Shown: one piece after another, positions 1-35,659 of the stretch
Layout: each line of letters opens with the position of its first letter
Position numbering within the stretch: position 1 is the first letter of the stretch
NCBI GenBank assembly: GCA_022447095.1
Contig: JAKUUP010000016.1
Span: forward strand, 1-35,659
DNA: 35,659 nt
Reading direction: 5' to 3'
Origin: Candidatus Thalassarchaeum betae
Lineage (GTDB): Archaea; Thermoplasmatota; Poseidoniia; Poseidoniales; Thalassarchaeaceae
Notes under the pieces: generated by a model
The model's input: only the letters and a program-made list of their open reading frames with translations
Told to the model about the DNA's origin: nothing
Databases searched by the model: none
Translations under genes and position numbers: made by a program

Positions 1-610
1 GTAGAATCTCGGCCAGCATCTCAGCAGTCTGCAAGTTTGAGAGGTGACCCCCCCTGCTAGAGATCCTCCTCTTGAGCGAGTCTGGGTAAGGTCCGTTCAT
101 CAGACGCTGGAGGTCGTAGTTAGCCTCGACGGAGACGTGGCTGCATCCACTGAGATGTTTCTTCAACTCAACAGTTGGCTCGCCGAGATCAGTCACGATT
201 CCGGCTCTGCGCCCGTCTCCGTTGGTGGCAATAACAGCAACGTTGGCAGCACCCTCGTGCGGGACCGGTATCGGAAGCAGACTGAGTTCGTTGGAGATGC
301 TAATCCTGTCCAAGTCGCCGAAGGTTCTGCACTCAGAGACAGGCTCCCACCCCATCTTCGTCGCCGTCTGGAGATTTGCGTGCAGAGTCGAGTCCCACTT
401 CTTCGCGGCATGCAACGCGGAACGCGAGTGGTCGGAGTGGTGATGAGTGACGAAAATGGCGTCTATCAAAGTCGGCTCGACTCCCACTAGCCCCAATCTG
501 ACCTCCATCTGGCGCAGCGAGAATCCACAATCCACCAGAGCTAGGGTGCCACCCGATCTCAGTAGCGTGGAGTTACCTCTGCTGCCCGAGCCTAGATGGG
601 TAATCTCCAT
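1..610 (-). CDS. MBL-fold metal-dependent hydrolase, YycJ/WalJ-like (3' end cut by window edge)
   Basis: I translated this gene from the complement; it opens MEITHLGSGSRGNSTLL and runs off the left edge after about 203 codons. The metallo-beta-lactamase signature THHHSDH is intact near residue 60 and would bind the metal pair. A later PHEG, a TDLGE segment and a GGHLSN motif follow in the order seen in YycJ/WalJ-type hydrolases, where the SRGNS and GHLSN blocks are characteristic. The family contains phosphodiesterase or nuclease-like cytosolic enzymes; the substrate here is not known. The ATG at 610 is chosen; a GTG two codons upstream (616) is an alternative. It is transcribed divergently from the large surface-protein gene starting at 805. 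The missing C-terminus is only the window edge, not a truncation. Confidence 0.85.
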   Translation of the reverse strand, partial: MEITHLGSGSRGNSTLLRSGGTLALVDCGFSLRQMEVRLGLVGVEPTLIDAIFVTHHHSDHSRSALHAAKKWDSTLHANLQTATKMGWEPVSECRTFGDLDRISISNELSLLPIPVPHEGAANVAVIATNGDGRRAGIVTDLGEPTVELKKHLSGCSHVSVEANYDLQRLMNGPYPDSLKRRISSRGGHLSNLQTAEMLAEIL

Positions 611-662
611 TCCCACGACAATCGAGACTATCCGGACATCTGCCCCCCTTGAATGAATCCGT

Positions 663-679
663 TAAGCAGATTCTGCTTA
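663..679. promoter_or_regulatory. 17-bp palindrome, candidate operator
   Basis: The arms taagcaga and tctgctta are perfect 8-base reverse complements around a single central t. It lies about 50 bases upstream of the MBL gene start at 610 and about 125 bases upstream of the surface-protein start at 805. A near-perfect dyad of this size in a divergent gap is typical of a homodimeric regulator site, but no regulator gene is adjacent, so the role is inferred from position and symmetry only. Confidence 0.4.
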
Positions 680-696
680 CCGCGATTTGGCTCTCT

Positions 697-713
697 CGAC
701 GGCTACGCCGTCG
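697..713. repeat. GC-rich hairpin, 7-bp stem with TAC loop
   Basis: Arms cgacggc and gccgtcg are perfect complements around a tac loop. It sits in the divergent gap, so it cannot be the terminator of either flanking gene. It resembles other short intergenic hairpins in this window that also have three-base TAC/GTA loops. Confidence 0.4.
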
Positions 714-804
714 CGTGTGAAGGACCGCGATGTGTCCGAACGGCGCTCCATCATCATCATAAGTCAGCCAAGAGCGCTCAAATTCGTCTAGACGAGGTCA
801 TATC

Positions 805-3800
805 ATGCGTCGCAAGCAGACAGCGCTACTCATGACGATTCTACTCCTAGGCAGTTTGGCTTTCGTCTCGCAGACTCGTCCTCAGTCATCAGTCTCCTCG
901 ACTGATCCGATTACAGCAGATAGAGGAGGGCCTCCCGTGACCGATGAGGACGGCGACAGGATACCCGATCTGCACGAGTCGATTTTCGGAGATGTCAGGC
1001 TGATTAGCACCAGCACAGGTGTTGTCAGCGTCAGAGGATTGGATCCAACTAATGGGACCGACAACATGTCCGATTACGACAACGACGGCGCCAGTGCCCT
1101 CCTTGAGTTCTGCTGGCCATATACGCTGGATTGGTGTTTCGACAGGCTCTCGCTTACCGGTAAACCCCCTCAATTCACCGATTCTGGCCTTCGAGAGTAT
1201 CTCGACCCCCGGAATGCCGACACCGACGGCGACGGACTGCCTGACGGTTATGAGATATACATGTGCACTGAAGGGGGTTTGGGCTATCAGAACGCATCCA
1301 ATGCATGGCAGTGCCTGTGGTTCGATCCTCTCGACGCCTCTGACTCGACAGAGGACATCGATCGCTGTGAGGACTTCAGTTTCGGTTGCGGTGACGGCTT
1401 CGATGTCAACCGTGACGGCTTCATCGACATAGGTGAGCGTTACACGAATTCGGAGGAGTACTCCTACGGCACTCCGGAAGACTGGCTTACTGAGAGGGAC
1501 GGACTGTGGTGTGCAGGACAGATTGCCGGACTCAGCCCCGACTCATGTCAGGGTGATGTCGAGAGGGCTACTGAGGACAACGGCTGGCTCGGAAGCGACC
1601 CTACTGAGCCCGACTCTGACTACTACACTTGGTCGGAGGTGATTGCTATCGGACTCGCCGTTCCCGGAGATGGAATACCCGACGGTTGGGAAGTTCACTA
1701 CGGCTTGGACCCACGGAACTCCAGTGATGCCATAGAAGACACTGACATGGATGGATGGGACCTCGACAGAGACGGCTTCTTGATTCCTGACATCTCCACC
1801 TCGACCGCCCACTGGGGCGAGGCATTCAGCAACTACGAGGAGTATATGGTACACTTCGACGAAGGTGCTTGGGTCACTCCTGGGCTAAGGGGTGCACCTT
1901 CTTCGCAATCCGATGGAGATGTGATTTCATTCGACCAGAGCACGAGTCCCGGTCTCGTAGATGGAGCGGTCCATACCGTGCTGTCTGACTCTGCGAGAGA
2001 TAGACTGCTAATCGGCTCAAGATACGGAATCACCGCCATCGACCCATTCGAGGGGACATCATCGCTGTACCATCTGCCATCAGGAATGGAGATGCACACC
2101 ATGATAAGGTGGTCTCCGAGTGACTCCGACTTCCTGCTTATCGGCTCCAATCTAGGGTTGCACTGCATCACTCTCGACAACGGACTTCCTGTGATGGAAT
2201 CAATGTCCGAATCGGACATAGGGTCAATTGAGAACATCTACGCCCTGAAGACGGGCAGCGGCAATCTTGACCTGATTTTGTTCGGCAAGGACTTTGCCAC
2301 TTGGACAGCCACTGTGATGGACCAGGGGGAGGATCAGGATGCTATGGTAGGCGAACCCGAGTACAACGATGAGATGGTCGAAATGCTGTCGGCTGCCGAT
2401 GCCGAGATCAACACGGCCTTGCATGTTCAGATGGATGGGCGAGGTCCACTGTTGCTGGTCGGGACTGATGCTGGACTCATCGCTTGGAACACCACCGACG
2501 GCTCGGCTTCCGCCGGCGACCCATGGTGGGTCTTCGACCGTGAGAATGCAGAGGACTTCGTTCAGCGCGCTGACCTACTGAACGTTTCAAAGTCCGCCGT
2601 AGTCAACGCACTAGTCCTCGCCGGCCCCTTGGATGCTGCAGGGGGCGTAGAAGAGATCACCGGCATCTGGGTCGGCACCGCTGGTGGACTGCACCTTCTA
2701 GACCTAGATCTCCTGATTCAGATGCCATACTCGGCATTCGACTCCGACAGGATGTACAATATCGAGAGGTGGGCAGAAGGGGCCAACGACATCCGCTCAG
2801 TACTGCCGATGAACGACATGGTAGTCATTGGTTCTAGGGACGGATCGTGGTGCCTTGAGGGCGGCCATTTGGGTGTCCTCGGTTTGTATCTCAACCAGAC
2901 TAAGATACCCGGGCTGATAACCTCCCTGACCACTTTGGAGCACGGCGGGAACTTGTGGATATTCGCAGGCGTCTCACCGGGCCGTTACATGAATATCATG
3001 CCAATCGACCCGACATCAATTGATTCGGACCTCGATGGAATGCCCGACGGTTGGGAGTTCGTCTATGGACTAGATCCAACCGACCCTCACGACCGCTACC
3101 GCGACGCCGACGCCGACGGAGTTCACTTCACCTCTGCCGACGGCTTTGAGTTCAACAGGGACTGGACCAACTTGGATGAGTATAGGTACGTATCTACCAC
3201 TGAGAACGGCTTCAATGGCACTGACCCCAGGGACACAGACTCGGACGCCGATGGACTCACCGATGGCGAGGAGTACTGGGGCTGGTTCGCTGACTCTACC
3301 GAATTCGACTGCCACTACCTCAATGACGAGTATATCTGTGACGAAGACACCGGCGCACTCGCAGAACAGGTTCACCTAGAAGGGTGGTTAGGCTCAGGCG
3401 CCGGTGGAGGGACGGATGGCCCCACTGATCCGACCAACCCAGATACCGACGGCGACGGGATGCCTGATGGCTGGGAGATGGAGCATCGCAGGTGGGTAGG
3501 CGATGCTTACAACGGCGGCAACCTCTGGACACTGGACCCAAGGGATCCGACGGACAAGGACGAGGATGCCGACGGCGACGGACTCAGTAATCTGTGCGAG
3601 TATATGTGGGGGAACCTGCTCGAAACGGTACTGAGAGAGGGTCTGCCGACGCATGGGGAGACGGCCGAGGCCGCACTCAATTGGACCAAGACTGATCCCA
3701 ACGAAATCGATTCTGACGGTGACTCCCTGCCCGACGGCTGGGAGGCCCGTTACACCTGCACGTGGAACAAGGACAACTCGGGAATCAACCCGTTGAACGG

Positions 3801-6525
3801 CTCTGACTACCTCAACAATCCCGACGGTGACGGATTCGACGTCAACCACGATGGAGTACTCGACCTAGAGGAGAGGCTAGTTAACTGGCTCGAGTACCAC
3901 CTCAAGTCTGAGATCCTGTATGGCGACCAGACCGCCTCGGGCATAGCATACCCGGAGAACTTCACCACTCTGCTGTGGAATGAGACCTGGCTCAACTTTG
4001 CAGATGATTCATTTGGCCACTTCACCAGTCCTGCTTACAGCAGCCTGGTTAATGGAACCACTCCGCAAGATGTCGGTTCCTCCAATCCATTGAGCTCCGA
4101 CTCCGATCGCGACGGTATGCCGGACGGATGGGAGTTTTTCTACGCAAGATGGAGCCTGTTCGACGAGCAGTGGACACTCAACCCCGTCGACGAGAGAGAT
4201 CGAATCGGAGACCCCGACGGCGACGGGATGAACAACTGGGAGGAGTACAACGTCATCGACGGGAACCTCAGCGAGACCGACGAGCTGATTACCGTACCGC
4301 AGTTCTATCTGCTTAGAGTCGGCGGTGAAATACTCGCTTCGCCTTGGCTCTCTGCCGAATCCTCCTCCTCATTCGGTATGTTCCTGTCTGACGAGCAAGT
4401 CAACAAGAGTGGGAGGACCGCTGATCCAAACAATCCCGACACCGATAACGACGGGCTGCTCGACGGCATCGAACTGATATTTACACGTTGGAACTCGACT
4501 GATGAAGTCTGGACACTCAATCCTCTCGTCGCGGGTGATGGGAACTACGACTCGGACCGCGACGGCATCACTGACCTCGTTGAACTAAATCTGACTCATA
4601 ATAACCCCGCCAACGGCGGACTATCGCCGCCAGATGCGCCGCGTATGTGGGAGGAGGCTGAGCAACTTGATCCCGATGAGGCTGTGAACAGGGTCTATAG
4701 GATCCTGTTCAACAAGGAGGGTAGGGCTGAACTCGCCATTGCGCAGTTCCAAGAGTGGCAGCAAGGCATGCCCGCCAAACCGGTTGTCTCAGCACTGCTT
4801 GGAGCCGCGGACCCAAATTCTGTTGACACCGACAGGGACGGTATGAGCGACGGCTACGAATACTGGTTCACAGAGTGGGACCTTGAGGAGAATATCTGGG
4901 AGATGAACCTCCTAACTGACAGCGATATCCACGCGGACGCGGACGACGATTCTTTCGACTGCAATGGTGACGGCCACATTTCCGATTCCGAGTCGTATGA
5001 CAACCTCGCCGAGTATGACGCTAGAGTCTACGGCAAGCGTTCCGCGATCGACACCATCCCCAACGGCACAGGTCTTGTATCCTACGGCGCCGACGCGGTC
5101 ACCGCGCAGATTGACGAGAATGGCATGTCGTACGAGGCCGCCTTCGGACAGTTGTACGTCATGTTCTCCACCAAGAGCCTAGTCTCAGCAGAACGCGCCG
5201 GCCTGATCAACGAGATTGACCCTGATACATTCAACTACAGCTTGGCCGGAGTAAGTGACCCGACAGACGATGACTCGGACAGGGACGGGATGCCTGATGG
5301 CTGGGAGTTCTGCTATTCAATCTACGGCGAGTTTCTCCCTGTCAACGCGTACCGCTGGTCGATGAACCCAATTAACCCCCTCGACACCTCCTACGATCCC
5401 GACGCTGACGGTTGGTATGACAGGACTTGGGGAGATGCTGCGGCCGAGCAGGGTACTTGGGAGGGCAGGCAGTTTACACCTGCGCCGGTGGACCAGCAGA
5501 TTGGACAGGGCTTCCTCGGTCTGTTCTTCAGCAACCTGATGGAGTATGACAACGGCACACATCCTCTTGACCCCGACACCGATGACGACTCTATGGTGAT
5601 GGAACCGATTATTCAGAACGGCATCGTCATCGACTATGTCCAGAACACCAATTTGTCGGACGGTCGCGAGGTGTTCAAGTACGGCACCAATCCGCTCGAC
5701 AACGACACCGACGGCGACATGATGCCTGACTTTTATGAGTACTACAGGGGATGGAACGAGGCTAATGACAATTGGTCGTCCTATCTCCGAATCTCAGTGG
5801 TGTGGCAGCAGATTACTGCGACCAACTTGAAACCGGTCAACATCTCGGGTGCCAACATTGCAAGACCTGACTTGGACTGGGTTTGGTTCACTCATGATGC
5901 GACCGATCCGTCCGATGCTGGCCAAGACGCCGACAACGATGGCAGTTGGGACTGCTCCAGCGGCAACTGCGTCTATGTCCCGTACAACAACTTTCAGGAG
6001 TACTACGGGCTCGTCAACGCCTCCCTAGCCTCTCCAACACTGGTCAGGCAGGCAAACCTCTACGATTGTTCGGGCAACATCGTCCAAGAATGGTGGCAAC
6101 TGCGCGAGTCCCTGCTGGGCACTTGCTCGGGCAGTGCGGCACTCGCGACCAACTACTTCCGCATGTACAGGGTGAACAACGTCGACATGCTCTATGCCCT
6201 TATTGTGGACGACAATGATGATCACTACGAAGACGTCGACACCAGCGACGACGAAGTTTTGGTGAACGGCGCTTGGGCCGACGAGTACCACAGATTCGCC
6301 GGAGATCAGTACCATTTGCCGAACACTGGCTTGGGCGAGTATGTCTACGGATGGTGGATGATCGATATTGACGGCGATCAGATTGCCGATGGCACCGATC
6401 CGACCAACTGGGATACCGACGGCGACTGGCTGAACGACTTCTTTGAGATTGAGGATGACATGCTGGATGGCGTCCGCGGTAACAGCGGCTCTCCCATCAG
6501 ATATGACGACCGGACAACGTCGTGA
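805..6525 (+). CDS. Giant secreted calcium-repeat protein with an internal beta-propeller-like block
   Basis: This 1906-residue protein begins with a signal peptide (MRRKQ followed by a hydrophobic run to about residue 22), so it is exported. About twenty copies of a D-x-D-x-DG-(M/L)-PDGWE type motif, resembling thrombospondin type 3/calcium-binding repeats, occupy residues ~45-360 and ~735-1900. Between them, residues ~370-735 lack these repeats and instead carry five or more blade-like IGSxxGxxxID or VGTxxGLxxL units, suggesting a beta-propeller. Paired cysteines near residues 95-235 suggest disulfides. No C-terminal TM helix or sorting motif is visible, so it may be released or held non-covalently. 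The start has a GAGGT ribosome site at 794-798, seven bases from ATG. Adhesion or extracellular scaffolding is the likely role by analogy; this is inference. Confidence 0.85.
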   Translation: MRRKQTALLMTILLLGSLAFVSQTRPQSSVSSTDPITADRGGPPVTDEDGDRIPDLHESIFGDVRLISTSTGVVSVRGLDPTNGTDNMSDYDNDGASALLEFCWPYTLDWCFDRLSLTGKPPQFTDSGLREYLDPRNADTDGDGLPDGYEIYMCTEGGLGYQNASNAWQCLWFDPLDASDSTEDIDRCEDFSFGCGDGFDVNRDGFIDIGERYTNSEEYSYGTPEDWLTERDGLWCAGQIAGLSPDSCQGDVERATEDNGWLGSDPTEPDSDYYTWSEVIAIGLAVPGDGIPDGWEVHYGLDPRNSSDAIEDTDMDGWDLDRDGFLIPDISTSTAHWGEAFSNYEEYMVHFDEGAWVTPGLRGAPSSQSDGDVISFDQSTSPGLVDGAVHTVLSDSARDRLLIGSRYGITAIDPFEGTSSLYHLPSGMEMHTMIRWSPSDSDFLLIGSNLGLHCITLDNGLPVMESMSESDIGSIENIYALKTGSGNLDLILFGKDFATWTATVMDQGEDQDAMVGEPEYNDEMVEMLSAADAEINTALHVQMDGRGPLLLVGTDAGLIAWNTTDGSASAGDPWWVFDRENAEDFVQRADLLNVSKSAVVNALVLAGPLDAAGGVEEITGIWVGTAGGLHLLDLDLLIQMPYSAFDSDRMYNIERWAEGANDIRSVLPMNDMVVIGSRDGSWCLEGGHLGVLGLYLNQTKIPGLITSLTTLEHGGNLWIFAGVSPGRYMNIMPIDPTSIDSDLDGMPDGWEFVYGLDPTDPHDRYRDADADGVHFTSADGFEFNRDWTNLDEYRYVSTTENGFNGTDPRDTDSDADGLTDGEEYWGWFADSTEFDCHYLNDEYICDEDTGALAEQVHLEGWLGSGAGGGTDGPTDPTNPDTDGDGMPDGWEMEHRRWVGDAYNGGNLWTLDPRDPTDKDEDADGDGLSNLCEYMWGNLLETVLREGLPTHGETAEAALNWTKTDPNEIDSDGDSLPDGWEARYTCTWNKDNSGINPLNGSDYLNNPDGDGFDVNHDGVLDLEERLVNWLEYHLKSEILYGDQTASGIAYPENFTTLLWNETWLNFADDSFGHFTSPAYSSLVNGTTPQDVGSSNPLSSDSDRDGMPDGWEFFYARWSLFDEQWTLNPVDERDRIGDPDGDGMNNWEEYNVIDGNLSETDELITVPQFYLLRVGGEILASPWLSAESSSSFGMFLSDEQVNKSGRTADPNNPDTDNDGLLDGIELIFTRWNSTDEVWTLNPLVAGDGNYDSDRDGITDLVELNLTHNNPANGGLSPPDAPRMWEEAEQLDPDEAVNRVYRILFNKEGRAELAIAQFQEWQQGMPAKPVVSALLGAADPNSVDTDRDGMSDGYEYWFTEWDLEENIWEMNLLTDSDIHADADDDSFDCNGDGHISDSESYDNLAEYDARVYGKRSAIDTIPNGTGLVSYGADAVTAQIDENGMSYEAAFGQLYVMFSTKSLVSAERAGLINEIDPDTFNYSLAGVSDPTDDDSDRDGMPDGWEFCYSIYGEFLPVNAYRWSMNPINPLDTSYDPDADGWYDRTWGDAAAEQGTWEGRQFTPAPVDQQIGQGFLGLFFSNLMEYDNGTHPLDPDTDDDSMVMEPIIQNGIVIDYVQNTNLSDGREVFKYGTNPLDNDTDGDMMPDFYEYYRGWNEANDNWSSYLRISVVWQQITATNLKPVNISGANIARPDLDWVWFTHDATDPSDAGQDADNDGSWDCSSGNCVYVPYNNFQEYYGLVNASLASPTLVRQANLYDCSGNIVQEWWQLRESLLGTCSGSAALATNYFRMYRVNNVDMLYALIVDDNDDHYEDVDTSDDEVLVNGAWADEYHRFAGDQYHLPNTGLGEYVYGWWMIDIDGDQIADGTDPTNWDTDGDWLNDFFEIEDDMLDGVRGNSGSPIRYDDRTTS

Positions 6526-6566
6526 GCGCAGACTGCATTCATGTGCCACGACTCGCTCCCGCAACC

Positions 6567-7034
6567 ATGGCAGACAACGCGCTCCCGGCTCAGGACTCAC
6601 CGGTCGAGGAGCGACTGCTATTCCTGCAGGAGAACATGGTCAGTTTCACTACCCAGTTCAGTATGCCCATCGTCGAAGTCTCACTGGTCCTCTCGAAGTA
6701 CATTCGGATACTCCTTGAATCACTAGAGACAGCAGCCTCTCGGAACGGCGAGGAACTGCCTGCGAGACTCACTGAGGCGTGGGAGGTGGATGTCAAAGGC
6801 GAGGCCCCGGGGATTGAATCATTCCCGCTCGAGACCCTCTTGGGCAGTTTGGATGAGGACAGGATGGATATTCTTGATACCCTAATTAGGACGATTCTGA
6901 ACGAAACTCATCTGCCGTTTGCCCCTGCTTTGACGCTATTCAGAGAGTGGGAATCGATGGTTAGGGTACAACTGGCCAACGCCAGTAGTCCTGGACAACT
7001 GTTCAGTCCAATCGAACTGCCTGAAGGCTTCTGA
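6567..7034 (+). CDS. Hypothetical helical protein downstream of the giant surface protein
   Basis: I do not recognise this family. The product is about 155 residues, acidic and predicted largely alpha-helical by its heptad-like leucines and isoleucines (for example around residues 20-50, EERLLFLQENM and SLVLSKYIRILLESLE), with no signal peptide, TM segment or metal site. The ATG at 6567 is my start. A GTG at 6522 overlaps the upstream stop as GTGA and would add 15 residues; neither has a convincing ribosome site, so coupling to the surface-protein gene is possible. The gene ends 31 bases from the convergent gene at 7066. Confidence 0.6.
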   Translation: MADNALPAQDSPVEERLLFLQENMVSFTTQFSMPIVEVSLVLSKYIRILLESLETAASRNGEELPARLTEAWEVDVKGEAPGIESFPLETLLGSLDEDRMDILDTLIRTILNETHLPFAPALTLFREWESMVRVQLANASSPGQLFSPIELPEGF

Positions 7035-7065
7035 ATCTGCGAGAATTAACATCGCACCGTGATTA

Positions 7066-7398
7066 TCAGCTGTTTTCTGCTTTAGCGACAATGCCACTAG
7101 AAACCCACCAAGCGTCCGCAATGGACCAGATGAAGAGGACCGGCCAGAGAACCACTGACAGAATCAGCGGTAGTTGGATGACGAACCAGCCGAACCCTTT
7201 GCTGTGTTGCCGGTTGAAGTGCTGGCCGAGGAACAGGAAAGGGACTAGGGACAGTGCCAGAGCCACAAGAGGCCGCAGAGTCCCCCACGGTCCGATCCCC
7301 CCACTCAACTCGTTCCAGATGACACCGACGACGCCTAGGGTACTGGCTCCCCTCGGCTCCTCGTCCGGTACGACACTCACCGCGTATTCCTCTGCCAT
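7066..7398 (-). CDS. Small two-TM membrane protein
   Basis: The 110-residue product starts MAEEYAVSVVPDEE and has two hydrophobic helices, one around residues 42-58 (PLVALALSLVPFLFLG) and one around 72-95 (VIQLPLILSVVLWPVLFIW), joined by a short basic loop containing HFNRQHSKGF. The tail is short and polar. No family is recognised; two-helix proteins of this type are common in archaea as unassigned membrane proteins. It is convergent with the gene ending at 7034 and divergent from the peptidase/NUDIX gene. The other frame across this stretch lacks any conserved content until 7487, which supports this strand. Confidence 0.7.
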   Translation of the reverse strand: MAEEYAVSVVPDEEPRGASTLGVVGVIWNELSGGIGPWGTLRPLVALALSLVPFLFLGQHFNRQHSKGFGWFVIQLPLILSVVLWPVLFIWSIADAWWVSSGIVAKAENS

Positions 7399-7486
7399 CG
7401 GGCGGTCACCCTATGTCGCGATGCATGAATCTGACGCCGACAGGCTCGGCGAAAAGGCGAACAGCACCCCTCGACACCGATGCCAC

Positions 7487-8287
7487 GTGGGCGAGCCGCG
7501 AATCCTTGTCACGGCATTCCCGCCGTTTTCCGATTTCGAGACCAATGTCTCTCAATCCGTCTTGGAACGGCTCCATGTTGACGGGATTGATGGACTAGAC
7601 GTAGTTACGTGGATGTTGAGTGTCGACGAGGCTGGCTCAGGCGCTGTGGCTGCTGAGATCAGAGCCGGCATTGAGGTGGATGGCGTACTCCACCTCGGCC
7701 TTGCTGCCGGGAGGACAGGAATATCTCTAGAGAGGATTGCTCGTAACAGGTACTCGATGACTGAGCCCGACAATTCAGGAAGGCTGCAGGAGTCCGGTAG
7801 TATAGTTCTCGGGGGCCCAGAGACGCTGGTGACGACGGCCCCACTCCACATTCTGGATGAGGAGTTTGAGCATGACACCGACGTGCAGTGGAGCGATGAC
7901 GCGGGCGGCTATGTGTGCAATGAAACCATCTACAGGACGCTGAATGAACTGCAAGTCAGCAACGGTCCTGCATTGCCCGCTATATTCGTACATCTGCCTC
8001 CCGAGAGCGAAGTCCCGCTCGAAGATCAGGTAGCGGCGGTAATCAGAATCGCCAATTGCTTGGTCACTAGACCTAGGTATGAGGTCGCAGCTGCACTGCT
8101 TTTTGACGATCAGGGGAGAATACTGTCGTGCTGCAGGCCCAAGGGGGATGAATGGGGTGGCTGGTGGGAGTTCCCAGGAGGAAAGATCAATCCGGGCGAG
8201 GATGCTCCAGGGGCACTGCTCCGCGAACTTGAGGAGGAATTGCGAATATCTCCCGAGCCTAAGGAAAAGGTCGCTCACATCGTCTAA
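7487..8287 (+). CDS. Pyroglutamyl-peptidase-like domain fused to a NUDIX domain, cut by in-frame TAA
   Basis: Residues 1-190 match peptidase C15 (pyrrolidone-carboxylate peptidase), which removes N-terminal pyroglutamate. The opening ILVTAFPPF strand, the LGLAAGRTGISLERIARN block, YVCNETIY and FVHLPP are all present. With the GTG at 7487 as residue 1, the expected catalytic residues fall at E82, C144 and H169, almost the spacing of characterised enzymes, which is why I prefer it to the ATG at 7421. Residues 198-266 are a NUDIX domain with an intact box from G232 to I254 (E238, R246, E247, E250, E251), except that the usual Gly near the end is Arg253. The frame stops at TAA 8285-8287 in the middle of the NUDIX fold. 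The same frame continues with recognisable NUDIX sequence to 8488. Confidence 0.8.
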   Translation: MGEPRILVTAFPPFSDFETNVSQSVLERLHVDGIDGLDVVTWMLSVDEAGSGAVAAEIRAGIEVDGVLHLGLAAGRTGISLERIARNRYSMTEPDNSGRLQESGSIVLGGPETLVTTAPLHILDEEFEHDTDVQWSDDAGGYVCNETIYRTLNELQVSNGPALPAIFVHLPPESEVPLEDQVAAVIRIANCLVTRPRYEVAAALLFDDQGRILSCCRPKGDEWGGWWEFPGGKINPGEDAPGALLRELEEELRISPEPKEKVAHIV

Positions 8288-8488
8288 GACTACGATGACA
8301 GAACTGTGAGCCTACAGATATGGAACTGTGGAAGTATCGAATCCAAGTCGATCACTCTAGTCGAACACGATTCGGCTCGTTGGCTATCACGAGACGAACT
8401 GCTTCAGGTGAAATGGCTGCCGGCAGACCTTCCGATTATCAAGAAATGGTCCCAAGAGGGCCTACCGGAATCTAGTCGTCTCCGCTAG
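8288..8488 (+). pseudogene. C-terminal remainder of the NUDIX domain beyond the in-frame stop
   Basis: Directly after the TAA, with no frame change, the reading continues DYDDRTVSLQIWNC, then WLSRDELLQVKWLPADLP and a final TAG at 8486-8488. These are the strand after the NUDIX box and the conserved WLPAD-P end seen in MutT-like proteins, so the two parts were one domain. The TAA occupies the place where Tyr (TAT/TAC) would fit in an HIVYDYDD strand. A GTG at 8306 could allow reinitiation, but the fragment would not fold alone. The last 17 bases overlap the convergent UPF0201 gene. Confidence 0.7.
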
Positions 8489-8984
8489 TGCGGTTTCCCT
8501 TACGGTCAAACCACTCGACAGGCTCACCGTCATCAGACATCGCCAAATCGTCTCCAACGCTGCGTGGAATCGAGTTGCGACCGGCGTGCCAGGTTTGCTC
8601 TTCAAGCCAGACTGCTAGGTTCTCTCCAGTCAGGCCGATGCGCATTTCTCCGCCAATCGCCCTCTCACCGATGATGAATGAGACCTTGCCGGCCAGAGCA
8701 GCCTGTCTCGATAGAGCGAAACCCGTCGAGTCTCCTTCGAGTTCCATTGTCATAGCATCGAAGGCAGTATCGAGAATTCTCTGGTTCTTCGCAGCCTCTA
8801 GTAGCGTGTCCAACGTCTCGGCAGAGCCGGTGATCAGGACACCTCCCCTCTCGTTCGGGAACGCCGCGTTTTCAGGAATACGATCGGGTACCCAGTCCGG
8901 GAAGACGGCCTTGACCGACTCCACAACCTTCGTTGCATCCTCGTGCGGTTGCACGACAGTGGACACACTGACGAGGGGTGCCAT
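8472..8984 (-). CDS. UPF0201 (PF01877-type) archaeal protein with C-terminal extension
   Basis: The first ~115 of 170 residues fit the archaeal UPF0201 family: a leading VSTVVQPHEDATKVVESV strand-helix, a VFPDW segment, then LLEAAKNQRILDTAF and the family block SRQAALAGKVSF. The family is archaeal, proposed to bind RNA from its fold, and has no settled function. The remaining ~55 residues (GLTGENLAVWLEEQTW onward, ending in a charged DRKGNRTSGDD tail) go beyond the usual core. It starts at ATG 8984, divergent from the membrane protein at 9046 with a 61-base gap, and overlaps the end of the NUDIX remainder tail to tail. Confidence 0.75.
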   Translation of the reverse strand: MAPLVSVSTVVQPHEDATKVVESVKAVFPDWVPDRIPENAAFPNERGGVLITGSAETLDTLLEAAKNQRILDTAFDAMTMELEGDSTGFALSRQAALAGKVSFIIGERAIGGEMRIGLTGENLAVWLEEQTWHAGRNSIPRSVGDDLAMSDDGEPVEWFDRKGNRTSGDD

Positions 8985-9045
8985 ACCTTCTCGTAGGGGA
9001 TGTCTGACATGAGTCCTCTGCCCTCGCCCTCTCCCGTGAGCGCGA

Positions 9046-9819
9046 ATGATTCAAACGATGGGCGAAGGGGCCGGTTCCATGGCACAGCGGTCGCCGATGC
9101 TCGGAGCAGCACTCCTCTTGGCTCCAACTATGTGCGTGATAGCGCTGCGCTACGGCCTACCGGCTATCGACGAACTCCTCTCTGAGGATGATACGATGAT
9201 GTACTCGGTTTACGTAGCGGCTCTTCTAATCGGGATTGTGATGTTCATGAGGTACCGAAAGGTCGAGGATCACGAGTATCACCGCTCCAAGGCGATACGC
9301 AAACTCTCCCGGACCTACTCCAAGGAGGACAGGGGTCTTTGGGAGAAGGGCGAGGCGGCGATTGAGCGGCTTGAAGCGAAGGCCGGCGAGCCCCGGACCG
9401 GAAGGGCGGCACTACAGGCGCAGACACTCAAGTCAGGGACCGTCGGTGCCCTGAATACCGAGCGCCCTGAGGAGGAGATTGCTGAAGACGACCCTGAGCC
9501 ACAAGCCAAGACGCAGGTTACCGGAATGAGTACGATGGTTGATGAGCAGGCTATAGCCGAACCAAAGGCCCCTGGGTTACTCTCTAGGATGTCCAATTCT
9601 ATCAACAGCAGAATGGACGCATCTGCCCAGCGCCGTTTGGAGAAGCGCTCCGCCAAAGCGGCGGCCAAGAAGACCCCGGCGAAAAGCGACTCGGACTCTC
9701 AATGGGAGGCTCCGTCCGCATCGTCTCTGGCCCGCTCAGTCGTCTCCTGTGCCTCCTGCGGGGCACTGAACAACTCGGGTGCGCCCTACTGCACCTCATG
9801 CGGCGACTTCCTCTCCTGA
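9046..9819 (+). CDS. Two-TM membrane protein with C-terminal zinc ribbon
   Basis: The 257-residue protein has two N-terminal TM helices (about residues 18-38, LGAALLLAPTMCVIALRYG, and 51-68, YSVYVAALLIGIVMFMRY), then a basic and acidic cytosolic region with an Ala/Lys-rich stretch, and ends in a zinc ribbon of the form CxxC-x9-CxxC (CASCGALNNSGAPYCTSCG). Later ATGs at 9058 and 9079 are also possible starts. Such ribbon-tailed membrane proteins are frequent in archaea and usually unassigned. It precedes dnaJ by 48 bases on the same strand, so the two may be co-transcribed; function is unknown. Confidence 0.75.
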   Translation: MIQTMGEGAGSMAQRSPMLGAALLLAPTMCVIALRYGLPAIDELLSEDDTMMYSVYVAALLIGIVMFMRYRKVEDHEYHRSKAIRKLSRTYSKEDRGLWEKGEAAIERLEAKAGEPRTGRAALQAQTLKSGTVGALNTERPEEEIAEDDPEPQAKTQVTGMSTMVDEQAIAEPKAPGLLSRMSNSINSRMDASAQRRLEKRSAKAAAKKTPAKSDSDSQWEAPSASSLARSVVSCASCGALNNSGAPYCTSCGDFLS

Positions 9820-9867
9820 AGGGAGGGGTTGAAAACGGTCGACCAAGAGCCCGCGACAGGTGAGCCC

Positions 9868-11025
9868 ATGGCAGGCAAGCGCGACTACTACGAGGTACTG
9901 GGAGTCTCTAAAGACGCCACCGACGCCGATATCAAGAGGGCATTCAGATCGCTCGCGAGGCAGCACCACCCTGACAAGAACCCCGGAGACGACGAATCTG
10001 AGAAGCGATTCAAGGAGGTCCAGGAGGCGTATGCAGTTCTCTCTGACGCGGATGAGCGCAGGAAGTACGACACATTCGGCCACGACCAGCCTGGTGGGTC
10101 TCCATTTGGTCCCGGTGGTTTCCAAGGTATCAACATCAGCATCGACGATATCTTCGGAGGAGGCATCGAGAGCATATTCAGCCAACTCTTCAGCGGGACC
10201 AGAGGAACTCGAAGAGGCCGTGGTCAGGATCTCCTAGTACGTCACAAAATCCCCTTTGAAGCCACGATGGAGGGGCTTGAGGACGAGATTGAGATTGACG
10301 TGCTGAAGGTCTGTACGAAGTGCGACGGCATCGGCTCTGAGAGCCAAGATGGGGTCCGTGAGTGCCCCACTTGCGATGGCAGAGGACGACTCCAGAGAAT
10401 CGAGAGGGTAGGACCATTCACCAAGCAGGTCGTATCGGACTGCCCGGCCTGTGACGGCGAGGGTAGGATAGTACAGGACCCCTGCTCTGGTTGCCGAGGA
10501 CATGGCAGAGCCAGCCAGTCCAAGCAGGTTAGGTTCACGGTCCCAGCAGGAGTCTCAAGCGGCACTAGGATCCGGATAAGGGGGCACGGAGAAGCTCCGA
10601 AAGGCAACAGGGGAGACTCAGGCGACCTCTACATACAGATCGAAGTAGATTCACACCCGTGGTTCGAGAGAGACGGCCCAGACTTGCTCATGGCCCTGCC
10701 CCTCGGTTACGTCGACTTGGTCCTCGGCACTGACATTGAGATTTCTCATATTGACGGGAAACCACTGACCATTAAAGTCCCAGCAGGCTCGAAACCCGGT
10801 GAGACTCTGACGATAGCCGGACGCGGATTGCCTGGAGGCAGGGGCCGCCGTGGAAGGGGCTCGGTCACGGTACTTCTCAAACTAGATATGCCAAGCAAGA
10901 TCTCACGTGGCCTTAGGAAGAGTTTGGAGAGTATGCGTGAGGAGATAGGCACGGACATGGATTCGCTTCAGGACCGCATTAGGGAAGAGGCTAGGAATCG
11001 TCGCAGAGGCGGATACACAGGCTAG
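9868..11025 (+). CDS. dnaJ: Chaperone DnaJ (Hsp40, type I)
   Basis: The 385-residue protein has every type I DnaJ element in order: a J domain with the HPD tripeptide (QHHPDKNPG) that stimulates DnaK ATPase, a Gly/Phe-rich linker (GGSPFGPGGFQG), four CxxCxGxG zinc motifs (CTKCDGIG, CPTCDGRG, CPACDGEG, CSGCRGHG) and two C-terminal substrate-binding barrels (VPAGVSSGTRIRI..., VPAGSKPGETLTI...). I start it at ATG 9868 (MAGKRDYYEVLG), preceded by AGGTGA; a TTG at 9829 would add 13 unconserved residues. No dnaK or grpE lies within the window. Its stop overlaps the end of the convergent gene by four bases. Confidence 0.97.
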   Translation: MAGKRDYYEVLGVSKDATDADIKRAFRSLARQHHPDKNPGDDESEKRFKEVQEAYAVLSDADERRKYDTFGHDQPGGSPFGPGGFQGINISIDDIFGGGIESIFSQLFSGTRGTRRGRGQDLLVRHKIPFEATMEGLEDEIEIDVLKVCTKCDGIGSESQDGVRECPTCDGRGRLQRIERVGPFTKQVVSDCPACDGEGRIVQDPCSGCRGHGRASQSKQVRFTVPAGVSSGTRIRIRGHGEAPKGNRGDSGDLYIQIEVDSHPWFERDGPDLLMALPLGYVDLVLGTDIEISHIDGKPLTIKVPAGSKPGETLTIAGRGLPGGRGRRGRGSVTVLLKLDMPSKISRGLRKSLESMREEIGTDMDSLQDRIREEARNRRRGGYTG

Positions 11026-13166
11026 TCACTCCAGTCAAGAACTCTGCTGGGTACAGCTGCCAGCGGCTGATCTCCAACTAGGCCAGAGAGCTGAAATCCT
11101 AGGCTGGATGGACTTCCTTCCAGAGTCAGACTGAGGAACATTTTGCTATCTGCCGGCATCTTATCGAGGAATATTTCGTCCCCTTGGAAGAGGTGGCTTG
11201 GGGAGACTGCGGCTATTCCGACCTTGGCCCCCTCTGGTGCGTGGACCCTCATTGCGGCGAGTTCCCAAGGCTCGTCAGCCACTCGTATTCCCAAGAGCAG
11301 TGTTGCTTCACCTTCGCTGATTCGCCAGACGCAGATTTCAATCTGTTCGGTCATATGTCGCAGTAATGGCTCACCCCAGTCCTGCACGACCGCCCTCCAC
11401 GGACTGTCGCCCATCTGCCGAAGGGCATATTCGACCTCTCTTTCGTTGACTGTCTCCTCGGCCAGAGCCTCAGCCAGCCTCTCACGCAGGCGGCGAAGCC
11501 TGCGACGCTCATGCTCCTCTATATCAGAGGCGAGAGGAGCACCGCTGAATATCGCCCCCCTGTTCCACCATATCACCAGTAACAATGGAGAGAGCAGGAA
11601 GATTCCCGCAAAGATGTAGAAGTCCTTAGCGCGGTAGGACAAGTCCAGATATTCCCCTCCATCAGGTTCGTAGGGCCCGTTGTAAGGAAGAGAGAAATGG
11701 TATTCGACAGTCTGATTCGTATCTCCTGTCTCGATTACCAAGGCATGGGTTCCGGTAGGCACTATCATCATCGAGCCGTCAGTGGAGTTCTCAACATCCC
11801 CTGTCTCCTGATTGAGAGTCAGAAGCCGGTATGACGCCGCTGAGTCACCTATCGTGTCGACGCGTACGTACGAACCATTCTCCTCGGTGATGTTGAATGC
11901 GAAAACATCGACAAAGTCCCCCGGTCCGAGGTTGCCTTGGAACGAGGGCGGGCCGAGAGTCAGTACCTGCCACCACTGGTCCAATTCGCCTGGCGCCCAA
12001 ATGATGTCAGGAGCGTCCCCGACGAGCGAACCATCGCCAGAATAGTCTGTCTGCAGGTAGATGCCCCATGCTACCACTTCAACAGAAGTAATCCTGAATT
12101 CGATCGATTCTGTCTGTTCAGTGGTCTGGAACGAATCGGGACATGAATGTGCGTTTTGAGTAATGACGACTGTCGAACCATCTCGCTCATGGAGCACGAT
12201 GTCCAGATCCACGGCCCCTTGTTCGCCCGTGAACATGCAATTCGGCTCGATACGCATCTTGGGCCCAGAATCGATTAGCAATGAGTCGCCTTCAGGATCC
12301 TCGCCGGCGATGTGCCCGTAGTAGTGGAGCGAGGAATGACCATAGAAGGGAAGGGGATTGCCATGAGTCCACGGGTTACTCAATTCGCCGCCCCCGGGAG
12401 CCTCCGTATCGTCATCAAAGCGTATGACTTCAAATTCGTAAGGAGAATAGTCAGCTTCAGTAGCGTGAACCAAGCGGAGCCACAGTTCTCCTTCCGGAGG
12501 GTAGTCGAAGTAGTGAGATTCGAGTTCATCAGAGGAGATGCTTTCGAGAAGAATCTTGGAATCCGTGTTTCTCTGCCATATCTCCATGTTAATCTCTTCC
12601 GGCCCTCTCAGGCTGTTGAGCAGCATAACGTCACCCACGTCGCCTACCACGCGCAATGCGTCCTTGTCGCTCAGGTTCTCTAGCGCGCCGACGTAGAGCA
12701 CACCCTCTGACAACAGGTCGATTGCGCCGCAGAAGTGCAACTGGCACGGCGAAGCAGTGTCGATCTGAGGGTACTCTCCCTGTGCACCAGGGGGTGGTAC
12801 GATGTTGGGTAGGTCGTCGTACTCTGTCCAGTCCTCTTGCCAACTCATCACTACTTCAAGGTCGAGGTGAGTCACATCCGTACCGTCCTCGGCCAGCAAC
12901 GTCCAAGAGATGTTTTCGTCGACCCAGCCCGCCCACTGGACGTGATGGGAGTCAGAATGACTCGTCTCATTGGCGTTTGCTGTAACAATGAGTTCCATTC
13001 CCGGGCAACTAACCTCAGTACAAGTCACGCTGATCCACACCGGCCCGCTAGTGCTGAATGAATCATCACGCAGGATTACCTGGTCGTCATCCTGCGCCGT
13101 AGTGCAGATGCTGAACGCAGAAAGAGTCAGAATCACTGCCAAGAGCCACGTTCGCACGCCTTGCAC
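11022..13166 (-). CDS. Large type I membrane surface protein with cytosolic domain
   Basis: The 714-residue protein has a clear signal peptide (MQGVRTWLLAVILTLSAFSICTTAQ), an acidic ectodomain of about 490 residues, one TM helix around residues 515-533 (IFAGIFLLSPLLLVIWW), and a cytosolic part of about 180 residues. The cytosolic part opens with a charged, probably coiled helix (EEHERRRLRRLRERLAEALAEE) and continues as a strand-rich domain with no motif I recognise. The ectodomain contains beta-sandwich-like segments, an HCD-poor and Cys-bearing composition (CTEVSC, CQLHFC) suggesting disulfides, and several NxS/T sites. No enzyme motif is visible. It is convergent with dnaJ and divergent from arcS. 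Confidence 0.8.
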   Translation of the reverse strand: MQGVRTWLLAVILTLSAFSICTTAQDDDQVILRDDSFSTSGPVWISVTCTEVSCPGMELIVTANANETSHSDSHHVQWAGWVDENISWTLLAEDGTDVTHLDLEVVMSWQEDWTEYDDLPNIVPPPGAQGEYPQIDTASPCQLHFCGAIDLLSEGVLYVGALENLSDKDALRVVGDVGDVMLLNSLRGPEEINMEIWQRNTDSKILLESISSDELESHYFDYPPEGELWLRLVHATEADYSPYEFEVIRFDDDTEAPGGGELSNPWTHGNPLPFYGHSSLHYYGHIAGEDPEGDSLLIDSGPKMRIEPNCMFTGEQGAVDLDIVLHERDGSTVVITQNAHSCPDSFQTTEQTESIEFRITSVEVVAWGIYLQTDYSGDGSLVGDAPDIIWAPGELDQWWQVLTLGPPSFQGNLGPGDFVDVFAFNITEENGSYVRVDTIGDSAASYRLLTLNQETGDVENSTDGSMMIVPTGTHALVIETGDTNQTVEYHFSLPYNGPYEPDGGEYLDLSYRAKDFYIFAGIFLLSPLLLVIWWNRGAIFSGAPLASDIEEHERRRLRRLRERLAEALAEETVNEREVEYALRQMGDSPWRAVVQDWGEPLLRHMTEQIEICVWRISEGEATLLLGIRVADEPWELAAMRVHAPEGAKVGIAAVSPSHLFQGDEIFLDKMPADSKMFLSLTLEGSPSSLGFQLSGLVGDQPLAAVPSRVLDWSD

Positions 13167-13228
13167 GTATCCGCCGACCCGGCTTCACCTTAGAATCCTT
13201 CAAGCGAACCGCGTCAGTGCGACGCGCT

Positions 13229-15013
13229 ATGCCCGAGCGACCGCTGGCCCGAGGTGTTGCCGCACGTCACCGATTCGGCAGGTTGATGTCGCTCGGAGAC
13301 AGGAATCAGCCCTCAGCCTGGACTCCGGGGCTGGTATTGGGTCCGCAGGACCCCGAAATACCCCTCGCTTTAGCCCCTTTTACAAGCCTCAGGGGAGGAA
13401 ACTCCCTACCTGCCGAAATCACCCTTTCGACACGCGCCAACCTGTGCTACCCATTCGACTCTGAGGACACTTGGGAGGCGGCTGAGGGCCTAGTCCTCCC
13501 TCCAAGCCTCGCCGAGGCTGACTCGGGTGAGTTCGGGAATGGCGCGCAGGTACTCCCTGTGTCGTGGCAGACGATGCACCACGACCAGAGCCTCAACGAT
13601 ACCGAACTTGAACCATCGGTGGTGGTCTTGGTAGACGCGCCGCAACTGACTAAGCGACCGGGTATGCTCGTCGATGCACTCGACGCGTTGAGAGTGAGAT
13701 TCCCGACATCGCTGCTGTGGACTCCCGGAATCGGCGGCCCTGACAACTGCGCCATGCTAGTTTGGATGGGAGTGGATCTGTTCGATCTGGCACGTTCCAG
13801 ACACGCTTCCTCGTTAGGCGTCCTCCTATCTGAGGACGGACCTAGGGAAGTTGAGGAGACTGCGAGTGAGAGCGCGGATATGGATGCCCAATGCGCAGCT
13901 TGGACCCGCGCCCTCGCAGCCACTAGGGCTGCTATCAGGAACGGCTCGCTGCGTGAGCTCGCCGAGCGTCAGAGCACCTCAAGCCCCCGCTCGGTAGAAC
14001 GACTGCGTCGTCACGATGCAAAGATGAGGAGGTACGACGGCGGACGCGCCGGTTTGGCAAGAGTAGTAGGCAGTGAGCGCACTCTTAGATGCCATACCTA
14101 CATCAGCCGCGACGACCCGCTCATACACGATTGGCGCAACAGGGTCGCTGACCAGCACGAGCCTCCAGAGCATCAGCGCGACGCGCTCGTCCTGCTGCCG
14201 TGCTCGGCCACCAAGCCTTACAGAATCTCTCAGAGCCACAAGAAGTTTCTCAGGTCTCTGCAGTCTAACGGAATTCATCAGGTAATGGTCACGGCCCCTT
14301 TGGGGCTGGTGCCCCGAGAATTGGAGGAGATATGGCCCGCGGCGAACTACGACATACCGGTGACCGGCGATTGGGACTCCGACGAGATTACTGTGATTCG
14401 CGGCATGGTCACACGCTTGGCGACGAGAGTAGGGTATTCGCGAATCATCAACCACTCTGGAGTCACAATTGAGATCGAAGGCACTGAAGTCATCGACACT
14501 CGAAATGGCGATTCTGCCGGCTCACAGGAGGCGTTGGAGCGCTTGAAGTCGGAAGTAAACCGCGCCGCCGATGATCTGAATTTACCGAATCCTAAAACAG
14601 GTCATAACAGACTGGCTCAGTTGCGGGCGTTGTCTCGATTCCAGCATGGTACCGACGTTTGGCTCAAAGACGCCTCCGTCCTAGGTCGCCCACCGATATT
14701 TACCATCAAAAAGGAAGGGGTGCAGATCGCGCAGTGGAATCCACGCACAGCCCGCTTCGCCTTCTCGAAGTCCTGCCTACCATTGCTTGCCTCCTGCAAC
14801 GCGCTGCCTCGGGTATCCCTCAAGACCGGTGTTGATTGGCGGGGGGACTTGTTTTCAACAAATGTTGAGAGCGCTGAGGAAGGAATCAGAGCAGGCGACG
14901 AGGTTCTGGTCATGCAAGACGGTGGGTTGGTGGGTTCGGCACGTGCCGAGGCGCCCGGGTGGGAGTGGCCCAATGGCCCCGGCAGACTGGCCCGCGCACA
15001 GCACCGCCTGTGA
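13229..15013 (+). CDS. arcS: Archaeosine synthase ArcS (TGT-like, DUF5591 core and PUA)
   Basis: ArcS helps convert preQ0 at position 15 of archaeal tRNAs to archaeosine. The diagnostic core PCSATKPYRISQSH at residues ~324-337 matches the published PC-x3-KPY-x2-S-x2-H motif. It is followed by the family's APLGLVPRELEEIWPAANYDIPVTGDWD block. The N-terminal ~220 residues resemble a degenerate TGT barrel (VVLVDAPQLTKRPGMLVDAL, MLVWMGVDLFDLAR), and the C-terminal ~90 residues form a PUA RNA-binding domain (IRAGDEVLVMQDGGLVGSA). I use ATG 13229; GTG 13217 is in frame four codons upstream. It leads a three-gene run with uS15 and a RecJ-like protein. About 594 residues is normal for a single-chain ArcS. 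Confidence 0.9.
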   Translation: MPERPLARGVAARHRFGRLMSLGDRNQPSAWTPGLVLGPQDPEIPLALAPFTSLRGGNSLPAEITLSTRANLCYPFDSEDTWEAAEGLVLPPSLAEADSGEFGNGAQVLPVSWQTMHHDQSLNDTELEPSVVVLVDAPQLTKRPGMLVDALDALRVRFPTSLLWTPGIGGPDNCAMLVWMGVDLFDLARSRHASSLGVLLSEDGPREVEETASESADMDAQCAAWTRALAATRAAIRNGSLRELAERQSTSSPRSVERLRRHDAKMRRYDGGRAGLARVVGSERTLRCHTYISRDDPLIHDWRNRVADQHEPPEHQRDALVLLPCSATKPYRISQSHKKFLRSLQSNGIHQVMVTAPLGLVPRELEEIWPAANYDIPVTGDWDSDEITVIRGMVTRLATRVGYSRIINHSGVTIEIEGTEVIDTRNGDSAGSQEALERLKSEVNRAADDLNLPNPKTGHNRLAQLRALSRFQHGTDVWLKDASVLGRPPIFTIKKEGVQIAQWNPRTARFAFSKSCLPLLASCNALPRVSLKTGVDWRGDLFSTNVESAEEGIRAGDEVLVMQDGGLVGSARAEAPGWEWPNGPGRLARAQHRL

Positions 15014-15016
15014 GAT

Positions 15017-15031
15017 CCACCCTACGGGTGG
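15017..15031 (+). terminator. Hairpin after arcS, candidate terminator
   Basis: Arms ccaccc and gggtgg flank a tac loop, starting four bases after the arcS stop and followed by gggttt. The stem is six GC-rich pairs; the T run after it is short, so termination is only plausible. A weak TATA-like attaaag lies just downstream (15044-15050), consistent with a separate start for the uS15 transcript. Confidence 0.35.
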
Positions 15032-15088
15032 GTTTGCGTAGCGATTAAAGAGGGAGAGCAGGTCGGCCGGATTCCTGAGGTAGTCGGA

Positions 15089-15544
15089 ATGGCACGTATG
15101 CACAGTGGCGGAAAGGGTCGCAGCGGTTCCAACAAGCCTAGTGTGAGTGAGGCCCCCGCATGGTCGGCCACCGACAAGAAGGAAATCGAGGATCTGATAG
15201 TCAGCCTCGCTCAGGACGGAAACTCGACCGCTATCATCGGGACAATCCTGCGTGACCAGCATGCAGTCCCTGATGTCCGCTTAGTCACCGGAGAGAGAAT
15301 CTCGCAAACTCTTGCTCGAAATGGCATCTCACTTAGGTACCCTGAGGATATGATGAACCTCATGCGGCGGGCTTTGAGCCTCATCGACCACCTCGCAGGA
15401 AACCGCAAGGATTTGCACAACCGCCGCCAACTCGAGCTCTGTGAGTCGAAGATTCGACGTCTTGCCAGGTATTACAAGAGCAAGAACCAACTCGATGAAA
15501 ACTGGGTCTACAAACGCGACCAACTGCGACTGATGGTCGAGTGA
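15089..15544 (+). CDS. rps15: Small ribosomal subunit protein uS15 (archaeal S15P/S13e)
   Basis: The 151-residue protein begins MARMHSGGKGRSGSNKP, the characteristic archaeal/eukaryotic N-terminal extension of uS15, and continues with ATDKKEIEDLIVSLAQDG and the helical 16S-rRNA-binding core LMRRALSLIDHLAGNRKDLHNRRQLELCESKIRRLARYY. Length is as expected for archaea. The start is fixed by homology and by a GAGGT ribosome site at 15077-15081, seven bases before ATG. It is followed after a short gap by a RecJ-like gene, a neighbourhood conserved in many archaea. Confidence 0.97.
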   Translation: MARMHSGGKGRSGSNKPSVSEAPAWSATDKKEIEDLIVSLAQDGNSTAIIGTILRDQHAVPDVRLVTGERISQTLARNGISLRYPEDMMNLMRRALSLIDHLAGNRKDLHNRRQLELCESKIRRLARYYKSKNQLDENWVYKRDQLRLMVE

Positions 15545-15587
15545 TTCTTGCGTAGGGGATTTGAACCTCGACTGCACAGGCCCCTTA

Positions 15588-16445
15588 ATGCGCGCGCTCC
15601 TCGAGCTCGAACCGTTCGCTTCCGTTGCTGGTGTTCTCTCACAGGCCGCAGATGAGTTGCGTAGTTGCAACGAGACAATCCTCCTGCTCGCAGCTCCCTC
15701 TCTTCCCGGCGCTCTGGCTATCGCACCCCTAGAAGCGGCTCTAGTCGATGCTGGCCTGCCGTACCGACGGCGATTTAGACTCGAGGCCCCTGCCAAGGGG
15801 TCATGGGTGCATATCCTCGGTCCTGCTGAAGAAAGTGGCCCCCGCCTCTCCTCAGACCCCCCGCAACTCACTCTGGCTAGTACTGTCGTAGATGGCCTGA
15901 CCGGACATCAGGGCGATGCTCGGAAGGGGCCACTCACTGCAGTGGCTCAGGCGCACGCTCTGGCTCAGGCGATATGTCCAAAGGGCTCGAGAGTGCACCG
16001 ACTCAGGCCTTGGGCGATTTCGGGGAATTGGCTCCACTCTTCTTTGGATACCACTTACGACCCGGTCTTCACAGCCCTGCGGGACGCTCTGGTCGAGGAT
16101 GGATCGATACGAGTTGTCCCTCTACCAGAGGTACCTGAGCCCAACGTCAGCGCAAATTCGTGGATTGACCAGAACGCGCTCGACGCGGTCGCCTCACGAT
16201 GGGCCACATTGGATATCGAAGGTCGGGCACGTGCCCTCTCTCACCTGATGCGCCCCGCCCTCTCTCGCTCCACTCCATCCACAGCGAGACTTGAGGAGAT
16301 CGGCTGGCATTGCGTGTTGGGGCCTGGTTGGTCCACCGATCTGTCGGGGCAGGTGTCATCTGCGGCCGGGCTGTGGAAGGAGAATCCCGCCGCAGTAGCA
16401 GCGGGGAGACTGGTTGACTCGCTTCTTAGAAGCGGGCAGAAATGA
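15588..16445 (+). CDS. RecJ/Cdc45-like protein, DHH motif apparently lost
   Basis: In many archaea the gene after uS15 encodes a RecJ-like (DHH) protein, some of which join the GINS-MCM replication complex. This 285-residue product has the expected fold outline: a first strand and turn ILLLAAPSLPGALAIAPLEAALVDAGLPYRRRF, where active members have a DADG motif in place of APSLPG, and later AISGNWLHSS followed by ALRDALVEDGSIRV, resembling the GD-containing block and helix of the family. No DADG, DHH or other Asp/His metal ligands survive. It would therefore be a non-catalytic, Cdc45-like subunit, as described for short RecJ-like proteins of Sulfolobus. ATG 15588 is used; TTG 15561 is an alternative. 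The assignment rests on weak similarity plus gene order. Confidence 0.6.
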   Translation: MRALLELEPFASVAGVLSQAADELRSCNETILLLAAPSLPGALAIAPLEAALVDAGLPYRRRFRLEAPAKGSWVHILGPAEESGPRLSSDPPQLTLASTVVDGLTGHQGDARKGPLTAVAQAHALAQAICPKGSRVHRLRPWAISGNWLHSSLDTTYDPVFTALRDALVEDGSIRVVPLPEVPEPNVSANSWIDQNALDAVASRWATLDIEGRARALSHLMRPALSRSTPSTARLEEIGWHCVLGPGWSTDLSGQVSSAAGLWKENPAAVAAGRLVDSLLRSGQK

Positions 16446-18461
16446 TTATTCTTCTACCCTAAGCATACTCTTGCAGTTGTGGCATTCCAGCCTCAGGGGG
16501 CGTACGTCAGATTCCACAGGAACAGAGGTTCCACAGGCTGGGCAATCTATGTGTGGACCTCCTTTGCGCTTTCTAATCAGTTGCATAGTCTCCTGTTTCG
16601 GAGAGACTAGAGCAACGGGGAACACCAGTAGCACGGAAGACAAAACCACACCGAGCACTATCGGCATCGGAAGCCCGAGAACATAGATCACTAAGGCCAG
16701 ACCACCTAGGGCGACTACGGTTACTAAGGCGGGCACACTCGCCCTATTCTTCGTCAGTAACAAGCCCAGTCCGAGGGCACCTGAGAGTATCAAGACACAG
16801 AACATCGCACCGAACAGAGAGCTGAACATGGTGTTGCCTGAAGGTTGAAACTCCAGTCTGAAATCCAATTCCGGATCGAGTTCTGGCTGGTCGATGGTGA
16901 TCACTTCGACAATTAACCATCGCCGGTGAGAATACTCGATTTCATCGGCAGAGACGGCACCTAGGTCCTCCAGCATGGTGGCTCTGATTTCCGCATCCAG
17001 ATCGACTTCGGTCCAGTACTCCTCAAGCGAGGAGCGCACGAAGGTCTCGACCAGAACCTGCCTCTCACCGCTTTCGGTGCTGTAGGAAGTTTCGATGACG
17101 ATGTCTATGGCATCGGCGCTGAATGCCCTCGTGCCGCCCATGTCGATGATTATCTCGGTCGGCCCGAGGTCGATCGGATTGACTCCGACAATTGCCTCGA
17201 CTTCGAGTGAGAGGCCGTTAGACAAGAATGAGCGCAGGTTAGATGCAGAACCGGTAAGGTGTCCCTGCAGCGCGAGGAGTTCGGAATCATCGACCCTACC
17301 GTTGTGCTTGTCCGCAGATGGCACCGAGTCGGAGTACGAGTTGAGGTTGCGCCACCAACTGTTGGAACTGAGACTCTGATTGCCGATGTTGTCCAAGCCC
17401 CAGCGCATCCACTGAGACATCGCTCCGTCGAAACTGATAATGACCTCGCGATCTATCTTGTATCCGTCCCACTTCGCCTCGATGTCGAGGTCCAGTGAGG
17501 AGCCACCGGTTCGTAGTGGTTCGTTCGCCGGATACCAGCCTCCAGTGTTGCCGGTGTCCTCGCCGATGGTGATTTCATGGGTGCGACTGGTATCGATTCG
17601 TAATCCGCTCTGCGGTATGAGGTGGAAGTCTACACGTACACTGCCCCCTTCCGAGGTCTCCGGCACCTCCCAAACGAAGGTCACTTCAACTCCGTTGTCC
17701 AGTCCCGTCGCTATCGGCATCTGGCTGACATCGGCGTTTTGCACCGCAATACCCCCGGTCGAACCAGACCACATGCGGTCATCGAAGCCTGATGTGAGGA
17801 CGATGGGGAAATAGACCAGCCGCCCGAGGACGCTCGCATCCTTCATTTCGATGTCAACCAGAGGGAATCTCATCGAGACGTGTGCGTCGTGTTCCTCTGA
17901 GCCCCAGAAGAATCTGATTCCGGCCTCGTCTCCAGGCTGTGCGAACATCAGGCTTCGAACAGTCAGAGTGAGTTCAATCAAATCACCGTCGCGCACCTCT
18001 CCCTGGTCGACTTCCACGGTGATCTGTAATTCACCAGAACCGGTAAGATACGGGTCGATACCGGAAGTGCCTTCGTAGAAAGAGCCACCAATCTTCACCT
18101 CTAGGGTCGAGTTGATGTTCACGCCGACGGCACCCTCGACAGTATAGGGGATCCAAAAGTCCCAGCTAGCGTTGGGGTAACTGCCTTCAATGCCCCAGAC
18201 TACGCCCCATGTTCCAATATTAATCTCGCCGAGGATAGAAGGAGTAACCAAGGTCGACTCGGAATCATCCACATCTTCCTCCAAGTCCCCCTCGAACGGC
18301 GAGAGCGTCCCGACGTCAGCCTCGCCCATCAGGTAGAGGTTGAAGTCGGCGGAGTTGCAGCACGTAACCTCATCCTGAGCGACTACCGCCATCGGAGACA
18401 TGCTCATGGCCAACATCAGCGCCACCAGAGCAAGGGCGCCGGGTCCGCGTCGATGCGACAT
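16446..18461 (-). CDS. Surface/membrane protein with three C-terminal TM helices and a zinc ribbon
   Basis: The 671-residue protein begins MSHRRGPGALALVALMLAMSM, a signal peptide ending near VVAQ; this ATG is preferred over upstream in-frame starts, which would bury the signal sequence. About 510 residues of acidic, strand-rich ectodomain follow without a recognisable motif. Three hydrophobic helices occupy about residues 544-620 (FGAMFCVLILSGALGLGLLL, then two more), and the C-terminal ~30 residues form a cytosolic zinc ribbon (CPACGT...CHNCKS). The layout suggests a surface sensor or anchor with a cytosolic metal-bound knob, but no function is known. Its stop abuts the stop of the RecJ-like gene with no gap. 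Confidence 0.8.
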   Translation of the reverse strand: MSHRRGPGALALVALMLAMSMSPMAVVAQDEVTCCNSADFNLYLMGEADVGTLSPFEGDLEEDVDDSESTLVTPSILGEINIGTWGVVWGIEGSYPNASWDFWIPYTVEGAVGVNINSTLEVKIGGSFYEGTSGIDPYLTGSGELQITVEVDQGEVRDGDLIELTLTVRSLMFAQPGDEAGIRFFWGSEEHDAHVSMRFPLVDIEMKDASVLGRLVYFPIVLTSGFDDRMWSGSTGGIAVQNADVSQMPIATGLDNGVEVTFVWEVPETSEGGSVRVDFHLIPQSGLRIDTSRTHEITIGEDTGNTGGWYPANEPLRTGGSSLDLDIEAKWDGYKIDREVIISFDGAMSQWMRWGLDNIGNQSLSSNSWWRNLNSYSDSVPSADKHNGRVDDSELLALQGHLTGSASNLRSFLSNGLSLEVEAIVGVNPIDLGPTEIIIDMGGTRAFSADAIDIVIETSYSTESGERQVLVETFVRSSLEEYWTEVDLDAEIRATMLEDLGAVSADEIEYSHRRWLIVEVITIDQPELDPELDFRLEFQPSGNTMFSSLFGAMFCVLILSGALGLGLLLTKNRASVPALVTVVALGGLALVIYVLGLPMPIVLGVVLSSVLLVFPVALVSPKQETMQLIRKRKGGPHIDCPACGTSVPVESDVRPLRLECHNCKSMLRVEE

Positions 18462-18533
18462 CAGTCCTCGTGGCCGGCCAGTCTCCCTTGAATCCGCCGC
18501 CTCACGGGACCACACTCGCGCGGTTCGCGTGGG

Positions 18534-18550
18534 CGGCGCCGTAGGCGCCG
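18534..18550 (-). terminator. GC-rich hairpin after gltX, candidate terminator or processing site
   Basis: Arms cggcgcc and ggcgccg pair perfectly around a three-base gta/tac loop, eight bases beyond the GluRS stop at 18558. The stem is stable but no long T run follows on the minus strand, so it could be an RNA-processing or stabilising element rather than a terminator. A partly symmetric cgcgcggttcgcg lies beside it (18517-18529). The whole 96-base gap to the next gene holds nothing else I can name. Confidence 0.4.
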
Positions 18551-18557
18551 AACCGAC

Positions 18558-20285
18558 CTATCTATGTAGCCAAAGAAGGCTTGCAGGGCCGTTTTCAGGA
18601 AGTTCCTCAAGTTTGGCAAAGCCTACCCTTTCGAGTTGGTAGACCTTTCCGACTTCCAACTCAAAGTCCTCTAGCAGACCTCTCTCGGAGATTATGGTAC
18701 CATCCTCGGGTCGATGCAGTTTGGCTTCACGCCCCATCTCAAGAGGCAGCCAATGTACTACGGGCCGGTTGTCCGACCTACCATAAGACTCGACCACTGC
18801 TGACTCTCCGGACACCCTGATATCCGCATACTCCTTCAGTCGGATGCTGCCGACCTCAGCATCAGCGACCTGGACAACAACTGAATCTCCCAAGTTCCAT
18901 TCACGGAAACCCCCAACAGTGCCGTCTGGGTGCTTCTGTACGGAAACCCGCGAGCCTGGATTGTCTGTGGCTGAGTTGCTGTCTAAGGAGAGTGTCACCG
19001 GCTCACGGACGAAACTGCGTCGCTCGGTTGAGGAGTCGATTCGCTTGGCGTTGAATGCCTCGATCGTCTGCATGGAGATCGAAATATCCTTCTGGGTCAA
19101 TCCGAGATCGATCCAGAAGTCCCGGAGCGATTGCGCCGTGAAACCCCTCCTCCGAAGCGCCCGAAGAGTAGGCAGGCGGGCATCGCCCCAGCCAGAGTGT
19201 TCTCCGGCTTCTATCGAGGCGCGCATACCAGAAGTGGAAAATCCGCCGAACTCGTGGACCTTTACACGTCCCCAGTACAGTGGTTCTGGATAAGTCCATC
19301 CGAAGTGTTCGTAGAGCAGAGTCTGCTTGCGCGTGCTGTCCATCAGATCCTTACCTCTGACGATGTGCGTCACTCCCTGCTCGTGATCTTCGATGGCACT
19401 CTGAAAGTCAAGCAGCGGCCACACCTTGTAGCGATCACCGACCATCGGATGAGGGGCGTGCTGAATCCTCAGGGCAGGCCAGTCGCGCAGAGCCGGGTTA
19501 GGCAGAGTCATTTCCGTCCTCACCCTGACCACTGCATCACCCTCCTCCATCTCTCCAGCGTTCATCGCCTTCCAGTCGGACAGGCTCTCAGTGACATCCT
19601 TGTCCCTGCAGGGGCAGTCCTGCTTGTTCTCGCGTAGATTCTTGAACGACACCGAACTACAGCGGCATACATAGCCGAAACCTCCGGCAATCATCCTCTC
19701 TGCATACTCAAGGTAGACCGGCATCCTATCACTGGCGCGGATAACGATGTCGGCCGGGTTTCCTGCCAGCCATTCATACTCGTCAGCGATCCAGTCGTAT
19801 GCATCAGCAATCGGTGGCTTGACCTTGGTGTCTGTGTCATCGAAGCGTAGCACCACTTTACCATCGTACACCCTCGCGTACTCGGAGTTGATTGCAACGC
19901 CTCTGGAATGCCCCAGCGTCAGCGGCCCGTTAGGATTGGGTGCGAATCTCAGGACGACGCCTTGGGAAGTGTCGCCTGGCAATTCCCTCAACCCTACGGC
20001 CTTCTGGTGCTTCTCACGATTGAGCGCCTCTGGAGCAGCCTGCTCGAGCTCGGCTCGCACAGCGCCTACCCCCTGGCTCGCCGCTAGTGAGTTTGCGGCA
20101 GCCACTTCGACATCTACTAGAGGCATTAGTTCGCTAGCCATCTGACGCAAATCCCCGCGCTCAGAAAGCAATCTACCTAGCACGCTGCTGGACCGTCCCT
20201 CTCCGCCGTACTCAACCGCGTTCTGCAGAGCGTACTTGCGCACAGTCGAGACGATATCGGGGTCCCAATCGGCGGAATCGGCCAT
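18558..20285 (-). CDS. gltX: Glutamyl-tRNA synthetase, archaeal type
   Basis: This 575-residue class I synthetase charges tRNA with glutamate. It has an N-terminal archaeal-specific helical region of about 95 residues, then the HIGH-equivalent FAPNPNGPLTLGHSRG, the RFDDTDTKVKPP strand, a CRCSS-x13-CPC insertion that could bind zinc, the GKDLMDSTRKQ block and the KMSKS-region equivalent FSTSGMRASIEAGEHSGW followed by DARLPTLRALRRRG. The C-terminal region is the beta-barrel anticodon-binding type used by archaeal GluRS and GlnRS. Archaeal GluRS enzymes are commonly non-discriminating, needing Glu-tRNAGln amidation; whether that holds here is not visible. The ATG at 20285 (MADSADWD) is used; longer in-frame starts would run into RNase HII. 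Confidence 0.97.
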   Translation of the reverse strand: MADSADWDPDIVSTVRKYALQNAVEYGGEGRSSSVLGRLLSERGDLRQMASELMPLVDVEVAAANSLAASQGVGAVRAELEQAAPEALNREKHQKAVGLRELPGDTSQGVVLRFAPNPNGPLTLGHSRGVAINSEYARVYDGKVVLRFDDTDTKVKPPIADAYDWIADEYEWLAGNPADIVIRASDRMPVYLEYAERMIAGGFGYVCRCSSVSFKNLRENKQDCPCRDKDVTESLSDWKAMNAGEMEEGDAVVRVRTEMTLPNPALRDWPALRIQHAPHPMVGDRYKVWPLLDFQSAIEDHEQGVTHIVRGKDLMDSTRKQTLLYEHFGWTYPEPLYWGRVKVHEFGGFSTSGMRASIEAGEHSGWGDARLPTLRALRRRGFTAQSLRDFWIDLGLTQKDISISMQTIEAFNAKRIDSSTERRSFVREPVTLSLDSNSATDNPGSRVSVQKHPDGTVGGFREWNLGDSVVVQVADAEVGSIRLKEYADIRVSGESAVVESYGRSDNRPVVHWLPLEMGREAKLHRPEDGTIISERGLLEDFELEVGKVYQLERVGFAKLEELPENGPASLLWLHR

Positions 20286-20317
20286 GATATCCGTAGAGAC
20301 CGCCGAAAAGCAGCATT

Positions 20318-21067
20318 TCACGCTTCGTGTGCCGACCACTCGTCGAGCGACGATTGAACGGTGGCTGCCTCGTCGGCAGACCTCACTGGAACCGGGCCTT
20401 CGTGGAACTCTTGCCACGCATCCGAGACTGTGGACCAACTCCACCGCAGACAGTCGTGCGGCAACCCACCTGAGACCAGTTCTCGTACGGCCTGACGGGT
20501 AATCCGGTCAGATGGGTATCCCGAGCCGAGACGAATCCCCAGTCCCGACTCCAGTCGGGCCACTTCGGCGTCGCGCTCAATCTTGGCTAGTATGCTCGCA
20601 GCCCCAGCTACTCTGTCGTCAGCATCCATGCCGTGGCGCGCGACTATCTGCCACGAGGACCAGCCATCTCCGAGTCGAGAGGCCAGTCTCCTTGCGAAGC
20701 GCTTTTCGTCGACATCGCAAGCATCGGCCATGATCCTTCCCTCACTCTCTCGGGGTGAAGCTGCTTCTATGGCTTCGCCGAAGAGTTCTATCTCAAGGCT
20801 ATTTAAGTCCGAAGAGATACTGTTAGAATCGATCCTGCTAGCTTCACAGACCACGAGGCCGATTCCCCACCCGCGGGTTTCGGCTTCTGCGCGAATACGC
20901 TTCGCCACGTCTTCCCTGCGTCGACTGCTGAGATCTTTGGAATCGCGTGCGCCGATGCTCTCCAAGACTCCCCTGTCACCTTCGGGTATGCAAATGGCGG
21001 AGACCACCATCGGGCCGATGACCGGGCCTCTGCCCGCCTCGTCCACACCTGTGCACAGCGCACTCAC
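20318..21067 (-). CDS. rnhB: Ribonuclease HII
   Basis: RNase HII nicks RNA in RNA-DNA hybrids and removes single ribonucleotides and primers. The 249-residue protein shows the family's GVDEAGRGPVIGPMVV opening with the catalytic Asp-Glu pair at residues 8-9, the MADACDVDE strand carrying a further Asp, and the HGMDADDRVAGAASILAKIERD block with the last metal ligand and the conserved Ser-Ile-Lys. The start is a GTG whose first bases overlap the upstream stop as GTGA (21064-21067), so translation is probably coupled to the SGNH-like surface protein. GluRS follows 32 bases downstream. The C-terminal ~45 residues are less conserved. Confidence 0.96.
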   Translation of the reverse strand: MSALCTGVDEAGRGPVIGPMVVSAICIPEGDRGVLESIGARDSKDLSSRRREDVAKRIRAEAETRGWGIGLVVCEASRIDSNSISSDLNSLEIELFGEAIEAASPRESEGRIMADACDVDEKRFARRLASRLGDGWSSWQIVARHGMDADDRVAGAASILAKIERDAEVARLESGLGIRLGSGYPSDRITRQAVRELVSGGLPHDCLRWSWSTVSDAWQEFHEGPVPVRSADEAATVQSSLDEWSAHEA

Positions 21068-23928
21068 AACTCCAATTCGTAGTCCGACGGACCATCATCA
21101 TCTCTATGCTTCTTGGGCACTACCTTGCGAGACTCTGCCTCTGCAGGGTCGAGCATCACGTTGCTGGGATGCGGCAGTTCTCCCTCTGCCATCTCCTCTG
21201 CTATCTCTATGGCCGTGTCTATCGCATCCTCTGTCTGGTACTTGTCCAGCACTTCACTGGCGGAATCCACCACTTCCTTGTCCGGTCCGACACGAGGCTT
21301 TTCCGACGGACCTCCGGACTTTTCCAAGAACTCTGCAGCAAAACCCTCCGCTTCCACCTGTGGGCTCTCCACTATCACGGGAGGCTTCTCGCTGCCTTCC
21401 TCAAATTTGGACATCCAGTCCTCTGCCTTCTCCTTCACAGGAGGAGCCGGCCCTCTCAAGGCCAGTTCGCGCTCCTTCCTGATCCGTATTGCTATGACAA
21501 CCCCGATGCTACCAGCGATGACCACGATGGCAATCAGGATGAATTCGTGCCACACCTCAAGCCAGCCAATCAGCGCCCCTTTCCAAGCGCCTTCCGTAGT
21601 TATTGGCGGAGGAACATAGGTAGCAGGGACTAGTGCTGAGTCTTCAGCTGTGAACGAGATGTCGGGCTCGCGCATCGAGCGCACCTCGACCGTCAGCACG
21701 ACGGTGGTCTCCACGGGAGCTTCCAGCGGTACAACCATCCAGGCACTGAAATTAACCGATCCGCCTACGGGCACGTCCAGTATCTCAAAGGAGCGAGGGG
21801 AGCTGGATTCGGTACCAGTTGAAGCCCCTTCGGGAGGAATCAAGCCGAACTCTGTAGCCAGATTGACATCCAGATTGACCACTAGTCCATCCGGCTCGTT
21901 GCCAGCATTAGTAAGGGTCCAGTACGAAGTCAGGTTGTTGTCCTCTCCGAGTTCCGATGACACCCTCTCGACCAACCAATTGTATATCTCACCTACTGAT
22001 ATCTCCAATTCCAGTTGATTCGGGGACCAGTCATCCAACCACAATCCGACAATTAATCCCCCGACTAGATCGGCAGGAGTCCCGTTTGCTACCGTGCAAG
22101 AGATGACTATGCCGCTCATCGACTGCCCTGGGCCCAGAGTGATTTGCGAATGCGCCAATTCGACAGAGAGCCATTCAGGAGTCTGGCCGAACACCAAATC
22201 GAAAGTCGACAACACGTCTCCAGTGTTCTCGATACGCAAGGAACCATGGCAAGTTTCTCCGGGGAGAATGTCACCTGTACACTCGTTTTCGACGAGAGTA
22301 AGCACACCGCCAGTGCGCGGGATGATACTAACTCTCTGGGATACAGTAGATACCTCATCAGGGGCCGCAGTGCTCCAAACTCGGATGTCGAAGAACAGTG
22401 TCCCAGGGTAACGATTGGGTGACTGGACCTGTAGATGGACCTCGCCCGACCCGTTCGGTGACATCGCGACCAACTGTGCCTTGTTCAGAATTATTGCCGC
22501 CCACCCACCATCGGAGAATGCCATTCCTGCAATGCCAGTCTGGGAGCCATTCTCATCTGTCTGCGCGATTTGGATTTCCAGGTCGCGCACCGAGTTGCCG
22601 AGGTTCCTTGCTGTCACAAACAGGTCAATCACCTCGCTAGGCGGGAGTGAGGCATTACCGCCGCCCTCATCAATAGTGGCAGCGTGGTAGAAACCGTACT
22701 CCAGAGAGAAGTTATACCAATCACGCATACCATCGGAGCCCGTGGTCAGTCGCATGCTGAATCCATGAAGAGATCCGGCTAGTGGATAGCCCTCAGAGAT
22801 TTCTGGCGCAGTGATGGAGAACCCCACCCACTGAGGGGTATCAGAGGGGGCATCGTAGGTGTGGCCGACCTCAGGAGGCTCGGAGTTCGACCACCCGATC
22901 GACCAACCTTCGGGACCGCTGATATCAACGAGCGCTGTGTTGTCGACCTCGGCGTGGTTGGTGAAATTGAAATTGAGTCCGATGGTGTTACCTGGATCGA
23001 TGTCAAAGACCGAACCCGAATCCGGACCGAATTCGATGCCCGGGGGTTCGATGTCGAATGGGTAAATGTAGTCAGCAGTCTCGTTGAACACAGTTGCAGC
23101 AGCGGTTTCCTGCAATTCAAGCGCTCTTGTAGGGGAGATCTGCCCTGGATAGGTGCGTCCTACCGGAGATTCACCAGTGATCACAGCGTGGAAAACGCAT
23201 GCGGAGAGATATGTCCCATCTATTGATGGATGCGAGCCGTCGCTAGAATACAGAGTTGAGAATGGAGTCGAGCCAGCGCTTGGATCGACTCCCGTATTGG
23301 CAATTGCGTCGTACAGATGCTTGTACGCCAAACCTACCGGTGCGATGAAGGCGGGTTCCGATTGCATCGTGATATTCTCAAGATACATCTCGTACCCCTG
23401 CTGCAAATGAAGTTGCATCGTAGGATAATCCGGGTTTCGCCACTGATTGTTTGAGTCGCCATCCTTGTAACCCCATGTCATGAACAGAATCGTATTTCCA
23501 CCGGAGCTCAAGGCACGCTGATTAAGGTAAATAGCAGCGTCCCGACTATCCTGCCAGTATTCGGAGTTTGTTGGGAATGAAGGGACCTGACTCTGGTCTT
23601 GAAGAATCACGAAATCATTCGGCTCATTGAGTGAGAAATTCCACTGATTGCCACTTTCCCTAGCACGGCCTTCGTGTTCGTAGAGTTTCAATCCTCCACC
23701 GGTCAATGCGGAGACTTCAGCATTCTCTCCCCCATCGGCGAGGATACTATCGAGTTTTGAAGCGAGATCGTTCTGACTGGTATAGGAATTGCCGAGCATC
23801 AGCACGTTAAGAGCACTCGTTTTAGGGGGGGAACTTGCGTCTCCAATCGGTGAATCCAAGGTGCTCGGCGAATGGTTGGACGCAATCAGTAAGAAAATGA
23901 GAATCGTGGCTAACCGACGCTCATTCAT
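21064..23928 (-). CDS. Membrane-anchored surface protein with N-terminal SGNH-hydrolase-like domain
   Basis: The 954-residue protein has a signal peptide (MNERRLATILIFLLIAS), then at residues ~40-255 an SGNH/DUF4886-like hydrolase: VLMLGNSYTS with the putative nucleophile S48, a FVILQDQSQVPS block, a FMTWGYKDG strand and SSDGSHPS giving D230 and H233, the expected Asp-x-x-His pair. This suggests an esterase or deacetylase acting outside the cell; the substrate is unknown. Residues ~290-780 are repeated beta-sandwich modules of NEW3/CARDB type. A TM helix spans about 794-817 (ILIAIVVIAGSIGVVIAI), followed by a ~135-residue acidic cytosolic tail. It is the first gene of a likely operon with rnhB and gltX. 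Confidence 0.82.
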   Translation of the reverse strand: MNERRLATILIFLLIASNHSPSTLDSPIGDASSPPKTSALNVLMLGNSYTSQNDLASKLDSILADGGENAEVSALTGGGLKLYEHEGRARESGNQWNFSLNEPNDFVILQDQSQVPSFPTNSEYWQDSRDAAIYLNQRALSSGGNTILFMTWGYKDGDSNNQWRNPDYPTMQLHLQQGYEMYLENITMQSEPAFIAPVGLAYKHLYDAIANTGVDPSAGSTPFSTLYSSDGSHPSIDGTYLSACVFHAVITGESPVGRTYPGQISPTRALELQETAAATVFNETADYIYPFDIEPPGIEFGPDSGSVFDIDPGNTIGLNFNFTNHAEVDNTALVDISGPEGWSIGWSNSEPPEVGHTYDAPSDTPQWVGFSITAPEISEGYPLAGSLHGFSMRLTTGSDGMRDWYNFSLEYGFYHAATIDEGGGNASLPPSEVIDLFVTARNLGNSVRDLEIQIAQTDENGSQTGIAGMAFSDGGWAAIILNKAQLVAMSPNGSGEVHLQVQSPNRYPGTLFFDIRVWSTAAPDEVSTVSQRVSIIPRTGGVLTLVENECTGDILPGETCHGSLRIENTGDVLSTFDLVFGQTPEWLSVELAHSQITLGPGQSMSGIVISCTVANGTPADLVGGLIVGLWLDDWSPNQLELEISVGEIYNWLVERVSSELGEDNNLTSYWTLTNAGNEPDGLVVNLDVNLATEFGLIPPEGASTGTESSSPRSFEILDVPVGGSVNFSAWMVVPLEAPVETTVVLTVEVRSMREPDISFTAEDSALVPATYVPPPITTEGAWKGALIGWLEVWHEFILIAIVVIAGSIGVVIAIRIRKERELALRGPAPPVKEKAEDWMSKFEEGSEKPPVIVESPQVEAEGFAAEFLEKSGGPSEKPRVGPDKEVVDSASEVLDKYQTEDAIDTAIEIAEEMAEGELPHPSNVMLDPAEAESRKVVPKKHRDDDGPSDYELEL

Positions 23929-23950
23929 GGGCTACTCTCGTCGTTCTCAC

Positions 23951-23959
23951 TCTTTTATC
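23951..23959 (-). promoter_or_regulatory. TATA box for the SGNH surface protein (leaderless)
   Basis: On the minus strand the sequence reads ggataaaagag, with the A/T core about 24-30 bases before the ATG at 23928. Archaeal TATA boxes sit about 25-30 bases before transcription start, so the transcript would begin at or next to the ATG. This is consistent with the absence of a ribosome-binding site in front of that start. Confidence 0.5.
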
Positions 23960-24022
23960 CCTACTCTCTTTCGATAGTGAATCCTGCGAAGTGTTGATGG
24001 TGTGTGGTGCTGTTGCATGTAC

Positions 24023-24220
24023 ATGACACCGGTGTGGCCCTTCGGGAAGAAGGCGGCCGAACCGCGTCAGGCAAAGCCCCCTAAGTCCGGGAAAGTCGTC
24101 GAGTACGAGAGGAAGGCGGACGACCCATCCATGGAGACGATGACTAACCGCAGTCATCTCGACGACAAGGGCTTCAAGGACGCGATGGCGCTTCTTGGCG
24201 ATAGTCCGAAGAAGAAGTAA
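24023..24220 (+). CDS. Small basic protein of unknown function
   Basis: This 65-residue frame begins MTPVWPFGKKAAEPR, is rich in Lys, Pro and charged residues in its first half, and ends with a helix-like DDKGFKDAMALLGDSPKKK. It has no signal peptide, TM helix or Cys pair. In-frame ATGs upstream (24002, 24017) would add a Cys-rich MWCCCMY stretch that looks non-coding. It lies between a divergent surface-protein gene and the convergent pheT, six bases from the pheT stop, which leaves room for only a gene of this size. I do not recognise the family. Confidence 0.55.
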   Translation: MTPVWPFGKKAAEPRQAKPPKSGKVVEYERKADDPSMETMTNRSHLDDKGFKDAMALLGDSPKKK

Positions 24221-24226
24221 ACGGGC

Positions 24227-25981
24227 TCAGAGTACTGGGTCCGGTATCAGCCGGCTTATGGCGTCGATATCGAACTCTCCTGCTTGAATAGGCGACCTGA
24301 GTCCGAACTCATGACTCACTGCTGGATCGATCTCTCCGAACTGACCAATCTCCTCGTTGGACACCATGACTCTAGCCCCTCTACCGCTTATCCATGGCCC
24401 GTCTCGATGGTCGACCGTTTCAAAGTGGATATCACCTGCCTCTGCTCCAATGTCTCTGAGGAGAGCTTGGGTGATTCCCTTGGCGGCGGTGAACCCACCT
24501 CCGACCTCAGCGCACGCCCACGCGACTCTCGTAGCGTTATCCGAGTCGCGAACCACAGTCCCCAACTCGTACACCTTCTGAGGCAATTCATGGTGTCGGT
24601 TTGCTGCTAGCAGTGTCATCAGCGAAGGAAGCATGTACTGGCGCAGCATAGTATGGTCGACGGTGATAGGGGTCGCGATAATCGCCAAACCCCCGCCTTG
24701 TGGCCATCTGATACGCTCAAACTGGTCCCTCTCGTTGGATAGAGTTAGGCTCTGAGTCTCTTGGATACCAAGCGCCCTAAGGCTCGCTCTCACTCTGCGC
24801 CTCAAGTGGGATGACTTCAGAGGAACAGCATCTAGATGCACAGTAGGTAGTTGTTCGGGCATGTTGTCGTAGCCGTATCCTATGGCGATATCCTCGACGA
24901 TATCGATGGGGTGCATTATGTCGCTACGCCATCGTGGCATCACTACTACGTGTTCGCGCTCCCCGACGGCGCAGTCGGCCCATCTCTCAACCGAGTTTAC
25001 TCCATCGGTGACAGTCCTAGACTCGACGAGCTGGCCTCCCATCCTCGTCAGTGCGGCTGCGATTTCGTCAGAGCCGAGGTCGAGGCCCAGCACCTTCTGT
25101 ATCAGGCGATGCGGGATACGATGATGGCGTGCATCACCCCGGGGGGTAGAGGTAGTAACGCCGTCGTGACCGGTGACGCGAACGCTCTGTACACTTCCCC
25201 CCCTCTCTGCAAGTGAGAGACAGACAAGCATCAGGCAGGCCTCGCAGGCCCTCTGGCTCCACCCAGTGACATCGATGAAGAAGTCGGTCGTCATCTCGGT
25301 GACCGTGGTATGGTCACCGTTGATGATCGGCGGGAAGGAGAGTATGTCGTCATTGCAATCTAGAATCACCGGAAAGGAGTCCAACTCGTCCATGAGGTGG
25401 GCGTACTCCATCCCCTTGGGGTGCTCGCCGAGAATCTGCTCAATACTCATTTCCTCGGTCATAGCCAGAGGCACGAAGGAATGGGATGAAGGGACTGTGA
25501 CCACTCTGAACGGTGCAACCAAGGTCGACAGGTCGTGAACCCCTATCGATGAAAACTTCCTCTTTCTACCGAGAGTCAGATGTAACTTCTCTTGGTGGTC
25601 CATCAGAGACTGGATGAACTCGCCCTTCTCCGCACTAGTTTCTCCGGTGTTCACTCCTCTCACGACAGCTGCGAGTATCACAGGTCTGACTTCGGCCAGC
25701 GACGCATCCACTGTCATCTCGATACCACTGTCTGAGACTTCCATAGAAGGGTCCTCGACGACTGAGCCGAGAAACGAGCGAGCCGCTCTCGCCATCGTCT
25801 CGTGGCTGAGAAGATCGGGACGGTCGGGAAATACCTCGATCTCGACGGCGCTATCATTGTTGCTCTCCACAGGACATCCGATTGCTGGAAGCCAGTCGGA
25901 CCACCCCGCTCCATCGTGGCCAGCGCCGTTGGTTTCCTGTATGTATCTCAGGAGCGCGTGCTGGAGATTTAGAGTAGGCAT
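24227..25981 (-). CDS. pheT: Phenylalanyl-tRNA synthetase beta subunit, archaeal type
   Basis: The 584-residue protein is the beta chain of the PheRS heterotetramer, which binds tRNAPhe and edits mischarged Tyr. The length fits the archaeal/eukaryotic short form without the bacterial N-terminal OB domain. Visible blocks are EVFPDRPDLLSHETMARAAR near residue 50, the B3/B4 editing region (LGRKRKFSSIGVHDLS...VTGWSQRACEACLM), the B5 domain ending in WRSDIMHPIDIVEDIAIGYGYDNM, and the degenerate catalytic-like domain (SLTLSNERDQFERI, FGEIDPAVSHEFGL). pheS is not in the window. It follows the GXGXG protein after eight bases, so they are likely co-transcribed. Confidence 0.95.
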   Translation of the reverse strand: MPTLNLQHALLRYIQETNGAGHDGAGWSDWLPAIGCPVESNNDSAVEIEVFPDRPDLLSHETMARAARSFLGSVVEDPSMEVSDSGIEMTVDASLAEVRPVILAAVVRGVNTGETSAEKGEFIQSLMDHQEKLHLTLGRKRKFSSIGVHDLSTLVAPFRVVTVPSSHSFVPLAMTEEMSIEQILGEHPKGMEYAHLMDELDSFPVILDCNDDILSFPPIINGDHTTVTEMTTDFFIDVTGWSQRACEACLMLVCLSLAERGGSVQSVRVTGHDGVTTSTPRGDARHHRIPHRLIQKVLGLDLGSDEIAAALTRMGGQLVESRTVTDGVNSVERWADCAVGEREHVVVMPRWRSDIMHPIDIVEDIAIGYGYDNMPEQLPTVHLDAVPLKSSHLRRRVRASLRALGIQETQSLTLSNERDQFERIRWPQGGGLAIIATPITVDHTMLRQYMLPSLMTLLAANRHHELPQKVYELGTVVRDSDNATRVAWACAEVGGGFTAAKGITQALLRDIGAEAGDIHFETVDHRDGPWISGRGARVMVSNEEIGQFGEIDPAVSHEFGLRSPIQAGEFDIDAISRLIPDPVL

Positions 25982-25989
25982 TTCTCACC

Positions 25990-27531
25990 TCAGTTGCCTA
26001 GCCACATCGGCAGCGGTCGATCGTAACCAACGAGGCGCAGACCGCTGATAGCCGCCGTGTCGTAGTCCAAAGCGCGCAGATTGCGGCGGGTGACCTTCTC
26101 TAGGCCGTCCACACCGAGCTCACGCATCCACCCCCTAAGGGTGGAATCGAGCCAGACAAGGAGTTCCTCAAAACCCTCTTCTGGAGGTGGCGCCACGATG
26201 ATAGAGCATCCTGCCGCGACTACAATCAATAGGTCCTCGGCGCTCGGCGCTTCGTCGAGTTCTATCAGCAGTTGGCGCCCTTGCTCGGTCAGGTTCATCG
26301 CTCTAGCGGCAAGACCGATTCTAGGCAACGCCGATGCCGCACGCCCCCCTCCAGGAGATGCCGCGTCGATTACCGCACCGTCAAGGTCCAGATCTACCAC
26401 CAGTCTGAACAGGTGGTCAACCCTGTCGACGCAGTCGCGAAGCAGCACGAGAGAGTCTGGCTGCATCCTACTTGTTATCGATACCAGTACTGCCTCTATC
26501 TCGGCGTCGTTGAGTGGCGGCAGGCTCGCTAGGTCGAGTACAACTCCGGAGCATCCCGCTAGGAGGGTTGCGCAGTCCACAAGCCCCGAATCTCCGATCA
26601 GCAGCAAATCACACGCACGCGGCGAAGACCTGACCAGAGCAGGTTGCTCTGCTGCCATTCCTACTTCCCACTCGTAGGCCGATTCGCATTCGACCAGCCA
26701 AGGTACTGGGAACAGCACGCCACCTTCGTCCGAGCCGAGAGGCATCAGGAGGGTGTAGGGGTCCAAGGAGGAGTGTTCCGTCAGTCGCTCGGAGGTAGAC
26801 GGGACCAGAGCGACACTCTCAAAACCCTCGGCGACTGATACCTCGGGACTTTCGGCCACAGCTGGTGCCGAGTCTGATGGGACCAGAACAAGTGCATCCT
26901 CCTCCAAAGTCAGACCCAAGGGCTCGAGGTGCTCTGACAGTTGCGAAATCTCGGAGGCCTCTATACCTCGCATGGACACTCCCTCCCCCGGCGGCGGGCA
27001 ACTGCCTGCGATGACCACTCGACCGCCGGTCATTCCTATTCCCGGCTCGGAGCCAACAGAGCCTAGGACGACCAAGGTACCTCCTCTCATCCCTGCTCCA
27101 ACCATCTTGCCGGCATGCCCGCGCACGAGGATAGTGCCTCCGCAAATACCTGCTCCTGCCTCGTCACCGGCTGAGCCTTGGACTGTGATTGCCCCACCTG
27201 TCATCATGTACCCCAATCGATCACCGACATCCTTCTCGACTACGATACGACCGTTTTGCTGGAACGCCCCGAGCATCGACGTGCTTGAACCCTGAAGGGT
27301 GAAGGTGCCGCCGCGGTTCATTGCCCCAGCACACTCGCCTAGGTCACCAAGTAGGAGGACTCTGGATTTCGGTGGCAGATGCGTGATGGCGCCAATCTCT
27401 CCTTTCTTGGGCTTCTCGTCACCTCCGCGCCCCCACCCTATCCTGACTAGGAGATCCCTCTCAAGGGCCTCAGAGAGCATTCCATCGAGGTCTCGATTGA
27501 GTTTGATGCTCTTCACAGTGACCTCGCGCAT
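25990..27531 (-). CDS. GXGXG-domain protein fused to a degenerate glutamate-synthase-like TIM barrel
   Basis: Residues ~55-180 of this 513-residue protein are a right-handed beta-helix of GxGxG repeats (GGTFTLQG, GGAITVQG, GGTILVRG, GGTLVVLG, GGRVVIAG), the domain at the end of glutamate synthase GltB and in FwdC. Residues ~240-513 resemble the FMN-binding barrel of glutamate synthase: LDLDGAVIDAASPGGG in place of the DG-GGTGA loop and an ending of ELGVDGLEKVTRRNLRALD, like the LG-x-x-s-L-x-x-x-x-G-R-x-dL end of the barrel. In canonical GltB the barrel precedes GxGxG; here the order is reversed. The Fe-S cysteine cluster and glutaminase domain are absent. Activity is doubtful. A GGGAGGG ribosome site precedes ATG 27531. 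Confidence 0.7.
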   Translation of the reverse strand: MREVTVKSIKLNRDLDGMLSEALERDLLVRIGWGRGGDEKPKKGEIGAITHLPPKSRVLLLGDLGECAGAMNRGGTFTLQGSSTSMLGAFQQNGRIVVEKDVGDRLGYMMTGGAITVQGSAGDEAGAGICGGTILVRGHAGKMVGAGMRGGTLVVLGSVGSEPGIGMTGGRVVIAGSCPPPGEGVSMRGIEASEISQLSEHLEPLGLTLEEDALVLVPSDSAPAVAESPEVSVAEGFESVALVPSTSERLTEHSSLDPYTLLMPLGSDEGGVLFPVPWLVECESAYEWEVGMAAEQPALVRSSPRACDLLLIGDSGLVDCATLLAGCSGVVLDLASLPPLNDAEIEAVLVSITSRMQPDSLVLLRDCVDRVDHLFRLVVDLDLDGAVIDAASPGGGRAASALPRIGLAARAMNLTEQGRQLLIELDEAPSAEDLLIVVAAGCSIIVAPPPEEGFEELLVWLDSTLRGWMRELGVDGLEKVTRRNLRALDYDTAAISGLRLVGYDRPLPMWLGN

Positions 27532-27699
27532 GGCCCTCCCTGCTCGGACGTAGTGTTAGTAGTCTTCATTCTGACGGGCAGTGAAGCTCCGCGAGGGTGC
27601 TTAGACGTGTATTCTCGACCTGCGGGACAAGGGTCATGTTGATAGAGGGCAGTCAAGGGCGACAAATCGCCGAGAGCGGCACTTTGCGGAGTCATTGGT
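27532..27699. other. Divergent intergenic region upstream of gap and the GXGXG gene
   Basis: The 168-base gap between divergent starts must hold promoters for both genes. I see no convincing TATA box. A small hairpin, ggcga-caaa-tcgcc (27658-27671), lies about 30 bases upstream of gap and could be a regulator site or part of a leader. No tRNA or small coding frame is supported here. Confidence 0.45.
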
Positions 27700-28734
27700 T
27701 TGATCAAAGTCGCCATTAACGGGTATGGGACAATAGGCAAAAGAGTCGCCGATGCAGTTGACGCCCAAGATGACATGACTGTCGTCGGCGTCACCAAGAC
27801 TGGACCCAGCTTCGGTTGCGAACTCGCTGCAAAGAAGGGATTCCCCTTGTATTGCACGACCGACGACCCCGAACGCATCTCCTCGTTCTCCTCAGGTGGC
27901 TACCAGTGCCACGGCGGGCTGTCCGAACTCCTCTCTATCGCCGACATCGTCGTAGACTGCTCACCAGGCAAGATGGGTACCGACAATTTGGCGAAATACA
28001 AGGCTGCAGGCATCAAGCACTTGTTCCAAGGCGGGGAGAAGCACTCTCTGACCGGGCTGTCGTATTCCTCCTGCGCTAATCACGATGAGAACCTCGACTC
28101 AGATGGTTCCCGCGTGGTCTCATGCAATACTACCGGACTCTCGCGCACACTGATCCCACTCTATGATCACTGCGGCTCACTCAAGGTTGAGTGCACAATG
28201 ATTCGTCGGGCCGCTGACCCGGGGGACTCGAAGAAGGGCCCCATAAACGCCATCAAACCCGTTCTCAAGGTGCCCAGTCACCACGGCCCAGACGTCATGA
28301 CCGTCAAGCCTGAAATCGAAATCAACTCGTTAGCGGTCGCCGTGCCCACTACTCTGATGCACGTCCACGCCATCATCGCCGACCTACCAGAGGGCCACGG
28401 ACTGACTACAGAGTCGATAGTTGAGATGTGGAGGGGAACGCCTAGAGTCATCGTCATGCACGGTGAGGCAAACCGCATTACTACCACTGCCGAGATCATG
28501 GAAATGGCACGTGACATAGGCCGCAAGTGGGGCGATCTGCATGAGATTTTTGTCTGGGAGGACGGAGTCAGGCTGGTCGGTGACCGACTATACTATTTCC
28601 AAGCCATCCACCAAGAGAGCGATGTCATCCCCGAGAACGTTGATTGCATCCGCGCGCTGATGGGCACGGAGCCTAACTGGCGGACCTCGGTGGCCAAGAC
28701 CGACAAGGCAATTTCGGACTACTACGGCATCTGA
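27700..28734 (+). CDS. gap: Glyceraldehyde-3-phosphate dehydrogenase, archaeal type II
   Basis: This enzyme interconverts glyceraldehyde-3-phosphate and 1,3-bisphosphoglycerate with NAD(P), central to glycolysis and gluconeogenesis. The 344-residue protein opens IKVAINGYGTIGKRVADAV, a Rossmann GxGxxG site, and has the archaeal active-site block VVSCNTTGLSRTL with catalytic C142. The MHVHAIIADL and WGDLHEIFVWEDG blocks are typical of archaeal rather than bacterial GAPDH. The start is a TTG at 27700, required because the Rossmann strand begins at the second codon. It is divergent from the GXGXG gene and is followed by the subtilase after 38 bases; no other glycolytic gene is nearby. Confidence 0.96.
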   Translation: MIKVAINGYGTIGKRVADAVDAQDDMTVVGVTKTGPSFGCELAAKKGFPLYCTTDDPERISSFSSGGYQCHGGLSELLSIADIVVDCSPGKMGTDNLAKYKAAGIKHLFQGGEKHSLTGLSYSSCANHDENLDSDGSRVVSCNTTGLSRTLIPLYDHCGSLKVECTMIRRAADPGDSKKGPINAIKPVLKVPSHHGPDVMTVKPEIEINSLAVAVPTTLMHVHAIIADLPEGHGLTTESIVEMWRGTPRVIVMHGEANRITTTAEIMEMARDIGRKWGDLHEIFVWEDGVRLVGDRLYYFQAIHQESDVIPENVDCIRALMGTEPNWRTSVAKTDKAISDYYGI

Positions 28735-28772
28735 GAACTGCTCACGGTCGCGAGCGCGCGCGTACAGCCAGC

Positions 28773-31700
28773 ATGAATGGTCAAAAAGGCCCCGTGAGTC
28801 GGCTGTTATGCATGACTAGCGTACGCTCGGTCATTACCGTACTCTCTGTACTCCTACTCTCCACCTGGGGAGGGGTCATGGCCAGCGCTTCTGACGTTGC
28901 AGGAACACCGGTCTCCAAGATAGATGATACAGCCTCAAACGAACACCATTCATGGACCTCGATATCTCTCGCCACCGCTTCGACTTATCCCTTGCGAGAG
29001 GCCTCTGGGGTGATTCACTCTCCGTTCGGCTCGTTTGATCCGGCAGTGGACATGATTCCACTCGGCCCCGAGAGCCTGTACGACCCATCTGCCATGCAAC
29101 GCACTGGGATGATCTTGGTTCAGTCCAACAGCGCGGACATTAGTGCGCTGCAAGGTTCTCTTTCCGACTTGGGCCTCGCTGTAATCGATGTCGTCCCCGA
29201 CGACACATTGGTCATCCGCGTGGACCCCGAGCGCGTTCACGGCATAATCGACGAACTTGGCAAAATGTCCAGCGTTAGGTGGATAGGCCAGTTACCTATC
29301 GCTTGGAGAGTCTCTTCGGAATTGGTTCCGCTGGCAGGCCGTCAGGGGATCGTAGTGGATCTCGATATCATTCCGTCACCCGACCTTAGATTCGACGAAC
29401 TTGCGGCCCTTTCACAAGACCTCGAGTTGATTTCGGGGGAGATTGGCCCCCGGGGTGTCTGTGACGCCTACCTGTGCCAACCCCGTTCAGTCGATGCCCT
29501 TTGGATACCAGTACTCGCAATGGACGGCAGGATACTCCATATCGGCTCAGCCTCGCAAATCATCATCCACAACGACAACGCACGTACCATAGGAGGCATC
29601 GACGCAACTTTGTTGAGTTCTAACGGAACACTGAACGGCAGCGGCGAAGTTCTAGCCATCTCTGACACCGGGCTCGATGGCGACCACGGTGACTTCGAAA
29701 ATCGCATCCGTGCCATCTACGACCAGTTTGGCCCTGATAACTCACATCTGGACAGGAACAGCGGGCACGGCACTCACGTGACCGCGACCCTTCTGGGAGA
29801 CGGCTCGGGAGACTCGGCCACGATGGGTATGGTCCCTGCCGCGACTTTCCACTTCTACCAACTTGAGGCTGACAGTTCCGGATTGCTTGCCCGCTGGGGC
29901 TCGCTCTACGATATGTTCAGCCACTCATGGCAGAACAGCGCGCGAATCCAGACCAACAGTTGGGGCAACGAGAATCTGGTCGGCGAGTACAGTTCCGACT
30001 CAAGGTCCGCAGACTCTTTCCTCGTGGACTACCCTAGGTTCCTAGTACTCTTCTCCGCAGGCGACTTAGGCTCCAGTGGCGCGAACAGCGTCACGCCTCC
30101 CGGCACCGCGAAGAACGTCCTGACAGTGGGGGCCTCTACAACGGGTGCTTACGGAAGCACGGCCGAAGGTGCCGTAGCCGGCTTTTCCTCTAGGGGAACC
30201 ACTCTAGACGGGCGCATCAAGCCTGACCTAGTCGCTCCCGGTGTGTCGATCTGCTCGGCTAGGGCCGAGGAGGCCCAGTTCGCCAACGGTGGTTCTTGCT
30301 CCAGCGCCACTCACAGTGATGGTACCACCCCTCTGTACATGACTCTCAACGGCTCTTCGATGGCAACTCCAGTCGTTGCAGGCGCGGCCACCATGGTCCG
30401 GCAGTACCTCAGGGAGTCCGTAGGGATTAGCGAGCCACGCTCTGACCTGATCCGAGCCATCCTGATTAACGGGGCCGAGGACATCGGTACAGCCGACATC
30501 CCAAATCCGGCTGAGGGATGGGGGCAAATCGATTTGCAGCAAAGCCTCTATCCAACCGCTACTGTCTATTACCAAGACGAATTGTTGTCGACCGAACTTC
30601 CAGTGTTCTATGACTACACGAGGGAGTTACTGCCAGGACACAGTTTCCTCTACACCTTTGACTTGACCGTCGAAGCTCAGATGGGGTTGGACATCACTCT
30701 AGTATGGAACGACAGGGAAGGCTCGGCAGTTGCCAACCAAAGCGCACCTAGGTTGGTCAACGACCTCGACCTGAGGGTGACCTCACCCAACGGCACTGTC
30801 TACGTCGGCAATAGTTTCTCCAATGGGTTCAGTGCCCCGGGCGGCGGCAGCGAGGACCGACTCAACAACGTGGAGAGGGTACGCCTTCCCACGAACAACG
30901 GCGCGATTTCCGGAATCGGCACTTGGACTGTCGAGGTCGGCCACGCTGGAGGGACGTTGCAGGACTACGCTATCGTGCTGACCGGACTGGCCACTGAGTT
31001 GGAGCAGTCGGATCTGACTGTGTTTGAGGGCTCCCTGTCGAGCTCCGTAGAGAGTCCCCTGCAAGGCGACACCCTCCTCATCGAGGCCGCTTGGAAAAAT
31101 CAGGCCGCAGCGCCAACTGGAACCTACTCGGTGGAGATTGAGGACATCACTGACGGAGTCATCATACACACCTCTGAGCAATCTTCGTTGGGCGGAGGGA
31201 TGCTGGACTCACTGTCATTCCCCTACGCCTTCACCACTACTGGCCTGCACACGTTGGAGTTGAGGCTGGACTCGACATCAGAGGTCAACGAGTTGAATGA
31301 CGAGTCTAACGGTGTCGACAACAATCGCATTCTCCTCCACATCAACGTCTCGCAGATAGGCGTCAGACTCACGCCCTTGATGGAGGATGGCACGGTGCCC
31401 AGCACTCCGGCTGAGTTGAGTCAGGCCAAGACCCGCACACTGGATCCGAGGACAGGTAGCTGGGTGCTGTTCGAACTTGAGATGCGCAATGAGGGAACCT
31501 CGCAGATATCGGTCGGACTAAGCGTCTCGCCAGTGCAGAGGCTGGAAAATGACGGCGTCATGTACCAGCCTCGGGACGAGTGGTGGAAGCTGGTTAACGA
31601 GACCGGACCGTGGACCCTAGCTCCCTTTGGAGAGGAAGGTGACCGCATCGTAGTCACCCTAAACATGTCGGACATGGACACTGACCTCACAAATCCAGAT

Positions 31701-33644
31701 GATGCTGTTTACGCGCTCCCCGGGACCTTCGTGTCTGACTTGAATCTCTTCGATACCAATGCCCCAACTATAGCCCACAGCATCAGACTCACAGCTATAG
31801 TGGAACGTGTTGAGGGGCTGTTCACGTTAATCGCCGGTACGGAGGGTCTGGGCGCCGAGCCTGGTGACTTCGCCGTATTCTCGCTCTCCATCAAGAACAC
31901 GGGCAACGGCCCTACGCAGTACACAGTTAGCTGCGAAACTCCTGAGCGCTGGACCCTACACATCGGCAACAGCGAGTCTTCCGAACTGACACTTGAACCG
32001 CTGAACCGTCTGCAGTTCCTGCCACTGCCGATTCGCATCAGAGTCCCCTCTGCTCAAGACGGAGAGCCTGCGGCAGGAACCGCCGAGGATGTCGAGTGCA
32101 TCACCACCTCAGTCAATGACCCGACTCTGGAGACAACTGAGCAAACCGTCGTCGTGGTCTTTGAGAGTCTCGACTTCTCTCCGGAACTGTTCGATTCCGA
32201 AGGAGTCGCGTTAGGCCCTCTGGCCCTCGCCCAGCCCCGCCCAGTCTTGAACAGCGACGTCGTCACAACTGAACTAGTCGTCTCCAATGACGGCAACGTG
32301 CCGATGCAGTTCATAGTACAGGGATTCTCATCCCTGAACACCTGGCCAATCCAGCTCACCGAGGGCTCCAACGTGCAATCCGAGGAGATCGCATTTGCCA
32401 TCCCAGCTGGCTCGTCGACGACCGTCTACATCGTCACCATCGTCCCCCCTGCTGCAGAGATGGGAGACTCTAACACTATCACCATACGGACGACCCTCGC
32501 TGACGGCCCTACTGTAACCAACGCCACCCGCCTCATGGTGCAGGAGATAGCGGCTCTTGACCTATCATGGAACGACACCATGTTAATCGCTCTAGGAGTG
32601 CCTGGGACCGCAGACATACACGCACACAACACTGGCAATATCGAACTCGATATCAGCCTGACAATGGGGACACTGCCTGCAGACTGGTCAGGAGGATTCC
32701 TGTCCGGCAGGGACTTCTCGATGGGGATGAACCAAGAGGCAACCATCGCAGTGGGCATCGACCTGCCGGGAAGCCTGCCAGCAGGTCCTCTTGAACAGAT
32801 TGTCTCAGTCATCATCGAAGCAACAACCCCAGGCGGCGAGACCTCGGTATACACTGTCGAGATGACCGTCGAGGTTGTGCCTTCGATATGGATCGGACTA
32901 TCCTGCGAATCGACTTCAATCGAGGATATCTCCTCCGATGGCGACACCTTCGAAGTAGTAGTTACCAATCTCGGCAACTCTTTCGCAGAGGTGCTGCTAG
33001 TGGCGATCGGCCCCAGTGATTGGGATGTCCAACTAAGCCAGGAAACAATCTCATTGGATGCTGGAGAATCTGCTGTGGTGACAGTATCAGCAACTCCTAG
33101 TGATGACGCCGCAAACGGTCTGACTGAGATAACATTCGTTGCAAACGCTACCGGTTCTCAGGGCGGTCTTGCTACCATTACTGATGGGACTCTGCAGGTC
33201 GGGATTAGTAAGTCTAGGGACTCGACTAGTGGCGGTCTCGGAGGCCTGCTTGATTACCTAGGCCTACCTAGTTGGACCTTGGCACTCATCTTCCTCGTTC
33301 TGCTGGGCTCGGCGGTGGCCACAGGCGTCAGGATGCGCAGATCCTCTGAGTCGACGCTTAGACCTGAGGAGGAGTTGATTCCACCCGGCTCTGCCCTTCT
33401 AGCCGGAAGCCAGTCCGAGCGCAAGGCGGCTGCTCTGGACACCTCTGTCTCGGGAGAGGTATTGACAGGCGGAGTCAGTGACGAGGAGATACAATCCATC
33501 ATCGCCCAGTCGTCACCGTCTCTGAAGCCACCTTCATCCTCCGAAGAGTCCCCACCGCTTCCGCTCGGCGGACTCCCCGAGGGCTGGACAATGGAACAGT
33601 GGGTAGCTTACGGCCACCTGTGGTGGGAACAGAACAAGCCGTAG
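28773..33644 (+). CDS. Large membrane-anchored subtilisin-like protease (S8), KP-43-like
   Basis: The 1623-residue protein is exported (hydrophobic segment around residues 19-38, VITVLSVLLLSTWGGVMA). Residues ~105-185 look like an inhibitory propeptide. The S8 triad is intact: D298 in AISDTGLDGDHG, H332 in NSGHGTHV and S529 in NGSSMATP, with the supporting QTNSWG block. A KP-43-type beta-barrel follows (VNDLDLRVTSPNG...GTWTVEVGH). About 780 residues of CARDB/NEW3-like beta modules then lead to a TM helix near 1494-1520 (WTLALIFLVLLGSAVATGV) and a cytosolic tail ending in a Trp-rich GWTMEQWVAYGHLWW motif. The protease would act on extracellular protein while tethered to the cell. Confidence 0.92.
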   Translation: MNGQKGPVSRLLCMTSVRSVITVLSVLLLSTWGGVMASASDVAGTPVSKIDDTASNEHHSWTSISLATASTYPLREASGVIHSPFGSFDPAVDMIPLGPESLYDPSAMQRTGMILVQSNSADISALQGSLSDLGLAVIDVVPDDTLVIRVDPERVHGIIDELGKMSSVRWIGQLPIAWRVSSELVPLAGRQGIVVDLDIIPSPDLRFDELAALSQDLELISGEIGPRGVCDAYLCQPRSVDALWIPVLAMDGRILHIGSASQIIIHNDNARTIGGIDATLLSSNGTLNGSGEVLAISDTGLDGDHGDFENRIRAIYDQFGPDNSHLDRNSGHGTHVTATLLGDGSGDSATMGMVPAATFHFYQLEADSSGLLARWGSLYDMFSHSWQNSARIQTNSWGNENLVGEYSSDSRSADSFLVDYPRFLVLFSAGDLGSSGANSVTPPGTAKNVLTVGASTTGAYGSTAEGAVAGFSSRGTTLDGRIKPDLVAPGVSICSARAEEAQFANGGSCSSATHSDGTTPLYMTLNGSSMATPVVAGAATMVRQYLRESVGISEPRSDLIRAILINGAEDIGTADIPNPAEGWGQIDLQQSLYPTATVYYQDELLSTELPVFYDYTRELLPGHSFLYTFDLTVEAQMGLDITLVWNDREGSAVANQSAPRLVNDLDLRVTSPNGTVYVGNSFSNGFSAPGGGSEDRLNNVERVRLPTNNGAISGIGTWTVEVGHAGGTLQDYAIVLTGLATELEQSDLTVFEGSLSSSVESPLQGDTLLIEAAWKNQAAAPTGTYSVEIEDITDGVIIHTSEQSSLGGGMLDSLSFPYAFTTTGLHTLELRLDSTSEVNELNDESNGVDNNRILLHINVSQIGVRLTPLMEDGTVPSTPAELSQAKTRTLDPRTGSWVLFELEMRNEGTSQISVGLSVSPVQRLENDGVMYQPRDEWWKLVNETGPWTLAPFGEEGDRIVVTLNMSDMDTDLTNPDDAVYALPGTFVSDLNLFDTNAPTIAHSIRLTAIVERVEGLFTLIAGTEGLGAEPGDFAVFSLSIKNTGNGPTQYTVSCETPERWTLHIGNSESSELTLEPLNRLQFLPLPIRIRVPSAQDGEPAAGTAEDVECITTSVNDPTLETTEQTVVVVFESLDFSPELFDSEGVALGPLALAQPRPVLNSDVVTTELVVSNDGNVPMQFIVQGFSSLNTWPIQLTEGSNVQSEEIAFAIPAGSSTTVYIVTIVPPAAEMGDSNTITIRTTLADGPTVTNATRLMVQEIAALDLSWNDTMLIALGVPGTADIHAHNTGNIELDISLTMGTLPADWSGGFLSGRDFSMGMNQEATIAVGIDLPGSLPAGPLEQIVSVIIEATTPGGETSVYTVEMTVEVVPSIWIGLSCESTSIEDISSDGDTFEVVVTNLGNSFAEVLLVAIGPSDWDVQLSQETISLDAGESAVVTVSATPSDDAANGLTEITFVANATGSQGGLATITDGTLQVGISKSRDSTSGGLGGLLDYLGLPSWTLALIFLVLLGSAVATGVRMRRSSESTLRPEEELIPPGSALLAGSQSERKAAALDTSVSGEVLTGGVSDEEIQSIIAQSSPSLKPPSSSEESPPLPLGGLPEGWTMEQWVAYGHLWWEQNKP

Positions 33645-33654
33645 GCTGCGCTTG

Positions 33655-33663
33655 ACTTATCAC
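33655..33663 (+). promoter_or_regulatory. TATA-like box upstream of adk
   Basis: The stretch acttatcac lies 23-31 bases before the adk ATG at 33686, the right distance for a TATA box of a leaderless transcript, and no ribosome site precedes adk. It is a weak match (TTAT core only). Confidence 0.3.
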
Positions 33664-33685
33664 CCACGCCACTCCCGTCGGGCCG

Positions 33686-34315
33686 ATGAGGAGCGGCTCG
33701 ATTGTACTGTTCGGCCCCCCCGGCGCAGGTAAGGGCACTCAGGCGGGCAAAATCACCGTACTGACTGGGAAGCCCCAAGTATCTACGGGCGATATGCTCC
33801 GCGCGGCCGTGGCCGCCGGCTCCGATCTTGGGGCAGAATCTAGGAGCTACATGGACGCTGGACTACTCGTCCCGGATGACATCATCACCGGACTGATCGT
33901 CGAGCGGCTGCAACATGATGATGCATCATCAGGGGTTCTGTTCGACGGCTACCCTCGTACAATCCCCCAGGCTGAGGCCCTGTCGGAGGTGGCAGAGGTC
34001 TCCGCTGTTATCTCAATCGAGGTCTCGGACGATGCGATAGTCGAGCGCATCGTCGGCAGGAGGATGGATCCTGAAACCGGAGAGATCTACCACGTTTCAT
34101 TCAATCCACCTCCACCCGAGGTATCCGGACGCCTCTTACAACGCGAGGACGACAACGAGCAGACTGTGAGAAAAAGACTCTCGGCCTATCATGAGCAGAC
34201 AGCCCCCTTGGCCGAATGGTACGCACAGTTGGGCCTACTGATCAGCATCAATGGGAACGACTCAATCGATGAGGTCGGCATGGCAATAGAGGAAGCCCTA
34301 TCCGGTGCTCTGTGA
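33686..34315 (+). CDS. adk: Adenylate kinase (bacterial/eukaryotic-type)
   Basis: Adenylate kinase balances ATP, ADP and AMP. The 209-residue protein has the P-loop FGPPGAGKGTQA at residues 9-20, the AMP-site STGDMLRAAVAAGSDLG, the FDGYPRTIPQAEAL block and a LID segment GRRMDPETGEIYHVSFNPPP without the four-Cys zinc site. This is the classic Adk family, not the trimeric AdkA of Sulfolobus and methanogens. It starts a likely operon with rnp4 and the YhbY-type gene; its stop TGA overlaps the ribosome site of rnp4. Confidence 0.96.
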   Translation: MRSGSIVLFGPPGAGKGTQAGKITVLTGKPQVSTGDMLRAAVAAGSDLGAESRSYMDAGLLVPDDIITGLIVERLQHDDASSGVLFDGYPRTIPQAEALSEVAEVSAVISIEVSDDAIVERIVGRRMDPETGEIYHVSFNPPPPEVSGRLLQREDDNEQTVRKRLSAYHEQTAPLAEWYAQLGLLISINGNDSIDEVGMAIEEALSGAL

Positions 34316-34322
34316 GGTCAAG

Positions 34323-34646
34323 ATGTCGAAGCAGCGCCGTAGGAGCAGAAGAGGGGATGCTAAGAGGAAGGGAAGGGCCTTGAAGGCCGTCAATGATCTC
34401 TCGTCCCTACTGAAGGACTCAGTTTCCGTCGACCCCCGGCTCGCTGATGCCGCTGCTCGGGACATCCTCCGCATAGGCAAGCGTCATGGCGAGCGCCCTG
34501 ACTCCGACACTTCTAGACTAATCTGCAGAGGATGTGAATCCGCCCTAATGCCAGGGCGCACAGCACGAACTCGAATCTCGAGAGGCAAACTCATCGTTAC
34601 CTGTGAGAACTGCGGCAGGATAGAACGCTCGGGACCTGATTTCTAG
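34323..34646 (+). CDS. rnp4: RNase P protein component 4 (Rpp21/Rpr2)
   Basis: This 107-residue protein belongs to the archaeal RNase P holoenzyme, which trims the 5' leader of precursor tRNAs. It begins with a basic helix (MSKQRRRSRRGDAKRKGR), continues with two helices and ends in the family zinc ribbon: CRGCESALMPGRTARTRI, then VTCENCGR. The ATG at 34323 follows a GAGGT ribosome site (34314-34318) that overlaps the adk stop, so translation may be coupled. Frames starting upstream add only six unconserved residues. Confidence 0.92.
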   Translation: MSKQRRRSRRGDAKRKGRALKAVNDLSSLLKDSVSVDPRLADAAARDILRIGKRHGERPDSDTSRLICRGCESALMPGRTARTRISRGKLIVTCENCGRIERSGPDF

Positions 34647-34648
34647 GG

Positions 34649-34936
34649 GTGATTAAGATTAGCGAAAAAATTCCTCAATCAATCCTCCGTCAGGCGAAGG
34701 ACAAATCCACTCCTGTTACCATCAGGATAGGTAAGGAAGGAATCACCGACTCAGTGGTATCAGAGTTGAGCGACCAACTCAGTAAGAGAGGAGTAGTCAA
34801 GGCGAAGGCCAACCGAGGTTTGCTAAGTGGCTCTTCCGAGAGGACACAGGCGTTCGAAGGCCTCGCCGATGCCACTGGCTCCAGACTAGTTCACAGCAGA
34901 GGGAACACTGCGGTTTTCTGGTCAGGTAGGAGTTAA
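34649..34936 (+). CDS. CRS1-YhbY (CRM) domain RNA-binding protein
   Basis: The 95-residue protein is a stand-alone CRM domain, which binds RNA and is linked to ribosome assembly in bacteria and archaea. It shows TPVTIRIGKEGITDSVVSEL with the conserved G-K-x-G loop, then LSKRGVVKAKANRGL and a final beta strand GNTAVFWS. It starts with GTG two bases after the rnp4 stop. In many euryarchaea this gene neighbours ribosomal and RNase P genes, in keeping with its place here. Confidence 0.92.
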   Translation: MIKISEKIPQSILRQAKDKSTPVTIRIGKEGITDSVVSELSDQLSKRGVVKAKANRGLLSGSSERTQAFEGLADATGSRLVHSRGNTAVFWSGRS

Positions 34937-34946
34937 TCCGAGAAAA

Positions 34947-34965
34947 CTATCCTCTGTGAGGATAG
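34947..34965 (+). terminator. Perfect 8-bp hairpin after the adk operon, candidate terminator
   Basis: Arms ctatcctc and gaggatag are perfect complements around a tgt loop, starting 11 bases after the YhbY-type gene stop. No T run follows it, so it may terminate weakly, protect the mRNA 3' end or bind a regulator of the downstream transporter, whose TATA box begins 15 bases later. Confidence 0.45.
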
Positions 34966-34979
34966 GCCGGCATGCTCAC

Positions 34980-34988
34980 TTATTTAGA
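34980..34988 (+). promoter_or_regulatory. TATA box of the NhaD/ArsB-type transporter (leaderless)
   Basis: ttatttaga matches the archaeal TATA consensus and lies 22-30 bases before ATG 35010, so transcription should start at the start codon. No ribosome site precedes that ATG, which fits a leaderless message. Confidence 0.6.
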
Positions 34989-35009
34989 GGCGTTAAGGCT
35001 CGCCGGGCC

Positions 35010-35659
35010 ATGGTGTCCGAGGAACAGGTTGTCCTAGCCGTATTCGTAGTATCTTTCGTACTCATTCTGTCGGAGTACCTCCACCGTACCATCGCGGCTT
35101 GGTTTGGTGTTGTTTGCATGCTCTTCCTTGGCCTATCAACGGGTGTCTTCGAGATGTGTGAGACGGTGACCCTCGGCTCCGATGGGGAATATGCATCCTC
35201 CATTTTCCACCATCTGGGTTTTGATTCAACCGCAACGTATGGTGAGATTTGTCACCATTCTCTAGAGTCTCTAATGTTGAGTTGGATACACTTTGATGTC
35301 ATCGGTCTACTATTGGGGATGATGATTTTCGCCGCGCTACTAGAAATCTCAGGATTCTTTGAGTATGTCTCTATTAAAGCAGCAAAAATGTCGGGTGGAG
35401 ACCCTTGGAAGCTGGTTGTTTATCTGGGGACATTTACAACATTAATCTCGTTAGTGATTGACAATGTTACAGCCATCATCATCATCGCTCCGGTGACATT
35501 GAGGATTTGTCAGAAAGTGGAGATCAACCCAATCCCTCCACTTCTTGCTGAAGCGATTCTTTCTGATACCGGAGGGGTGGCATCCATGGTGGGTGATCCG
35601 CCTAATATCATGATTGCTAGTCAAGCCAGTGGTATGGATGAATTGGCATCACTATTCGG
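35010..35659 (+). CDS. NhaD/ArsB-type ion transporter, N-terminal part (window edge)
   Basis: I translated this open frame to the right edge; 216 codons are present. It starts MVSEEQVVLAVFVVSFVLILSEYLHRTIAAWFG, with further TM helices at LLGMMIFAALLEISGFFEYV and the ion-site region YLGTFTTLISLVIDNVTAIIIIAP, followed by SDTGGVASMVGDPPNIMIAS. The DNVTA and GDPPNIMI blocks are hallmarks of the NhaD sodium/proton antiporter and ArsB branch of the ion-transporter superfamily. NhaD would suit a marine cell, but NhaD and ArsB cannot be separated from this half. Base composition is visibly more AT-rich than the genes before it. Confidence 0.88.
   Translation, partial: MVSEEQVVLAVFVVSFVLILSEYLHRTIAAWFGVVCMLFLGLSTGVFEMCETVTLGSDGEYASSIFHHLGFDSTATYGEICHHSLESLMLSWIHFDVIGLLLGMMIFAALLEISGFFEYVSIKAAKMSGGDPWKLVVYLGTFTTLISLVIDNVTAIIIIAPVTLRICQKVEINPIPPLLAEAILSDTGGVASMVGDPPNIMIASQASGMDELASLF

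Follow-up and report, generated by a model that had tools for sequence, protein, structure and literature searches.

A DHHA1-less, inactive relative of GAN and Cdc45 encoded behind uS15 in Poseidoniales: a probable structural subunit of the archaeal MCM-GINS complex

The DHH-DHHA1 groove of RecJ/GAN-type proteins grips ssDNA, and it is debated whether the parts of Cdc45 and GAN responsible for nuclease activity and ssDNA binding matter for helicase function. In GAN, the GINS-associated nuclease (arCOG00427; T. kodakarensis, PDB 5GHR/5GHS/5GHT), as in Cdc45, the DHH domain is the binding site for the Gins51/Psf1 C-terminal domain, and the CMG-interaction domain (CID) that follows it binds the N-tier of MCM (PMC5484177). 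The gan gene is not essential in T. kodakarensis; deleting it impairs growth, and a nuclease-dead gan restores growth in full (PMC5717133). Inactive RecJ/Cdc45 homologs encoded at the S15 locus are already known from Halobacteria (arCOG00428) and Crenarchaeota (arCOG00432, arCOG05692) (PMC3307487, PMC7776575), and it was the argument from this locus that allowed Makarova et al. (2012) to recognise the diverged inactive homologs of Thermoproteales (PMC3307487). A shortened, nuclease-less RecJ relative, RecJdbh/RecJdbd (Cdc45), binds GINS and boosts MCM in Sulfolobus (PMC7776575).

The window, by which we mean the whole 35,659-nucleotide stretch of Candidatus Thalassarchaeum betae DNA that was analysed, encodes a protein of 285 amino acids at 15588-16445 (+). 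The source archaeon lives in the surface ocean. The protein is probably (a probability of roughly 0.78) the Poseidoniales ortholog of GAN, reduced to what we infer to be a small structural Cdc45 subunit that would bind, and act in, the helicase complex of MCM and GINS. The ORF begins with an ATG, 43 nt downstream of the uS15 stop codon, with an alternative in-frame TTG start at 15561. An intact ORF of the family was found in 177 of the 194 Poseidoniales (Marine Group II) genomes sampled in a search of the order, and dN/dS is 0.08 relative to the closest named relative (L200); the gene is under purifying selection and, on these two grounds, the ORF is real. The nearest named relatives are in genomes of Candidatus Thalassarchaeum (Thalassarchaeaceae, Marine Group II), and more distant members occur in Poseidoniaceae and on the Marine Group II chromosome CM001443.1. 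The 285-aa protein has no significant Pfam or NCBIfam match and a sequence search of the PDB likewise returned nothing useful; weak matches to PIN_10, IC140 and MthK were treated as chance. The assignment proposed here thus concerns a family that is invisible to Pfam and NCBIfam models, and a limited literature search found no report that links these archaea with RecJ, GINS or Cdc45 or describes this family.

Directly upstream is the gene for ribosomal protein uS15 (15089-15544, +; PF08069 match at G000:C8:15089-15268, G000 being the window's own genome), and the same order recurs at nearly all loci of the family. With the window excluded, uS15 adjoins the family gene in 46 of 47 family loci, and the remaining locus starts at a contig edge. 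uS15 is directly upstream on the same strand in 71 of the 80 named loci; among the other nine, it is directly upstream but cut by the contig end in two, directly downstream on the opposite strand in three and present as a fragment ~2 kb upstream in one, and three loci start at a contig end. The linkage of the family gene to uS15 survives local rearrangement. At 13 loci of other Thermoplasmatota, the gene behind uS15 encodes an active RecJ/GAN in which HYDADG-type, DHH and GGGH motifs are all present, and a profile of these GANs matches the solved GAN and RecJ-Cdc45 at E < 1e-90. An active GAN is also retained in this slot in G203, a genome of this class that falls outside Poseidoniales and is probably from Marine Group III. 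The 285-aa family therefore occupies the exact former place of GAN, in line with the first-pass annotation, which had noted that a position after uS15 fits archaeal RecJ-like proteins. The gene lies at the position of an active nuclease in relatives, and these archaea thus appear to rely on a pared-down, purely structural version, much like human cells. The gene directly upstream of uS15 (13217-15013, +), mentioned for context only, resembles that for archaeosine synthase subunit alpha (ArcS), with an NCBIfam NF040592 match at E 2.7e-72 that falls under the curated cut-off. Convergent with the family gene is a gene at 16446-18515 (-) that encodes a membrane protein with C-terminal CxxC pairs.

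An AlphaFold2 model of the 285-aa protein, generated from an alignment of 37 members, has a pLDDT of 95.2 and a pTM of 0.92, and is predicted to consist of a DHH-type fold followed by a CID/helical region. When this model was compared with the PDB by Foldseek, matches 1 to 38 were all to RecJ/GAN/Cdc45 proteins (GAN, PfuRecJ, RecJ-Cdc45, RecJ2, bacterial RecJ and eukaryotic Cdc45), with the first unrelated structure at rank 39 (E 0.23). The best match was T. kodakarensis GAN (5ght, E 3.4e-6), followed by Pfu RecJ (4.9e-6), with Mth RecJ-Cdc45 at E 1.6e-4 and eukaryotic Cdc45 chains from E 0.02. The RecJ-like fold outline read from the sequence at the outset is thus borne out by the model. Matches to archaeal RecJ/GAN have moderate TM-scores (~0.5-0.58) and an rmsd of 6-8 A over the whole chain, values that fit a common fold with altered domain angles in a much smaller protein. 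A search of a viral fold library gave weak RecJ matches and nothing stronger. M. jannaschii RecJ2 is also among the PDB matches, as might be expected if the protein were a HAN- or RNase-type RecJ relative that functions in repair or RNA processing rather than a member of the GAN/Cdc45 group. This is very improbable, as the top fold scores are to GAN and PfuRecJ, the locus is the GAN locus, HAN has no CID (PMC5717133) whereas the 285-aa family keeps CID-collinear sequence, and the catalysis that HAN requires in vivo has been lost here with motif I.

Alignment of the family to the uS15-linked GANs by hhalign gave a score of 30.9, with residues 10-254 collinear, as compared to a mean of 14.8 (SD 2.5, maximum 26.7) for 160 column shuffles. 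The two halves were also compared separately with the GAN profile, and each outscored all 200 of its column shuffles. The DHH-like half (residues 1-150; 15588-16037, +) scored 31.4, against a shuffled mean of 12.0 and maximum of 19.1, and the C-terminal half scored 22.8, against a mean of 11.3 and maximum of 17.4. This second region (16035-16442, +) is collinear with the GAN CID and its connecting helices, and the chain stops where DHHA1 would start. The Pfam DHH_CID model picked out a single member of the family, with an E of 0.28, and the CID assignment therefore rests on this collinearity. The P values of the single family-versus-GAN comparisons are modest (2e-4 to 6e-3), but the two halves, each independent of the other, concur with the fold search and the locus in pointing to homology with archaeal GAN. 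The absence of any significant single-sequence or Pfam match could also be explained if an unrelated Rossmann-like protein had displaced GAN at this locus and come to resemble it by convergence. This seems extremely improbable, given an unbroken run of 38 related fold matches with other families only from E 0.23, the collinear, above-shuffle matches of both halves to the GAN profile, and the exact positional replacement of GAN. The first-pass annotation had proposed a profile search and a structure prediction, to be set against a lack of any DHH-superfamily match or a fold unlike RecJ; a DHH-superfamily profile match and a RecJ-like predicted fold are what the two analyses returned.

The metal-binding motifs of GAN (HxDxD, D, DHH, GD) are missing, motif I as directly aligned and the others at inferred positions. 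At motif I (residues 36-41; 15693-15710, +), the gap-free profile alignment places A-P-S-L-P-G exactly on the H-Y-D-A-D-G of the uS15-linked GANs, and the replacement of DADG that had been read from the letters alone therefore stands. Across 96 distinct sequences of the family, S/T/D/N predominate at the first Asp position and S/I/E/Q/V at the second, with P/A/E/L at that of His; about 20 of the 96 retain the first Asp alone. The motif III (DHH) position, placed by strand order in the model and residue counts with the exact register inferred, reads A-S-T in the window (15876-15884, +). None of the 96 members has a DHH tripeptide there, as the initial reading had suggested for this protein; the only DHH string in the family, in L032, is within MDHHLRSS of a later helix. 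The position of motif IV (G-D-R/K-Q in GAN), the register of which comes from domain order, has an invariant G, then N/L/Q, then an invariant W (16023-16031, +). Asp and His are not conserved across the family at the inferred motif III and IV positions. The chain stops short of a DHHA1 domain, and neither GGGH nor a PF02272 match was found in the family. With these ligands lost, the chain ending before DHHA1 and no GGGH, nuclease activity is, judged from sequence, very unlikely.

DHH-family and GAN-profile searches found no second GAN or RecJ, nor any other DHH protein, in the window's own genome, which answers the question raised earlier of whether an active RecJ/GAN is encoded elsewhere. The same searches of sampled genomes of this genus found nothing else, and the control genomes all matched. 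The DHH proteins found elsewhere in the order were considered as a second RecJ and rejected, as none matches GAN over its length; in the sampled frames of ~330 and ~460 aa, the DHH part matches NrnA/pyrophosphatase-type models, and the ~330-aa frame also matches the C-terminal part of RecJ models. The ~460-aa protein encoded at L051:994-2379 (genus g21, Poseidoniaceae) has an N-terminal region before its pyrophosphatase/NrnA-like DHH part, and frames of similar length are widespread in Poseidoniaceae and absent from the window's own genus.

The own genome encodes MCM (G000:C70) and a GINS51-like protein (G000:C67:41446-41946). The Pfam Sld5 model detected no GINS in these genomes, and a GINS51 profile was therefore built from other Thermoplasmatota; it matched the protein at E 5e-4 and its orthologs at up to 8e-10. 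GINS was also looked for beside PriS and MCM and was not found there. The predicted structure of the GINS51-like protein (pLDDT 76.5, with a disordered middle) matches Sld5/Psf1 and T. kodakarensis GINS, and its B domain matches the Gins51C chain from the GAN co-crystal (5ghr_B) with a TMt of 0.77 and an rmsd of 1.5 A. The Poseidoniales GINS51-like protein is missed by both Pfam Sld5 and Gins51_C; at L195:1126-2013 (G000:C67) it is ~290 aa long, and its A and B domains are separated by a long acidic stretch that is modelled with low confidence. The own genome has no match to PriS (PF01896), although seven related genomes have one; this is probably an assembly gap.

The 285-aa protein shares with GAN the locus behind uS15, the order of DHH followed by helices collinear with the CID region and the best fold match, but has no metal ligands or DHHA1 and has 285 rather than about 470 residues. 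With eukaryotic Cdc45 it has in common a RecJ fold that is catalytically dead, here as judged by sequence, and, as we propose, a structural function alongside MCM and GINS; Cdc45, however, has a DHHA1 domain as well as an extended insertion of helices and, with about 540 ordered residues, is far longer. An inactivated DHH domain at an S15-linked locus is also found in the homologs from Halobacteria and Crenarchaeota, from which the 285-aa family differs as a separate lineage with an apparently independent inactivation; arCOG05692 is reported to have most of the core elements of DHHA1 (PMC3307487), whereas this family has none of the domain. The parallel with Sulfolobus drawn in the first-pass annotation holds insofar as both are shortened, nuclease-less RecJ relatives, but it is not close: in RecJdbh/RecJdbd the DHH is degenerate and the C-terminal, DNA-binding part is kept, whereas DHH and the region collinear with the CID and helices are kept here and DHHA1 is lost. 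The further suggestion of that annotation, that this lineage may use an inactive Cdc45-like subunit, is supported, and membership of the helicase complex would be the role so implied.

An ancestral active GAN encoded behind uS15 would have lost its metal ligands and DHHA1 domain, leaving a small structural protein in which the DHH fold is joined to a putative CID and helices. Such a protein would brace and stimulate the replicative helicase, as does eukaryotic Cdc45, would not cut DNA and would have no DHH-DHHA1 groove with which to grip ssDNA. The parts retained are presumably those that contact GINS and MCM in GAN and Cdc45. Given this, the rescue of T. kodakarensis by nuclease-dead gan and the non-essentiality of gan, a structural and sometimes dispensable Cdc45 is the most economical reading. 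In an abundant marine lineage, evolution would then have dropped the nuclease and ssDNA-binding parts and left those presumed to contact GINS and MCM, adding one more apparently independent RecJ inactivation at the S15 locus to those of Crenarchaeota and Halobacteria, beside that of eukaryotic Cdc45. What appears to be new is that inactivation seems to have happened independently in Poseidoniales, that DHHA1 is missing, that no RecJ serves as a backup and that a sister genus later lost the gene.

That loss was seen in one genus of Thalassarchaeaceae (g2), in which the family was not detected in eight genomes. At the two loci read (L091:4029-5238, L092:2667-5246), the gene is cleanly gone and a few bases separate uS15 from a convergent gene, the ortholog of the membrane protein gene at 16446-18515 in the window. 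GINS was detected in two genomes of this genus and MCM in the one checked. In a second genus of the class (g23), GAN is absent both behind uS15 and elsewhere, and GINS was detected. Directly behind uS15 at the two g23 loci (L089:2294-3508, L090:2372-3585) is a TrmI-like methyltransferase gene, which in G203 (L088) stands after GAN; these loci are clean GAN deletions. With the family gene lost in one genus and GAN in the other, the subunit is not indispensable.

A genus that lacks the gene and still has GINS and MCM would also be consistent with a GAN descendant that no longer belongs to the replisome and, as a catalytically dead remnant of RecJ, has taken on another function, such as one in RNA metabolism or translation. 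The neighbouring uS15 and tRNA-modification genes, the persistence of the uS15 link after local rearrangement and the disappearance of the ssDNA-binding groove could be read in the same way. We regard this as unlikely. The uS15 link is ancestral to the active GAN genes as well, and so is uninformative on a new role. The retained region corresponds to the one through which GAN and Cdc45 contact GINS and MCM (PMC5484177). Gene loss is no argument for a different role, as T. kodakarensis can do without GAN (PMC5717133). For the preferred reading, a structural Cdc45, we lean towards a series from active nuclease through dead scaffold to loss, in which Poseidoniales would have a minimal Cdc45 of DHH fold and CID, genomes of the window's genus would encode neither an active RecJ nor any further DHH protein, and related genera would run MCM-GINS without Cdc45. 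The genera without the gene form a natural comparison set.
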